Shown in pieces: positions 1-56,693 of a DNA stretch of 56,693 bases. Source of the DNA: an uncultured Clostridia bacterium (GTDB lineage: Bacteria > Bacillota > Clostridia > TANB77 > CAG-508); NCBI GenBank assembly GCA_944386655.1, contig CALXBX010000026.1:1-56693 (forward strand). Direction: 5' to 3'. Within the stretch, counting starts at the first letter, position 1; every line of letters begins with the position of its first letter. The translations under genes were made by a program, and so were the position numbers. The notes beneath the pieces are model-generated. The model searched no databases, was not told the origin of the DNA, and saw only the letters and a program-made list of their open reading frames with translations.

Positions 1-74
1 TTTGCTTTTTCAATTATTTCTTTACTGGTTAAGCCGATTTCTTTTGCTATTTCATAGATCTTAATCTTACCCAA
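1..74 (-). CDS. infB: Translation initiation factor IF-2, N-terminal fragment (runs off the window)
   Basis: Only about the first 24 residues are inside the window. They read (M)GKIKIYEIAKEIGLTSKEI, which matches the small N-terminal helical domain of bacterial IF-2, the GTPase that brings initiator tRNA to the 30S subunit. I place the start at a TTG (72-74) because GGAGG lies 8 nt upstream and the KIKIYEIAKEIG start is typical of the family. The start overlaps the end of the upstream ylxQ gene by 8 nt, indicating translational coupling within the nusA operon. The identity rests on both the N-terminal motif and the conserved gene order rimP-nusA-ylxR-ylxQ-infB. Confidence 0.85.
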   Translation of the reverse strand, partial: MGKIKIYEIAKEIGLTSKEIIEKA

Positions 75-387
75 TAATATCACCTCCATCAATGCTTTTT
101 ATCATTTCCTTTGAAAAGTTAGTATCTGTTATCCCTAGTACTGCCTTGTTGGTTTGCCCTATTGCTCTGCTTATTTCCTCTATATTTTCTATTTCTCGTA
201 TAGGAATTTGCTTTTCCTCTGCTATTTGTTTAAAGTTTTTCTTTGTTCTCTCCGATGCATCTGTTGCTATGATGAGTAGTTTCACTTTTTTCTTTTCTAT
301 TAGTCCTGTTACCATTTCCGTTCCAAAAGCTACTTTGCCTGCTCTCCTAGCCAAACCTAACAACCCCAATATTTTACGATTTGTCAA
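67..387 (-). CDS. ylxQ: L7Ae/L30e-family RNA-binding protein YlxQ
   Basis: 106 residues with the compact L7Ae/L30e/Gadd45 fold. The N-terminal ILGLLGLARRAGKVAFG segment is the family signature for kink-turn RNA binding, followed by KLLIIATDASERTKKNF and a VLGITD segment. The protein is expected to be a cytosolic RNA-binding accessory factor of translation or ribosome biogenesis; its exact role is poorly defined. It starts at TTG, with AGAGGTG 6 nt upstream, and overlaps the ylxR end by 14 nt and the infB start by 8 nt, so the three genes are translated as one coupled unit. Length and position between ylxR and infB are exactly as in other Bacillota. Confidence 0.9.
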   Translation of the reverse strand: MTNRKILGLLGLARRAGKVAFGTEMVTGLIEKKKVKLLIIATDASERTKKNFKQIAEEKQIPIREIENIEEISRAIGQTNKAVLGITDTNFSKEMIKSIDGGDIIG

Positions 388-637
388 TCAATACACCTCT
401 TAATTCTTCATAAATTTTATCTTCTATTTTCGTTTCAAAAGTCTTTTCTAATCTTTTAGATTTTATTGCCTTATCTAAACAAGAAACATCGTCACAAATA
501 TAGGCTCCTCTTCCTGGCAATTTTCCTGTTCTATCTATTTGTATATTACCCTCTTTGTCTTTTACAATACGTATTAATTCTTTTTTTGACTTTTTACTAT
601 TGCAACCTATACAAGTTCTTTGTGGTATTTTTTTCAA
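374..637 (-). CDS. ylxR: YlxR (DUF448) RNA-binding protein / RNase P modulator
   Basis: 87 residues carrying the DUF448 signature: PQRTCIGCNSKKSKKELIR near the N-terminus and GRGAYICDDVSC in the middle, with the usual cysteines. Family members are small basic proteins of the nusA operon; in Bacillota they were shown to bind the RNase P RNA and were renamed RnpM. The start is a TTG preceded by GAGGATG. The gene lies directly after nusA and overlaps ylxQ. Expression should follow the nusA operon. Confidence 0.9.
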   Translation of the reverse strand: MKKIPQRTCIGCNSKKSKKELIRIVKDKEGNIQIDRTGKLPGRGAYICDDVSCLDKAIKSKRLEKTFETKIEDKIYEELRGVLIDKS

Positions 638-684
638 ATTCTCACATCCTCTTTTCTATATGTGTATTCCCTTTGTCCTAGTTT

Positions 685-1815
685 TTATTCCTCTTGTTGT
701 GACTCACTTTCCTCATTTTGCATTTTGGCAATCATCTCTCTAAATTGAGACTCACTCTTAATATCTATTTTCCATGTAGTTAACTTTGCTGCCAATCTTG
801 CATTTTGTCCTGCTTTTCCGATGGCAAGTGATAATTGATCATCTGGAACAATAACTTGTGCAAATCTTTCCTCTTCTTTAATATCTACTGCCATTACTTG
901 TGCTGGAAGCAATGCAGAAGAAATATAAATGGCTGGATCTTCGTTCCATTCAATGACATCTATTTTTTCTCCATTTAATTCATTAATAATATTTTGTATA
1001 CGTATTCCTTTTTGTCCTACACAAGAACCTACTGGATCAATGTTAGGATTTTGAGAATATACTGCAATTTTGCATCTAGAACCTGGGTCTCTTGCTACAT
1101 TTTTTATTTCTATTAATCCTTCATAAATTTCTGGAATTTCTAGTTCAAATAATTTTCTAACAAATTCTCCATTCGCTCTAGAAAGAATTACTTGAATACT
1201 TCCTTTTAGTCCTTTTTCTACATCTAAAATGCATGCTCTTATTTTATCATTTACATGATAATGTTCTGTAGGAATTTGTTCTTTTACAGTAAGAATTCCT
1301 TCTATTCTTCCTAAATCCACTACTACCACGCCACCATCTGCTTTTTGTACAATTCCAGAAACAATTTCTCCTTTTTTATCTCCAAATTCTTTATATAAGT
1401 ATTCTCTGGATGCTTCTCTAATTTTTTGTACAATAACTTGTTTTGCTGTTCCTGCTGCAATTCTACCAAAATTACGTGGTACTAATTCTTTTTCTACGAC
1501 ATCTCCTATCTGGTATTTTTTATCTAATTCTTGTGCTTGTGCTAAAGAAATTTGTGTTTTTGGATTTTCTACTTCCTCTACTACTTCTTTTTGCATATAT
1601 ACATGGATTTCTCCTGTTTCTTTATCCATTGTAATTTTTACATTTTCATCATCACAATCAAAATTTTTCTTGTAAGCTGTTACTAATGCTGTTTCTATAG
1701 ATTCTAATAAATATTCTTTTTGTATGCCACTTTCTTTTTCCAAATCGTCCATTGCTTTGATTAATTCTGTGCTATCAATTGCTGGTTCGTTTACTTTGTT
1801 TTCTTTTTTCTTCAT
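685..1815 (-). CDS. nusA: Transcription termination/antitermination factor NusA
   Basis: 376 residues, the length of the short Gram-positive NusA without acidic C-terminal repeats. Order of domains: N-terminal RNA-polymerase-binding domain (about 1-125), S1 domain (about 130-200, with [21 protein letters not shown]), KH1 (about 230-300, [17 protein letters not shown]) and KH2 (about 305-365, [19 protein letters not shown]). The protein binds RNA polymerase and nascent RNA, and modulates pausing and intrinsic termination. It sits between rimP and ylxR, 19 nt after rimP. A purine-rich GGAGGAAATC precedes the ATG. The C-terminus ends in an acidic Gln/Glu-rich tail. Confidence 0.97.
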
Positions 1816-1834
1816 TTTTTTGATTTCCTCCTTT

Positions 1835-2296
1835 TTAATCCCAATTATAATGTAACTTTACCAAAGATATATTTTTTCTGTCTAATGTAATGTTTTTTCC
1901 TGTTTCCTCTTCTATTTCTATATTTTCCTCACAAAAGCTTTTTAATATTCCTTGATATTCTTTCTTTCCATCTATTGGTTTAAACAGTTTAATATCTACT
2001 ACATTTCCTATATTGTCTTCAAAATGCTTTTCTTTTCTTAATACTCTTTCTATACCAGGAGAAGAAACTTCTAGGAAATATGCTTCTTTGATGTAACTTG
2101 CTTCATCTAATGTATCAGAAATGGCATCATTTACTGTTTCGCAATCATTTAAATCAATTCCTTCTGGCTTATCAATGTAGATACGTAAAAAATAGTCTTT
2201 TCCTTCTTTTACATATTGTACATCATATAACTGATAGCCTAGTTCTTCTATTTTATTTTCTATTAAATTTTGTACTTTTTCCTCAATACTTGCCAC
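1835..2296 (-). CDS. rimP: Ribosome maturation factor RimP
   Basis: 153 residues beginning (M)ASIEEKVQNLI, with the two typical segments: an N-terminal alpha/beta domain containing YVKEGKDYFLRIYIDKPEGI and DCETVNDAISDTLDE, and SSPGIERVL, the most conserved RimP motif, followed by a small SH3-like C-terminal domain. RimP binds free 30S particles and assists their maturation. It is the first gene of the nusA operon. The start codon is GTG with AAAGGAGGG upstream. Length is normal for the family (about 150). Confidence 0.95.
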   Translation of the reverse strand: MASIEEKVQNLIENKIEELGYQLYDVQYVKEGKDYFLRIYIDKPEGIDLNDCETVNDAISDTLDEASYIKEAYFLEVSSPGIERVLRKEKHFEDNIGNVVDIKLFKPIDGKKEYQGILKSFCEENIEIEEETGKNITLDRKNISLVKLHYNWD

Positions 2297-2328
2297 GGTT
2301 TCCCTCCTTTTTGCTCTATTACGCTTAA

Positions 2329-2351
2329 AGAGTGGGATTTGTTCCCACTCT
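2329..2351 (-). terminator. Perfect 9-bp hairpin between the prepilin cluster and rimP
   Basis: AGAGTGGGA and TCCCACTCT are separated by 5 nt. On the minus strand the hairpin lies after the first prepilin-like gene and 33 nt before rimP, so it may terminate the upstream transcript or act as an attenuator in the rimP leader. The T-tract after the stem is weak on the minus strand and only T-rich on the plus strand, so its function is uncertain. Confidence 0.45.
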
Positions 2352-2472
2352 CTAGTTCATTTTGTTTTGCTATAATTATTATACACTATTTTTCAAGAAT
2401 TGCAAGCCTTTTTGGAATTTTTTTGAAATTTATTTTGCATTTTTTCAATATATTATCTATCACTTATTGTTT

Positions 2473-4062
2473 TTACTGCCATGCTAGGATGGGATATCCT
2501 TGATTGATATTACTTTCGTCTTGTTTAAAGGATTCTCCTAATATTGTATATATTTGTTTTAGTTCTACACTACTCTTTAAAGAACACTCACTTCCTATAG
2601 TAGAATCATTCGTTCCTGCTATTTTATCTGTTACCTCAGATAAAGTATAACTATTATATATCTCTCCTACAAATGTTCTATTTCCCGTTACATCTGTAAA
2701 TAAACTATTGTTTCCTGTAATGCCTCCTTTATTTTCTACGCTATCACTTAATTGACCTATATTATAACAATTCTCTATTTTTCCTCTATTTAGTCCTGCA
2801 ATTCCTCCTATATTGTTATATACTCCTATAATTGTTCCTGTATTATAGCAATCTTGAATATTAGCTTCATTTAGCCCTATAATTCCTCCTACATTAGCGC
2901 TATTACTATTATTTTTTTCTGTTGCCTCTATTTTCCCAGTGTTATAGCATTGGAATATCCTATTATTATCATCGGAAGTTAAAAATCCACATATACCCCC
3001 TACCAAATTATTTCCTGTAATGTTAGCTTCATTATAATTATTTTCTATAGAAACTCCATACGATATATGGGCTACTATACCAGCAACAGAATTACCATTT
3101 CCTGTGACATTTCCTTTATTAGAACAATTTCGTACTACTATATAATTATCTGTATATCCCACAATTCCTCCTACAATATCACCATTTCCTATAATATCTC
3201 CTTCATTATAGCAATTAATTATACTGCAATTTATATAAGCAACTCCTACTACTCCTGCTCCATTGTTATTTTGTGCTTCGATATTTGCTTTATTATAACA
3301 ATTCACTACTTCTGAACCATTATAAATGTATCCAGCTAACCCTGCAGTTGCAATCCCTCCTGTAATACTATTATTCTCTCCTATTCCTAAGTTAGTAATT
3401 TTTCCACTCTCTACTAAACCAAATAATCCTTGTACCTTATCTGCTGTATTAATATATATTCCATTGACTTCATAACCTTTACCATCAAAGATTCCACTAA
3501 ATGGTTTATTGTTTTCATCATCTGGAGTAGGGCTATCATTTGCATATAATCCTATTGGCTCCCATGGTTCACTACTATCCAATGTTATATTTCCTGTTAA
3601 ATATATATACTTTCCTTCATAAGTATTCCCATTATTTACATCGTCCCTAAAAGCCTTTAATTCTTCTGCTGAACCTATTGCTATCATGTTTTCTTCTGCT
3701 ATTACTTCTCCTGTACTATCAATATAATAGCTTCTTTCTGCTATCTGTAACAAGAAACTTCCATCTCCATTTTCTGTTAAGCTATATTCTGTATCTCTTA
3801 GTTGCGATTGTAGTGCTGTTTCTAATTTTGTTTTGTCTAATTCTAATGTTCCTTGTGCTTGTACAGATGCTACAGCAAGTTCGATTGCTTCCTTTTGTTG
3901 TGCTTGTGTAGTTAATTCATCTGCCCTCTGTGCTTGCGTAATAATTCCATTCTCGCCTACTAGCATAGCTATAGATACACCAGCTAGAATAATTAAAACG
4001 ATTATAGTTACCACAAGTGCTATTAAGGTAATTCCTCTTTCTTTATTCTTTTGTTCCTGCAT
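2473..4062 (-). CDS. Prepilin-like surface protein with GLUG repeats (copy 1)
   Basis: 529 residues. Residues 1-40 are a class III-type signal and pilin helix: a short basic leader (KNKERG), a prepilin-peptidase-like cleavage site before ITLIALVV, and a 20-residue hydrophobic helix ending LVGENGIITQAQRA. Position +5 of the mature helix is Ala instead of the usual Glu. After a conserved linker (to about 170) the protein is built of GLUG-type repeats of roughly 20-25 residues (GGI.G......NCYN.G.I.G), as in adhesins and M26 peptidases. The expected location is the cell surface. It is the last gene of the island on this strand, and its first 150 residues are nearly identical to those of the copies at 4306, 7292 and 53092. 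Whether it forms fibres is unknown. Confidence 0.8.
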   Translation of the reverse strand: MQEQKNKERGITLIALVVTIIVLIILAGVSIAMLVGENGIITQAQRADELTTQAQQKEAIELAVASVQAQGTLELDKTKLETALQSQLRDTEYSLTENGDGSFLLQIAERSYYIDSTGEVIAEENMIAIGSAEELKAFRDDVNNGNTYEGKYIYLTGNITLDSSEPWEPIGLYANDSPTPDDENNKPFSGIFDGKGYEVNGIYINTADKVQGLFGLVESGKITNLGIGENNSITGGIATAGLAGYIYNGSEVVNCYNKANIEAQNNNGAGVVGVAYINCSIINCYNEGDIIGNGDIVGGIVGYTDNYIVVRNCSNKGNVTGNGNSVAGIVAHISYGVSIENNYNEANITGNNLVGGICGFLTSDDNNRIFQCYNTGKIEATEKNNSNSANVGGIIGLNEANIQDCYNTGTIIGVYNNIGGIAGLNRGKIENCYNIGQLSDSVENKGGITGNNSLFTDVTGNRTFVGEIYNSYTLSEVTDKIAGTNDSTIGSECSLKSSVELKQIYTILGESFKQDESNINQGYPILAWQ

Positions 4063-4069
4063 TAAAAAT

Positions 4070-4099
4070 TCCCCCTCGTTTTTATTCTTACGAAGAGGA
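4070..4099 (-). promoter_or_regulatory. Shine-Dalgarno-sequestering hairpin, copy 1
   Basis: In the minus-strand RNA, UCCUCUUCGU pairs over 10 bp (two G-U) with ACGAGGGGGA around the loop AAGAAUAAAA. The downstream arm is the ribosome binding site, 7 nt before the ATG at 4062. The same element precedes five other prepilin-like genes here. Upstream there is a conserved segment around ATGGAAATAAGTTACCA. Confidence 0.7.
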
Positions 4100-4187
4100 T
4101 TATATCTTTTCCCTATTTCTATTTCTTTATTTCTTTTTGCTTTCTAGTGGTAACTTATTTCCATAACTTTGGGCACTTCTCTATATA

Positions 4188-4213
4188 AACTTTAAAGAAC
4201 GTCCCTAAAGTTC
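4188..4213. repeat. Dispersed palindrome, AACTTTA-core-TAAAGTT (copy 1)
   Basis: AACTTTAAAGAACGTCCC followed by TAAAGTTC forms a 7-bp outer stem around an ACGT-centred core. Near-identical 26-27 bp copies occur at 29870-29896 and 52966-52992. It sits upstream of the leader of prepilin copy 1 and downstream of copy 2, where it could act as a weak terminator. Confidence 0.55.
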
Positions 4214-4305
4214 ATAAATTTATCCATATACTCTATTAAAAATAACGGTATATTAAGAATTTTTCCATCTTTTTTTAGATTATTCTCTGTATTTTTAGAA
4301 CAATC

Positions 4306-5802
4306 TTAATTGACCATTGTTGGGTCACGTTGCCATATTAAAATTGGATAACCATTGTTTATATTATCTATATCTTCTTTAAATGATGCTCCTAATGTAG
4401 ATACTAATAACTTCATTTTTTCTTCTGATTTTATAGAACTATCTTCTATTATCGAATTGTTATAGCCACATATAGCTTCACATTTATCTTTTAATGAATA
4501 TGTGTTTTTTAATACTCCCGTTGTATGATAAGATGATGAAATATTATTTTCACCTACTATTCCTCCTATACGTACATTTCCTTCAATCTCACCGATATTA
4601 TAGCAGTTGAATATGTTACATACACTTTGTCCAGATATTCCTCCTATCTTACTTTCACCTTTAATATTTCCTACATTATAACAGTTTTGTACAATTCCAT
4701 TATTCATTACTTGCCCTAATATTCCACCAATTATATTATTTCCTTGTATTGCTCCCAGATTAAAACATTCTTCTAATAGTGACTCATCACTTAAATTACC
4801 TGATATTCCTCCTAAAATAGATGTTGTGCTTATATTTCCTTCAACTGTGCCTTTATTATAACATTTTTTTAAACTTGAATTTAAACTAACATTACCTACA
4901 ACTCCGCCTGTATTCCTAGAATCATTATTAACATTTATATTTCCTATATTATAACAGTTTTCAATACTACAATTTATTGCTAATTGTCCAAAAAGTCCTC
5001 CGCTGTATGAACCAACTTTCAAATTACTTTTATTATAACAATTTATTGCTTTTGATCCATTATATAAATATCCTGCTATTGCACCCACAGATAAATTGCC
5101 TGATATGTTACAGTCTATTCCTATTCCTAAATTTAATATTTTTCCACCTGTTACTAATCCAAACAATCCTTGAACTTTATCTGTTGTATTAATATATATT
5201 CCATTTATTTCATAACCTTTACCATCAAAGATTCCACTAAATGGCTTATTGTTTTCATCATCTGGTGTATCATTTTCCATCGAATATACCCCTATTGGTT
5301 CCCACTCTTCATTTATATCCAATGTTATATCACTAGTCAAATACACATACTTTCCTTCATACGTATTTCCATTATTTACATCATCTCTAAGTGTTTCTAA
5401 CTCTTCTGCTGAACCTATTGCTATCATGTTCTCTTCTTCTATTACTTTTCCTGTACTTTCGATATAATAGCTTCTTTCTGTTATTTGTAACCAAAAACTT
5501 CCATCTCCATTTTCTGTTAAGCTATATTCTGTATCTCCTAGTTGTGATTGTAAGGCTAATTCTAATTTTGTTTTATCTAGTTCTAAAGTTCCTTGTGCTT
5601 GAACAGATGCTACAGCAAGTTCTATTGCTTCTTTTTGCTGTGCTTGTGTGGTTAATTCGTCTGCCCTTTGTGCTTGCGTAATAATTCCATTTTCTCCTAC
5701 TAACATAGCTATAGATACACCAGCTAAAATGATTAATACAATGATGCTTACCACAAGTGCTATTAATGTTACTCCTCTTTCTTTGTTCTTTTGTTTCTGC
5801 AT
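4306..5802 (-). CDS. Prepilin-like surface protein with GLUG repeats (copy 2)
   Basis: 498 residues. The N-terminal leader (KNKERG), cleavage site and pilin-like helix (VTLIALVVSIIVLIILAG) match copy 1, again with Ala at mature position +5. The conserved linker ends in the segment GKYVYLTSDITLDINEEWEPIG. From about residue 190 to 470 there are GLUG-like repeats with the recurring NCYN.G.I pattern. The protein is probably exported and anchored or polymerised through the N-terminal helix. The DNA for the first 50 codons is nearly identical to the neighbouring copies, while the repeat region has diverged. This fits duplication followed by C-terminal divergence or recombination. No catalytic motif was seen. 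Confidence 0.8.
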   Translation of the reverse strand: MQKQKNKERGVTLIALVVSIIVLIILAGVSIAMLVGENGIITQAQRADELTTQAQQKEAIELAVASVQAQGTLELDKTKLELALQSQLGDTEYSLTENGDGSFWLQITERSYYIESTGKVIEEENMIAIGSAEELETLRDDVNNGNTYEGKYVYLTSDITLDINEEWEPIGVYSMENDTPDDENNKPFSGIFDGKGYEINGIYINTTDKVQGLFGLVTGGKILNLGIGIDCNISGNLSVGAIAGYLYNGSKAINCYNKSNLKVGSYSGGLFGQLAINCSIENCYNIGNINVNNDSRNTGGVVGNVSLNSSLKKCYNKGTVEGNISTTSILGGISGNLSDESLLEECFNLGAIQGNNIIGGILGQVMNNGIVQNCYNVGNIKGESKIGGISGQSVCNIFNCYNIGEIEGNVRIGGIVGENNISSSYHTTGVLKNTYSLKDKCEAICGYNNSIIEDSSIKSEEKMKLLVSTLGASFKEDIDNINNGYPILIWQRDPTMVN

Positions 5803-5809
5803 TATCTTA

Positions 5810-5838
5810 TCCTCCTTGCTTTTTTCTTACAAAGAGGA
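5810..5838 (-). promoter_or_regulatory. Shine-Dalgarno-sequestering hairpin, copy 2
   Basis: Minus-strand RNA arms UCCUCUUUGU and GCAAGGAGGA pair over 10 bp (two G-U) around an A-rich 9-nt loop. The AGGAGG ribosome binding site lies wholly in the downstream arm, 7 nt before the start at 5802. Arm sequences differ from copy 1 but pairing is kept. Confidence 0.7.
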
Positions 5839-5964
5839 TTATATCTTTTCCTTATTTTCTTTTTTCTCTTATTTTCGCTTTTTACTGTTAACTTGTTTTC
5901 ATAATAAATTTTATAATATCTATCTTATCGCATACGGTATTTTTAGTTTGCAGTTATTCAATGT

Positions 5965-7171
5965 TCAAAATAATGTTGAACGAAATCCCACACTATCTAT
6001 GCTCGTAATAACATTATTATGATGATAAGAAACTGGAACAAGAGAACTTGAATCTCCAAAATTTCCTCCTCTACGAACGCATGGAGCATCCTCATTATCA
6101 CTTTTTTCTATAGTCCATTCATATACATTTCCTGCTAAATCATATATATTCATTTTATTATTTCTATCTGTAGCTCCCGTTGAAAGTAATACCCCATTTC
6201 CTGATAAATTATAGGATGGTTTATTATAGTTTGTTAGAACATCTTTCCATTCACCTAAACTAGAACTATTATATATAGCATATTTATTATTATCTTCTAT
6301 TTGAAATTCAACATCTCTATAATTTCCCCATGAACCACTATTAGTTTTTAAGTAGTATGATGCTTCATTAGTTTTAATATCCCAATCTCCATTTACTTCT
6401 AAATATTTTAATGTCAAATCCCATTGTATTCCAAACATTAAACTACTGGTTTTATTTCCTATTGCTAATTTTTTTGATATTTCTTGTGCTTGAGCACATG
6501 TTACATAGTTATATGGATATGCTCCGTTTTTGTATTACCGCTTTTCTTGTTATATCTTCTTCTATCACAGGATTATCAAAAGATCCTACTTCATATCTTC
6601 CTATATAAAAACCTCCATTTTCGTATATACTTTTTAACATATTTTGTTTTGATTGTTTATATTCTTCCTTACTTAACCCACAACCATCATACCATGTATC
6701 TGCATAACCAGATTCTCTATAACTTTTTACATATTCTTGTAATGTTGTTTCTAATGTTTCATATTCTGTTTCATTTTCAAACGTCAGTCCTTCTGGCATC
6801 TCATTTTTTGGTACCTCTATCCACACCCATTCATTTCCATTTACATCTATTATTACCAAACCATTTTCCAATGTATTTTCTCCTTCTACTTTAGATACTG
6901 TACATTGCGCAGGTATATTTACTTTTTCTCCGTTTATATCTGTATATTCATACTCTTCTAAATGTACACTCGCTTCTAACATTGCTAATTGTCTTTTTTC
7001 TTCTACTTGTGCTTGCTCCGTTTCCTGTTTTGCCCTTTGTGCCTGTGTAATAATTCCATTTTCTCCTACTAGCATAGCTATTGATACTCCTGCTAAAATA
7101 ATTAAAACTATGATACTTACCACTAACGCAATGAGCGTAATTCCTTTTTCTTTATTCTTTTGTTTCTGCAT
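5965..7171 (-). pseudogene. Prepilin-like protein with FGE/C-type-lectin-like domain, frameshifted (copy 3)
   Basis: Two reading frames together encode one protein of about 400 residues. The first (7171 to 6509) has the leader and pilin-like helix (ITLIALVVSIIVLIILAG), then NGLVIIDVNGNEWVWIEVP and GFYIGRYEVGSF, the start of a formylglycine-generating-enzyme (FGE)-like fold. The second, one frame over, continues with YPYNYVTCAQAQEISKKLA, then NIYDLAGNVYEW, VRRGGNF and VGFRSTLF, the C-terminal half of the same fold. The frames meet near 6525-6535 at an A5 run (CAAAAACGG). A single-base indel explains the break; it may be a sequencing error, a true mutation or slippage. The fold is used for binding in several surface proteins, and no enzymatic cysteine pair was confirmed. 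Confidence 0.7.
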
Positions 7172-7179
7172 AAAAATTT

Positions 7180-7209
7180 TCCTCCTCGTTTTTATTCTTA
7201 CGAAGAGGA
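7180..7209 (-). promoter_or_regulatory. Shine-Dalgarno-sequestering hairpin, copy 3
   Basis: Minus-strand RNA arms UCCUCUUCGU and ACGAGGAGGA pair over 10 bp (one G-U) around AAGAAUAAAA. The downstream arm carries AGGAGG for the start at 7171. A TATAAT overlaps the start of the upstream arm. If it is a real -10 box, transcription would begin inside the arm and the palindrome would instead be an operator. Confidence 0.7.
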
Positions 7210-7291
7210 TTATATCGTTTCTATATTTTTTCTTTTACTTTATTTTTGCTTTTTACTGGTAACTTATTTCCATAATTTTTCATTGTTTATC

Positions 7292-8713
7292 TCACTGCCA
7301 AGTCAGTATTGGATATCCATTATTTATATTATTTGTATCTTCCTTAAAGGCATTACCTAAGTTTTCTGCAGTAAATGTATCTAAACTTGTATAACTATTA
7401 ATTATTTGAGTTTCACTTCCATTGTATCCTATCAATTCTCCAATATTCAGATTTCCTTGTATATTTCCAATATTATAGCAATTTTCAAATGAACTATTAG
7501 GTGCTGCTACACAAAGACCAATAATTCCTCCTACCATTTCATATCCAGTTACATTTCCTACATTATAACAGTTTGCTATATTGCCATAGATATCTCCAAC
7601 AATTCCTCCTACATTTCTTTTATCATTATTCATTGTAATCATCCCACTATTAAATGAATTTTTTATTGTTCCTTTGAAATATCCTACTACTCCTCCCAAA
7701 AATTCACTACTACTTACTTTAGCAACATTCCCATAATTTGCACAATTTATTATTGTATGAGATACATCTGCAAATTCTTCCCAACCATCTATCCCATTAC
7801 TGCTTCCTAATATTCCTCCATATGCATCACTTAAATCTCCATAGTTACTACAATTACTTATTGTAATAGAGCCTATTGCTACTCCAACAATTCCTCCTCT
7901 TGTTTTTTCCATATCTGCATAATTATTACAATTATATATTTTTCCGGTTTCATATACTATTCCTATTATACCTCCACATCCCATTCCTCCTATATTTAGG
8001 CTACAATTTTCTCCAAGATTTATATTTTTTATTTGTCCATTTATAACTAATCCAAACAATCCTTGTCCGTTTTTTGAATTATTAATATTCATATAATCTA
8101 CTGTATAATCTTTTCCATCAAATATTCCTGAAAACGGTTTATTATTCTCATTATATATACTATCTTTTATGCTAGTATCTTTACTATCTTGAACATAATA
8201 ACCTATTGGCTCCCATTCCTCATTTATATCCAATGTTATATTTCCTGTTAAATATATATACTTTCCTTCATAAGTATTCCCACTATTTACTTCGTCCCTA
8301 AAAGCCTTTAATTCTTCTGCTGTTCCTATGGCTATCATGTTTTCTTCTGCTATTACTTCTCCTGTGCTATCGATATAATAGCTTCTTTCTGCTATCTGTA
8401 ACAAGAAACTTCCATCTCCATTTTCTGTTAAGCTATATTCTGTATCTCCTAGTTGTGATTGTAAGGCTAATTCTAATTTTGTTTTACCTAGTTCTAAAGT
8501 TCCTTGTACCTGAACAGATGCTACGGCTAGCTCAATTGCTTCTTTTTGCTGTGCTTGTGTGGTTAATTCGTCTGCTCTTTGTGCCTGTGTAATAATTCCG
8601 TTTTCTCCTACTAACATAGCTATAGATACACCAGCTAAAATGATTAATACAATGATGCTTACCACAAGTGCTATTAATGTGATTCCTCTTTGCTTATTCT
8701 TTTGTTTGTACAT
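7292..8713 (-). CDS. Prepilin-like surface protein with GLUG repeats (copy 4)
   Basis: 473 residues. The N-terminal leader ends KNKQRG, followed by ITLIALVVSIIVLIILAG with Ala at +5. The conserved linker matches copies 1, 2 and 8 almost word for word up to GKYIYLTGNITLDINEEWEPIG. From about residue 190 onward come GLUG-like repeats (GGIIG, GGILG, GGVVGYFKGTIKNSFNSG, GGIVGDIYGNIANCYNVG). It lacks an LPXTG or other wall-sorting motif, so retention would depend on the hydrophobic N-terminal helix. It ends with the NGYPILTWQ motif shared by the GLUG copies. A cell-surface role is inferred. Confidence 0.8.
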   Translation of the reverse strand: MYKQKNKQRGITLIALVVSIIVLIILAGVSIAMLVGENGIITQAQRADELTTQAQQKEAIELAVASVQVQGTLELGKTKLELALQSQLGDTEYSLTENGDGSFLLQIAERSYYIDSTGEVIAEENMIAIGTAEELKAFRDEVNSGNTYEGKYIYLTGNITLDINEEWEPIGYYVQDSKDTSIKDSIYNENNKPFSGIFDGKDYTVDYMNINNSKNGQGLFGLVINGQIKNINLGENCSLNIGGMGCGGIIGIVYETGKIYNCNNYADMEKTRGGIVGVAIGSITISNCSNYGDLSDAYGGILGSSNGIDGWEEFADVSHTIINCANYGNVAKVSSSEFLGGVVGYFKGTIKNSFNSGMITMNNDKRNVGGIVGDIYGNIANCYNVGNVTGYEMVGGIIGLCVAAPNSSFENCYNIGNIQGNLNIGELIGYNGSETQIINSYTSLDTFTAENLGNAFKEDTNNINNGYPILTWQ

Positions 8714-8720
8714 AAATTTA

Positions 8721-8750
8721 TCCTCCCTGTTTTTATTCTTACAGGGAGGA
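8721..8750 (-). promoter_or_regulatory. Shine-Dalgarno-sequestering hairpin, copy 4
   Basis: The best copy: minus-strand RNA arms UCCUCCCUGU and ACAGGGAGGA form 10 Watson-Crick pairs around AAGAAUAAAA. Compared with copy 3, two adjacent pairs are changed on both sides (U-A to C-G and C-G to U-A), which are compensatory substitutions. Confidence 0.75.
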
Positions 8751-8847
8751 TTATATCTTCTCTTTATTTTTTCTTACCTTTTTATTTTGCTTTTTAGTGG
8801 TGACTTGTTTTCATAATTTTTGACGTTTTTCTATATTATACCTAAAA

Positions 8848-9897
8848 TTATATTATAAATAAGCAAACACGAAATCCATAGAATTCCTCAACTGTATCTA
8901 TTGATGTATTACGAAAGCCTGCCGAATAAGTATTAAATAAGCTACCATAGCCTCCTCCTCTCGATACAGGTTGATTCAAATCACTATAAGTTTCTGAAGA
9001 AAGTTCCCATACATTTCCCCCTAAATCATATATATTGCAAATACTTTCTGTTGAACCTGTTGGAACAAGAGCTCCATCACCATTTACTTTTACTTTTTCT
9101 TCTCCATCGATATCAATATATTTAAATGATGTATCTTTATAATTTCCTTGAGGGGAACTAAGTGCATAATTTTTTTCGACTTTACTTATAAACGTTATTA
9201 CTGTATCATATGCATAGCCACTACATAATCTAGTATTTACAGATGAGTATCTCTGTGTTTCTTTCATGTTATTTGATAATGTTTCTGCTTGTTCTTTAGA
9301 TATATAATTATATGGTACTAGTCCACTTCTTATTGAAATGGTATTATTATCATTTGAATTTTCATCTCTATATGTTTCATTTTGAGAACTTTCATAGTCT
9401 CCTGCTTCATATCTTCCTATATAAAATCCACTATATTCTTGTATACTATCACTTTCGATATCGGATAAACTTTCATGATATGTGGAATAGAGCCCTGCTT
9501 GTACTCCAAAATCAATTCGTACATAATTATCTATATTAACTGGTATCCATACAAATTCATTTCCATCTTTGTCAATAATAACCAATCCATCATTAATCGC
9601 ATTTTCTCCATCAACTTGTGATACTGCAAATCCTGCTGGTATTGTTGCAGTATCTCCATTTTTATCTGTATAAGGTTGATTTTCTGTATTCATAGTAGCT
9701 TCTAACATAGCTAATTGTTTCTGTTCTTCTACTTGTGCTTGCTCCGTTTCCTCTTTTGCCCTCTGTGCCTGCATAATAATTCCATTTTCTCCCACTAGCA
9801 TGGCTATAGATACACCAGCTAAAATGATTAATACAATGATGCTTACCACAAGTGCTATTAATGTAATCCCTGTTTCTTTATTTTTTTGTTTCTGCAT
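8848..9897 (-). CDS. Prepilin-like protein with FGE/C-type-lectin-like domain (copy 5)
   Basis: 349 residues. The N-terminal leader ends KNKETG, followed by the pilin-like helix ITLIALVVSIIVLIILAG. After a short coiled segment it has NDGLVIIDKDGNEFVWIPV, GFYIGRYEAGDY, VPYNYISKEQAETLS, NIYDLGGNVWELSSETY, SRGGGYG and a terminal YGFRVCLFII. This order is the formylglycine-generating-enzyme/SUMF1-like fold, a C-type-lectin relative. In this context it looks like a binding tip on a membrane or fibre anchor rather than an enzyme. The same fold is found in targets of diversity-generating retroelements, but no reverse transcriptase or template repeat lies in the window. Intact, unlike copy 3. Confidence 0.78.
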   Translation of the reverse strand: MQKQKNKETGITLIALVVSIIVLIILAGVSIAMLVGENGIIMQAQRAKEETEQAQVEEQKQLAMLEATMNTENQPYTDKNGDTATIPAGFAVSQVDGENAINDGLVIIDKDGNEFVWIPVNIDNYVRIDFGVQAGLYSTYHESLSDIESDSIQEYSGFYIGRYEAGDYESSQNETYRDENSNDNNTISIRSGLVPYNYISKEQAETLSNNMKETQRYSSVNTRLCSGYAYDTVITFISKVEKNYALSSPQGNYKDTSFKYIDIDGEEKVKVNGDGALVPTGSTESICNIYDLGGNVWELSSETYSDLNQPVSRGGGYGSLFNTYSAGFRNTSIDTVEEFYGFRVCLFII

Positions 9898-9905
9898 TTT
9901 AAAAT

Positions 9906-9933
9906 TCCTCCCTGTTTTTTCTTACAGAGAGGA
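9906..9933 (-). promoter_or_regulatory. Shine-Dalgarno-sequestering hairpin, copy 5
   Basis: Minus-strand RNA arms UCCUCUCUGU and ACAGGGAGGA pair over 10 bp with one G-U, around a shorter 8-nt loop AAGAAAAA. The ribosome binding site for the start at 9897 is in the downstream arm. Confidence 0.7.
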
Positions 9934-10006
9934 TTATACCTGTTCTTTATTTTTTCTTACTTTTTTATTTTGCTTTTTAATGGTGACTTGTTTGCATAAT
10001 TTTTGT

Positions 10007-11194
10007 TTATTTCATAATAATTTTAGACTCTTCTATTTTTGTATTAAATATATCTAATAATATATTTGATTTTCCAGATAATATTAAATAATCCGAACTA
10101 TTAATTGAACATCTATAAAAACAGTAATAATACCCTGTAGGATTTGCATTAATTATAAGAGTTCCTTTCAATGAAAAGCAATCTTCAAATAGATGTTCCA
10201 TAGATTCTACATTTTCTCCAATAATAAAATTATTCAATGTTAAATTCTCACAACCAGCAAATAAGTAATCAATAATAGTTACACTATTAGGTAGAACAGA
10301 TGGTTTTACTAATTCTTTACACATATAAAATGTACCATACATTCTTTGTACTCCATCTGGAATAGAAGGTGCTTCTGTCAAGTTTGTGAATTCAAAAGCC
10401 CAACTTAATATTTTTAAACTATTCGGTAGCACTGGTGCAATTTCAATTTGAGTATGTGAAAATGTAAGTGCCATATTTGTAACAGTACTCGGAATAACGG
10501 GAGCCACCTTTAAGCTTGATAAATCTCTAAATAAATTATATAGGCTCGTTACTTCAACATAATTTTCTCCATTATTAATACTTATATATTGAGGAATAGT
10601 TCCTATAATTTCTCCATTATCCGAAAAACTTCCAAGATATCCAGAATTTTCTGCCGTTTCATTATCATTTAGTACATATGTTCCATCTTCCATTAAAGTA
10701 TATTCCCATAAATCCATATCCACAGGCTGTCCATTTGTTCCTATTCCTATTACGCCTTCATTTCTTGCGTCATCTTGTGAATCTGGTGCTACATAAATGC
10801 TGTCAAAATCACTATTGGTATCTTCTATACTTCCATCGTTATTTAGTTTATATATTTTTTTGCTATCTAAAAATATAATATTTCTTGTTCCATCTTCATT
10901 ATCTACAACTATGGATTTTACTCCATTTTCTAATAATGCTATTTCTATATCATCCTTTAGAGCTGTATTTCCGCTATTTGCTATTTGAGCAGTAGCCATA
11001 GCTAACTTTATTTTTTCTTCGTCTCCTTTTATCTCTGTCTCCTGTGCTGCCCTTTGTGCCTGCGTAATAATTCCATTTTCTCCTACTAACATGGCTATAG
11101 ATACGCCAGCTAAAATGATTAAGACTATGATACTTACCACAAGTGCTATTAGTGTAATTCCTCTTTGTTTATTCTTATTCTTTTGTTTTTGCAT
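10007..11194 (-). CDS. Prepilin-like protein with BspA-type leucine-rich repeats (copy 6)
   Basis: 395 residues. The leader is slightly longer (KQKNKNKQRG) before ITLIALVVSIIVLIILAG, with Ala at +5. A linker to about residue 150 is followed by repeats of about 20-24 residues resembling the BspA-type leucine-rich repeats of surface adhesins (LPNSLKILSWAFEFTNLTEA, IPDGVQRMYGTFYMCKELVK, LPNSVTIIDYLFAGCENLT, GENVESMEHLFEDCFSLKG). It is the only LRR member of the island, showing that the same exported stalk is joined to at least three unrelated domain types. Probable surface adhesin; ligand unknown. Confidence 0.75.
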   Translation of the reverse strand: MQKQKNKNKQRGITLIALVVSIIVLIILAGVSIAMLVGENGIITQAQRAAQETEIKGDEEKIKLAMATAQIANSGNTALKDDIEIALLENGVKSIVVDNEDGTRNIIFLDSKKIYKLNNDGSIEDTNSDFDSIYVAPDSQDDARNEGVIGIGTNGQPVDMDLWEYTLMEDGTYVLNDNETAENSGYLGSFSDNGEIIGTIPQYISINNGENYVEVTSLYNLFRDLSSLKVAPVIPSTVTNMALTFSHTQIEIAPVLPNSLKILSWAFEFTNLTEAPSIPDGVQRMYGTFYMCKELVKPSVLPNSVTIIDYLFAGCENLTLNNFIIGENVESMEHLFEDCFSLKGTLIINANPTGYYYCFYRCSINSSDYLILSGKSNILLDIFNTKIEESKIIMK

Positions 11195-11201
11195 GAATTC
11201 A

Positions 11202-11231
11202 TCCTCCCCGTTTTTATTCTTACTAGGAGGA
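11202..11231 (-). promoter_or_regulatory. Shine-Dalgarno-sequestering hairpin, copy 6
   Basis: Minus-strand RNA arms UCCUCCUAGU and ACGGGGAGGA pair except for one A-G mismatch, around AAGAAUAAAA. It is the least perfect copy. The GGGGAGGA ribosome binding site is in the downstream arm, 7 nt before the start at 11194. Confidence 0.6.
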
Positions 11232-11335
11232 TTATATCTTTTCTTTACTTTTTGTTATTCTTTGTTTTTGTTTTTTACTGGTAATTTATTTCCATAATTT
11301 TCGACTTTATTTTGATCACGTGTTAGCATTTAGTG

Positions 11336-12826
11336 CTATAACACAGATATACTTATACGAAAGCTGATTCCAGTACCAGCTATACCAGAGGTCATACCGA
11401 AGTGGAATATACCACTTTCAAACGTTTTACTGTAATTTCCGCCACGTCCGAATATTGGCCATACCTCTGTAGGAAATCCAGATGAGTTTCCATTCCAAGC
11501 ATTATAATCCGAGCCTTTTTCTGATGTTTCGTAAATAGCATCACCATAATGTCCATTCATAGGTGTTGCTAACAAATAATCATCTTCGTGAGCATCTGTC
11601 CCATCATTTACTGTTGACACATATACATTTCTATATCTACTTTCTGTTGCTTCTGCAACCAAATCTCCAGCATATCTTGCTAAACTACTACTTCCATTAT
11701 CTACATATGCTGCAATACTTTCTCCAGCTCCTCCAGACATATCATAAATTCCTGTTATATTTCCAGTAGTGCTTGCTTCTACTCCTAATGTTGTATTATA
11801 TGCATTTGTACTATCTTCATCTGCCGCATCAACGCTACTTCCTGCCATTCCTGTTATATAACTATTATTACTATTATTCCATATTTTATTATTTTTTCCA
11901 TATCTACTCTGTGTTAAATATGCTACTGCTCCCCATTCATCATTTTTCATTAAATGCGGATCTACTTCATTATCATTACTACTTAAGCCATATGGATTTT
12001 CTTCTTTATTCATATTTAAACATGTTGAAAAAGCATTTCCTACGCTTATATTTCTCCAACTTGTTACTCCTGCTCTTATTGTTATTACTTCTTCTCCTGT
12101 ATATTCTTTTTCTCCTGTAGTAGCCTCTATTGTACAAGTTCTATTACTACTTTCATACTTTCCTACCCATATTCCTTCCAATTGCGTTTCTCCATAATCA
12201 AATGCTGGATGTACTACATAATCTTCCATTCCTCCATCGACTGCTACTGTTGGATATGTTGTATTATATATTTTTCCATCTTTTCCTTTATTTTCAGTAC
12301 TTATAAATACTATATTTATATTTCCAGCAGTCTCTCCTGTATGATATTGGCTCGTTATTTGATATGCATATCTTGGTATCCATACCAAGATACTATATGG
12401 CTGTGTCTCATCTAACACTTCATTATTTCCTTTGATTGTAAAACTAGAATCTTCTAATACTACATTTGCCCATTCTTTATTCTCGTAATTATACCACTGG
12501 TTATCTTTTGAATCGGTTTTTACCCATCCTGTTCCTTCCACATATTTCACTGGAATCATTCCATTACTTAATTTTGGTGATGTAATTAATACATTATCTA
12601 CATAAGAATCTTTTTCATTTATATATTCAGCCATTGAATCAAAATCAGCTTCTTCTTTTTTCTTTGCTTGCTCTGTCTCCTCTGCTGCCCTCTGTGCCTG
12701 TGTAATAATTCCATTTTCTCCTACTAGCATGGCTATAGATACGCCAGCTAGAATAATTAGTACGATAATAGTGACCACTAATGCAATTAGTGTAATACCT
12801 GTTTGTTTCTTTACCATATTTCTCAT
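11336..12826 (-). CDS. Prepilin-like protein with long FGE/C-type-lectin-like domain (copy 7)
   Basis: 496 residues from the ATG at 12826 (MRNMVKKQTG). I prefer this start to an in-frame ATG 33 nt upstream because GGGAGGAG stands 5-10 nt before it and the basic leader is then the usual length. The helix ITLIALVVTIIVLIILAG again has Ala at +5. The large C-terminal region has YSILVWIPRYAYQIT, LEGIWVGKYESS, DEWGAVAYLTQSRYG, NITGIYDMSGGAGE and IFGRGGNYSK, ending ISFRISISVL. This is the FGE/C-type-lectin-like fold with insertions. Its leader is unlike copies 1-6 and matches copy 8, so regulation probably differs. Confidence 0.75.
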   Translation of the reverse strand: MRNMVKKQTGITLIALVVTIIVLIILAGVSIAMLVGENGIITQAQRAAEETEQAKKKEEADFDSMAEYINEKDSYVDNVLITSPKLSNGMIPVKYVEGTGWVKTDSKDNQWYNYENKEWANVVLEDSSFTIKGNNEVLDETQPYSILVWIPRYAYQITSQYHTGETAGNINIVFISTENKGKDGKIYNTTYPTVAVDGGMEDYVVHPAFDYGETQLEGIWVGKYESSNRTCTIEATTGEKEYTGEEVITIRAGVTSWRNISVGNAFSTCLNMNKEENPYGLSSNDNEVDPHLMKNDEWGAVAYLTQSRYGKNNKIWNNSNNSYITGMAGSSVDAADEDSTNAYNTTLGVEASTTGNITGIYDMSGGAGESIAAYVDNGSSSLARYAGDLVAEATESRYRNVYVSTVNDGTDAHEDDYLLATPMNGHYGDAIYETSEKGSDYNAWNGNSSGFPTEVWPIFGRGGNYSKTFESGIFHFGMTSGIAGTGISFRISISVL

Positions 12827-12832
12827 GTTTTC

Positions 12833-12971
12833 TCCTCCCATTTTTCTTATGTTTTCCAAATTTCTTCTAACTTATTCATAATTTCTTTTATTAATTTATG
12901 TAAATAAGTTGTTATAATTATATTTTATATATTATCATATTTTTAAATGTTGTACAGTGAATATCATTCAC
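12833..12971 (-). promoter_or_regulatory. Second-type prepilin leader with GTGA-N7-TCAC palindrome (copy 7)
   Basis: About 130 bp upstream of copy 7 are very similar to 54468-54600 upstream of copy 8. Shared elements are GGGAGGAGAAAA as ribosome binding site, an AACTTATT/AATAAGTT inverted repeat (12869-12910), an AT-rich block, TGTACA (possible -35), and the palindrome GTGAATATCATTCAC at 12957-12971. The palindrome abuts the putative -35, as expected of a repressor or activator operator. Confidence 0.55.
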
Positions 12972-12992
12972 GGTTCAATTTATTTTTTGTTC

Positions 12993-13107
12993 GTCAAAAA
13001 ATGCACAATAGTTTTGTCAAAATTCGCACAACAAATTTGTCAAAAAATGCACATCAAAATACTCAAAAATTGCACAATAGTATTGAAAAAACACAAAAAG
13101 TATGCTA
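12993..13107 (+). repeat. Five 23-bp tandem iterons upstream of the DUF4143 ATPase
   Basis: Repeats start at 12993, 13016, 13039, 13062 and 13085, exactly 23 bp apart. The common core is GTCAAAAAATGCACA; copy 2 has GTCAAAATTCGCACA, copy 4 has CTCAAAAATTGCACA, and copy 5 is degenerate. The array ends at the promoter of the ATPase gene, and copy 5 overlaps the -35. A 23-bp period resembles protein-binding iterons, so autoregulation is plausible. A 60-codon open frame across the array looks like a by-product of the repeats, with no ribosome binding site. Confidence 0.75.
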
Positions 13108-13111
13108 TTCT
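13083..13111 (+). promoter_or_regulatory. Sigma-A-type promoter of the DUF4143 ATPase
   Basis: TTGAAA, a 17-bp spacer, and TATTCT. The predicted start near 13118 leaves a leader of about 12 nt containing GAGGTG directly before the ATG at 13130. Iteron 5 overlaps the -35, so a protein bound to the iterons would block polymerase. Confidence 0.55.
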
Positions 13112-13129
13112 AAAGATGAGGTGAAGTAA

Positions 13130-14410
13130 ATGAAATTAACGAAAACTGGCTATATTCCAAGGTTAATAGATAAAGCAATAGAAGAAAATTTAAAAATTTT
13201 TGGAGCTATTAGTATTGAAGGTCCAAAGTGGTGTGGAAAAACTTGGACTGCTTTAAATCATTCTAATAGTGTTGTTTATTTAAATAATACGGCAGATAAT
13301 TTTAGGGAAAAACATTTGGCAGAAATGGATGTAAATTTAGTATTGGATAAAGAAAAGCCTGAATTGATTGATGAATGGCAAGAAGTACCTAGCATATGGG
13401 ATGCAGTAAAGTTTAAGTGCGACCAAGATAATGAGAAGGGTAAATATATTTTAACTGGTTCTAGTGTTCCTGTTAGTGATAAAATACACCATTCTGGTGC
13501 AGGTAGAATTTGTAAAATGAAAATGTATACCATGTCTTTATATGAGTCTGGCGACTCTAGCGGTGATGTCTCTTTAAAAGATTTATTTGAGCATAATGTA
13601 AAAAATCAATTAGTAAACAAAGTAGAATTAAAAAGATTGGCTGAATTAATTGTAAGAGGTGGATGGCCTGAAAGTATCTCTATGGATATACTCGGTGCTA
13701 TGAAAATAGCTAAAAGTTATATAGAGGCTGTGTTGGATAAAGATATTATGGAAATAGATGGTATCAAAAGAGATAAGGAAAAAATGGAAATGTTGCTAAG
13801 GTCTCTTGCAAGAAATGAAAGTACCATTTCCACGAACAATGTTTTAATGAAAGACATTGATTATAATGTTACAGAGGAAGATATCAGCATTAGTAGAAAT
13901 ACTGTTACAGATTATCTTAATGTACTAAACAGACTACATCTAATTGAAAATCAAAATTCTTTTATGTATAAAATACGTTCCAGACTAAATGTAGGGAAAA
14001 ATCCTAAAAGACATTTTGTAGATCCATCCTTAGGGTGTGCTGTTTTAAATATTACTCCTGAAAAATTAATAAACGATTTAGAAACAATGGGACTATATTT
14101 TGAAGCCTTATGCGAAAGGGATTTAAAAATATATGCGGAAAGTATAGGTGCTAAGTTATATCATTACAGAGAAAATGATACAGGAATAGAAGTAGATAGC
14201 ATTATAGAAATTGCAGATGGTGAATATGGTGCCATAGAAATAAAATTAGGTGCCAATAAGGAAGAAGAAGCTGCGGAGAGTTTAAAAAAATTCTACGAGC
14301 TAGCTGAAATTAAACCAAAATTCATGTGTATTATTTGTGGTTTATACAATGCTGTTGTAAGAAGACCAGATGGCATTTATGTACTTCCCATCACCGCATT
14401 AAAACCTTAA
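13130..14410 (+). CDS. AAA-family ATPase with DUF4143 domain
   Basis: 426 residues. A P-loop lies near residues 35-45 (GPKWCGKTWT), followed by LIDEWQEVPSIWD (Walker B region), a YILTGSS sensor-like motif and a DUF4143 C-terminal region. The latter ends with GIEVDSIIEI and GAIEIKLGA, which resemble the E/D...E-X-K core of PD-(D/E)XK nucleases often seen in this family. Family members are widespread, usually solitary, and of unknown physiological role; defence or mobile-element links have been proposed. Together with mutS2 it is one of the few plus-strand genes. The promoter and 23-bp iterons immediately upstream suggest autoregulation. Start chosen for the GAGGTG site 6 nt upstream. Confidence 0.85.
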   Translation: MKLTKTGYIPRLIDKAIEENLKIFGAISIEGPKWCGKTWTALNHSNSVVYLNNTADNFREKHLAEMDVNLVLDKEKPELIDEWQEVPSIWDAVKFKCDQDNEKGKYILTGSSVPVSDKIHHSGAGRICKMKMYTMSLYESGDSSGDVSLKDLFEHNVKNQLVNKVELKRLAELIVRGGWPESISMDILGAMKIAKSYIEAVLDKDIMEIDGIKRDKEKMEMLLRSLARNESTISTNNVLMKDIDYNVTEEDISISRNTVTDYLNVLNRLHLIENQNSFMYKIRSRLNVGKNPKRHFVDPSLGCAVLNITPEKLINDLETMGLYFEALCERDLKIYAESIGAKLYHYRENDTGIEVDSIIEIADGEYGAIEIKLGANKEEEAAESLKKFYELAEIKPKFMCIICGLYNAVVRRPDGIYVLPITALKP

Positions 14411-14474
14411 ATGGCAAATGGTTTTGTTTTTTAATTTATTTTTTACTTCATTGAGAAAGGAACGAGTTTTTAAC

Positions 14475-16853
14475 ATGAATCATTATTTAGAAAAATTAGA
14501 ATATCCAAAAATATTAGAAAAGTTAGCAAATTATTGTAAAAGTAATATAGGAAAAGAACTTGCTTATTCTTTACTTCCTAGCAAGAAAAAAGAAGAAGTG
14601 CAAAGTTTGTTATCTCAAACAGAGGAAGCTGTTAATTTAAGTATCAGAAAAGGAACTCCTCCTATTGGTGAGATTCCTGAAAACATAGAAATGTATTGCA
14701 AGCAATTAGAAGCAAATCAATCCTTATCTATGAAAGGCTTATTAGAGGCCTCTTCTATACTTCGTATGGCAAGAGAGATGAAATCATATCTTTATCAAGA
14801 CGAAAATTTTGATTTATCTGATTTTCCTATTTTAGATGATCAGATTTCTCTTCTTTATACGAACCTTTCTGTAGAAGATGCTATTATCAAATGCATCTTA
14901 GACGAAGAAACGATAGATGACCACGCCTCTGCAGAATTATTTCGTATTCGAAAAAATATTCAAAAGGCGGAAACTAGTATCAAAGACAGTTTGAATAAAT
15001 TACTACATTCTTCTTATTCCAAATATTTTATGGAACCAATTATCACCATTCGTTCTGACCGCTATGTTGTTCCCGTAAAAGAAGAATATCGCTCTCAAAT
15101 AAAGGGCTTTATTCATGATGTTTCTAGTAGTGGCTCTACGGTATATATAGAACCTATTTCTGTTTTTGAAGCGAATAACAAAATTGCTTCTTTAAAAGTA
15201 GAAGAATCGATGGAAATTGAGAAAATTCTAATGCAGTTATCTAGTCTTTTATTTCCTTATATTGAGGAAATTAGAAAAAATGTATCTGTATTAGGTACTT
15301 TAGACTTTATTTTTGCTAAGGCAAATTTGGCAAGAGAATTAGAAGCTACCATGCCAATTCTAAGTGAGAAAAAAGAACTCTTTTTAGAAAATGCAAGGCA
15401 TCCTTTTATTGCCAAAGATACGGTTGTTCCTATTACGGTATCTCTTGGTGAGAATTATTCTTGTTTGCTGATTACTGGTCCTAATACTGGTGGAAAAACT
15501 GCTAGTTTAAAAACAACTGGACTTCTTACTTTAATGGCTTGCAGTGGCTTATTTATTCCCGCTTCTTCTCAAAGCCGTATTTATGTATTTGACCAAGTTT
15601 TTGCAGACATTGGAGACGAACAAAGTATTCAAGAATCTCTTAGTACTTTTTCTGCTCACATGTTACACATTATTGGCATTTTAGAAACTGCCACCTCTGA
15701 TAGTCTTATATTATTAGACGAATTAGGTTCTGGTACGGATCCAACTGAAGGAGCCAGCCTCGCTATTGCTATTTTAGAAAAATTCTACCAAATGGGTGCT
15801 CTTACCATGGCAACCACACATTATGCAGAATTAAAAAATTATGCTTTTGTAACAGATGGCTTTGAAAATGCAAGTTTTGTATTTGACATTGAACATTTAA
15901 AACCTACCTACCAATTATTAGTAGGTATTCCTGGAAAAAGCAACGCTTTTGCTATTAGTCAAAAATTAGGCTTATCTTCTTCTATTTTAAACAGAGCAAA
16001 AGAATTATTACAGGAAGATACTATTAGCATGGAAGAATTATTAAAAAATATTTACGACGATAAGCAAACGATTGAAAAGGAAAAAGAAGAAATTGTGAAA
16101 AATGAACATCAGATTACATCACTTAGAAAATCGTTAGAACAAGAATATCAATCTTTAAAGGAAAAACAAACCAGTCAAAAGGAAAAAGCCAAAGAAGAAG
16201 CCAAATCCATTCTTAACTCTGCAAAAGAAGAAGCAAATGCTTTAATTAAGGAATTAGAAAAATTAGTACAAAATTCCGAAGATAGTTCTTCTTTAAAAAA
16301 AGCAAATGCTTTGCGCCAAAACTTAAATCAGTCCATACAAGAACTTTCTGAAACTCCTGTAGAAGAAAATACAAAATCAGATGTATCCATAGAAGATTTA
16401 AAGGTAGGACAGGTAGTAAACTTAAAGAAATGGAGTGAGCCAGCTACTATTTTATCCATTGCTGGTAATAAAAAAAAGCTACAAGTACAAATAGGAAATG
16501 CGAAAATGAATATTTCTTTGCAGGATATTGAAAGTCTTGTAAAAAAAGCACCAAGACGAGAAAAAAGTTTCTTCTCCGCTAGTACTCCATCTTCTTTTAA
16601 ATCTCAGCATGCTACTACAGAAATTAATGTAATTGGTCAAAATGTGGAAGAAGCCTGCTTTGTCATAGACAAATATTTAGACGACTGCGTGCTTGCTAAA
16701 TTACAAACCGTTCGTATTGTTCATGGAAAAGGAACAGGAAAGCTAAGAGATGGCATTCATCAGTTTTTGAAAAAACATCCACATGTAAAAAGTTTCCGCC
16801 TAGGTACTTTTGGAGAGGGCGAGATGGGTGTTACGGTGGTAGAATTAAAGTAA
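14475..16853 (+). CDS. mutS2: Endonuclease/ribosome-rescue factor MutS2
   Basis: 792 residues from the ATG at 14475 (MNHYLEKLEYPKILEKLANY). An upstream in-frame ATG at 14418 gives a poor hydrophobic extension, and GAAAGGA lies before 14475. Domains: core/clamp helices (1-300), an ATPase with GPNTGGKT (about 330), STFSAHM and LILLDELGSGTDPTEG (about 410-425), a long coiled coil (about 510-620), a KOW-like segment, and a C-terminal Smr domain (about 715-792). Smr retains HGKGTGKLR, but the usual LDLRG is replaced by INVIGQN. MutS2 suppresses recombination in some bacteria and acts on collided ribosomes in Bacillus. It lacks the mismatch-recognition domain of MutS. Confidence 0.95.
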   Translation: MNHYLEKLEYPKILEKLANYCKSNIGKELAYSLLPSKKKEEVQSLLSQTEEAVNLSIRKGTPPIGEIPENIEMYCKQLEANQSLSMKGLLEASSILRMAREMKSYLYQDENFDLSDFPILDDQISLLYTNLSVEDAIIKCILDEETIDDHASAELFRIRKNIQKAETSIKDSLNKLLHSSYSKYFMEPIITIRSDRYVVPVKEEYRSQIKGFIHDVSSSGSTVYIEPISVFEANNKIASLKVEESMEIEKILMQLSSLLFPYIEEIRKNVSVLGTLDFIFAKANLARELEATMPILSEKKELFLENARHPFIAKDTVVPITVSLGENYSCLLITGPNTGGKTASLKTTGLLTLMACSGLFIPASSQSRIYVFDQVFADIGDEQSIQESLSTFSAHMLHIIGILETATSDSLILLDELGSGTDPTEGASLAIAILEKFYQMGALTMATTHYAELKNYAFVTDGFENASFVFDIEHLKPTYQLLVGIPGKSNAFAISQKLGLSSSILNRAKELLQEDTISMEELLKNIYDDKQTIEKEKEEIVKNEHQITSLRKSLEQEYQSLKEKQTSQKEKAKEEAKSILNSAKEEANALIKELEKLVQNSEDSSSLKKANALRQNLNQSIQELSETPVEENTKSDVSIEDLKVGQVVNLKKWSEPATILSIAGNKKKLQVQIGNAKMNISLQDIESLVKKAPRREKSFFSASTPSSFKSQHATTEINVIGQNVEEACFVIDKYLDDCVLAKLQTVRIVHGKGTGKLRDGIHQFLKKHPHVKSFRLGTFGEGEMGVTVVELK

Positions 16854-16866
16854 TCTTTTTATATAT

Positions 16867-16902
16867 AAAAAAGGGCAGGTATAAAATTACCTGTCCTTTT
16901 TG
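16867..16902. terminator. Bidirectional terminator between mutS2 and the cyclophilin gene
   Basis: AAAAAGGGCAGGTA and TACCTGTCCTTTTT form a 13-bp stem with one G-U, flanked by an A-tract and a T-tract. It serves the convergent mutS2 (plus) and cyclophilin (minus) genes. Confidence 0.85.
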
Positions 16903-16914
16903 CGCTTTATCGTT

Positions 16915-17703
16915 TTATTCTGCTGACAAAGTGCTATAATTTTCCATTAACCAATCGTAATAGCTAAATGGTTCCCTTGTTTCTGGCACTCCATAATCTA
17001 CACCATAAGTTTCTACTGAAATAGATGTAATGACTGGAGGATTCACTGGCTGGTCTACTCCTTCTGTTGCACTTTCGTCTCTTGTTACAACCTCTACATT
17101 AGCAATAGCATCTACTACTTCTAGCCCTTCTATTACTTTTCCAAAACCTGCATAAAGTCCATCAATATTTGTATTATCTGCTTGCATAATAAAGAATTGT
17201 GCAGATGCAGAATTATATCCTTCTTCTGTTAAAGCAGAACTAATATCACTATAATCAGAACGAGCCATTGCAATAACGCCTCTTTCCATTTTTAGTGTAT
17301 TTTCTTCATAACCATTTGCAATAAATTCTCCTTCTATCGCATAAGTCTCTGTTTCACTACCACCGTCTTGAATATTACTTAATGTAGGACTTCCTGTTCC
17401 ATCTCCATTTTTAGAACCTCCTTGTATCATAAAATCTGGAATAGTTCTATGGAAGGTAAGTCCATTATAATAACCATTATTTGCTAAACGAATAAAATTA
17501 GTAACTGTATTTGGTGCCATATCTGGATATAGTTCTACCTTTATTGTTCCATAATCTTGCACCTCAATAGTAGCTACTGGATTAGGAATATTAAGCGTAT
17601 ATTTTTGATAAACTCCATAACTTACATAAGCAATTCCTACAATTAATAGTACAATTACTAGCATTCCTATTCCTCTTAATATCATTTCTTTTTTATTACT
17701 CAT
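16915..17703 (-). CDS. Membrane-anchored peptidyl-prolyl isomerase, cyclophilin type
   Basis: 262 residues. A single hydrophobic segment at about residues 9-31 acts as an uncleaved signal anchor, leaving the catalytic domain outside the membrane. The cyclophilin domain (about 42-220) contains GYYNGLTFHRTIPDFMIQGG (the Arg-Phe-Gln active-site region) and the later SASAQFFIMQADNTNIDGLYAGFGKVIEG. It catalyses cis-trans isomerisation of X-Pro bonds and may help fold exported proteins, which fits the many surface proteins encoded nearby. It is convergent with mutS2 and lies 64 nt downstream of disA. The insert ending in VDQPVNPPVITSI is non-standard. Confidence 0.9.
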   Translation of the reverse strand: MSNKKEMILRGIGMLVIVLLIVGIAYVSYGVYQKYTLNIPNPVATIEVQDYGTIKVELYPDMAPNTVTNFIRLANNGYYNGLTFHRTIPDFMIQGGSKNGDGTGSPTLSNIQDGGSETETYAIEGEFIANGYEENTLKMERGVIAMARSDYSDISSALTEEGYNSASAQFFIMQADNTNIDGLYAGFGKVIEGLEVVDAIANVEVVTRDESATEGVDQPVNPPVITSISVETYGVDYGVPETREPFSYYDWLMENYSTLSAE

Positions 17704-17767
17704 TTTCTTTTTTCATTCCTTTCTTATTTGTGAACATCTGACAAAAATGTCTGGCACTTTTGGCAGA

Positions 17768-18844
17768 TTATAATATTAGATTATCAAACACAAATTGTTC
17801 TTGCATTCTTTTTAATGATTGCTTTATCGTTTTTGCTCTTACTTCTCCTATTCCTTCTACATCATCTAATGCCGGTATATCTGCTGCTAATATATGTTGG
17901 AAGGATTTAAAAGATTTCACTAAATTGTCTACAATATTACTTGGCATTCGTGGTATTTTGCTTAGGATACGATATCCTCTTGTATATACGCCTACCTCAT
18001 CATAATTATCAAAATCTTCATAGCCAAGCAATCTTCCTATGGTTTGTACTCTTTTTAAATCTTCTAATGGTAAAGAACTAATCTCTTGCAGTACTTTCTC
18101 TGCGGTTCGCTTTTTACCTGGTGCAATATAGTCTTTTATAATTAATAGTTCTTCTTTTTCTAAATCGCCCACTAATTCTTCTAACTGCATTTCTAGTAGT
18201 CTTCCTTCTTCTCCTAATTCGTCTACTGCTTTTTGTACTTCGTCTACTACTTTCATAACCATTTGTGCTCTTTGAATGGCTACGATTACATTTTCTAATG
18301 TAACAATATCATTAAATTCGTATTCATTTAAAAGGCTTAGTTTACTATCAAATACTTTTTTATATTTTTCCACAGTTTGCAGAGCTTGATTTGCCTTAGA
18401 AATTACTTTTGCTGTATCTTCTAATACATATCTTTCATAACCTTTAAATATAGTAATAATATTTCTCCTCTGCGAGATACTAATTACAATTTCTCCCGTT
18501 TGTTTTGCGGTACGTTCTGCTGTTCTGTGTCTAGTTCCTGTTTCTGTCGTGGTGATGTCAGAAGATGGTATTAATTGTGTATTGGCATATAGAATTTTCT
18601 TAAAATCTCCACTTAAAATAATGGCTCCATCCATTTTGGCTAGTTCATATAGTCGAGAGGAAGTATAATCTACATCTAAACTAAATCCTCCGTCTACAAT
18701 TTCTAATACTTCTTTGCTATCTCCTATGACAATTAATGCTCCTGTTTTTGCTTTTAGTATATTTTCTAGCCCATCTCGGATTGGAGTTCCTGGCGCAATC
18801 AACTTTAATACATCTGTAATAGAAAGGTCTTTATTTGTTGTCAA
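17768..18844 (-). CDS. disA: DNA integrity scanning protein DisA (diadenylate cyclase)
   Basis: 358 residues. The N-terminal DAC domain has the catalytic DGAIILSGD motif (about 72-80) and the RHRTAERTAKQTG segment (about 105-117), both needed to make c-di-AMP. A helical linker follows, then a C-terminal helix-hairpin-helix DNA-binding region (ALDDVEGIGEVRAKTIKQSL). DisA scans chromosomal DNA and lowers c-di-AMP synthesis when it meets branched structures, delaying sporulation in Bacillus. It lies 12 nt after radA, its usual partner, whose product restrains DisA activity. Length and motifs are typical. Confidence 0.96.
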   Translation of the reverse strand: MTTNKDLSITDVLKLIAPGTPIRDGLENILKAKTGALIVIGDSKEVLEIVDGGFSLDVDYTSSRLYELAKMDGAIILSGDFKKILYANTQLIPSSDITTTETGTRHRTAERTAKQTGEIVISISQRRNIITIFKGYERYVLEDTAKVISKANQALQTVEKYKKVFDSKLSLLNEYEFNDIVTLENVIVAIQRAQMVMKVVDEVQKAVDELGEEGRLLEMQLEELVGDLEKEELLIIKDYIAPGKKRTAEKVLQEISSLPLEDLKRVQTIGRLLGYEDFDNYDEVGVYTRGYRILSKIPRMPSNIVDNLVKSFKSFQHILAADIPALDDVEGIGEVRAKTIKQSLKRMQEQFVFDNLIL

Positions 18845-18856
18845 TGCTTTCCACTC

Positions 18857-20245
18857 CTATTCTTCTTTCTTACCTTTTGGGTTTGTATATAATACTTTCA
18901 AGGCATCTTGTATATTCTTCACGCCTATTATATCTAATTTGTAGGAATCTTTCAATAGTTTTTTGTTATTTTCTGGAATCATACATTTTTTAAAACCTAA
19001 TTTTTCTGCTTCTTTTAATCTTTTTTCTATCATGTTTACTGCTCTTACTTCTCCCGTTAATCCTACTTCTCCCATAACCACTACATCTGTTGGAATACTG
19101 ATGTTTTTAAAACTAGAGGCCACTGCTAAAATTACTCCCAAATCTACTGCTGGCTCTATAATACGTATACCACTTACTACATTTAAATACACATCTTGAG
19201 AACCTAGAGCCATACCCGCTTTCTTTTCTAATACTGCCATTAACATGGTTAATCGATTGTAATCAATACCATTGGCACTTCTTCTAGGAAGTCCAAATAC
19301 GGTAGATGTAGTTAATGCTTGTAATTCAATTAAAAGAGGTCTTGTTCCTTCCATGGTAGCTACAATAACAGAACCTGCTGGGTTATCATCTCTTTCCGAT
19401 ATAAGCACAGAAGAAGGATTGGTAATTTCCACCATACCTTCGTTTTGCATTTCAAACATACCCACTTCATTGGTAGAACCAAAACGATTTTTCACTCCTC
19501 TTAAAATACGATAAGAAAAATAACGTTCCCCTTCTAAATAAAGAACCGTATCTACCATATGCTCCAAAACTCTTGGCCCTGCAATATTTCCCTCTTTCGT
19601 TACATGTCCTATAATAATAGTAGTAATTTCTTGTTGTTTACAAATTTTCATAATACGAGCAGTAATCTCTCTTACTTGACTTACAGTACCTGCTGCTGAT
19701 GAAATCTCATCACTATACATTGTTTGGATAGAATCAATAATCACAAGCTTAGGCTTGATTTGAGAAATTTCATCACTAATGACATCGATATCTGTTTCTC
19801 CTAAAAAAAGAATATCTTCATTTTGGATACCTAATCTATCTGCTCTAATTTTTATTTGCTGAGCAGACTCTTCTCCGGAAACATAAAGTACTTTTCCCTC
19901 TCCTTTTATTTGATTACAAATTTGCAGAATAAGAGTAGATTTACCAATACCAGGTTCTCCACCAAGCAAAACAAGAGAGCCTTTTACTAAACCTCCTCCT
20001 AATACTCTATCCAATTCTCCCACTCCAGTAGAAATACGTGGAGACTCTTTTGCCTCCACACTATTTAAACTAGTTGGCTTAGCAGCATTTGACTTTTTAT
20101 CAGCCAAAAAGCTGCCATCTGCAGCTTTGGCTACCTTTTCCTCATAAAATGTATTCCACTCGTTACATGCTGGACATTTTCCAAGCCACTTTGCTGACTC
20201 ATATCCGCAGCTGCTACATACAAAAACTGTTTTTGCCTTTGCCAT
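18857..20245 (-). CDS. radA: DNA repair protein RadA/Sms
   Basis: 462 residues. An N-terminal C4 zinc finger (CSSCGYESAKWLGKCPAC), a RecA-like ATPase with GGEPGIGKSTL (about 93-103), the RadA-specific KNRFGSTNE motif (about 255), and a C-terminal Lon-protease-like domain without the catalytic site. RadA is a hexameric helicase that drives branch migration during recombination. It is co-transcribed with disA, a conserved pairing in Bacillota. The start has GGAGTG immediately upstream. No promoter matching the consensus well was found in the 100 bp before it. Confidence 0.96.
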   Translation of the reverse strand: MAKAKTVFVCSSCGYESAKWLGKCPACNEWNTFYEEKVAKAADGSFLADKKSNAAKPTSLNSVEAKESPRISTGVGELDRVLGGGLVKGSLVLLGGEPGIGKSTLILQICNQIKGEGKVLYVSGEESAQQIKIRADRLGIQNEDILFLGETDIDVISDEISQIKPKLVIIDSIQTMYSDEISSAAGTVSQVREITARIMKICKQQEITTIIIGHVTKEGNIAGPRVLEHMVDTVLYLEGERYFSYRILRGVKNRFGSTNEVGMFEMQNEGMVEITNPSSVLISERDDNPAGSVIVATMEGTRPLLIELQALTTSTVFGLPRRSANGIDYNRLTMLMAVLEKKAGMALGSQDVYLNVVSGIRIIEPAVDLGVILAVASSFKNISIPTDVVVMGEVGLTGEVRAVNMIEKRLKEAEKLGFKKCMIPENNKKLLKDSYKLDIIGVKNIQDALKVLYTNPKGKKEE

Positions 20246-20349
20246 TTTTCACTCCTTTTGTATATTTCTGATTTATGCTCATTTTTACTTATATTTAAAA
20301 ATTTTGTGCAAAACACTTGAATTTTTTTCAAATTATCCATATAATATAT

Positions 20350-20378
20350 TTGACAGATGAATTTATTTTATGTATAAT
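20350..20378 (+). promoter_or_regulatory. Consensus sigma-A promoter for the DUF3800-linked RNA
   Basis: TTGACA, a 17-bp spacer and TATAAT: a perfect match to the vegetative consensus and the strongest promoter seen in the window. It points towards the 3' end of the DUF3800 gene. No protein-coding frame follows it. Confidence 0.8.
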
Positions 20379-20384
20379 TTATTT

Positions 20385-20482
20385 AATATAGTATATAATT
20401 ATTATATAAGTCCTTTATGTGCGAAAGTCAGCTTCATGCTGTGAGTATTTTAATACCTAGCCGTAAAGGGCTTATCTTCTTT
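20385..20482 (+). ncRNA. Structured ncRNA convergent with the DUF3800 gene (candidate DUF3800 RNA motif)
   Basis: Downstream of a consensus promoter, AUAAGUCCUUUAUG (20406-20419) pairs over 14 bp, three of them G-U, with CGUAAAGGGCUUAU (20462-20475). Inside are two small hairpins, CAGC/GCUG with loop UUCAU and GUAUU/AAUAC, giving a three-way junction; single-stranded UGCGAAAGU and CUAGC flank them. The last 49 nt or so overlap the DUF3800 stop codon and tail in antisense. Structured RNAs next to DUF3800 genes ('DUF3800 RNA motifs') are known from comparative genomics; I infer that this is one, without alignment. The 3' end is T-rich rather than a clean T-tract. Confidence 0.65.
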
Positions 20483-21243
20483 ATATCAAATGGATTCTTT
20501 TTACTATAAAAATTCTTCCATCCTTTTTTATAATCATATAAATCTACAATTAATCCAAATTTTTCTTTTAAAAATTTGTAATATCTCATATCCTTTTGTA
20601 AAAAAGCTCTTTGTACTGCCCAATTACAATAATCTACAATCTGCAGACACATTTCTCCTGATGGAGTTTGTGGTAGAATTTTCTGGGTAGAGTCTATAAC
20701 TGTATTTAATCTATTTTCCGTATAATTTAAAGCTCTCTGTATTGCTTTTTCCAATGGCTCCTGTCTTTTTTTACTTCCTCTAGTTGCTATATAAATATAA
20801 TTATTATTAGATAAGTGTAATATATTTTTGAATAAATTCGTAATTAAAGAATCATATAATTCTTGTGTATTTCCATTAAATTTCTCAAATACATGTTGTG
20901 TTTTTCTCGCCACAACAATATTACAAGAGAACGGTAAATCTTTTAATAGCGTAAAAACTTTATATCTAACTTCTGGACAATCATCTTTAGCATGAAAAGC
21001 GATTTTTGTTTTACTTATAGAAGGTATTTCACTTAAATACTCGTCTTTCGATATTTCATATTTTAACATATTAAGTTTCTTTCTTAAAAATTCTGGCTCT
21101 GTTGTCCTTATAAAACCCATGAGTAATATCTGTGATGATCCATTTTCATTTCCTACAATCCATTCACCTTTCCTATTGTAAAAAGTTGTATCACCTGATT
21201 CATCCACAAAAAAATAATTATTATTATATATGTTTCCTTGCAT
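20434..21243 (-). CDS. DUF3800 domain protein
   Basis: 269 residues. The N-terminus has YFFVDESGD, the hallmark of DUF3800, a family with an RNase-H-like fold. Other conserved points are FHAKDD (about residue 86) and LQIVDYCNWAVQRAF (about 212-226), giving spaced Asp, Glu and His residues suited to metal binding. The biochemical function is not established; members occur in defence islands and beside structured RNAs. The 3' end of the gene overlaps the convergent ncRNA at 20385-20482. An extended -10 promoter lies at 21289-21297. It is bracketed by housekeeping genes, so it is probably a recent insertion. Confidence 0.88.
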   Translation of the reverse strand: MQGNIYNNNYFFVDESGDTTFYNRKGEWIVGNENGSSQILLMGFIRTTEPEFLRKKLNMLKYEISKDEYLSEIPSISKTKIAFHAKDDCPEVRYKVFTLLKDLPFSCNIVVARKTQHVFEKFNGNTQELYDSLITNLFKNILHLSNNNYIYIATRGSKKRQEPLEKAIQRALNYTENRLNTVIDSTQKILPQTPSGEMCLQIVDYCNWAVQRAFLQKDMRYYKFLKEKFGLIVDLYDYKKGWKNFYSKKNPFDIKKISPLRLGIKILTA

Positions 21244-21288
21244 ATATCTCTTCCTTTCAAACTCATTAGTTAATGTTTAATGAATTTG

Positions 21289-21297
21289 ATTATACCA
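21289..21297 (-). promoter_or_regulatory. Extended -10 promoter of the DUF3800 gene
   Basis: TGGTATAAT on the minus strand, 46 nt before the start codon at 21243. No convincing -35 is present, as is common for extended -10 promoters. Confidence 0.5.
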
Positions 21298-21374
21298 TAG
21301 GATAAAATACATTGCATTATTTTTCATAAATTTTGTTAACAAATTTCCATTATTTTGTTGAAAGTAATCTTATT

Positions 21375-23411
21375 CTATACCTGACTTGAATGGGACACCC
21401 CGAAATTTTTGTCGGATTTTGGTCCATCTATAAGATGATTCATTAGCCCTATGCTATATAGTGCGGTAATATACATAGCGTGTGACCACCCAAGTCCAAT
21501 TACCCACTTGGATTGCATAGTAGGGTTGTCTACTTGTTCTGCTAATAAACCATGTTTGGTTGCTGTATCTGTTACGAACTCTATACATTTTCCAGCTTTT
21601 TCTTTTTCTCCTACTTGTAACCAGTATAGCGCCATCCACAAAGTGGCTATTGGCCATGGATTATTTCCTCCTATATAGCTATCATTTTCAAAGCGTACAT
21701 AACCTCCTGTATAAGTTCTTAATGTTAAATCTATTTTTTCGATGGTATTTTTTACTTCTTTCTCGTTTGGATCTAACATTCTAAATGGAGTAACTGCTCC
21801 TAATATGCTAATATCTAATATTTGATCTTTATTATTTCTTCTTAATACTTTTGTTTCTTCATCACACAAATGTGTTAAGCAATATTTTCTAACTCTTTCG
21901 CCATATTGTTTTACACTCTCTATTTTTTCCTGTTCTTCTTTTTGTTTTTCTGGACTTGTATTTTTCTTTTCTCTTAAGTTTTTATAAATATGTTCCATTG
22001 CTTCAAACGCACCAAAAATAGCTGCTAAAGAATACAAATGAATTCCTTCATGCATTTCCCACAAGTCATAACTTTCGTTTTTCACAAATCTTTCTTGTTG
22101 CATTTCATTTTTTCTTTCTTGCACACATTCCCCTGTAATGTAATCTATGTATTTTTTTAAATAATTGATTGCTTTTTCGCACATATCTAAGGTTTCTTTC
22201 AAAAATGCTTTATTTTTTGTATTGTAATAATGCACATACACACCAAATACAACACTAGCTGTTTCGTCTATTTGATATCCCCAACATGGCGCCAATCTTC
22301 CATCTGTAAAGAATCTTTGTTCCCACATTCCGTTCTTGCTTTGTGTATTTTTACTAAATACCGTATAAAACTTTTCTATATCTTCATACATTTTTAGAAT
22401 ATCGGATGCTTTTGCTGTAAATACAGCATCTCTTGGCCAACAATAAGAGTATCTACCAGATTTATCTTTTTCTTCATCTACTTCTAATGCTGCTGAAATA
22501 CCTCCCGTTGTATGATTTTGTAATAGAGGAAATAATAAAATCGTTCTGGTATAAATATTTTTTACTTTCTCGAATTCTCCTTGTTTATGAGAATTTAATA
22601 CTTCTTTCCATTTTTCTTGTTTTCCTTCTTCTAATATCTTTAGCCCATCATGCTGTTTGACATATTTTCTCCAATATTTTTTTGCTCTTTCTAAAGCTTT
22701 ATTGGTATCCATTTTTCTAATTGTCTCTATTTTTTCTTTAATCTGGTCAAAAGCATAAATTTCTCTATTATTATTGATATAGACAAATATTTCGAATTCT
22801 TTTGTTTTTCCTGGCTCTATTTTGCCCACCGAGAAGCTAACACCTGAATCTCTTGCCATTCCTATATAATCTTTATCACACAATACTCCATTTTTGATTT
22901 CTTCTCCACTATTATTTAGTCTATATCCTTTTATTGGCAATTTAGAAAAGATAGAAAATGTATAGTTGTGGCTATATTGCATTAAAATATTATCTTCTAC
23001 TTTTGATCCCACCATATTATTAAAACTAGATAATAATTGTGAATAAATAAGAAAATCCACATCCAATGCAATACTATTATGATTTGTCATGGCATATTTT
23101 CTGATATAGACATTTTGGTCCACTGTTACAAAATCTGTTTGCAAGATTTCTAAATTAAAGTAAGTATTCTCTATTTGTGTATTTAACACATTGGTGTTTT
23201 CTGAATAATATTGACTATATTGATTGTTGATATCATCGTGTAGATAAATAAGTGCTGAATCATTTACTTTTACTCCTGCTTGCAAAGTTTCCACAAATTG
23301 TCTACAATCTCTATTGGGATAAAATAATCTTAGTAGTTCTCCTTTTTCACTAAAACTAATCACCATATTTTCATTTCCTACAAAAGCTTGGTTCAAATAT
23401 TTTTTTCTCAT
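21375..23411 (-). CDS. Glycoside hydrolase family 15 protein (glucoamylase-like)
   Basis: 678 residues, intracellular (no signal peptide). The N-terminal beta-sandwich (about 1-250) starts with YLNQAFVGNENMVISFSEKG and holds LLRLFYPNRD. An (alpha/alpha)6 barrel follows, with GRYSYCWPRDAVFTAKA (about 320), WEQRFFTDGRLAPCWGYQIDE (about 365-385, acidic substrate-site residues), ESYDLWEMHEGIHLYSLAA (about 445, likely catalytic acid) and NNPWPIATLWMALYW (about 600). This layout is the bacterial GH15 group acting on alpha-1,4-glucans or trehalose-like substrates. Exact substrate not predictable. It starts 59 nt after the end of the metallo-beta-lactamase gene. Confidence 0.88.
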   Translation of the reverse strand: MRKKYLNQAFVGNENMVISFSEKGELLRLFYPNRDCRQFVETLQAGVKVNDSALIYLHDDINNQYSQYYSENTNVLNTQIENTYFNLEILQTDFVTVDQNVYIRKYAMTNHNSIALDVDFLIYSQLLSSFNNMVGSKVEDNILMQYSHNYTFSIFSKLPIKGYRLNNSGEEIKNGVLCDKDYIGMARDSGVSFSVGKIEPGKTKEFEIFVYINNNREIYAFDQIKEKIETIRKMDTNKALERAKKYWRKYVKQHDGLKILEEGKQEKWKEVLNSHKQGEFEKVKNIYTRTILLFPLLQNHTTGGISAALEVDEEKDKSGRYSYCWPRDAVFTAKASDILKMYEDIEKFYTVFSKNTQSKNGMWEQRFFTDGRLAPCWGYQIDETASVVFGVYVHYYNTKNKAFLKETLDMCEKAINYLKKYIDYITGECVQERKNEMQQERFVKNESYDLWEMHEGIHLYSLAAIFGAFEAMEHIYKNLREKKNTSPEKQKEEQEKIESVKQYGERVRKYCLTHLCDEETKVLRRNNKDQILDISILGAVTPFRMLDPNEKEVKNTIEKIDLTLRTYTGGYVRFENDSYIGGNNPWPIATLWMALYWLQVGEKEKAGKCIEFVTDTATKHGLLAEQVDNPTMQSKWVIGLGWSHAMYITALYSIGLMNHLIDGPKSDKNFGVSHSSQV

Positions 23412-23469
23412 AAATACCTCTCTTTTGGGCTTCTAGCCTTCTTTTATTTTTTCTAACTTTCATCTAGTT

Positions 23470-25140
23470 CTAATTATTTTGATTGTCTGCCGATTCTACT
23501 ACCTTTAAAATTTGCCTCTCTAATTCTTGCATACGTACATTTATTTTTTCAATCTCTTCATCTCTTTTTGCTTCATCTTCTATTTCTTCTTGTACAATGC
23601 CTGCCATCTCTTCTATTTCTTCTTTTAAGTTTTGCAAACGATTTAATACTTCTAAACGCAAATATCTCTTGCCATATTCTTTTGCTTCTTTCATTCTTCC
23701 TAATCTGCTTACTTCTTCAGCTAGTTCATATTCCTCGCCATACTCTGGTATAATTACTGGAATTTGCGTTGTTCCCTGTATTTTTTGTTTCAAAACTACT
23801 TGACCTTCTGGCTCTCCATGTACTAAAAAGATAGTTTTTGGCTTTCTTATAAAAGAGTAAATGAAATTCAACAACCATTCTTGGTCTGCATGTCCTGAAT
23901 ATCCTTCTATATATTCTATTCTAGCATTTACTGCCACTTCTTCTCCAAAAATCTTGACGGTTTTGGCACCTTCTACTATTTTTCTACCTAAAGTTCCTGG
24001 TGCCTGATAGCCTACAAATAGAACTGTGCTATTTGGATTCCACAAGTTATGTTTTAAATGATGCTTAATTCTTCCCACTTCGCACATACCACTAGCAGAT
24101 ATAATAATGCAAGGCTCCTTTTTTTCATTCAACGCCTTTGACTCATCTGCAGTTTGTGTAAATTCTAATCCTGGAAAATCTAATGGATTATCTCCACTTT
24201 TAATAACTTCCTGTGTCTCTTCATCAAATAAATTCATATTTTTCTTAAAAACTTCTGTTGCAGAAATAGCAAGTGGACTATCTACATACACTTTGCTCCT
24301 CATTAAAGTTTGATATTTTTCTTTAAAGTTTTCTTCTTTTTGTTCTTCTTTTAATTGATTTAGCTCATATAATATTTCCTGTGTTCTTCCTACTGCAAAA
24401 GAAGGGATAACTACTGTTCCTCCTTTATCCAATGTTTCTGATACTACATTTAAAAACATTTGTGCTTTTTCATCATTTCTATTATGTAGTCTTCCACCAT
24501 AAGTAGATTCCATAATTAAATAGTCTGCATCTTCTATCATCGTTGGTGAGGATAATAGTGGAATATCATTATTTCCTAAATCTCCTGTAAATACTGCCTT
24601 CGTTGTTTTTCCCTCTTCTTTTGCCCAAACTTCTATAATGGCAGAACCTAACATATGACCAGCATCATTAAATCTTACATGAATATTTTCATCAATATCA
24701 ATAATTTGGTCATATCGAATTGGTTTAAATATTTCCATACACCTAATGGCATCTTGTGCTGTATACAAAGGTGGTAATTCTTTAAGCCCTTTTCTCTTTC
24801 TTTTTCTATTTTTCCACTCTATTTCCATTTCTTGTATATGACCGCTATCTGGAAGCATAATACTACATAAATCGCAAGTTGCTTTTGTAGCATAAATTGG
24901 ATTTCTATATCCTTCATTGTATAGTTTTGGGATTCTTCCTGAATGGTCTATGTGGGCATGTGTTAATAGCATAAAGTCTATTTCTGGAACGGAAAAAGCG
25001 AATGGCGCCTCATTTTCCCATTCTTGTTCTGCCGCTCCTTGATACATACCACAATCCACCAAAATTTTTTTCCCTGCTGCCTCTACTAAAAAGTTAGAGC
25101 CTGTTACTGTTTTGGTAGCTCCTAAAAAAGTAATTTTCAT
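23470..25140 (-). CDS. Metallo-beta-lactamase/beta-CASP RNA-processing nuclease-like protein
   Basis: 556 residues. The metal-binding HAHIDHSGRIPKL motif (about 61-73), the FNDAGHMLGSAIIEVW segment (about 158-173) and FTGDLGN belong to the metallo-beta-lactamase core. A beta-CASP domain follows, then GYSGHADQEWLLNF and VHGEPEGQ, which complete the zinc site. This is the CPSF73/YSH1-like group ('RMMBL' specificity domain), cytosolic hydrolases acting on RNA. The C-terminal 90 residues are an unusual helical extension with a coiled coil. It is distinct from RNase J, which has a different C-terminal domain. Substrate unknown. Confidence 0.88.
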   Translation of the reverse strand: MKITFLGATKTVTGSNFLVEAAGKKILVDCGMYQGAAEQEWENEAPFAFSVPEIDFMLLTHAHIDHSGRIPKLYNEGYRNPIYATKATCDLCSIMLPDSGHIQEMEIEWKNRKRKRKGLKELPPLYTAQDAIRCMEIFKPIRYDQIIDIDENIHVRFNDAGHMLGSAIIEVWAKEEGKTTKAVFTGDLGNNDIPLLSSPTMIEDADYLIMESTYGGRLHNRNDEKAQMFLNVVSETLDKGGTVVIPSFAVGRTQEILYELNQLKEEQKEENFKEKYQTLMRSKVYVDSPLAISATEVFKKNMNLFDEETQEVIKSGDNPLDFPGLEFTQTADESKALNEKKEPCIIISASGMCEVGRIKHHLKHNLWNPNSTVLFVGYQAPGTLGRKIVEGAKTVKIFGEEVAVNARIEYIEGYSGHADQEWLLNFIYSFIRKPKTIFLVHGEPEGQVVLKQKIQGTTQIPVIIPEYGEEYELAEEVSRLGRMKEAKEYGKRYLRLEVLNRLQNLKEEIEEMAGIVQEEIEDEAKRDEEIEKINVRMQELERQILKVVESADNQNN

Positions 25141-25237
25141 ATTCTTATTCCTTTATTTTTTATTTACACTCCATTTTTTTCATAATATATTTTGACTTAA
25201 AAGAAGGATTGCATCAGCAAACTTAAAGTCACTTTTT

Positions 25238-26896
25238 TTAAGAAAATAATTTTATCTTTTTATTTAATTTCACACTTAGTTCTGTATTTTGTTTTAATTT
25301 TTCTTCTACTTTCCTCTCCAATATGTTTTCGTCATAAGATTCTATCGATAAAATTCCTTCTTTATATTTTATTTTTAAATAAATATTTTCCATTGTAATA
25401 ATTTTGCTAGCAAAAAGCTGTTGTAATATTAAATAGTTGGTTTCTTCTTCTTCACTTAGCTGTTCTAATACCTTTTTTTCGCAAGCTTTTTGAATACAAG
25501 CCTTTTGCAATTGTTTTCTTTGCTCTATTGCCAAATTGGTAGTCCCCATAAAGCCCTGTGGTGTTGGAATATAATAGCCATAACGTAATAAATAAATAAA
25601 ATCTGTTATTTGTTTTTTGGTTTCTAATTTTTCTAATTTTTTCTGCAAAGCCTCCATAAAAAGCTCTTGCCATTTTTCTAAAAGATGTTCTATATGAGGA
25701 TTTTCTTCTTCTATGCCAATTTCTTCCCAAAAGTTTTTTTCCTGTTCTAATTTTTTCTGATTTTCTACAAATTGCTTTGGTTCTATGGAATTATTTATTT
25801 GTTTAATTTCTTCCATACATTGTTTTCTTTCTTTTTCCAACCTATCTACTAAATGGCTAATACTAAAGATTTTTTCTTTATTGGGTAGTTTGCTATTTCT
25901 ACTAGTGTACTCTTCTCTTAGCAGAGTATCATCATTGATAATGGTATCCATTTGTCTAATTTTTTTAGCAATTTCTTTTTTCTCTTTTGTCTTATTTTCA
26001 ATATAAACTTCTTTATTTTGCATAGTATTTAAAATTTCTACTACTTTATGGTATTTTTCACTTAGCCTATTTTTTTCTTCTTGGTGGTCTTTTATAAAAA
26101 TTCCAATCCACAATTGATATAGCACTGTTAGCATTTGTTGCATTAGTTCTTCCCCATATTTTTCTTGCAAACGTTCTTTCATTTCCTGTAAATAATCAAT
26201 TGGCTCCTGTTCCATATAGATATTATCAAAATTTTTATTACTTAAAATGTTATTCACAGGCTTTTCTATATTCTCTTCCTCTTCTTCTGGCATAGTCTCT
26301 TCTTTATTTACCCATGCTCTCATAAAGGCTTCTCCTAATAAAATTAGCAAATCTTGATAAATAACATGATAGTATAAATTTCCCATTTCTTTGGTTACAA
26401 TATCCCATGACCAACCATTAAAATCACGAATAACTTCTACTTCATTCATAATAGAACCTTGTTTTAAAAATTCTGCTACAGAAGGAGCAATCGTTTCATA
26501 TTTTTCTAAAAAAGTATTTTCTTTTTGTGCCATAGAAAAAATTGCTTCTAACATTATTTTTTCATTTTGATAACTGATGATTTTCCCGTTTTCTTTATCT
26601 ACCAAAAAATTTTTACCTTGTAATATTTCGCATTCTTGTGTATAAGGTTTTACGAACTCAATTTTCTGACATTGTTCTTCTATAATTTGAATAATGTTTT
26701 TCACATACTCTTTTTTCGTTTCTACATTCTTTTTTACGGTTTCATAGTCAGTATAGGCATTTTCTATTTTATAAAGCATGTTTAAAAGAAGGTTTTTTAC
26801 ATCCTCCGAAAAAGCCTTCTTCTCTACTACTGCCTCTAATTCATTATTATAATTTCCTATCCTACTTATTTTGGAAAAAATATCTTCTTTCGCCAT
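25238..26896 (-). CDS. Uncharacterised coiled-coil protein
   Basis: 552 residues, not recognised. There is no signal peptide or membrane segment. The sequence is strongly helical, rich in Lys and Glu, with long coiled-coil-like stretches at about 255-385. A few conserved-looking aromatic patches occur, such as DFNGWSWDIVTKEMGNLYYHVIY (residues about 158-180) and YLLRYGYYIPTPQGFMGT (about 428-445). It is a full-length frame with an ATG start and sits 64 nt downstream of ftsK, so it may be co-transcribed with ftsK. Codon use matches the neighbours. A structural or adaptor role is possible, but nothing in the sequence fixes a function. Confidence 0.8.
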   Translation of the reverse strand: MAKEDIFSKISRIGNYNNELEAVVEKKAFSEDVKNLLLNMLYKIENAYTDYETVKKNVETKKEYVKNIIQIIEEQCQKIEFVKPYTQECEILQGKNFLVDKENGKIISYQNEKIMLEAIFSMAQKENTFLEKYETIAPSVAEFLKQGSIMNEVEVIRDFNGWSWDIVTKEMGNLYYHVIYQDLLILLGEAFMRAWVNKEETMPEEEEENIEKPVNNILSNKNFDNIYMEQEPIDYLQEMKERLQEKYGEELMQQMLTVLYQLWIGIFIKDHQEEKNRLSEKYHKVVEILNTMQNKEVYIENKTKEKKEIAKKIRQMDTIINDDTLLREEYTSRNSKLPNKEKIFSISHLVDRLEKERKQCMEEIKQINNSIEPKQFVENQKKLEQEKNFWEEIGIEEENPHIEHLLEKWQELFMEALQKKLEKLETKKQITDFIYLLRYGYYIPTPQGFMGTTNLAIEQRKQLQKACIQKACEKKVLEQLSEEEETNYLILQQLFASKIITMENIYLKIKYKEGILSIESYDENILERKVEEKLKQNTELSVKLNKKIKLFS

Positions 26897-26960
26897 TCTT
26901 TTTTCCTTTCTTTCGTAAGTTTTTGCATATTTGTTCTTTTTTATGCATTTTCTTTGGTTT

Positions 26961-29393
26961 TTATTCTTCTACTTCTTCTGGTGACGTAGCCATTTTTAAT
27001 TCGGCTAATCTTTCTTTTGTTAATAGTACTTCTCTTGGCTTGCTACCTTGGTAACCAGAGATTACGCCTCTTTCTTCCATCTGATCTATAATTCTTCCTG
27101 CTCTTGCATAGCCTACTTTAAATCTTCTTTGAATAAAGGAGGTAGAAGCTTGTCCTGTTTCTACTACTACATCAATGGCCTCCATTAATAATGGGTCTGT
27201 GTCATCTTCTTCCATACTTTCTGCTTCTAATTCTTTGTCTGATTTATTAGCATTTTCTATACTTTGTATAATATCTTCACTGTAACTTACTTCTCCGTTT
27301 GCTTTTAAGAAATCTACTATTTTTTCTACTTCTGCATCGGATACGAAAGCGCCTTGAATTCTAGTTGGCTTTGGTGCTCCAGATGGATAAAATAGCATAT
27401 CTCCTTTTCCTAATAATTTTTCTGCTCCCACCATATCTAAAATGGTTCTAGAATCTACTTGTGAAGATACAGCAAAAGATATTCTAGAAGGAATATTGGC
27501 TTTAATAATACCTGTAATAACATCTACTGAAGGTCTTTGTGTAGCTATTACTAAGTGCATTCCTGCTGCTCTTGCTTTTTGTGCTAAACGGCAAATAGAA
27601 TCTTCTACATCCTTTGCTGCTACCATCATTAAATCTGCAAGCTCATCTATAATAATGACAATCTGTGGTAATTTTCCCATTCCACCTTCTTTTGCTACTG
27701 CTTCGTTGTATCCTTTTAAATCTCTTACACCTTTTGCTGCGAAAGTAGCATATCTGTTTTCCATTTCTTGCACTGCCCAAGCAAGTGCTCCTGCTGCCTT
27801 TCTAGGGTCTGTTACTACTGGAATTAATAAGTGTGGTATTCCATTGTAAACCGATAGTTCTACCACTTTAGGATCTACCATTAATAGTTTTACTTCACTT
27901 GGTTTCGCTTTATAAATAATACTAGAGATTAATGTATTAATACATACACTTTTTCCAGAACCGGTAGCTCCTGCAATAAGCACGTGTGGCATTTTTGCAA
28001 TATCTGTTACTACTTCTTTTCCTGCTACATCTTTTCCTAAGGCAAATGCTAATTTTGATTTATGATTTTTAAAAGTATCTGTATCAATAATTTCTCTTAG
28101 ATGCACCACTTCGGTTTCTTTATTTGGTACTTCAATTCCTACTGCTTGTTTTCCTGGAATAGGTGCTTCAATTCTAATGGTTTCTGCTGCTAGATTTAGT
28201 GCAATATCATCAGCAAGGTTAGCAATTTTGCTAACGCGTACGCCTTCTGCTGGTTTCAACTCGTATCTAGTAATAGCTGGTCCTACGGATACATTTTCTA
28301 CTTTTGCAGAAACGCCAAAACTGTATAATGTTTTTTGTAATCTTGTTGCCGTATCTGTTACAGCTTTTTTTCCACCTTTTAATGTTCTTTTTTCTGGTTC
28401 ACTCAATATTTCAATTGGTGGAAATTCATAATTTTCATCTTCTACTGTCATGGTATGTTCTAGTGTTAATACTTCTTTTACCTTTTCTTCTTTTGTTTCT
28501 TGCTCTTGTTTAAAAAGGTTTGCCTCTATCGTATTAGGAGAGGACTTTTCTGGTTCTTTTTCCATTGCTAATGGTACAATATCTTCTTTATCGTGATGGT
28601 ATTTTTTTAGTTTAGAAGGCTTTTTCTCTTCTTCCTCTAAGCCACTTAAATTGATGGTTAACTGTTCTTCATCAATTTCCATTGCTTTTCTCTTTGCTTC
28701 TTCTTTTTCACGAAGTCTTCTTTCTCTCGCTGTTTCTTTATGTTCTACTTCCCCTTGTGTTTCTATCTCTTCTACTTGTTTTCTATTGTTTTTACTACGT
28801 TCTTTTCTCTCTTGCAATTTTTCCTCTGCTCTTTCTTCTCTTCTTGCTACCACTTTATCTACCATGTTGGAAATAATTTCAGATGGTTTTATTGCAAACA
28901 TAAAGATAAGTAGAATACACGCTACACCTATTGCTAATACAACAGTTCCCGATGTACCTAATAAATTGATAAGCGGAGAAGCAATAATCGTTCCAATAAC
29001 ACCTCCACCTATATCTCTTTCTCCTAAATAATAGGCCTGTTCTGCCATTGCTTGGTAATCCTCTGATTGTGTAATATTTCCTGTAGAAATTTGAAAAACG
29101 CTCATAACTACTGCTACACATAATAAAAAGATAGCATATTGTATTAATTTTGTATATAATTTATCTTTTCCATCATAAGCTAGGTAAATAGCAATAGCAA
29201 AAGTTCCTATAGGAATAATATATTTGATAATTCCCATAATGCCTCCTAGCATTGGGCTTAATGTCTCCCCTAAAAAGCCTGATTTTGTATAAATAAGTAC
29301 CATTAATAGAATGCTTAAAATAAGCATTCCTACTACTGCTACATCTATATTTATTTTAGATTGTTTCTTTCTTCCTCTTTTTCCTTTCGCCAT
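26961..29393 (-). CDS. ftsK: DNA translocase FtsK/SpoIIIE
   Basis: 810 residues. Four to five membrane segments lie in the first 175 residues, then a charged linker (about 185-330), then the motor: an alpha/beta domain with [18 protein letters not shown], Walker [12 protein letters not shown] (about 475), Walker [16 protein letters not shown] and the conserved [12 protein letters not shown]. The C-terminal gamma winged helix (about 735-800, [19 protein letters not shown]) reads KOPS/SRS-like sequences. It pumps chromosomal DNA through the septum during division or sporulation. Whether it is the FtsK or SpoIIIE paralogue cannot be told here. A sigma-A promoter lies at 29434-29462. Confidence 0.95.
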
Positions 29394-29433
29394 GGTCTTT
29401 TCTCTCCTGTCTATCTCCTTATTTTACATCTTC

Positions 29434-29462
29434 ATTCTATCATTCTCCTTTTTCTTTTGCAA
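29434..29462 (-). promoter_or_regulatory. Sigma-A-type promoter of ftsK
   Basis: On the minus strand TTGCAA, a 17-bp spacer, and TAGAAT end 41 nt before the ATG at 29393. Spacing is ideal; both boxes deviate by two or fewer bases from consensus. Confidence 0.55.
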
Positions 29463-29490
29463 CTATTTCAAACAAATTTTTTGAACTTTA

Positions 29491-29558
29491 AAAAAAGCAT
29501 ATAAAATATGTTAAACGGTTTATCAATAAAACAAATTTAACATTCATATGCTTTTTTA
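29491..29558. terminator. Long imperfect hairpin upstream of ftsK
   Basis: AAAAAAGCATAT and ATATGCTTTTTT form the outer 12-bp stem, with a second inner pairing TGTTAAA/TTTAACA. The structure is flanked by A- and T-tracts on both strands, so it could end transcripts in either direction, isolating ftsK from the small-RNA locus next to it. Confidence 0.6.
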
Positions 29559-29604
29559 TAATAACATCAAAAAAGTATATTTAAAAAATTATCAAATTCT
29601 TCAT

Positions 29605-29633
29605 TTGACAAATTTAGATTTTCATAGTAAAAT
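29605..29633 (+). promoter_or_regulatory. Consensus promoter of the antisense-type small RNA
   Basis: TTGACA, a 17-bp spacer and TAAAAT. The predicted start is near 29640-29641, at the beginning of the structured RNA. This is one of the two best promoters in the window. Confidence 0.75.
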
Positions 29634-29640
29634 ATAAACA

Positions 29641-29725
29641 GGAAACGGAGAAACCACAAAAGTGGTTTGCCGTATTGATATGAAAAAGCACATCGGCAAC
29701 GGTCAAATTACAGATGTGTTTTTTT
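29641..29725 (+). ncRNA. Antitoxin-like small RNA of a type I toxin-antitoxin locus
   Basis: An ~85-nt RNA defined by a consensus promoter and a terminator. It begins GGAAACGGAG, folds AAACCAC/GUGGUUU with loop AAAA, and ends with the stem GCACAUC/GAUGUG followed by seven U. An alternative pairing UUGCCG/CGGCAA is possible. The terminator also works on the minus strand, so it is shared with a convergent frame encoding a hydrophobic peptide (29731-29805). This arrangement, and the GUGGUUU hairpin beside a small membrane-peptide gene, is that of Firmicutes Fst/TxpA-type or holin-like toxin loci. The toxin partner is defective here. Confidence 0.65.
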
Positions 29726-29730
29726 ATTGG

Positions 29731-29805
29731 TTATTTTTGTTTGCTAATAATTACTACTAGTGCAATAATTAAGGCAAACGCAATGATAGTTACTGATAAA
29801 CAATA
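29731..29805 (-). pseudogene. Relic of a small hydrophobic type I toxin (no start codon)
   Basis: The frame reads VTIIAFALIIALVVVIIS followed by KQK and a stop: a single membrane helix with a basic tail, the hallmark of Firmicutes Fst/holin-like toxins. In-frame codons upstream run TAT TGT TTA TCA after a TAG, with no ATG, GTG or TTG and no ribosome binding site. A well-placed promoter (29805-29833) would start transcription almost at the frame. I infer a decayed toxin gene; a non-standard start cannot be excluded. Confidence 0.5.
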
Positions 29806-29833
29806 CTATAACGTATTTATTTATAAAAAGCAA
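29805..29833 (-). promoter_or_regulatory. Promoter of the toxin-like transcript
   Basis: On the minus strand TTGCTT, a 17-bp spacer and TATAGT. The predicted start lies at about 29798, convergent with the small RNA at 29641-29725, so the two transcripts would overlap through the shared terminator region. Confidence 0.5.
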
Positions 29834-29869
29834 GTAAATATAATTAAATATTCCATTTTTTATAAAAAT

Positions 29870-29896
29870 GAACTTTAAGGAACGTCCCTAAAGTTC
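29870..29896 (-). terminator. Dispersed palindrome (copy 2) acting as terminator
   Basis: GAACTTTAGGGACGT pairs with the following TCCTTAAAGTTC on the minus strand and is followed by ATTTTTAT. It lies 9 nt after the stop of the 29905 gene, a good terminator position. The same palindrome occurs at 4188-4213 and 52966-52992. Confidence 0.65.
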
Positions 29897-29904
29897 AGTG
29901 ATTT

Positions 29905-30342
29905 CTATTTTAATTCTTTTCTATTATTTTGAATGGTATCTAAAGCTCCTTGTAGAGCAGCTTCTACATTTTGAAGAATACTATCTGCATATTCTTTTGT
30001 TCCTTTTGAAATTTCTCTTGACATTTCATTAGCTGTTTCTATAATTTCTGCTTTTTGCTCATATGCTTTTCTTGTAATTTCATGCTCATCTATCATAGAA
30101 ATAATTCTATTTTCTGCTTCTTTCACGATATCATCTGCTTCTTTTTGTGCTTCTACTAATATACGTTGTCTTTCTTCTTTTACCCATTTTGCTTGTTTTA
30201 GTTCATCTGGCAATTTAATTCTCATTTCTTTAATTAAATCTAATAATTCTTCTTTATCTACCATTGCCTTACCACTAAAAGGCAAATTTTTACTATTTTC
30301 TAGCATTTCCTCCATTGTTTCTAATAATGTAAATATTTCCAT
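29905..30342 (-). CDS. Small coiled-coil protein downstream of rsmD (ATPase-stalk-like)
   Basis: 145 residues, almost entirely helical and charged. It starts MEIFTLLETMEEMLENSKNL and contains KEERQRILVEAQKEADDIV, a heptad pattern like that of F-type ATPase b-subunits or V-type E-subunits. That likeness probably reflects coiled-coil composition only. There is no membrane segment. It begins 7 nt after the rsmD stop and so is in the same operon, a pairing I recall from many clostridia. Function unknown. A terminator follows at 29870-29896. Confidence 0.8.
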   Translation of the reverse strand: MEIFTLLETMEEMLENSKNLPFSGKAMVDKEELLDLIKEMRIKLPDELKQAKWVKEERQRILVEAQKEADDIVKEAENRIISMIDEHEITRKAYEQKAEIIETANEMSREISKGTKEYADSILQNVEAALQGALDTIQNNRKELK

Positions 30343-30348
30343 TTATGT

Positions 30349-30903
30349 TTAGCCCCTTTCTACTAAGAATAGCAGTTTTACTCTTCCATATTTCCTTATA
30401 TCTTTTACTTCTATATTTATCTTTTCTAGTTCTTGTATTTCTCTTTTTTCATCATCTGTCTCTATTACAATGATTCCATCTTTGGCTAACAACTTTTCTT
30501 CTGCTATTCTCTCTACTGCCTCTACTGCTATATTGAAACGATAAGGAGGATCTAAAAAAATAATATTAAATACTTCTCCTCTCATTTCTTGTAAACATTT
30601 TCTATAATCTTTTTGCAATATAAGTGCTTTTGATTCCAAATGCGTTTTTTGAATATTACTCCTCACTTTTTGTATTGCCTCATGAGATTTTTCACAAAAC
30701 ACACAATGCTTTGCTCCCCTACTTAGAGCTTCTATTCCCAAAGCACCGCTACCAGCAAATAAATCTAACACCTTTGCGTCTTGTATATATGGTTGTATAA
30801 TATTAAACAAAGCTTCTTTTACTCTATCTAATGTTGGTCTTGTGGATAAACTATCTATAGACTCTAATTTTGTTCCCTTTGCCATTCCACTAATTACTCT
30901 CAC
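30349..30903 (-). CDS. rsmD: 16S rRNA (guanine966-N2)-methyltransferase RsmD
   Basis: 184 residues if started at the GTG at 30903 (VRVISGMAKGTKLES), which has AAGGGG nine nt upstream and gives the standard N-terminus. A longer frame from 31017 adds 38 poorly conserved residues. Motifs: RPTLDRVKEALFNII (about 20-34), VLDLFAGSGALGIEALSRGA (about 45-64, SAM binding) and NIIFLDPPY (about 115, the N6/N2-guanine methyltransferase DPPY motif). It methylates G966 of 16S rRNA in the 30S subunit. It is followed directly by the coiled-coil gene at 29905. Confidence 0.93.
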   Translation of the reverse strand: MRVISGMAKGTKLESIDSLSTRPTLDRVKEALFNIIQPYIQDAKVLDLFAGSGALGIEALSRGAKHCVFCEKSHEAIQKVRSNIQKTHLESKALILQKDYRKCLQEMRGEVFNIIFLDPPYRFNIAVEAVERIAEEKLLAKDGIIVIETDDEKREIQELEKINIEVKDIRKYGRVKLLFLVERG

Positions 30904-31082
30904 TTGCAATAGCCCCTTATATTGATATATTATTATTTTATCTATTTTTGTCGATATGTCAAGCATGTTTACGCAAATGTAATATAGTTTTAACAATTCT
31001 GTAACACTTTCATACACTTGTAATAAACATAGATATTATACACTATTAGCTATCATTTTGCAATATGTTAACTTACTTTTCA

Positions 31083-31122
31083 GAAAAAAAGAAATGTCAG
31101 AAGTCTTCTCTGGCATTTCTTT
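31083..31122 (-). terminator. Intrinsic terminator after divIVA
   Basis: On the minus strand AAAGAAATGCCAGA and TCTGACATTTCTTT form a 14-bp stem (one G-U), followed by TTTTTTC. It starts 4 nt after the stop of the DivIVA gene. Confidence 0.9.
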
Positions 31123-31126
31123 TGTT

Positions 31127-31588
31127 TTAATTTTCTTCTTTATTAATATCTTTTATTAATTCTAGCTGTGAAATCAATAAAGATTCCATTTTTGCTTTAT
31201 ATACTTCAAATTGCTGCTTAATATCTTCTAATTCTTTCTTTTTCATTAAAATTTCTTGTCCTAAATCATCTACAGATTTTCTAGCATTTCCTTCTGCTTC
31301 TTTTATAATCTGTTCTGCTTGTTGTCTTGCCACTTCTTTTACTTCTTCTGCTGTAGATTGTGCCATCATTAAAGTATTTTGAAGGGTGTCTTCGATGGTT
31401 TTATAATGTAATAAGCTTTTTTCTAGTTCGTCTACTCTTGTTTTTAATTCTGAACTTTGTTTATAGGCTTTTTCATAATCTACTGTTAAATCATCTAAAA
31501 ATTCATCTACTTCTTCTACACTATACCCATTCATCATTTGTTTTGAAAATTTTTTGTTTTCAATATCTAAAGGTGTTAACATATCCAT
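31127..31588 (-). CDS. divIVA: DivIVA domain protein
   Basis: 153 residues. The N-terminal segment LTPLDIENKKFSKQMMNGYS followed by VEEVDEFLDDL is the DivIVA lipid-binding domain, which targets curved membrane at poles and septum. The rest is a continuous coiled coil. The protein is somewhat short but complete. It lies 33 nt after sepF, a typical division-gene neighbourhood, and is followed by a strong terminator. It probably marks the division site or poles and recruits partners. Start could also be the second Met two codons in. Confidence 0.92.
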   Translation of the reverse strand: MDMLTPLDIENKKFSKQMMNGYSVEEVDEFLDDLTVDYEKAYKQSSELKTRVDELEKSLLHYKTIEDTLQNTLMMAQSTAEEVKEVARQQAEQIIKEAEGNARKSVDDLGQEILMKKKELEDIKQQFEVYKAKMESLLISQLELIKDINKEEN

Positions 31589-31621
31589 TCCTCCAAATTA
31601 AAAGCTTCTACTAGTTTGTAT

Positions 31622-32107
31622 TTAGTTATTTCCATTATTATTTCTTAGCCATGATACACTAAGTCTGTTTTTGATTTCTTCTCTTGCCATTTCATTTGTA
31701 ATTTCATAGTTATATGGCGCAATTAAGAAAATAGAATTAGACACTTTTTGAATATGTCCATCTAATGCATGCACAGCTCCACTTACTACATCTACAATAC
31801 GTCTTGCTATATCTTTATTAACGTATTCTAAATTTACAATAACGGATTTTTTCTCTTTTAATAAATCACAAATTCCCTCTGATTGTTCAAAACTTGTAGG
31901 TTGTGATATTACCATTTTAATAGACTGTGTTTGTGGCATACTTACCACTTTACTATTTCCACGTCTATTCCAAAAATTTTTATTTTCTTCTCCCTCTTCT
32001 TCTGTATTTTCTTGTTCTTCTTCATATGCTTCTTCTTCATCGTATGCTTCCTCTGCTGTATCCATTCCTAATAAATCTAACACTTTATTCACGATTGCTC
32101 CTGACAT
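31622..32107 (-). CDS. sepF: Cell division protein SepF
   Basis: 161 residues. An N-terminal amphipathic segment (SGAIVNKVLDLLGMD) would anchor it to the membrane. An acidic linker (about 17-45) follows, then the SepF core with FEQSEGICDLLKEKKSVIVN (about 73-92), GAVHALDGHIQKVSNSIFLIAP (about 113-134) and a C-terminal helix. SepF polymerises into rings, bundles FtsZ and tethers it to the membrane. Downstream divIVA supports a division role. FtsZ itself is not in this window. Ribosome binding site AGGAGG lies 5-10 nt upstream. Confidence 0.93.
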   Translation of the reverse strand: MSGAIVNKVLDLLGMDTAEEAYDEEEAYEEEQENTEEEGEENKNFWNRRGNSKVVSMPQTQSIKMVISQPTSFEQSEGICDLLKEKKSVIVNLEYVNKDIARRIVDVVSGAVHALDGHIQKVSNSIFLIAPYNYEITNEMAREEIKNRLSVSWLRNNNGNN

Positions 32108-32229
32108 GTTAAAACCTCCTATATTGTCCTTAGTATTTTTACATAAGTATCTAACTTTTTTGCTTTATTGTCAATACTTTTTTGTATTGTCATCATAATT
32201 TAATATTTTTGTAATATTTTTGTAATATT

Positions 32230-33456
32230 TTAAAGTACTATTTCATCATATAAAGCAATTTTACTTCTGTTTTCTATTTCTTTCTCGCTAACTCCCTTTT
32301 CTGTTAATTCCTGACTATTCGTGTAATTAGCAATAATCGCATATTGACTATTTTCTTTCAAAACTTTTACATATATTTTTTTATCATCATATCCTGCTCT
32401 TCTACGTACCACATATGCCAAATCTTCATTTTCCCATTTGATGGCTTCATTTGGTACTTTTAGTCCATCTGCACTCCACCAAATAATATCTAAAGATATT
32501 TTTCGATAGCTCACTAACTCTTCTACATAAGTTTCTATTTTAAATACAAATACACTTTCCTCTTCATTTTCCTTAGCTATATATTCAATGCTAGCTTCTA
32601 CTTCATTTGCATTAGATAAACGCAAAGAAACTGTATCTCCTATTTCTGCTTGTTTAGAAACATCGCTACTTAGTATACAAGCTATATAACAAGAAAAATT
32701 GTCAATTATTTTTCCGCTTTCTTCACTAGTAGAAACAATGCCCCCTGTTTTTAGAGAAAGCCCCTCTAAAAATTCTTTACTTAAAGACCCAAAATTATCC
32801 GGTGTTAATGTTTCTTCCAGTCCATCTACTCTATAAGATACAATTCCTGAACTTGGTGCATTTACGTATTCTGAACCACTATTTAATTGATTTTCATAAG
32901 TACTTCTTTCTTCAATTAAACTTTTTAAATAGGAACCTGATGGGCTTAATTCCCCTGCTATTTTTGCTTTTTTTGTGATAGCACTATTAATATCTCTTTT
33001 ATATTCTTTAATTTTTTGCAAATCACTTAACTCGTACACATCATCTAATTTTTCAGCAATATTGGTTTCTAAAATTTTCACATCTGCTGGAAAAAGATTA
33101 TTTTCACTGTCCCATGCTTCTGCAATTTTGGTATCCAATTCTTCAATCTTTTGTACTAACTGTTCTTCTCCATTTGTATAATAACGAAATACAGCTTCTC
33201 CTTTTGCTACTTTTTCTCCTTCTGTTTTTATTTGTTCCATTCCGTTTTTATAATTTTCTCCTCGAATAACAGTTTCTTCTCGAATAATGTATCCTTGTGT
33301 ACTTTCTTCTTCTGATAAGCTTCCATTTTCTATTAAAAATGTATCTGTTGGATTTTGAAATAATTGATAAGTAATATAAGCAATATAGATAAAAATAGCA
33401 ATGGCTATTACTATAATAGCTCCCTTTTTCCATTTATCCTTTATTTCTTTCTTCAC
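32230..33456 (-). CDS. HlyD-like membrane-fusion adaptor protein
   Basis: 408 residues. An N-terminal anchor helix (about 13-32, AIIVIAIAIFIYIAYITYQL) is followed by a barrel-sandwich segment beginning ESTQGYIIREETVI. A coiled-coil hairpin (about 95-195) follows, then SGIVSYRVDGLEETLTP, the second half of the lipoyl-like fold. This is the architecture of HlyD/RND adaptors, here on the outside of a Gram-positive membrane. No ABC or RND partner is adjacent; it lies between miaA and sepF. A role with the division or envelope machinery is possible but unproven. Its start overlaps the end of miaA by 23 nt. Confidence 0.8.
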   Translation of the reverse strand: MKKEIKDKWKKGAIIVIAIAIFIYIAYITYQLFQNPTDTFLIENGSLSEEESTQGYIIREETVIRGENYKNGMEQIKTEGEKVAKGEAVFRYYTNGEEQLVQKIEELDTKIAEAWDSENNLFPADVKILETNIAEKLDDVYELSDLQKIKEYKRDINSAITKKAKIAGELSPSGSYLKSLIEERSTYENQLNSGSEYVNAPSSGIVSYRVDGLEETLTPDNFGSLSKEFLEGLSLKTGGIVSTSEESGKIIDNFSCYIACILSSDVSKQAEIGDTVSLRLSNANEVEASIEYIAKENEEESVFVFKIETYVEELVSYRKISLDIIWWSADGLKVPNEAIKWENEDLAYVVRRRAGYDDKKIYVKVLKENSQYAIIANYTNSQELTEKGVSEKEIENRSKIALYDEIVL

Positions 33457-34375
33457 TCCTTATAACCTCCCATATGGTGCGAATATTATCCTCCATCTTA
33501 TTTTCTCCCGCAAGCCAAATAACTTGTTTATTTTTTCTAAACCACGTTAATTGCCTTTTGGCATATCTACGTGTTTCCATTTTTATTTTTTCTATCATTT
33601 CTTCTTTTGTTAATTTTTTTTCTAAATATTCCACTACTTCCTTATATCCCAAAGCCTGCATTGCTGTAGGGAAATAGCTATATTTTTTCCAAATACTTTC
33701 TACTTCTTCTATTAGTCCCTGCTCTATCATTTGATCCACTCTTTGGTTAATTCTTTCATATAAAGTTTGTCTTTCCCATGTTAAAGCAAATACTTTATAA
33801 TTATATTCTGGCGGATTTTTCCTAGATTCTTTTTCTAATTCTGTTTTTGTTTTTCCTGTAGTGTGATAGATTTCCAATATACGTATAATCCTTTTTTTAT
33901 CTGTTCTACTAATTTTATGAGCCGCTTCTGCATCAATTTTTTCTGCTCTTTTATATAGTTCTTCAAGCCCTATTGTTTCTGCCTCTTCTTCTAGCTTTTT
34001 TCTATAAGTTAAATCTGTTTTTTGCTCTTTGTAGTCTATTTCATATACTAAAGCATCTATATATAAACCAGTTCCACCTACTACAATGGGAACTTTTCCT
34101 TTTTCTAGAATTTCTTTAATTGCCCTTTTTGCTTCTTTTTTATAGTCTGCCACACTAAATCTTTCATCTGGATTTACAAAGTCCATCACATAATGCTTTA
34201 TTCCTTGCATTTCTTTACTGGTAACCTTTGCTGTTCCAATATTCATTTCCTTATAAATTTGCATAGAATCCGCACAAACAATCTCTCCATTTATTTGTTT
34301 GGCAAGTTCTATGGAAAGACTTGTTTTTCCAGAAGCTGTAGGACCTTCTATCACTATTACAATTGGTTTTTCCAT
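33434..34375 (-). CDS. miaA: tRNA dimethylallyltransferase MiaA
   Basis: 313 residues, normal length. It has the P-loop GPTASGKTSLSIELA (about 10-24), DSMQIYKEMNIGTAK (about 36-50, tRNA A37 recognition), VVGGTGLYIDAL (about 98-109) and KRIIRILEIYHTTG (about 160-173). It transfers an isopentenyl group to A37 of tRNAs reading UNN codons. In many Bacillota miaA follows mutL; here a small membrane protein gene lies between them (spacing 17 nt). It overlaps the HlyD-like gene at its 3' end. Confidence 0.96.
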   Translation of the reverse strand: MEKPIVIVIEGPTASGKTSLSIELAKQINGEIVCADSMQIYKEMNIGTAKVTSKEMQGIKHYVMDFVNPDERFSVADYKKEAKRAIKEILEKGKVPIVVGGTGLYIDALVYEIDYKEQKTDLTYRKKLEEEAETIGLEELYKRAEKIDAEAAHKISRTDKKRIIRILEIYHTTGKTKTELEKESRKNPPEYNYKVFALTWERQTLYERINQRVDQMIEQGLIEEVESIWKKYSYFPTAMQALGYKEVVEYLEKKLTKEEMIEKIKMETRRYAKRQLTWFRKNKQVIWLAGENKMEDNIRTIWEVIRSEERNKG

Positions 34376-34392
34376 GCTGTTTCCTTTCTTTT

Positions 34393-34962
34393 TTACTCTT
34401 CTCTATTCACATAAGGTACTGCTGCTTCATTTGTCATAGTATTCGTCATTTCGTTAGCTTGTTCCTCATTCATAGCACTATTTTCTAGCTCATTTGTTAT
34501 TGTTTCATTTGCTTGTACATTTGTATCTATTTGATTTGCATTTTGCACATTTTCGGAAATATCTATAATATTTTCAAAAACAGATTGAAAATAAAAATAT
34601 TCTACTACTAAAACAATTATCATAAAAATGCCTACTGCAATAGCCCTTTTTACAAAATTTTCTGGTTTTAGTTTTTTATCTTTATATTTCTGATAACTTG
34701 CTGCTAAAAACGGTATACTTAAAATAATATTCACTGGTACAAATAAATACGTAAGATACGTTTTAGATTGCTCAATAATCGTTTCTTCCATTCCCCAGCC
34801 ACTTAGTATGCAAACCAATGAAACAATCATATAATTTACTGCAAAACTAATCGCGATAAATATAATTTTGTTCATTTTAGACATTTTTTTCACAAACTGA
34901 TAAATAATGAAAAGTGCAATAGCATTCACTGCTACCATCGCTAACATCATCCATATATCCAT
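34393..34962 (-). CDS. Small multi-pass membrane protein
   Basis: 189 residues, family not recognised. Four membrane segments can be seen: about 4-24, 33-54, 67-88 and 107-128. A polar tail rich in Asn, Glu and Thr follows (about 135-189, with repeated NE.N.M and TNE patterns) and looks disordered. It sits between mutL and miaA with short spacers (21 and 17 nt), so it is co-transcribed with DNA repair and tRNA modification genes. Nothing points to a specific function. Confidence 0.8.
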   Translation of the reverse strand: MDIWMMLAMVAVNAIALFIIYQFVKKMSKMNKIIFIAISFAVNYMIVSLVCILSGWGMEETIIEQSKTYLTYLFVPVNIILSIPFLAASYQKYKDKKLKPENFVKRAIAVGIFMIIVLVVEYFYFQSVFENIIDISENVQNANQIDTNVQANETITNELENSAMNEEQANEMTNTMTNEAAVPYVNREE

Positions 34963-34983
34963 TTTTCTTCTTTCCCTTCTTAA

Positions 34984-37269
34984 TTACTTTCTTCTTTCAA
35001 ATTTTCTCTCTATATCATTTTTAGTCATTCTAATAGCTGTTGGTCTTCCATGTGGACAAGTAAATGGGTTTGGAAGTACTAAAAGTGAATCTAGCAAACT
35101 TTCTACTTCTTCTTTGGTTAATGCCATATGTGCTTTCACAGCTGCTTTACAAGCAATAGTTGCCAAAAACTTTTCTTCTATTTCCTGCTTTGCTGTTCTT
35201 GCTACTGTATTAATTTCATCTAAAGTTTCTAGAAATAATTGTCTTGTATCTAAATCAATACAAATATTAGGCACTCCTGTCAATTTAATGGTATTTTCCC
35301 CAAACTCTTCTAATACAAAACCTGCTTTTTCAAACAATTCTATATTATCTTTAGCAATTCCCATTTCTTTATGTGTTAGGGTGATAATATCTGGCAATAA
35401 CATTAATTGGGAATCTTTATGTGTATCGTTATAATAATTTGCTTTTACTTTTTCATACATAATTCTTTCGTGAGCGGCATGTTGGTCTATCATATATAAT
35501 TCATTTCCCATCTCAATTAAGATATAGGTAGAAAAAGCAATTCCTATAAATTTATATACAGGTCTTTTATTTTCTTCTTTTCCTTCAAATAACGAAACAT
35601 TTTCTACTTGTTTTGGCGTAGCATCTTTTAATAAATACGCTCCTGTTTCTTCCTGAAGTGTATTTTCCTGTTGATTTTCTTTTTTAGGATTACTTCCAAA
35701 AATGCTACTATACATTTTTTCAAAGTCAACATCTTCTGTTTTGTGAATGGCTGCTTCTTCTGGAATTGTAGCTGTTTGTTCTGTCTTAGGTATATTTTCT
35801 ATTTGTTTGCTTGCTTCTTGTATTGCTTCTACATCTACTTTTTGCGTTTGTTCTTTTTCTAAAACTTCTTTTACATTCACTACTTGTGTATCCTGATTTT
35901 GCATTTTTTGCTCTAATTCTTGCTTTACTGCATTGGTATCTACTACTAAGGTATCTGCTATATTAGGCTTTGGCATAAAGTTATCTATATTTGGTTTTTG
36001 TATAAGTTCTACATTGTTTGTTTTTTCTGGCATTTGTCCGTCTAATACAAAGTCTGTCTTTTCCTTTTGCTGTCTATCTTGATACACTTTCTCTAACACA
36101 TTGTTAGTTTCTACTTCCATTGGGTTATCTCTTTTTACACGAAATCTTTGAAATAATCCTAACTTTTCTTCTTTTTGTTCTGGTATTTCTTGTGCAGAAT
36201 TTGTTGGTGTATATGTATTTATTTCTACTGCTTTTTCTTTGCTTTCCTCAGAATAGTCTCTTTCGGAATTAGACACTAAATCTGCTTTTAATAAAGTTTC
36301 TTTTATAGCATGGTATACTGCTTTAAATACTTTGCTTTCTTCTTCAAAACGTACTTCTAATTTTGTAGGATGTACATTAACATCTACTTTTTGTGGATTC
36401 ATTTCCAAGTTTAATACTAAAAATCCGAATTTTCCAATAGTAATCATTCCCTTAAAAGCCTGCTCTGCCGCTGAAGTGAGTGTTTTATCCTTGATATATC
36501 TTTGGTTGACAAAGAATAATTGATTAGAGCGATTAGAACGAGCTATTGCCGGCTTTCCTACTACACCTTTTACATGAATATCTTCATAAGTATAATCTAC
36601 CTCCAATAAATTCTCTGCTACTTCTTTTCCATAAATATTGTAGATAACAATTTTCACATCTCCATTGCCAGAGGTTTGAATAACGGTTTTCCCTCCACTA
36701 ATTAGTTTGATTGCTATATTAGGATTTACTAATGCAATTCTCGTCATAACATCTTCTATATAACCTGCTTCTGTAAAGTCCTTCTTTAAGAACTTATATC
36801 TTACTGGCGTATTATAAAATAAATTTTCTACTGTTATGGTGGTTCCATTTGGGCATCCCGCTTCTCTCTTTTCTATTACATTTCCACCTTCTACTATAAC
36901 AGAATATCCCATGTCATTTACTTTTGTTTTGGATTGCATTGTTACTTTCGCAATAGATGCTATACTCGCTAATGCCTCTCCTCTGAACCCCATAGATTTT
37001 ACAGTATCTAGGTCTTGTGCACTTCTAATTTTAGAAGTAGCATGTCTTTCAAATGCAATTTCCATATCGTCCGGCAAAATTCCTTTTCCATTATCTGTTA
37101 CACGTATATAGGATATTCCTCCGTTTTTTATTTCCACATTAATGACAGTAGCTCCTGCATCAATGGAATTTTCTACTAATTCTTTCACTACTGATGCTGG
37201 TCTTTCGATTACTTCTCCTGCCGCTATTTGATTAATAGTTAGATCATCTAGTAGTACAATATTTCCCAT
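34984..37269 (-). CDS. mutL: DNA mismatch repair protein MutL (endonuclease type)
   Basis: 761 residues. N-terminal GHKL ATPase: GEVIERPASVVKELVENSID, DNGKGI and GFRGEALASIASI (all within the first 105 residues). A long low-complexity linker (about 330-560) rich in Gln, Glu and Asn follows. The C-terminal dimer domain has DQHAAHERIMYE, the DQHA-X2-E-X4-E endonuclease motif, and CPHGRPTAIRM near the end. MutL of this type nicks the new strand after MutS binds a mismatch. No mutS lies in the window. The linker is longer than in Bacillus MutL (627 residues in total). Confidence 0.96.
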   Translation of the reverse strand: MGNIVLLDDLTINQIAAGEVIERPASVVKELVENSIDAGATVINVEIKNGGISYIRVTDNGKGILPDDMEIAFERHATSKIRSAQDLDTVKSMGFRGEALASIASIAKVTMQSKTKVNDMGYSVIVEGGNVIEKREAGCPNGTTITVENLFYNTPVRYKFLKKDFTEAGYIEDVMTRIALVNPNIAIKLISGGKTVIQTSGNGDVKIVIYNIYGKEVAENLLEVDYTYEDIHVKGVVGKPAIARSNRSNQLFFVNQRYIKDKTLTSAAEQAFKGMITIGKFGFLVLNLEMNPQKVDVNVHPTKLEVRFEEESKVFKAVYHAIKETLLKADLVSNSERDYSEESKEKAVEINTYTPTNSAQEIPEQKEEKLGLFQRFRVKRDNPMEVETNNVLEKVYQDRQQKEKTDFVLDGQMPEKTNNVELIQKPNIDNFMPKPNIADTLVVDTNAVKQELEQKMQNQDTQVVNVKEVLEKEQTQKVDVEAIQEASKQIENIPKTEQTATIPEEAAIHKTEDVDFEKMYSSIFGSNPKKENQQENTLQEETGAYLLKDATPKQVENVSLFEGKEENKRPVYKFIGIAFSTYILIEMGNELYMIDQHAAHERIMYEKVKANYYNDTHKDSQLMLLPDIITLTHKEMGIAKDNIELFEKAGFVLEEFGENTIKLTGVPNICIDLDTRQLFLETLDEINTVARTAKQEIEEKFLATIACKAAVKAHMALTKEEVESLLDSLLVLPNPFTCPHGRPTAIRMTKNDIERKFERRK

Positions 37270-37378
37270 CTATTCTTCCTCCTATGTTATTTTTCTTTCT
37301 ATCATTGGCATTATATCATTATTTTTCTATTTTTGTATAGGTTTTTTTAGATTTTTTTGGTTTTATTGTTCGAACAAT

Positions 37379-37413
37379 AAAAATGCACTCTATTTTGTGG
37401 TAGAGTACATTTT
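37379..37413 (-). terminator. Intrinsic terminator after the 37425 gene
   Basis: On the minus strand AAAATGTACTCTA and TAGAGTGCATTTT pair over 13 bp with one U-G, followed by TTATTG. It separates the 37425 gene from mutL. Confidence 0.8.
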
Positions 37414-37424
37414 GAAATTGCTCT

Positions 37425-39023
37425 TTATTCTCTTTCTGGACTTTGTGTTTTTTCTTCCCTTTCTCTTAGTCTTCTTGTTATAGCATGCATTATATTGGCT
37501 CTAAGCATAATAAGTTTATTTCTTAAATTCTGCGGTGCTCTTTCTATCTTTTTATAATAGAACTCTAATCTATTCTCCCACATTGTTGTAGTAGATTCTG
37601 TCTCCTGCTTTTCTTGTTCTTTCGTATTTTCTATACTTTGTATTTTTTCTATTTCGCCCATTTTCTCTTTTTCTTGCTCTATCTCGTTTTGGATTTCTTT
37701 TTCTTCTTGTTCATAAAGAATACATTTCTCTCCTTGCAGTCTTTTTATAGGTAAGTTTCCTTGTGCTTTTGCCATTTCTTGCAATTTTTTATAATCTACT
37801 TCTTCTTTAGGCAAAAAGGTAATAACTCCTTCGTATTCAAAATCTGTTACTGCTATTTCCGAATAAGATGTTTCTTTTCCTTGCTCTTCTTCGATTTGTT
37901 GTGGTAATTGTACCAAAATAGAAGTTAATGCATAATATTTATCTTTTACCCCATTTCTTATATATGCATCTTCACTCCCTGCTAAAAGAATTTTCTTTGG
38001 CTTTATTATATATCCATTAGGTCGTCCGTATACTCCCTTATGCTTTCCTGCTACTATTAAACTCGTTGAAATATAAGGGTCCTTATACTTTCCTTCTATA
38101 GGTCCATCTGTTACATGTACTAACATATGCTTTTCGTCTTTTAAGTAATTTTCCCATGCATTTTGAGCAAATATATTCCATTTATCTACAAAAGCTTCTC
38201 TTTCGTCTACATATTTTTCTAAATCTTGTTCCCCTTTTAATATAAGCAAATTTTTATCTATCTTCTGTATAGATTGCATTTCTTCTCTTAACTGTTCTAA
38301 ACTTTCTCTTTCTTCTGTTGAAAATTTTCCCTCATAAATATCCATATGCTGAAAAAAATTTTTTATATCTATCATGGCTCCGTTTACTTTAAGCATTCTT
38401 TCCTGTTGATATTGTTTTTCAAATGCTTCTATAGAAGAGGATAGTATATTGTTCCATTTTTCCCAAAATTCTTCTTCCGAAATAATTCCCCCATCATATT
38501 GTTGTAACATTTCTTTTAAAAGTGGTTCTTGATTTTTTATTTTTAAATGATTCATTCTTTCTAAATTTTTATAAGTAATGGTATTATTATCCTTAATAAA
38601 AGACTCTTGCTCATCCCACATTTTATATTCTGTTGTTTCTACCCATCGCAATTTTTTAGCCATATCCTCTGATAATGTAAGAACAGACATTTTATCTTCT
38701 ATATACTCACTATCATATAAACGTCCTATATGGTATAGGCTTATGTTTCCCTCTCCAATCTCTTCTTGAAAACTTTTTAATTGGCGTTCTTTTGCCATAT
38801 TTTCTAGCTCTTGTTTTTGCTCTCCTTCTACTGGAATTTCTATATTGGATTCTATTATTCTGCATAAATCATCTGTTACAATTCCTTCTTGCTTTAAGCG
38901 AGAAACTGCCCTTTGAAAATTGTCATCTTTTCCATAATCTTCTTTTATCCATGACCAATCCTGACTTTCTATTTCTTCTATAATTTCCTTTTGTTTTTCA
39001 AGAGACACTTTTATCTCAAACAT
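37425..39023 (-). CDS. Large soluble protein of unknown function
   Basis: 532 residues, not recognised. There is no signal peptide or membrane segment. Residues 1-280 are helical and charged. A more globular part (about 290-430) contains HMLVHVTDGPIEGKYKDPYI, then STSLIVAG, YGRPNGYIIKPKKILLAG, SEDAYIRNGVKDKYYALTSI and YSEIAVTDFEYEGVITFLP. The PYISTSL and E.AV.DF pieces loosely recall the STS and E.. motifs of ADP-ribosyltransferase-like folds, but spacing is not diagnostic. A Lys/Glu-rich coiled-coil tail (about 440-532) follows. It is bounded by its own terminator and has an ATG start, so it appears to be a single-gene unit. Confidence 0.75.
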   Translation of the reverse strand: MFEIKVSLEKQKEIIEEIESQDWSWIKEDYGKDDNFQRAVSRLKQEGIVTDDLCRIIESNIEIPVEGEQKQELENMAKERQLKSFQEEIGEGNISLYHIGRLYDSEYIEDKMSVLTLSEDMAKKLRWVETTEYKMWDEQESFIKDNNTITYKNLERMNHLKIKNQEPLLKEMLQQYDGGIISEEEFWEKWNNILSSSIEAFEKQYQQERMLKVNGAMIDIKNFFQHMDIYEGKFSTEERESLEQLREEMQSIQKIDKNLLILKGEQDLEKYVDEREAFVDKWNIFAQNAWENYLKDEKHMLVHVTDGPIEGKYKDPYISTSLIVAGKHKGVYGRPNGYIIKPKKILLAGSEDAYIRNGVKDKYYALTSILVQLPQQIEEEQGKETSYSEIAVTDFEYEGVITFLPKEEVDYKKLQEMAKAQGNLPIKRLQGEKCILYEQEEKEIQNEIEQEKEKMGEIEKIQSIENTKEQEKQETESTTTMWENRLEFYYKKIERAPQNLRNKLIMLRANIMHAITRRLREREEKTQSPERE

Positions 39024-39216
39024 CTTGTTTTTTACCCCTTTTTCTAATTTTTTTATAAAATACCCTTTTTAATTTTTGTATGATTTCCTTTGAAATTACA
39101 TTTTCATTTTACCAATACATTTTCCTAGTGTCAATGAGAGGTGTAACACTTTTTTCTCTTTTGAATAAGATATACCATACTAAAGAACAAGAAAAATCTG
39201 ATAGGAGGTACTTTCA

Positions 39217-39336
39217 ATGGGGAATTGCTCATGTAACAGTGAAATTCTTTGGTTCATTATCCTATTCTTGCTACTTTTCTGTGGTTGCGGCAACAGAGGA
39301 TGCGGATGCGACTGTGGCTGTAGCACTGGTTGCTAA
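39217..39336 (+). CDS. High-cysteine small membrane protein 1
   Basis: 39 residues starting MGNCSCNSEI, then a hydrophobic stretch LWFIILFLLLF and a Cys/Gly-rich tail (CGCGNRGCGCDCGCSTGC). Ten of the 39 residues are Cys. AGGAGG stands 7 nt before the ATG. The longer frame 39080-39340 covering the region is a shadow. It resembles the small 'chorion class high-cysteine' peptides annotated in clostridia, of unknown role; a sporulation or metal-related function is speculative. Confidence 0.75.
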   Translation: MGNCSCNSEILWFIILFLLLFCGCGNRGCGCDCGCSTGC

Positions 39337-39395
39337 CTAAGCCTCTTAGCAAGATAAGAAAAGTTCAAAGTATACTTTGAAAGGAGGGAAAAGTT

Positions 39396-39524
39396 ATGCC
39401 AGAAAACAGAGGTTGCGGATGCGGATGCGGCGGTTTCGGTGGAGATTGCATCTGGATCATCATCGTTTTAATTTTAATATGCTGCTGTTGTGGAGGAAAC
39501 AACAATTGTGGCGGATGCTGCTAG
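39396..39524 (+). CDS. High-cysteine small membrane protein 2
   Basis: 42 residues: a Cys/Gly-rich start (RGCGCGCGGFGGDC), a hydrophobic helix IWIIIVLILI, then CCCCGGNNN and a Cys-rich end CGGCC. Twelve Cys in all. GGAGG lies 10 nt before the ATG. It follows the first high-Cys gene by 59 nt on the same strand and ends before a strong terminator (39550-39595), so the two form a tiny operon, the only plus-strand genes between 16.9 and 54.7 kb. Confidence 0.75.
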   Translation: MPENRGCGCGCGGFGGDCIWIIIVLILICCCCGGNNNCGGCC

Positions 39525-39549
39525 TTGTTTTGCTTAAAACATAAAATAT

Positions 39550-39595
39550 AAAAAGCGCTGTGCCAATGTAAGTTTACATTGGCACAGCGTTTTTT
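39550..39595. terminator. Strong bidirectional terminator
   Basis: CGCTGTGCCAATGTAA (39556-39571) is perfectly complementary to 39574-39589, flanked by an A-tract and TTTTTT. It ends the high-Cys operon on the plus strand. On the minus strand the last codons and the stop of the HI0933-type flavoprotein lie inside the stem. Confidence 0.92.
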
Positions 39596-40891
39596 CCAGC
39601 CACATAGCCTGTAGAATAAGCAATTTGCAAATTAAATCCTCCTGTATAGGCATCTACATCAATTATTTCTCCTGCAAAGTATAAATTCTTTACTAATTTA
39701 GATTCCATGCTTTTAGGGTCTATTTCTTTTATATCTATTCCTCCTGCTGTTACAATTGCTTCTTCTATCGGTCTAAAATCCTTTAAAGTAAGTTTTAAAT
39801 ATTTTATGTTTTTTACCAATTGTTTTCTTTCTTGTTTAGTAATCAAATTAATTTTTTTATCTTCTGCTATCCCTGACAAAGCAATAGTTGGTAGAATTAA
39901 TTTTTGTGGCAGTAAGTCTTGTAGTCCGTTTTTTATTTCTTTGTTTTTGTATTTTTCAAAATCTCGTAGCAGACGGTTATCTAACTTTTCTTCTGATAAA
40001 GCTGGCTTTAAATCTATGGTTAATAGGATGTTTCCTTTTTCTAATGTTTCTTTTAAATTAGGATAGCGAAGTAAATGAGCAGAAGCACTCAAGATAATAG
40101 GACCTGACACTCCAAAATGAGTAAATAGCATTTCTCCAAAATCTTCATAAATAGTTTTATGATTTTGTTTATCCTCTACTTTTATTGCTACATTTTTTAA
40201 ACTTAGGCCCTGGCACTCTTTGCAAAATTGAAGTGAAGTATACCCTGCAGGCTGCATACACTCATTTTCTATTTGTTCCTTATTATTTGCACAAATTGGT
40301 ACTAAGGAAGGGGAAATCTTAGTAACATGGTGTCCTAGCTTTTCTACCATTTTGTAGCCATCTCCTGTAGAACCTGTTCCTGGATAGCTTTTTCCACCTG
40401 TTGCTAAAATAATTTTATCTGCTAATAAAGTTTGTTCTTTTTCTGCTGATGTTATTTTTACTCCTTTTGCGATTCCATCTTCTACTATAATTTCTTGAAC
40501 TGTTGTATTAGTTCTTATTTCTACTTTTTCTTGTTTTAACTTTTTTAAAAAAGCATCTAATACCGTTTGAGATTTATCTGTTACAGGAAAGATACGGTTT
40601 CCTCTTTCTTCTTTTACTTTTACTCCTTGTTCTTCTAAAAAGTGTATAATATCTGTATTGGTATATTGTCTAAAAGCACTAAATAAAAACTTACCGTTTC
40701 CTGGTATATTTTTGATAAATTCTTCCATAGGAAGACTACTCGTAATATTACATCTTCCTTTTCCTGTAATTAATAATTTTGTTCCGCAAACGCTCTTTCT
40801 TTTCTAATAGAATGACTTCATTTTTTCCTTTTGCTGCTCGTATTGCTGCCATCATTCCAGCAGGTCCTCCTCCTATTACAATTACTCTCAT
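39574..40891 (-). pseudogene. HI0933-type NAD(P)/FAD-dependent flavoprotein, frameshifted near the N-terminus
   Basis: The true start is the ATG at 40891, giving MRVIVIGGGPAGMMAAIRAA, the FAD-binding GXGXXG motif. This frame breaks near 40793-40804 (GAAAAGAAAGAGCG). The protein resumes one frame over with SVCGTKLLITGKGRCNITSS and continues intact to the end (IILATGGKSYPGTGSTGDGY, TAGGIDIKEID, YFAGEIIDVDAYTGGFNLQI). The HI0933/YhiN family contains flavin oxidoreductases of unclear role. A single-base indel in a purine-rich stretch is enough to explain the break, so a sequencing error is as likely as a true mutation. Without the N-terminus the enzyme cannot bind FAD. Confidence 0.8.
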
Positions 40892-40912
40892 TTTTTATCC
40901 TCCAACTATTAG

Positions 40913-42166
40913 CTAAATTCCTTTCATATTTTGAATAGCTTTTAATACACCTATTTTTCCATACTCGTAAGTAAGGCCTCCTTGTAAAAAAGCAATATAA
41001 GGAGGACGAATTGGTCCATCGCAGGATAATTCTATCGAAGAGCCTTGTGTAAATGCTCCCGCTGCCATAATTACTTTATCAGTATATCCTGGCATATCCC
41101 ATGGCTCTGGAATAGACATAGAGTCTACAGGAGACCCCATTTGTATTCCTTGGCAAAAAGCAATTAGTTTTTCTGGCGATTGCATATATATAGTTTGCAC
41201 AATATCGGCTCTTTCTTCGAAAGGTTCTGGCTCAACATGATAGCCTAAATCTCCTAACAATTTGCTAGCCAATATAGCGGTTTTTAAGCTAGCAGCCACT
41301 ACGGATGGTGCCATAAATATTCCTTGTAAAAAGGATTTGTTGATTCCTAACGTAGGACCTACTTCCTTTCCTTCTCCTGGTACAGTTAATCTCTCTGCTG
41401 CCAGTTCCACTAAATCCTTTCTTCCTACAATATAGGCTCCATTAGGAGCAATTCCTGCTCCCAAATTTTTAATAAGTGAACCAACGGCAACATCGGCTCC
41501 TACTTCTATTGGCTCTTGTTTTGCTACAAATTCGCAATAACAATTATCAATCATAATGATTACATTTTTATCAACTTCTCTAATTTTTTGAATCACTTCT
41601 TCTAATGCTTGTATTCCTATACTTTTTCTTGTACTATATCCTTTAGAACGTTGTATTTCTATGACTTTTATCTTTTTCTCTTTTAGTTTTTCTTGTATTT
41701 TTTCTATTGCAAAACTTCCATCTTCGTTTAAATCTATTTGTTCAAAATTTACACCATAAGACTTTAAAGAGCTTGGATTATCCACTATACCAATTACTTC
41801 ATCCAATGTATCATATGGTTTTCCTGTAATGCTAAGAAGAGTATCTCCAGGTCTTAAAAAAGCAAATAAAGCTACTGTTAGTGCATGTGTTCCAGAAATA
41901 AATTGTCCTCGTACTAAAGCATCTTCTGCCCTAAATATTTGTGCAAACACCTTCTCTATTGCTTCTCTTCCTACATCATTATAGCCATAACCAGAAGTAG
42001 AACCAAAATGGATTTCTGAAATATGATTTTGTTGCAAAGCATGTAGCACTTTTACACTATTATATTCGCATACTTCATCTACCTCTTCAAATCTTAAACT
42101 TAATTCTTCTTCTTTTTCTTTTGCCCACGCTTCTAATTCCGGTTTTATTCCCAACATTTCGTACAT
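40913..42166 (-). CDS. Methionine gamma-lyase family PLP enzyme
   Basis: 417 residues. It has SEIHFGSTSGYGYNDVGREA (about 50-69), GQFISGTHALTVALFAFLRP (about 86-105) and GSLIKNLGAGIAPNGAY (about 226-242), whose Lys is the expected pyridoxal-phosphate ligand. This is the clostridial 'Met_gamma_lyase' family of fold-type I PLP enzymes, once called aluminium resistance proteins; a beta- or gamma-elimination on sulphur amino acids is the proposed activity. Start ATG with GAGG upstream. It lies between the flavoprotein and the WG-repeat gene on the same strand, with 17-21 nt gaps. Confidence 0.88.
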   Translation of the reverse strand: MYEMLGIKPELEAWAKEKEEELSLRFEEVDEVCEYNSVKVLHALQQNHISEIHFGSTSGYGYNDVGREAIEKVFAQIFRAEDALVRGQFISGTHALTVALFAFLRPGDTLLSITGKPYDTLDEVIGIVDNPSSLKSYGVNFEQIDLNEDGSFAIEKIQEKLKEKKIKVIEIQRSKGYSTRKSIGIQALEEVIQKIREVDKNVIIMIDNCYCEFVAKQEPIEVGADVAVGSLIKNLGAGIAPNGAYIVGRKDLVELAAERLTVPGEGKEVGPTLGINKSFLQGIFMAPSVVAASLKTAILASKLLGDLGYHVEPEPFEERADIVQTIYMQSPEKLIAFCQGIQMGSPVDSMSIPEPWDMPGYTDKVIMAAGAFTQGSSIELSCDGPIRPPYIAFLQGGLTYEYGKIGVLKAIQNMKGI

Positions 42167-42183
42167 TTTTTACTCCTCTTTTC

Positions 42184-43959
42184 TTATTCTTCTACTAATT
42201 CGTCTGTATAATACTCTAATCCATATCCAAAGTTCAATCTACAATACTTTCCAATAAATTCCGGCTCTTCCCAATCAATGCTATAAACTGGCTCTACTAA
42301 AATGTTTCCATTTTTATCTATTACTCCCCATTTGCCATTCTGCTTTATTCCTGCAAATCCATAGCTATTACATTCTGTTACCATATCATAAACTGGCTGG
42401 ATAACCGTATTTCCTTCTTTATCTCTAAATCCCCATTTGCCATTTTCTTGATAAGCAAATAAAGTATTTTCTGTAAAAATGCTTGTATTTTGTATTGGGT
42501 TTCCTTGTTTATCCAAATATTCTCTTTGAGTGTCTGTGGTTATTTTTATATAATTTTCTTCTACATATACAGTAGCATTCGTTAAAGATACTACTTTTTC
42601 CATGTTTTCGTTATATAAATCTGTTGTATTCGTAGAAGTATCTATTGCTTGTAATACATTAGTATTTTCTAATTTTTGTATTACTCCATAAGTGGATGGT
42701 ATTTTTTGTTCTTTCTTGCTATTTATAACACCAACCTTTCCACCTTCTGTTACTATAAAATTGTCGCCAAAAGCATATTCTATATAAGTATACTTGCTAT
42801 CTAAAATAGGAGATTTATTTTCATCTACTACTCCGTAAAGTTGATTATCTTGAATAGCAATACTATACGGAGTACCTTCTATAGCAATATAACTTGTCTC
42901 TTCTATTTCTTGCTTTTCTCCTTGAAAATTATATAATTCAATGTTTCCATCTTTTTGTGTTTGAATACCGTTATTTACAAATAAAATTGTATTAAATTCT
43001 GGTTCTAATATTGTTTTTCCTTCTCTTGTAATAACACCTTCTTTTCCGTCTTTTTGTACAATAAACATATCATGACTATTATTATATTCTGCTTCTTCAT
43101 ACTTTTCTTGTGTTATACTTTCTTTATTTTTCATAATAGTGGCTTGTCCATTTTCAAAAGCTAATAAATAAATATCTTCTCCTTTTATTTCTGTTATTCT
43201 GTCTATTTCATTATATTTAGCTTCTAAAAGTTGCTCTCCTTTATACGTAATATACCCATAACGATATCCTTGTTCTGTTTTATTTGCCACAATAAAACCT
43301 GCCTCTTGGTATTTGCTTGCTTCTTCATAATATCCATCTGCTGTAATAGTATCATATTCTACTGGTACCATTTCTTTTCCCTTTATATTAATAACTCCAT
43401 ATTTTCCTTCTTGTCCCACTAGTAAACAACCTTCTTTATAGGAAAGACTTTCTATAGAGTCATAAATAGGTTTTGTCAGTTCTTTTCCTGTAAAATCTAT
43501 AATTCCATATTTTCCATCTTGTTTATAGCGCAAAACGCTCTTTTCAAAAGGTACTTCATCTACACTAGCATCTTTAAATGCTAAAGCAGTTACTTGTTCA
43601 TATTTACTAAATAATACTTCTTTTTTATCATTTACTACCATAGTTTGATAATCTTCGTTGGATTGATAATTCGAATAACAAATAAATATAGCCTTAGAAG
43701 GGTTTGGTATTTGTATCATATCATACTGTGGTTCTATTATAATATTACCATTTTTATCGATAATACCATATTGTTCCTGCTCATATAGCTTAAAATATTG
43801 ATGTTCCCCTACTTCTTCCACTTCATAACTTTTATCTGTCATAGAAAAATACAACAATACTCCCAACATCACAGCTATAATAAGAATAACTAGTACTATA
43901 ATGATTCCTACCTTTTTACTTTTAGCATTACTTACTTTCTTTTCTACTTGTTTTTTCAT
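42184..43959 (-). CDS. Membrane-anchored WG-repeat protein
   Basis: 591 residues. The basic N-terminus is followed by one membrane helix (about 18-42, VGIIIVLVILIIAVMLGVLLYF). The remainder is a chain of WG (KWG) repeats of about 35-50 residues, recognisable as QYGIIDKNGNIIIEPQYDMI, KYGIIDFTGKELTKPIYDSI, KWGFRDKEGNTVIQPVYDMV and KWGVIDKNGNILVEPVYSI. These form beta-propeller-like folds. The domain would face outside the cell. No enzyme motif is seen; binding or sensing at the envelope is inferred. It lies between the CNNM gene and the PLP enzyme gene. Confidence 0.88.
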   Translation of the reverse strand: MKKQVEKKVSNAKSKKVGIIIVLVILIIAVMLGVLLYFSMTDKSYEVEEVGEHQYFKLYEQEQYGIIDKNGNIIIEPQYDMIQIPNPSKAIFICYSNYQSNEDYQTMVVNDKKEVLFSKYEQVTALAFKDASVDEVPFEKSVLRYKQDGKYGIIDFTGKELTKPIYDSIESLSYKEGCLLVGQEGKYGVINIKGKEMVPVEYDTITADGYYEEASKYQEAGFIVANKTEQGYRYGYITYKGEQLLEAKYNEIDRITEIKGEDIYLLAFENGQATIMKNKESITQEKYEEAEYNNSHDMFIVQKDGKEGVITREGKTILEPEFNTILFVNNGIQTQKDGNIELYNFQGEKQEIEETSYIAIEGTPYSIAIQDNQLYGVVDENKSPILDSKYTYIEYAFGDNFIVTEGGKVGVINSKKEQKIPSTYGVIQKLENTNVLQAIDTSTNTTDLYNENMEKVVSLTNATVYVEENYIKITTDTQREYLDKQGNPIQNTSIFTENTLFAYQENGKWGFRDKEGNTVIQPVYDMVTECNSYGFAGIKQNGKWGVIDKNGNILVEPVYSIDWEEPEFIGKYCRLNFGYGLEYYTDELVEE

Positions 43960-44012
43960 TTTTATTCCTTCCTTTCTAATACACAGCTTTCGAGTGGAAA
44001 AGAATTCATTTC

Positions 44013-45329
44013 TTACTCTTCTTTTGTTTCGTCTTCTATTATTTGATTTTTACAAGCCTTCACCCATACAATTCTTCTATCTTCATAAGTTTCTATTTTA
44101 TAGGTTACTTCTTTCGTTTCAATTACTGGGTTTTCTGTATCTTCTGGTACTCTTCCTAATAATTCCAATAAATATCCAGATAAAGTATCATAATCTCCTT
44201 CTGGAATATCTACTTGCAGAATTTTCTTTAATTCATAAATAGAAACACTTCCATTTATTAAGAATGTATTATCGTCTATTTTTTGATAATCGGCTTCTTC
44301 TTCATCATATTCATCAAAAATGTTTCCTACAATTTCTTCTATTAAATCCTCCATAGTAACTAATCCTGCTGTTCCTCCATACTCGTCAATTACAATTGCC
44401 ATCTGTTTTTTGTTTTTTTGCAAGTCTCTAAACAATTCATTAATTGGCTTAGATTCTGACACAAAGTATGCTTCTCTCATAATATCTTTTATTTTTACTT
44501 GCTTTCCCTCTCCCATGTATTTTAATAAATCTTTTACAAATAGGATTCCTTGAATATCATCAATTGTCTCTTCATAAACAGGTATTCTACTATATTTTAA
44601 ATTATCTATCTCTTCTAATATATCATAAATATTTTCGTTAATTTCTATAGCATAGACATCCGTTCTAGGAGTCATCACCTCTGATGCTGCAATATCATTA
44701 AACTCAAACACATTATTAATCATTTCTCTTTCTTCTTGTCCTATTGTTCCTTTTTCTTCACCTTCATCTATCATCATTCGAATTTCTTCTTCGGTTACAA
44801 TTTCTTCTTCTTTTTCTGAAATACCAAATATTTTAGAAATAAAGTTTGTAGAAACCGTTAATATTTTTACAAAAGGTGCTGTTATAACAGAGATTGCTCT
44901 AATAATGCCTATCGTTGCAAAAGAAATTTTTTCATAATATTTCATTGCGAGTCTCTTTGGCACTAATTCTCCAAATACTAAAGTAAAGAAAGATAATATA
45001 ATTGTAATAATTACAATAGCTATACTACGAAATACACCTATACTAATACTTGGAAAGATTTGATGAAGTGCTGGTGCTAATATATCTGCAAATGCATCGG
45101 ATGCAAATGCACTAGATAAAAATCCTGCTAAAGTAATTCCTATTTGAATGGTCGCTAAAAATTTACTAGGGTTATTTAACATTTTTTCAATTTGTTTTGC
45201 TTTTTTGTTACCCTCTTTTGCTTGTTTTTCAATTTTCGCATCATTTAAAGATATAAACGCTATTTCTGTAGCTGCGAAATAGCCATTTAATAGAATTAAT
45301 ACGAATAAAATTAACAACTGTGAAATCAT
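44013..45329 (-). CDS. CNNM/CorC-type transporter-associated protein (hemolysin family)
   Basis: 438 residues. The DUF21/CNNM membrane domain (about 1-185, NGYFAATEIAFISLNDAKIE, several helices) is followed by two CBS domains (about 215-335, MTPRTDVYAIEINENIYDIL and MAIVIDEYGGTAGLVTMEDL) and a CorC/HlyC domain (about 350-430). Members mediate or regulate Mg/Co transport, e.g. Mg efflux by MpfA in Bacillus. The 'hemolysin' label is historical. A monocistronic arrangement is likely: a 322-bp gap upstream holds the small RNA candidate. Confidence 0.93.
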   Translation of the reverse strand: MISQLLILFVLILLNGYFAATEIAFISLNDAKIEKQAKEGNKKAKQIEKMLNNPSKFLATIQIGITLAGFLSSAFASDAFADILAPALHQIFPSISIGVFRSIAIVIITIILSFFTLVFGELVPKRLAMKYYEKISFATIGIIRAISVITAPFVKILTVSTNFISKIFGISEKEEEIVTEEEIRMMIDEGEEKGTIGQEEREMINNVFEFNDIAASEVMTPRTDVYAIEINENIYDILEEIDNLKYSRIPVYEETIDDIQGILFVKDLLKYMGEGKQVKIKDIMREAYFVSESKPINELFRDLQKNKKQMAIVIDEYGGTAGLVTMEDLIEEIVGNIFDEYDEEEADYQKIDDNTFLINGSVSIYELKKILQVDIPEGDYDTLSGYLLELLGRVPEDTENPVIETKEVTYKIETYEDRRIVWVKACKNQIIEDETKEE

Positions 45330-45483
45330 TTAAAATTTTCACGCTTCCTCTCTTTTTTAGCCTCTATAAAATATATTTTCTTTTTTATATTTTACCCTTT
45401 TTTTCTCTTTTATTATAACTGTATTCTAATTACGTGTCAATGTTATTTTCATACTTAGAGCTCTAGCTTATTTCAGTAACATT

Positions 45484-45581
45484 AAATAATAATAGCTTAA
45501 CACTTGTCATCAAGTATTAAGCTATTTAACTTTTCATCATAGGTCATAACCTACGGCATTGGCATACCGTCTCAATTATCT
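45484..45581 (-). ncRNA. Small RNA candidate between the CNNM gene and the surface-protein cluster
   Basis: On the minus strand a promoter (45588-45616) leads to an RNA of about 98 nt. It contains ACGGUAUGCCAAUGCCGU (a hairpin), AGGUUAUGACCU (another hairpin), and a U-rich ending after the stem AUAGCUUAAUACUU / AAGUGUUAAGCUAU (14 bp, one G-U). Like the RNA at 29641-29725 it has a GAUGAAAAG-type segment before the terminator. No convergent toxin frame was found on the plus strand, so I call it only a probable small RNA. The remaining part of the 322-bp gap (45330-45480) shows nothing else clear. Confidence 0.55.
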
Positions 45582-45587
45582 ATTTTT

Positions 45588-45616
45588 AATATAGCATTTT
45601 CCAAACGATAAGTCAA
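45588..45616 (-). promoter_or_regulatory. Promoter of the small RNA at 45484-45581
   Basis: On the minus strand TTGACT, a 17-bp spacer and TATATT. The predicted start is 7 nt downstream, at about 45581. Confidence 0.65.
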
Positions 45617-45651
45617 TCAAAGATATAAAAATTTCTTTCTATACTTACATA

Positions 45652-47220
45652 CTATTCTATTTTTTCTCCTGTATCTTGTTTCCACTCATTCCAAATGTAT
45701 TCTAATTCTGAATTAGGTACTAATGCTACTCGAATACCTGAAATTGGTTTATCTTTTCTATAACAAGCAAATTCTTCATTTTTGCAAGGAGCTAGCCATC
45801 CAATTTCTTCTACATAAATTTGGTAAACAATGGAATAGGTAGAGGTATCCTTTAATTTAAAAGCTATACCCGAAATACCATATAAATGTTGTACTGCTAT
45901 TACATCTGGGAGAGGATTGTTTCCCTGTGCATCTGCTAGCCCTCTCCAATTCACACCAGTACCACCTAAGATAAAATAATCTCTTTTATCTGCTAAATGT
46001 GCTAATTTTTCTTCTGTAGCCATTGATTTCCATGTTGTTTCGGATGGGTTAAATCCGTATACATATTTTTGTTTTGTCTCTTGGCAAATCGCCTCACTGC
46101 CTTCACCCCAGTAGGTATGTACATATGCTCTTACCTGCAGAAAATCTGGTTCCACATTTCCTTCTATACTAAAAGCTAATGCCTCTGTTCGCAACTGCCT
46201 CTTTTGCTTTATTGCTTTTAATCCTGCTATATCATAATTTCCATAGCCAAACGTCCATCCTATTTCTGAATTATGAGAAGCATAGCGTAGAATAATAGAT
46301 GTAGCATTCTTGATTTCAATTTTTACTTTTGCAATATTTCCTGCTAAATCTTGCACTGGAAGTTCATAACTAATATTATTATCAAAAATTTTTGAATATT
46401 GCTTTTCGTTTCCTTCCCAACCTTCTATTCTTCTTACTGTTTCATTTGTGGATAATTTTATTTGTACTCTTCCATTTTCTATTATTTTTTGCTCTACTTT
46501 TGCTATTGGACTTGTATTATCTATACAAATACCACTATTCCATAAATAGTCTTTATTTGCATTCCCCAATTCATCTACAATACTTTCTTTATCTATTTCA
46601 ATTCTTAAGTTGCCTTCTTCTTTTATATCTTTCAGTACTATTTCTATTTCTTGCTTATTTCTTGCTTGTTCTATTTGTATTTGCTTTATTTCTATTCTTT
46701 TATTCTCTATCCAAATCTTTATTTCTTCTTCCTGCAGACTATCTTTTATATCGCTTGTATCTTCTATCTGTAGCCATATTTTTAAAGTAGTATCTTGATT
46801 TGCAAACTTTGGATATTCCACATTAGAATTATAAACTTTTTTCACTTTTATCTCTGGTCCTTCTCTATCTATATTGCTAATGATAATTGGTATTTCCGCC
46901 TCATTTCCCGATAAGTCTTGTATCCTTATCGTTTCTTTTGTATTTTCTGTATATTCTTTTTCCCACAAGGTATCTTCTATTTTGTGCCATCCTTCTATAG
47001 GCATAATTGCTTCATTTGTTTTTATTCTAACCACTACATTTTCTTTTGTAGCTTCTTCTTTAGAATAAGTAACTTTACCTATTGGTGCTGTTCTGTCAAT
47101 TTCTAAATGTGCTACTATTCTAGTTTCTATTATTTCATATTTTGCTAAAACTATTGTATACATACCTAACCAAAATAACAAAACAGCACCTAGTATAAGA
47201 ACTATTTCTTTTCGTTTCAT
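45652..47220 (-). CDS. Exported surface protein with Ig-like repeats and ChW-like region
   Basis: 522 residues. A signal/anchor helix lies at about 7-27 (IVLILGAVLLFWLGMYTIVL). Two bacterial Ig-like repeats follow (about 45-115 and 230-315), each starting TAPIGKV/TSPIAKV and ending with LSGNEAE or LAGNIAK. The C-terminal half (about 315-520) contains VQHLYGISGIAFKLKDT and SIVYQIYVEEIGWLAPC and ISGIRVALVP, which resemble clostridial hydrophobic (ChW) repeats. Probably secreted or membrane-attached. It is the last gene of the minus-strand surface cluster. Ligand unknown. Confidence 0.75.
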   Translation of the reverse strand: MKRKEIVLILGAVLLFWLGMYTIVLAKYEIIETRIVAHLEIDRTAPIGKVTYSKEEATKENVVVRIKTNEAIMPIEGWHKIEDTLWEKEYTENTKETIRIQDLSGNEAEIPIIISNIDREGPEIKVKKVYNSNVEYPKFANQDTTLKIWLQIEDTSDIKDSLQEEEIKIWIENKRIEIKQIQIEQARNKQEIEIVLKDIKEEGNLRIEIDKESIVDELGNANKDYLWNSGICIDNTSPIAKVEQKIIENGRVQIKLSTNETVRRIEGWEGNEKQYSKIFDNNISYELPVQDLAGNIAKVKIEIKNATSIILRYASHNSEIGWTFGYGNYDIAGLKAIKQKRQLRTEALAFSIEGNVEPDFLQVRAYVHTYWGEGSEAICQETKQKYVYGFNPSETTWKSMATEEKLAHLADKRDYFILGGTGVNWRGLADAQGNNPLPDVIAVQHLYGISGIAFKLKDTSTYSIVYQIYVEEIGWLAPCKNEEFACYRKDKPISGIRVALVPNSELEYIWNEWKQDTGEKIE

Positions 47221-47235
47221 ATTTTTTCTCCTATT

Positions 47236-47760
47236 TTAGCTTGTTTTATTTACCTTTTGAATAGAATGTACTTTTATTTCTACTTCTTGACTTAAACTGT
47301 TTAACTTTTCTTCTCCCTTTTGATATACAATTTCTAATCGATACACATGTTGCTCTTTTTGGTTGATTCCTAATTTTCTCTTCTCTGACACAAATTTTTC
47401 TTTCATAGTCACTTCTTCTTCTCCTTCATATAAATTAAAGGAGACTTCTTCGTCTTCTAAGCCTAAAATTTCTATATAATATTCCATTTCCGCCTCATTA
47501 ATTTCTTCTTTTTCATTATAATTTCTTACTTCGAAATAGCAAGAATTTTTAGGTTCATTTGCAGTAATTACCATGCTTTGCTGTGTAATTACCTCCATAA
47601 TGGGACTTGCAATTCCTACTGCTGCTCTTCCACTTAAACTAGTAGTAAGTTTGGCAAAACTTGTACTAATCCATAAAAATAGGAATAAAACCACACTAAG
47701 TAATAACCAAAATGTAATATTATTTTTCTTTTTTTGTGCTTTTCTCTTTACTACAAGCAT
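47236..47760 (-). CDS. Exported fibre-associated protein of the TasA/camelysin-like type
   Basis: 174 residues. A basic N-terminus and one hydrophobic helix (about 15-34, ITFWLLLSVVLFLFLWIS) are followed by FAKLTTSLSGRAAVGIASPI, which resembles the start of SipW-processed TasA/CalY-like proteins. The rest is a beta-rich domain with YFEVRNYNEKEEINEAEMEY. The helix and following small residues suit signal peptidase cleavage. It is one of three adjacent genes with this kind of N-terminus. A SipW-type peptidase gene is not in the window. Confidence in the family is moderate. Confidence 0.65.
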   Translation of the reverse strand: MLVVKRKAQKKKNNITFWLLLSVVLFLFLWISTSFAKLTTSLSGRAAVGIASPIMEVITQQSMVITANEPKNSCYFEVRNYNEKEEINEAEMEYYIEILGLEDEEVSFNLYEGEEEVTMKEKFVSEKRKLGINQKEQHVYRLEIVYQKGEEKLNSLSQEVEIKVHSIQKVNKTS

Positions 47761-47784
47761 CCTTTCTCCTTTCCATTCTTTATC

Positions 47785-48391
47785 CTAGCTTTGTCTAGGT
47801 TCCATTTGTGTACCATTGATAATAATATCAAAAGAATAATTCTCTATTTCCTTTGCTTCTCTTGTATCTATACTATCACTTGTTTTTATTTCTTCCTCAG
47901 TGCTTCCCGTTTCATATTTCCATTCCCAACGTACCGTATATGTTTTCACTTTTTGTTCCTCATTTGCTGCAATTTCTCCTATTAACACTTCTTCTAAATC
48001 TTTAATATGAGAAACTGTTTTTCCATTGCATTCAAATTTTAAATTTGTTGGTTTTCCTGTCTCGTTTTGAAATTGTACTTGATAAGCAATTCCTACTTGT
48101 GAACCAGTAGCATCTATTACAACATCAAAGGCTCCACTCGTACCGAGGCGCAATTGTATTTTCTACTAAAGTTTCTGGTGTATAAGTTTGTGTTAATTGG
48201 ATATGGTTTATGCTACTAGTTTGTCCATTTACTAAGAAGCTCCAATTAGCTACTTCTACAATTCCCTTTCCTTTTACTTCTATTAAGTATTTTGAAAATC
48301 CTTTACCTGCCATTACGCCTAAAGCAATAATAATCAGTAATAATAAAGCTAGTACAATGTACCATTTTTTCTTTTTATTTTCTTTTTTCAT
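47785..48391 (-). pseudogene. TasA-like exported protein, frameshifted
   Basis: Two frames encode one protein of about 200 residues. The first (48391 to 48125) has a helix at 10-30 (YIVLALLLLIIIALGVMAG), then KGFSKYLIEVKGKGIVEVAN and WSFLVNGQTSS, typical of SipW-dependent exported proteins. It ends in the wrong frame after ENTIAP. The second (to 47785) resumes with GTSGAFDVVIDATGSQVGIA. The junction near 48145 is CCTCGGT, where removal of one C restores the frame. It is either an assembly indel or a true null. The two halves together make a convincing beta-rich fibre-type subunit. Confidence 0.7.
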
Positions 48392-48479
48392 TTTTCTCCA
48401 TTCCTCCTATGGTATTTTTTATATTCCTTGTACAATTCGTACATATCTTTGGTATTCTTTTTTATTTCTTCTGCAGTAA

Positions 48480-48728
48480 TTAATATCCACTTATTGCTTC
48501 TATATTAGGATAATATCCGCCATACATACTTTCTAATAGCAATTCTTCTGCTGTTTTTTCTCGATTATTCTCTTTTGTTTCTTCTGCTTTTAACGTAATA
48601 CTAGTTGTTGACTGTTCTTCCTTTTTTGAATTTTGTAAAATCCAAAATAGTAATAAGATAATTACCCATACTATTATTGCAATTAAAAACGAAAGTCTCT
48701 TTACGTTTTTCTTACTATAAAGCATCAT
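48480..48728 (-). CDS. Small single-pass membrane protein of the surface cluster
   Basis: 82 residues. After a basic start (MMLYSKKNVKRL) comes one membrane helix (about 13-32, SFLIAIIVWVIILLLFWIL). A polar, Lys/Glu/Thr-rich tail follows, with ESMYGGYYPNIEAISGY at the C-terminus. It is the first gene of the cluster, preceded by a promoter at 48845-48873 and a ribosome binding site AGGTG 10 nt upstream. It could be an assembly or anchoring helper for the exported proteins downstream, but no family was recognised. Confidence 0.7.
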   Translation of the reverse strand: MMLYSKKNVKRLSFLIAIIVWVIILLLFWILQNSKKEEQSTTSITLKAEETKENNREKTAEELLLESMYGGYYPNIEAISGY

Positions 48729-48844
48729 GCATATACTTCACCTACCTTTATTCAGTTATATTCGTGGGATTTTTTTGATTTTCTATAGAATAAAAATCCA
48801 TTGAAAAAAATTTAGATAAAAATTGCAATTCAAATCTTGCATTT

Positions 48845-48873
48845 ATGTTACCATATTTTGTTAATTTTGTAAA
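48845..48873 (-). promoter_or_regulatory. Promoter of the surface-protein cluster
   Basis: On the minus strand TTTACA, a 17-bp spacer and TAACAT. It leaves a leader of about 110 nt before the ATG at 48728. I see no clear riboswitch in that leader. Confidence 0.5.
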
Positions 48874-48902
48874 GAACTTTTCATCGACAAATTCTTACAT
48901 TT

Positions 48903-48947
48903 TTTTGCAAAAAAAGAGAGAAACCTTAAAGCTTAAGTTTTTCTCTC
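48903..48947 (-). terminator. Terminator of the two-component system
   Basis: On the minus strand GAGAGAAAAACTTAA pairs with TTAAGGTTTCTCTC (one base bulged), followed by TTTTTTT. It begins 10 nt after the histidine kinase stop. Confidence 0.9.
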
Positions 48948-48956
48948 GTTTCTCCT

Positions 48957-50483
48957 TTAATGCTTACTCATTGGAAGTTCAAAATAGAATTCTACTCCAT
49001 CTGGTTTATTCATAACACCAAAATCATTTTGATAATTATTCATAATGGCCTTCACTAGAGCAAGACCTATTCCTGTTCCGCCATCCTCTCTATTTCTAGA
49101 ACTATCTACTTTATAAAATCTTTTCCAAATACGTGATAAATCTTCTTCCGCTATATTTTTTCCTGTATTAAATACAGAAATACGTACTTTTTGTTCTTCT
49201 TCTTTTACTTGTATTTGTATTCTAATTTCTTTTTTCCCATTTACTTCTTCCGCATGCTTGATGGCATTGGTAAAATAATTAGTCATTACTTGGTCAATGT
49301 AAAATTCATCTGCATATACATAAGCTGGCACTTCTCTATCACATGTTACTGTAATATTCTTTTCTTCTATCATCACTTTGCATTTTCTTACTACTTCTTT
49401 GGCAAGTTCTAAAATATCAAATTCTTCATTATTAAATTCTCTTTTTCCATATTCTAGTTTCATAAGCTCTAATAATTGTTTTACCAATTTATCCATTTTA
49501 TTAGATTCATCTAAAATTACTTCTGCATAAAATTTTCTAGATTCCGCATCTTCATTTACATTTTCTAATAGCCCTTCTGCGTAACCTTGTATTAATGCAA
49601 TTGGTGTTTTTAACTCATGCGACACATCTGAAATAAATTGTTTACGCATTTCATCTATTTTCGATTTTTCTTCAATATCTTTTTCCAATTCTATATTGGT
49701 ACTTCTTAATTGTTTAATGGTTGACTCTAGCTTATCCGACATGGTATTAATGCTTCTTCCTAAGTCATTAATTTCATCATCCGTATTTTTTACTTTATAT
49801 TTTTTAGAAAAATCTAATTTAGACATATTTTTCGCAATGTCATTTAATTCTAAGATTGGTTCTGTAAATTTGCGCGAAATAAAGGAAGCTAAAATTCCTG
49901 CAACTAAAATAGATACTGCACCTACTGAAATCAGTAAATTATTCGATATTTTTACACTTTCTTGAATGGATTCTACCTGCAAGCGAATATATAAATGGTA
50001 CCCATTATCTAACATAGCAGAAAGGAAAATATAATTCATACTATTTTGCGCATCATTAATTCTACGAATAATCATATTATCATCTGCAAAAATCACAATA
50101 TTATTTCTATCATAATCTGCATCAAAAGAAGTAATTCTGCTATTCACAAATTCATTAATTTTTTCTATGGAATCTGTTAAATTCGTATCAGAACTAAATA
50201 ACAAAATACTTTTATCATTTTCTATTAAGATATCAAAGTCATTTTTCATACAAATACGATTTAACTCATCTTCAATATTGGTATATATATTGGCTTTATT
50301 ATATAAATCATTAATGGTTACATAAGCACCTTGAATGGCTTTTGTTTTCGTGTATAAATAAAATGTTTCTAATACCACATTGTTAATAATAATTAAAAAC
50401 AGTACAATAATGGTTACTACAATGCAAAAAGAAACAAATAAACGTACTCGTACAGACTTTAGTTTTTCTCTTATTTTTTTCAT
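48957..50483 (-). CDS. Membrane sensor histidine kinase
   Basis: 508 residues. Membrane helices at about 13-33 and 180-202 bracket a 145-residue extracellular sensor domain. A HAMP segment (about 203-255), the HisKA motif DVSHELKTPIALIQG (phospho-acceptor His near residue 290) and a HATPase_c domain with NYFTNAIKHA (N box), DGGTGIGLALV (G box) complete it. It phosphorylates the response regulator encoded 12 nt upstream. The signal is unknown; the adjacent surface-protein cluster (45652-48728) makes an envelope-related signal plausible. The gene ends at a strong terminator. Confidence 0.95.
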   Translation of the reverse strand: MKKIREKLKSVRVRLFVSFCIVVTIIVLFLIIINNVVLETFYLYTKTKAIQGAYVTINDLYNKANIYTNIEDELNRICMKNDFDILIENDKSILLFSSDTNLTDSIEKINEFVNSRITSFDADYDRNNIVIFADDNMIIRRINDAQNSMNYIFLSAMLDNGYHLYIRLQVESIQESVKISNNLLISVGAVSILVAGILASFISRKFTEPILELNDIAKNMSKLDFSKKYKVKNTDDEINDLGRSINTMSDKLESTIKQLRSTNIELEKDIEEKSKIDEMRKQFISDVSHELKTPIALIQGYAEGLLENVNEDAESRKFYAEVILDESNKMDKLVKQLLELMKLEYGKREFNNEEFDILELAKEVVRKCKVMIEEKNITVTCDREVPAYVYADEFYIDQVMTNYFTNAIKHAEEVNGKKEIRIQIQVKEEEQKVRISVFNTGKNIAEEDLSRIWKRFYKVDSSRNREDGGTGIGLALVKAIMNNYQNDFGVMNKPDGVEFYFELPMSKH

Positions 50484-50495
50484 TTCTTCCCTCTT

Positions 50496-51173
50496 TTATT
50501 TCACTTCAAATTTATATCCTACGCCACGCATTGTTTCAATATATTTACCTTTTTTGCCTAACTTATGGCGTATTTTTTTAATGTGACTATCTATTGTTCT
50601 AGAATCTCCATAATAATCATAATTCCATACATTGTTTAATATTTTATCTCTAGACAAAGCAATCCCTTGGTTATCTACTAAATATTTTAGTAACTCGTAT
50701 TCTCTTAGGCTTAGCTCTATTTCTTTACCATCCACTTTTACTGTTCTTCCATCGCTATCTATAACAATGCCACCATAATCTTGCACTTCATTTTTCTTGG
50801 TTTGTGTACGATTTAGAATGGCTTCTACTCTTGCTACTAATATTTTAGGGCTAAAAGGTTTAGAAATATATTCATCTACCCCTAATTCAAATCCAAATAG
50901 TTCATCTTGCTCTTCTCCTCTAGCTGTTAGCATAATAATAGGAACCTTAGAAGTTTGACGTATTTGACGAAGTACAGACCAACCATCTAATTTTGGCATC
51001 ATAACATCTAATAAAATTAATCCTATTTTATTCTGGTTTTCTTCGAATACTCGTAATGCTTCCTCTCCATCTGCTGCCTCTAACACGCTATAACCTTTTT
51101 GCATTAAAAAATCCTTTACTAGTTTTCTCATTCTTGCTTCATCATCTACCATCAAAATAGTAACATCATTCAT
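50496..51173 (-). CDS. OmpR/PhoB-family response regulator
   Basis: 225 residues. The receiver domain (1-120) has the acidic pocket DDE (about 10-12), the phospho-acceptor Asp in LILLDVMMPKLDG (about 55) and a Lys in YISKPF (about 105). The winged-helix output domain (about 130-225) ends in SRTIDSHIKKIRHKLG and TMRGVGYKFE, the DNA-recognition region. It pairs with the kinase downstream. As part of an operon it is first, so it is likely autoregulated. Cognate targets are unknown; nearby surface genes are candidates. Confidence 0.95.
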   Translation of the reverse strand: MNDVTILMVDDEARMRKLVKDFLMQKGYSVLEAADGEEALRVFEENQNKIGLILLDVMMPKLDGWSVLRQIRQTSKVPIIMLTARGEEQDELFGFELGVDEYISKPFSPKILVARVEAILNRTQTKKNEVQDYGGIVIDSDGRTVKVDGKEIELSLREYELLKYLVDNQGIALSRDKILNNVWNYDYYGDSRTIDSHIKKIRHKLGKKGKYIETMRGVGYKFEVK

Positions 51174-51208
51174 TCCTTATTTCCTTCCTTTCTTGCTTAC
51201 CTTTTAGG

Positions 51209-51242
51209 AAAGGGAACTTATTTTTCATAAAGTTCCCTTTTT
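51209..51242. terminator. Hairpin between metG and the response regulator
   Basis: AAAGGGAACTT and AAGTTCCCTTT form a perfect 11-bp stem with a 10-nt loop. The plus-strand side is followed by TT; the minus-strand side has only TTTCC after it, so terminator strength for metG is uncertain. Confidence 0.6.
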
Positions 51243-51300
51243 ATCACTATCTTTATTTTAATACCTAAATATGTCTTTTTTGTGAAGAATTAGTAGTTTT

Positions 51301-52890
51301 TTATCCTTTCATTCCTTCTTTTATATAAGCAATTTCCTCATCTTTATCCAATCTCATAAATAAAGGCTCTCCTTTTTCTATTACTTTTGTTCCAACTGGA
51401 ATTTTTCCATATTCTTTTGCAGAATCCCACACCGTTATTTCTTTTTCTGTAATTCCTAATTGTTCAAACATTTTTGTCGCTGTCTCTTTCATAAACGGCT
51501 GTAATAGAATAGCAATCATTCTCAAATTTTCTGCCAAGTGATATAAAACAGAGGCTAGTTTTTCTTTATCTTCTTGCTCTTCCGACTTTGCAAGTACCCA
51601 TGGGGCTGTTTCGTCAATATATTTATTAGACCTTGCGATGATTGCCCAAATAGCAGATAGTGCATTGGATACATGTACATTCTCCATATTTTCTTCTACT
51701 TGTGCTACTTTTTCTAAAACGGTAGTTTCTAACTCTTTATCTGGCTCATTTTTTTGTGCCTTTCCGTCTGGAATAACGCCATCAAAATATTTATTCATCA
51801 TACCTATCGTTCTGTTTAGTAAATTTCCTAAATCGTTGCATAGGTCAAAATTATACCTTTCTATAAATCCTTCTGGCGTGAAAACAGCATCTTGTCCAAA
51901 TGGAAACTCCCTTAATAAAAAGTATTTGGTAGCATCTAATCCATACTTCTCTATTAACAATTCTGGATAGACAATATTTCCTTTCGATTTAGACATTTTT
52001 CCATCTTTCATCATAATAAAGCCATGTGCATAGATTTTTTTAGGAAGTGGTAAGCCAAGTGCCATTAAGAAAATTGGCCAATAAATACCATGGAAACGAA
52101 TAATATCTTTTCCTACAATTTGCAAATCTGCTGGCCAGTATTTTTTAAACTGGCTATCATCCTTTGAACCATATCCTAAAGCGGTAATATAGTTGGTAAG
52201 TGCATCTAGCCAAACATAGATAACATGTTTTGGATTTTTTCTTACTTTAATTCCCCAATCGAAGCTTGTACGACTTACGCATAAATCTTCTAATCCTGGT
52301 TTAATAAAGTTATTAAATAACTCATTTTTCCTAGATTCTGGCTCAATAAAATGTGGGTTTTCTTCATAAAATTTTTCTAATCTATCTTGATATTTACTCA
52401 TAGCAAAAAAGTAAGATTCTTCTTTCATTTTCTTTACTTCTCTGCCACAATCTGGGCATTTTCCATCTACTAATTGTGTTTCTGTAAAAAAGGTTTCGCA
52501 AGGCATACAGTACCAGCCTTCGTACTCTCCTAGATAAATATCTCCTTGCTCCATTAGTCTATCGAAGATATCCTCAACTACTTTTACATGTCTTTCTTCT
52601 GTGGTACGAATAAAGTCATCATATTGAATGTCCATTAATTTCCACAATTTCTTTGCATCTTCTGCCATTTCGTCTACATGCTCCTGTGGGGTTAGCCCTC
52701 TTGATTCTGCCACTGTTTGTACCTTTTGTCCATGTTCGTCTAGCCCAGTTAACATGTAACTATCATACCCTCTTGCTAGTTTATATCTTTTCATGGTATC
52801 TGCTAATACGGTAGTATAGGCAGTTCCAATATGAAATCTACCACTAGGGTAATAAATAGGGGTTGTTACATAAAATTTTTTGTCTTCCAT
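51301..52890 (-). CDS. metG: Methionyl-tRNA synthetase
   Basis: 529 residues. It has the class I signatures [18 protein letters not shown] (HIGH-like, about 13-30) and [12 protein letters not shown] (KMSKS, about 300-311), and a zinc knuckle with CMPCE and CPDCG (about 128-150). It lacks the C-terminal tRNA-binding (EMAP-like) domain found in longer enzymes, so it is a compact form. It charges tRNA-Met. A promoter lies upstream at 52927-52955; no T-box leader is visible. Upstream lies the dispersed palindrome copy 3 and the terminator of prepilin copy 8. Confidence 0.96.
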
Positions 52891-52926
52891 AGACTTTTCT
52901 CCTTTCTTTTCTTAGTATTCTTCTGT

Positions 52927-52955
52927 ATTTTATCACCTTCTTACAAAAAATACAA
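52927..52955 (-). promoter_or_regulatory. Promoter of metG
   Basis: On the minus strand TTGTAT, a 17-bp spacer and TAAAAT, 37 nt before the metG ATG. The leader is too short for a T-box or SAM riboswitch. Confidence 0.6.
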
Positions 52956-52965
52956 GTAGTATGAT

Positions 52966-52992
52966 GAACTTTGGGAACGTTCCTTAAAGTTC
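52966..52992. repeat. Dispersed palindrome (copy 3)
   Basis: GAACTTTGGGAACGT followed by TCCTTAAAGTTC. It is nearly the same sequence as 4188-4213 and 29870-29896, with the GGAACGTTCC core intact here. Located between the prepilin copy 8 terminator and the metG promoter. Confidence 0.6.
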
Positions 52993-53005
52993 TATTAAAG
53001 AATTC

Positions 53006-53077
53006 AAAAAATGGTCAGTCAAAACAAAGATCTTTAGACAAAAATGTCTCTTAAAAAATCTCTGTCCCAACTGACCA
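53006..53077 (-). terminator. Branched terminator of prepilin copy 8
   Basis: TGGTCAGT and ACTGACCA (8 bp) bracket an inner hairpin AGAGACA/TGTCT. On the minus strand the outer stem is followed by TTTTTTG. It is 15 nt after the stop codon at 53092. Confidence 0.75.
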
Positions 53078-53091
53078 GCCTTTGTTGTTTC

Positions 53092-54448
53092 TTACTGCCA
53101 CGTTAAGATTGGGTAGCCATTGTTTATGTTATTTGTATCATCTTTAAATGCTGCTCCTAATGTTGATGTTAACAATTTCATTTCTTCACTAGTTTTAGCC
53201 ATAGAACCTTCTATAATATTTCCATTCTCCCCTCCAACAACATTCTCTAAAAAATAACAATTATCTATTCTTCCATTATTTATATTTACTCCTACAATTC
53301 CGCCTGTTGATTGTCTATCTCCTGTAAGATTTCCAATATTATAACAATTTTCCACCATACTCTCATTCATATTTCCGTCCAGCAATTCCTCCAATATTAT
53401 TAGTACTCCCTGTTATTGCATTTTTATTATAAGAATTAGATATTTTTCCGTTATAAATGTTTAATCCTACAAGTCCTCCGATATTTTCGCTATCTCCTTG
53501 AATTCTTCCAATATTATAACAACTATCTACTATACTGTTGTTATTTTGCCCCATTATTCCTCCAACCATTGTTGTTCCTGCTATATCACCTAAATTTCTA
53601 CATTGCTCAATATTCCCATTTTTATTATTTATGCCTATGATTCCTCCTACTCCATCTTTTCCGTTAATTGCAGACATATTGTAGCAATTCTTTATTGTCG
53701 TAGAATCATATGCATATCCTATTAACCCTGCTGTTCCATTTCCTCCAGTTATAGTACAATTTTCTCCAATTCCTGTATTTTTAATAAGTCCATTTGTTAC
53801 GAATCCAAATAAGCCTTGTCCCTTATCCGTTGTATTAATATAAATTCCATTTATTTCATAACCTTTACCGTCAAAAATTCCACTAAATGGTTTATTCGTT
53901 TCTGCATCTGGGGTTGAATTTTCCATTGAATATAATCCTATTGGCTCCCATAGTTCACTACTATCTAAAGTAATATCACTAGTCAAATACACATATTTTC
54001 CTTCATAATTATTTCCACTATTGACATCGTCTCTAAATTCTTTTAATTCTTCTACTGAACCTATTGCTATCATATTCTCTTCCGCTATTACTTCTCCTGT
54101 GCTATTGATATAATGGCTTCTTTCTGCTATCTGTAACAAGAAACTTCCATCTCCATTTTCTGTTAGAGTATATGATGCATCTCCTAATTGTGATTGTAGT
54201 GCTGTTTCTAATTTAGTTTTATCTAACGCTAAAGTTCCTTGTGCTTGTACGGATGCTACGGCTAGCTCAATTGCTTCTTTTTGCTGTGCTTGTGTAGTTA
54301 CTTCATCTGCCCTTTGTGCTTGCGTAATAATTCCGTTTTCACCCACTAGCATAGCTATCGATACACCTGCTAGAATAATTAAAACAATTATCGTAACGAC
54401 AAGCGCAATTAATGTAATACCATTTTGTTTCTTTACAATACTTCTCAT
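53092..54448 (-). pseudogene. Prepilin-like surface protein with GLUG repeats, frameshifted (copy 8)
   Basis: It lies far from the main island, but its first 150 residues match copies 1, 2 and 4. I start it at the ATG at 54448 (MRSIVKKQNG), with GGGAGGAG upstream, rather than 18 nt earlier. The pilin-like helix ITLIALVVTIIVLIILAG has Ala at +5. GLUG repeats run on, then the frame breaks at about 53368 (GGACGGAAATATG): one frame stops after GGIAGRKYE. The other resumes with NMNESMVENCYNIGNL and ends NNGYPILTWQ like the other GLUG copies. One inserted base explains it. It may be a draft error or a null allele. Confidence 0.75.
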
Positions 54449-54464
54449 GTTTTTTTCTCCTCCC

Positions 54465-54600
54465 ATTTTTCTTATGTTTTCCCAATTTCTCTTAACTTAT
54501 TCACTTTTTAGATTTTTAATTTATGTCAATAAGTTATTACAATTACATTTTATATATTACCATAGTTTTAAATATTGTACAGTGAATATAACTCACGGTT
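54465..54600 (-). promoter_or_regulatory. Second-type prepilin leader with GTGA-N7-TCAC palindrome (copy 8)
   Basis: It closely matches the leader at 12833-12971: the same GGGAGGAG site, the AACTTATT/AATAAGTT inverted repeat (54494-54535), TGTACA and the palindrome GTGAATATAACTCAC at 54582-54596. It is divergent from the XRE regulator gene 189 nt away, a natural candidate binder. The gap 54597-54788 also holds palindrome 54624-54652; otherwise nothing clear. Confidence 0.55.
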
Positions 54601-54623
54601 GTAACAATCTTTTTTCCTCATTT

Positions 54624-54652
54624 TGCAATTAAAAGAACGTTCCTAAATTGCA
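54624..54652 (+). repeat. Palindrome with related core but different arms
   Basis: TGCAATT and AATTGCA flank AAAAGAACGTTCCTA, so the AGAACGTTCCT core is like the dispersed palindromes at 4188, 29870 and 52966, while the arms are different but still complementary. The plus strand continues TATTTTTATC, a possible weak terminator. Confidence 0.45.
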
Positions 54653-54788
54653 TATTTTTATCATTTTGGTAAATAATATAGTTAATTTTACTAACTCTTT
54701 ACTTTATTTTTACTATATTGTTTCTGTTTTTTTTAGGAACCTCATGCTATATTTTTGTTGAAATCAGAGCTAGAAAGGATGATAGACT

Positions 54789-55118
54789 ATGCCATTAGAT
54801 TATACAATTATTGGACAAAGACTAAAAAAAGCTAGAAAAGCTAAAAAGATGACACAAGAAGAACTTTCAGAAAAATTAGATGTTTCTATCGCTTTTTTAA
54901 GTAGAATAGAAAGAGGAAACTCACAAGTAAATTTAAAAAGACTTGTACAAATATGTGAAATATTAGAAGTTAGCCCAGGTGAAATTTTAAATGGTGTTTC
55001 TAGTAAATCTTCACAATATTTAGACAGTGAATTTGCTTCTCTTTTAAAAGATTGCTCTTCAGAGCAACAAAAATTAATTTACGATATTGCTAAAGTAGTA
55101 GCTAAAAAAGAAGATTAA
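54789..55118 (+). CDS. XRE-family helix-turn-helix regulator
   Basis: 109 residues. The HTH_3 domain (about 8-65) reads IGQRLKKARKAKKMTQEELS and then LSRIERGNSQVNLKRL, a SinR/phage-repressor-like fold. The C-terminal part (about 70-109, EFASLLKDCSSEQQKLIYDI) is a short helix for oligomerisation. It is divergent from prepilin copy 8 and could control it through the GTGA-N7-TCAC palindrome that also lies upstream of copy 7. That is inference. Ribosome binding site AAAGGATG lies upstream; a shared terminator follows at 55139-55175. Confidence 0.88.
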   Translation: MPLDYTIIGQRLKKARKAKKMTQEELSEKLDVSIAFLSRIERGNSQVNLKRLVQICEILEVSPGEILNGVSSKSSQYLDSEFASLLKDCSSEQQKLIYDIAKVVAKKED

Positions 55119-55138
55119 AAAAGAAGATTAAAAAAGCA
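55119..55138 (+). repeat. Short direct repeat after the XRE stop codon
   Basis: AAAAGAAGATTA occurs twice in tandem at the end of the XRE gene (the first copy includes the stop codon, the second follows it). It is a small 13-14 bp duplication of the 3' end, with no evident function. Confidence 0.5.
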
Positions 55139-55175
55139 AGAGTAAAGGACAAACTTTTTACGTTCTTTACTCTTT
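55139..55175. terminator. Bidirectional terminator between the XRE gene and splB
   Basis: AAGAGTAAAGGAC and GTTCTTTACTCTT pair over 13 bp with a G-U, flanked by an A-rich stretch and TTTTTT. It serves the XRE gene (plus) and the convergent spore photoproduct lyase gene (minus). Confidence 0.85.
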
Positions 55176-55187
55176 TTTATTTTTAAT

Positions 55188-56195
55188 TTATACAATATAT
55201 AATATCTCATTATTCGGAAAATACTTTTGCATTTGCTCTCTCAAAAAGGCTTCTGCTTCTTGCTTTTCTTCTTCCTTATAGCGATACTTCCCTCTTCCTC
55301 TTACTGTCATTTTTTCTTTATTATACAAGGATGGTTTATTTGGGAAGGCTTCTGTATTAATTGCTTCGTGTATATAACTGTAAGTCATAAAAATAATTTC
55401 AAAAACTGCTTCTTTTTGTATTTTTTCACTTAAATTTTCTGCTAAATATTGAATTAATTCTGTATATAACTGTTTCCAATTCTCCACTAAAATAACTGGC
55501 GCAATTAATATCCCAACAGGATACCCTGCTTCTTTTAAACGATTAGCTGCTTCTACTCTATTTTTTAGAGGTGATGTTCCTATCTCAATTTGAGATATAA
55601 TCTCTTGTGGATTCACACTCATTCTTACTATAGTTTTTCCTTTATGATTTAAAGAAAGAAGTGGTTCTACTCTATCAAATTTTGTAGGAAATGTAAGAAA
55701 TCCTTTCTCTGCTTTTTGTGCAAAATTTTCAATAGTCCACTCTAAATTGCCTGTAATGGTATTTTCTAAAATTAAATCACTATTACTACCAATTTCAAAT
55801 GTTAAAGGCTTTTCTGACTCGTTTGCCACACGAATGATTTTATCTAACATCTGCTCCCTATTCACAAATAAGCGAAGATACGCACATTTATTATAATTGC
55901 AAACTAGATAACAATATAAACACATAGCAATACAGCCAGAAGAGGTATAAGGCACTAAAAAATCGGATACTTTGTGGTTGGGAACAAAACGATGTGTTTT
56001 TCTAACGCCAATAATCAAATTCTGTTTCATTTTTGGAAATTCTTTATTTTCTTTTTTCCTCATTTCTTCTATAGCGTTATGATTTTCTATTATTGTACAA
56101 GGCACATTTTTTTCTCGATATCTTTCTAACAATTCTTTGCCTAATGGATAATTTTCAATCGCTTTTTCATAAAAAATTTCTGTTGGTATGAACAT
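55188..56195 (-). CDS. splB: Spore photoproduct lyase-type radical SAM enzyme
   Basis: 335 residues if started at the ATG at 56195 (MFIPTEIFYEKAIENYPLG), which matches known SplB starts and has AGGAGG upstream. A longer frame to 56348 has 51 extra unrelated residues. The radical SAM cluster motif C-X3-C-X2-C is GCIAMCLYCYL (about 86-96). Later segments are TFEIGSNSDLILEN (about 145-158) and VRMSVNPQEIISQIEIG (about 188-204). SplB repairs the thymine dimer 5-thyminyl-5,6-dihydrothymine in germinating spores, so it hints at a spore-forming lineage. It is convergent with the XRE gene. Confidence 0.85.
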   Translation of the reverse strand: MFIPTEIFYEKAIENYPLGKELLERYREKNVPCTIIENHNAIEEMRKKENKEFPKMKQNLIIGVRKTHRFVPNHKVSDFLVPYTSSGCIAMCLYCYLVCNYNKCAYLRLFVNREQMLDKIIRVANESEKPLTFEIGSNSDLILENTITGNLEWTIENFAQKAEKGFLTFPTKFDRVEPLLSLNHKGKTIVRMSVNPQEIISQIEIGTSPLKNRVEAANRLKEAGYPVGILIAPVILVENWKQLYTELIQYLAENLSEKIQKEAVFEIIFMTYSYIHEAINTEAFPNKPSLYNKEKMTVRGRGKYRYKEEEKQEAEAFLREQMQKYFPNNEILYIV

Positions 56196-56420
56196 AAAAT
56201 GCCTCCTTTTCTTCTTTATCTTTATCAAAAAAAGAGTTTTTATTCGTTTTTTGTCGGTTTTTGTAGGAAAGTTTTTCTTGCACTTTGTAGAAAAGTATGG
56301 TATACATAAGTAACAAAAGCTTTTGTAATCTAAAAAAATTTTATCCAATTTTTAATATCTTTTTTATATCCAAAAAAATGATAATCCTGTAAAAAATAAT
56401 AATGCAAGAAGGAGGCATGA

Positions 56421-56693
56421 ATGACAGATAAAAAACAAAAAGCAATAACAGAAGAGAAAACACCAATATTATCTCCCAAAATAGATGTTATTTTTCAAAT
56501 TTTATTTGGAGAAGTGGGAAGTGAGAGAATCACAAAAGATTTTTTAAGTAGTATTTTAGAAGAGCAAATAGAAGAAATTAATTTAGATGAAAATATAGTA
56601 CTAAGAAGAGAATATTTAAAAGGAAAAATGGGAGTAGTAGATGTACTAGCAAAAATAAATGAAAAAGAATATTGCCATATAGAAATGCAAGTA
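56421..56693 (+). CDS. Rpn-family recombination-promoting nuclease/putative transposase (partial)
   Basis: 91 residues to the window edge. It opens MTDKKQKAITEEKTPILSPK, followed by IDVIFQILFGEVGSE, typical of the PD-(D/E)XK nuclease-transposase family (Rpn-like). The pattern VVDVLAKINEKEYCHIEMQV has the Asp and the E-X-Q catalytic pair. GGAGG stands 5 nt before the ATG at 56421. Such proteins cut DNA and promote recombination; many copies occur in clostridial genomes. The gene is divergent from splB and truncated by the window. Confidence 0.88.
   Translation, partial: MTDKKQKAITEEKTPILSPKIDVIFQILFGEVGSERITKDFLSSILEEQIEEINLDENIVLRREYLKGKMGVVDVLAKINEKEYCHIEMQV

What the first reader, a model, noticed from the sequence alone, without database searches (positions are those of the whole stretch)
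20350..21243. DUF3800 protein paired with a strongly promoted, structured convergent RNA
A perfect TTGACA-N17-TATAAT promoter drives an RNA with a 14-bp closing stem and two inner hairpins. It runs head-on into, and antisense to, the 3' end of a DUF3800 gene. Structured RNAs beside DUF3800 genes were reported by comparative genomics, but their function is open. The pairing resembles ncRNA-linked abortive infection or toxin-antitoxin systems (as for AbiF-type proteins). The DUF3800 protein has an RNase-H-like family fold with Asp/Glu/His residues, so the RNA could be its ligand, inhibitor or guide.
Basis: partly seen in the sequence, partly recalled or inferred. Interest (0 to 1): 0.75.

Follow-up and report, generated by a model that had tools for sequence, protein, structure and literature searches.

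The report
Phage-shared RNA paired with DUF3800 nuclease
A small mobile gene cassette pairs a nuclease-like protein of unknown function (DUF3800) with a strongly promoted folded RNA that no database describes, and many phages, even one with an RNA genome, carry the same RNA without the protein, which suggests a toxin kept in check by an RNA that phages have copied.

Summary
A perfect TTGACA-N17-TATAAT promoter (20350-20378) drives a three-helix RNA (core 20405-20487) that converges on, and overlaps by 54 nt, a DUF3800 gene (20434-21243, minus strand). The 1.12 kb unit is mobile: a 97.7% identical relative has a clean empty site at 20262-21385, and other copies sit in unrelated contexts, several next to defence or integration genes. 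The RNA is real and absent from Rfam 15: over 25 diverse copies, 19 of 24 pairs show two-sided compensatory change (116 cells against 27 in shuffles). It faces a DUF3800 gene head-on in three unrelated DUF3800 lineages; in one it sits in tandem with a bona fide Rfam DUF3800-VIII RNA. Unexpectedly, about a dozen virus contigs, including a levivirus-like ssRNA phage, carry it without any DUF3800 gene found in the record. The protein model has an RNase HII-like fold. Best explanation: a DUF3800 nuclease restrained by a folded RNA antitoxin, type III-like, with the phage copies acting as RNA mimics. RNA identity and pairing are well supported; inhibition and mimicry are inferred. Rivals are an RNA cofactor or sensor, and a general phage RNA. 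It is a new variant of the known DUF3800-RNA association.

The parts
20262..21385 (.). mobile cassette (DUF3800 gene, RNA, RNA promoter) inserted between the glycoside-hydrolase-like gene and radA; ends good to a few bases
   Evidence: relative G007 (L216, 97.7% identical flanks) lacks exactly this stretch; G005 and others lack it too
20434..21243 (-). DUF3800 protein, 269 aa, RNase HII-like fold; conserved D14, E15, D204 as likely metal ligands
   Evidence: ORF; Pfam PF12686 2.2e-8; PADLOC DUF3800_VII 6.8e-24; model and PDB comparison; invariant residues
20350..20378 (+). consensus sigma-70-type promoter of the RNA
   Evidence: conserved 12/12 in 13 of 14 copies of the group; alignment A1
20385..20487 (+). 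predicted transcript (start about 7 nt after the -10 box; end in the U-rich tract)
   Evidence: inferred from promoter and terminator-like P1 plus U-tract; no transcript data
20405..20487 (+). RNA-A core: P1 / YGAAAGUC / P2 / GUG / P3 / CUAG / P1' three-way junction, then U-rich tract
   Evidence: fold z -3.7; covariance models R1-R3; covariation
20434..20487 (.). overlap of the RNA with the 3' end of the DUF3800 coding region, constrained by the RNA
   Evidence: third codon positions variable in 3/11 codons here against 46-53/60 elsewhere; the reading frame after the P3 loop differs between copies while the RNA is kept

Best explanation
A mobile protein-RNA defence-like module. The DUF3800 protein is an RNase-H-fold nuclease that harms the cell or the infecting phage when free. 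The convergent RNA (RNA-A), made in excess from a consensus promoter, folds into a three-way junction whose invariant junction bases bind and restrain the nuclease, as RNA antitoxins do in type III systems. Collision with the 3' end of the mRNA may add repression in cis. Phages that meet such nucleases carry RNA-A alone, as an RNA mimic of the antitoxin. Shown: promoter, structure, covariation, convergent pairing in three DUF3800 lineages, mobility, and stand-alone copies in phages. Inferred: nuclease activity, binding, direction of the effect (inhibition), and anti-defence use by phages.
For: RNA structure and covariation over 25 diverse copies. Convergent pairing with DUF3800 in the window group, in L084/L209 and in L135/L121, while 30 other DUF3800 loci of the same bacterial family lack this RNA. 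In L209 it is in tandem with Rfam DUF3800-VIII (58.5 bits). A small accessory unit with a clean empty site and patchy presence, 2 of 27 genomes of the genus. Neighbours include GmrSD_N, KAP NTPase, PemK toxin, an OLD-like ATPase, Mob_Pre and phage integrase. The RNA stays intact where the gene is broken: L008, L017 and L020 score 111-117 bits; an orphan intact RNA is in L091. Stand-alone phage copies, some with their own strong promoter (L201, L202, L208), one in an ssRNA phage, one beside a phage tRNA gene. Precedents: pseudo-ToxI of phage PhiTE (PMC3475682) and RCd22 neutralising AbiF in trans (PMC12373285). RNase HII-like fold.
Against: No experiment on this or any DUF3800 protein was found. 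Orphan RNAs and broken genes are also expected if the RNA has a use of its own. MAG sequence errors could create some broken genes. L013 keeps an intact gene beside a truncated RNA, close to a contig end. The hosts of the phages are unknown, so it is not shown that they meet DUF3800 nucleases. Type III antitoxins known to me lie upstream of, and in the same direction as, the toxin gene; this one is convergent.
Confidence: 0.5

Rival explanations
1. RNA-A is a general phage RNA with its own function (for example host take-over or RNA stability, carried like phage tRNAs). The DUF3800 cassettes are cargo genes that became placed against it, and the pairing does not reflect direct interaction.
For: More copies are without than with DUF3800 among the divergent ones. 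Some lie beside tRNA genes or structural genes. One copy overlaps a DUF4411 gene instead (L136, 38 bits). L134 faces a gene of another kind.
Against: The same convergent geometry recurs with three unrelated DUF3800 proteins. Tandem arrangement with a known DUF3800-associated RNA in L209. The window group moves as a unit of gene plus RNA into many unrelated sites.
Confidence: 0.22
2. RNA-A is an activating cofactor or sensed ligand: the nuclease is built on the RNA, or responds to phage-made RNA-A, and acts as a ribonucleoprotein.
For: RNase-H-fold relatives with RNA partners exist (Argonaute PIWI rows Z about 8). DUF3800 proteins accompany some Cas12a2 systems (PMC10910872). Phage RNA-A could then be the trigger.
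Against: Phages would be expected to lose a trigger rather than keep it under a strong promoter. RNA intact with broken or absent gene does not fit a cofactor with no other use. RNA-A has no variable guide segment.
Confidence: 0.2
3. The RNA acts only in cis, as antisense/convergent transcription and terminator that lowers DUF3800 expression.
For: It overlaps 54 nt of the coding strand in the window group, and P1 plus the U-tract is terminator-like.
Against: Junction bases are invariant while helix sequences change freely. The RNA lies beyond the gene without overlap in L084 and L135. Stand-alone copies in phages. An antisense RNA would not need this fold.
Confidence: 0.06

Closest known systems
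DUF3800-I to DUF3800-XI RNA motifs (Rfam; RF03075 DUF3800-VIII, RF02969 DUF3800-I)
   Same: structured RNA beside DUF3800 genes; DUF3800-VIII shares the layout P1, GAA-rich joint, P2, UAG joint, P1', and stands in tandem with RNA-A at L209 and, weakly, in phage L131
   Different: RNA-A matches no Rfam model at E up to 10 in the window nor on its stretch in divergent copies, has an extra helix P3 and its own invariant junction bases, and occurs mostly without DUF3800 among divergent copies
AbiF with RCd22 RNA (C. difficile; PMC12373285)
   Same: prophage-borne toxic protein with a structured ncRNA; there the RNA neutralises the toxin in cis and in trans by direct binding
   Different: HEPN/Abi_2 protein, not RNase-H fold; unrelated RNA; no function tested here
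Type III toxin-antitoxin ToxIN and phage pseudo-ToxI (PMC3475682)
   Same: RNA antitoxin of a nuclease-type toxin, and a phage copy of the RNA that lets the phage escape
   Different: ToxN fold; ToxI is a pseudoknot repeat array upstream of the toxin gene; here a single three-way-junction RNA, convergent with the gene
Type VII retron effector DUF3800 (PADLOC DUF3800_VII)
   Same: the window protein matches this profile, 6.8e-24
   Different: no reverse transcriptase beside the gene; RNA convergent, with no msr-msd layout noted
DUF3800 accessory proteins of Cas12a2 and type VI-F CRISPR systems (PMC10910872, PMC12669027)
   Same: DUF3800 with RNase H fold in a defence setting
   Different: no CRISPR effector in the cassette or its neighbouring genes

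Membership tests
DUF3800 protein family (PF12686) | profile match above the curated cut-off | tested here: met
   35.4 bits against cut-off 21
Rfam DUF3800 RNA motifs I-XI | covariance-model match at or above gathering score | tested here: not met
   none for the window at gathering or E up to 10; none on the RNA-A stretch of 18 divergent loci
Rfam DUF3800 RNA motifs I-XI | structured RNA located beside a DUF3800 gene | tested here: met
Type III toxin-antitoxin | RNA antitoxin that binds and inhibits a protein toxin | not testable with these tools
   needs expression, binding and toxicity tests
Type III toxin-antitoxin | RNA gene directly upstream of, and codirectional with, the toxin gene, usually as tandem repeats | tested here: not met
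   RNA is downstream, convergent and a single unit; the criterion itself is recalled from general knowledge
Type III toxin-antitoxin | toxin of ToxN/AbiQ, CptN or TenpN family | tested here: not met
   Pfam gives DUF3800 only above cut-off; the model resembles RNase HII
Retron type VII | reverse transcriptase with msr-msd RNA | tested here: not met
   ORFs within 4 kb are, by eye, PPIase-, DisA-, RadA-, glycoside-hydrolase- and metallo-beta-lactamase-like; none looks like an RT
Retron type VII | DUF3800 effector of the type VII profile | tested here: met
RNase HII-like fold | fold similarity over most of the domain | tested here: met
   Foldseek E 1.1e-4; Z 9.9, rmsd 3.1, 158 aligned; model pLDDT 77.5
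RNase HII-like fold | nuclease activity | not testable with these tools
   only conserved acidic residues D14, E15, D204 seen

The most novel reading that the evidence does not exclude
Phages, tailed and ssRNA, carry a dedicated folded RNA that mimics the antitoxin RNA of DUF3800 nuclease modules and so switches off a widespread, uncharacterised defence; in the ssRNA phage the mimic is part of the viral genome itself, and in some phages it stands in tandem with mimics of other DUF3800-associated RNAs.
Probability: 0.4. Interest if true: 0.9.

Novelty: new variant of a known kind. Interest (0 to 1): 0.77.

Why it matters
DUF3800 proteins are common (53 of 145 genomes of this bacterial family), appear beside CRISPR and retron systems, and have RNA neighbours whose role has been open. 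RNA-A is an undescribed RNA, strongly supported by covariation, that links three unrelated DUF3800 lineages to phages that carry the RNA alone. That gives a concrete, cheap test of what these RNAs do: does RNA-A bind DUF3800, does it quench it, and does the phage copy do the same? If yes, it would be a further kind of RNA-restrained nuclease defence after ToxIN and AbiF, with a ready-made viral counter-measure found even in an RNA phage.

Tried and rejected
Rfam match: none at gathering or at E up to 10. Known phage or plasmid relatives of the protein: none in phages, and one weak partial match in plasmids. blastn of the RNA against GenBank phages and plasmids gave only chance matches, so the phage evidence rests on IMG/VR contigs. 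Many pattern hits in virus contigs were chance; only those confirmed by the covariance model were used. L085-L090, L137 and L138 are plain terminator hairpins resembling P1 and were discarded. L062 and L063 are truncated 5' halves and L064 a decayed copy, not evidence for stand-alone function. A hammerhead-like or other ribozyme reading of the junction was considered; the CUGAUGA core is absent. An integron-like reading of the 126-nt repeats in L008 was considered and not pursued. Retron reading dropped: no RT seen nearby. Guide RNA reading: no variable segment among copies. PDB sequence search found nothing. The repeats near tRNA genes upstream of several copies were noted as insertion context only.

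Full report
What is there. TTGACA-N17-TATAAT lies at 20350-20378 (+) and matches 12 of 12. The RNA 20385-20490 folds at -25.6 kcal/mol, better than all 200 shuffles (z -3.7). The minus-strand ORF 20434-21243 is DUF3800 (Pfam 2.2e-8; PADLOC DUF3800_VII 6.8e-24). The RNA runs head-on into the gene and overlaps its last 54 nt. Its closing stem followed by a U-rich tract can serve as the terminator. No Rfam family matches it, even at E up to 10.

Conservation. Nineteen close relatives (76-100% in their best-matching segment) were found in uncultured Clostridia/Bacilli MAGs, and the RNA with its promoter is kept downstream of nearly all. The promoter is 12/12 in 13 of 14 copies. In the overlap only 3 of 11 third codon positions vary, against 46-53 of 60 elsewhere in the gene. 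After the P3 loop the reading frame differs between copies while the RNA does not. So the RNA, not the protein C-terminus, is what is being preserved.

A mobile cassette. Only 2 of 27 genomes of the genus have the protein. Relative G007, 97.7% identical on both sides, lacks window 20262-21385 and almost nothing else at that site; G005 (86-90% identical flanks) and the other relatives examined also lack it. Elsewhere the same unit sits behind tRNA genes (L003, L005, L012, L017), or beside GmrSD_N, KAP NTPase, a PemK toxin, Mob_Pre with an OLD-like ATPase, or a phage integrase. One copy is in a temperate phage contig next to the integrase (L050). This is the company of defence and mobility genes.

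The RNA family (RNA-A). Covariance models built from the close copies found divergent ones without being told where to look. Across 25 copies (24 distinct) 96% of pair cells are standard pairs; 19 of 24 pairs have two-sided changes, in 116 cells against 27 in shuffles and at most 24 in slid controls. P1 changes almost completely between copies, while YGAAAGUC, GUG and CUAG at the junction stay. MAFFT-only alignments of the close group could not show this; the divergent copies do. A5 and A6 were aligned to the model, which favours the structure, but R1 lacked P3 and the P3 pairs of L053 and L061 were seen in matches that R1 had found.

Pairing with DUF3800. In L084/L209 (genome G491, another family of the phylum) RNA-A faces a DUF3800 protein (Pfam 3.8e-8) with no significant overall BLASTP similarity to the window protein. 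Between gene and RNA-A lies an Rfam DUF3800-VIII RNA (58.5 bits, gathering 40.2). In L135/L121 (genome G900 and a near-identical virus contig) RNA-A faces a third DUF3800 protein (7.8e-15) beside an integrase. The pairing is selective: 30 other DUF3800 loci in the bacterial family have no RNA-A, though one has DUF3800-I.

RNA-A alone in phages. About a dozen virus contigs carry RNA-A with no DUF3800 found in the record. They include contigs with terminase (L106, L116, L132), major head protein (L120) and endolysin (L053), and a DNA-ligase-bearing, phage-like contig within a MAG (L061). L133 is a levivirus-like ssRNA phage: RNA replicase PF03431 4e-25, weak maturation-protein match, RNA-A between the maturation gene and the next ORF. 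L132 has RNA-A directly before a tRNA-Glu gene. L201, L202 and L208 have strong promoters in front. L131 has RNA-A followed by a weak DUF3800-VIII-like match (29.7 bits, below gathering). Limits: the records are mostly fragments, so absence of DUF3800 is not proof; L122, L126, L117 and L131 lack a clear phage hallmark in what was scanned; L119 and L123 score only 31-32 bits.

Gene broken, RNA kept. L008 has in-frame stops, and L017 and L020 have internal deletions, yet their RNA scores 111-117 bits. L091 is an intact RNA (77 bits) with no DUF3800 found in its genome. This is what is expected if the RNA, but not the protein, is harmless or useful alone. L013 is a possible counter-example, but it lies at a contig end.

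The protein. An AlphaFold2 model (19 sequences, pLDDT 77.5, pTM 0.79) best matches RNase HII: Foldseek E 1.1e-4, VIA-align Z 9.9, rmsd 3.1 over 158 residues. Argonaute PIWI domains follow at Z about 8. D14, E15 and D204 are invariant. A fold does not show activity.

Mechanism. The reading that joins all parts is an RNase-H-fold nuclease restrained by RNA-A, with phage RNA-A as a mimic. Two published systems show both halves elsewhere: RCd22 neutralises AbiF in trans by direct binding (PMC12373285), and phage PhiTE escapes ToxIN by pseudo-ToxI RNA (PMC3475682). Inhibition and mimicry are inferred here. The main rivals are a general phage RNA that DUF3800 cargo happens to face (0.22) and an activating or sensed RNA (0.20).

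Known or new. DUF3800-associated RNAs are a known kind with unknown function (PMC10910872 mentions the link; the primary motif paper was not available). RNA-A is not in Rfam, has an extra helix compared with DUF3800-VIII, and its divergent copies are mostly phage-borne. It is filed as a new variant of a known kind, not as a member of an existing Rfam motif. No paper in the library that was searched describes phage-borne DUF3800-type RNAs; subscription papers were not covered.

Noticed in passing
L205 (about 420-550), L206 (about 536-640), L196; L198 about 519-660: A second structured RNA candidate (GATAGCGCCATTGATATCCGAAACCTGCACCAAG...GGACTCAAGGCGCTATTTT) stands in tandem with RNA-A in a genome with two copies and a virus contig; a similar stretch precedes RNA-A in phage L132, with a very weak DUF3800-VII-like match.
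   Followed up: partly
L136:1501-1580 and L136:1530-2087(-): A weaker RNA-A copy (38 bits) overlaps, head-on, the 3' end of a DUF4411 gene (PIN-like, to my knowledge) next to an IrrE-like peptidase gene: RNA-A may pair with other toxin-like genes too.
   Followed up: partly
L008:2609-2734, 3736-3861, 5056-5181: Three copies of a roughly 126-nt repeat at 1.1-1.3 kb spacing separate a PemK/MazF toxin gene and the DUF3800 unit; a 28-bp imperfect hairpin like the one that follows two of them also follows tRNA 3' ends in L003, L005 and L017.
   Followed up: partly
L154:597-1191(-): OLE RNA (342.9 bits) close to another DUF3800 locus of the same bacterial family.
   Followed up: no
L011:3094-3175: A skipping-rope RNA (64.2 bits) about 0.7 kb from the DUF3800 unit.
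   Followed up: no
L159:1297-1427: Rfam DUF3800-I RNA beside a different DUF3800 gene in the same bacterial family.
   Followed up: no
L061:4619-6145: Three successive proteins share the motif FETNSSSTHS/N near their N-termini in the phage-like contig that carries stand-alone RNA-A.
   Followed up: no
L134:1501-1584: Stand-alone RNA-A (79.8 bits) between an integrase gene and, head-on and 3 nt away, an unrelated 181-aa gene with a hydrophobic C-terminal segment.
   Followed up: partly
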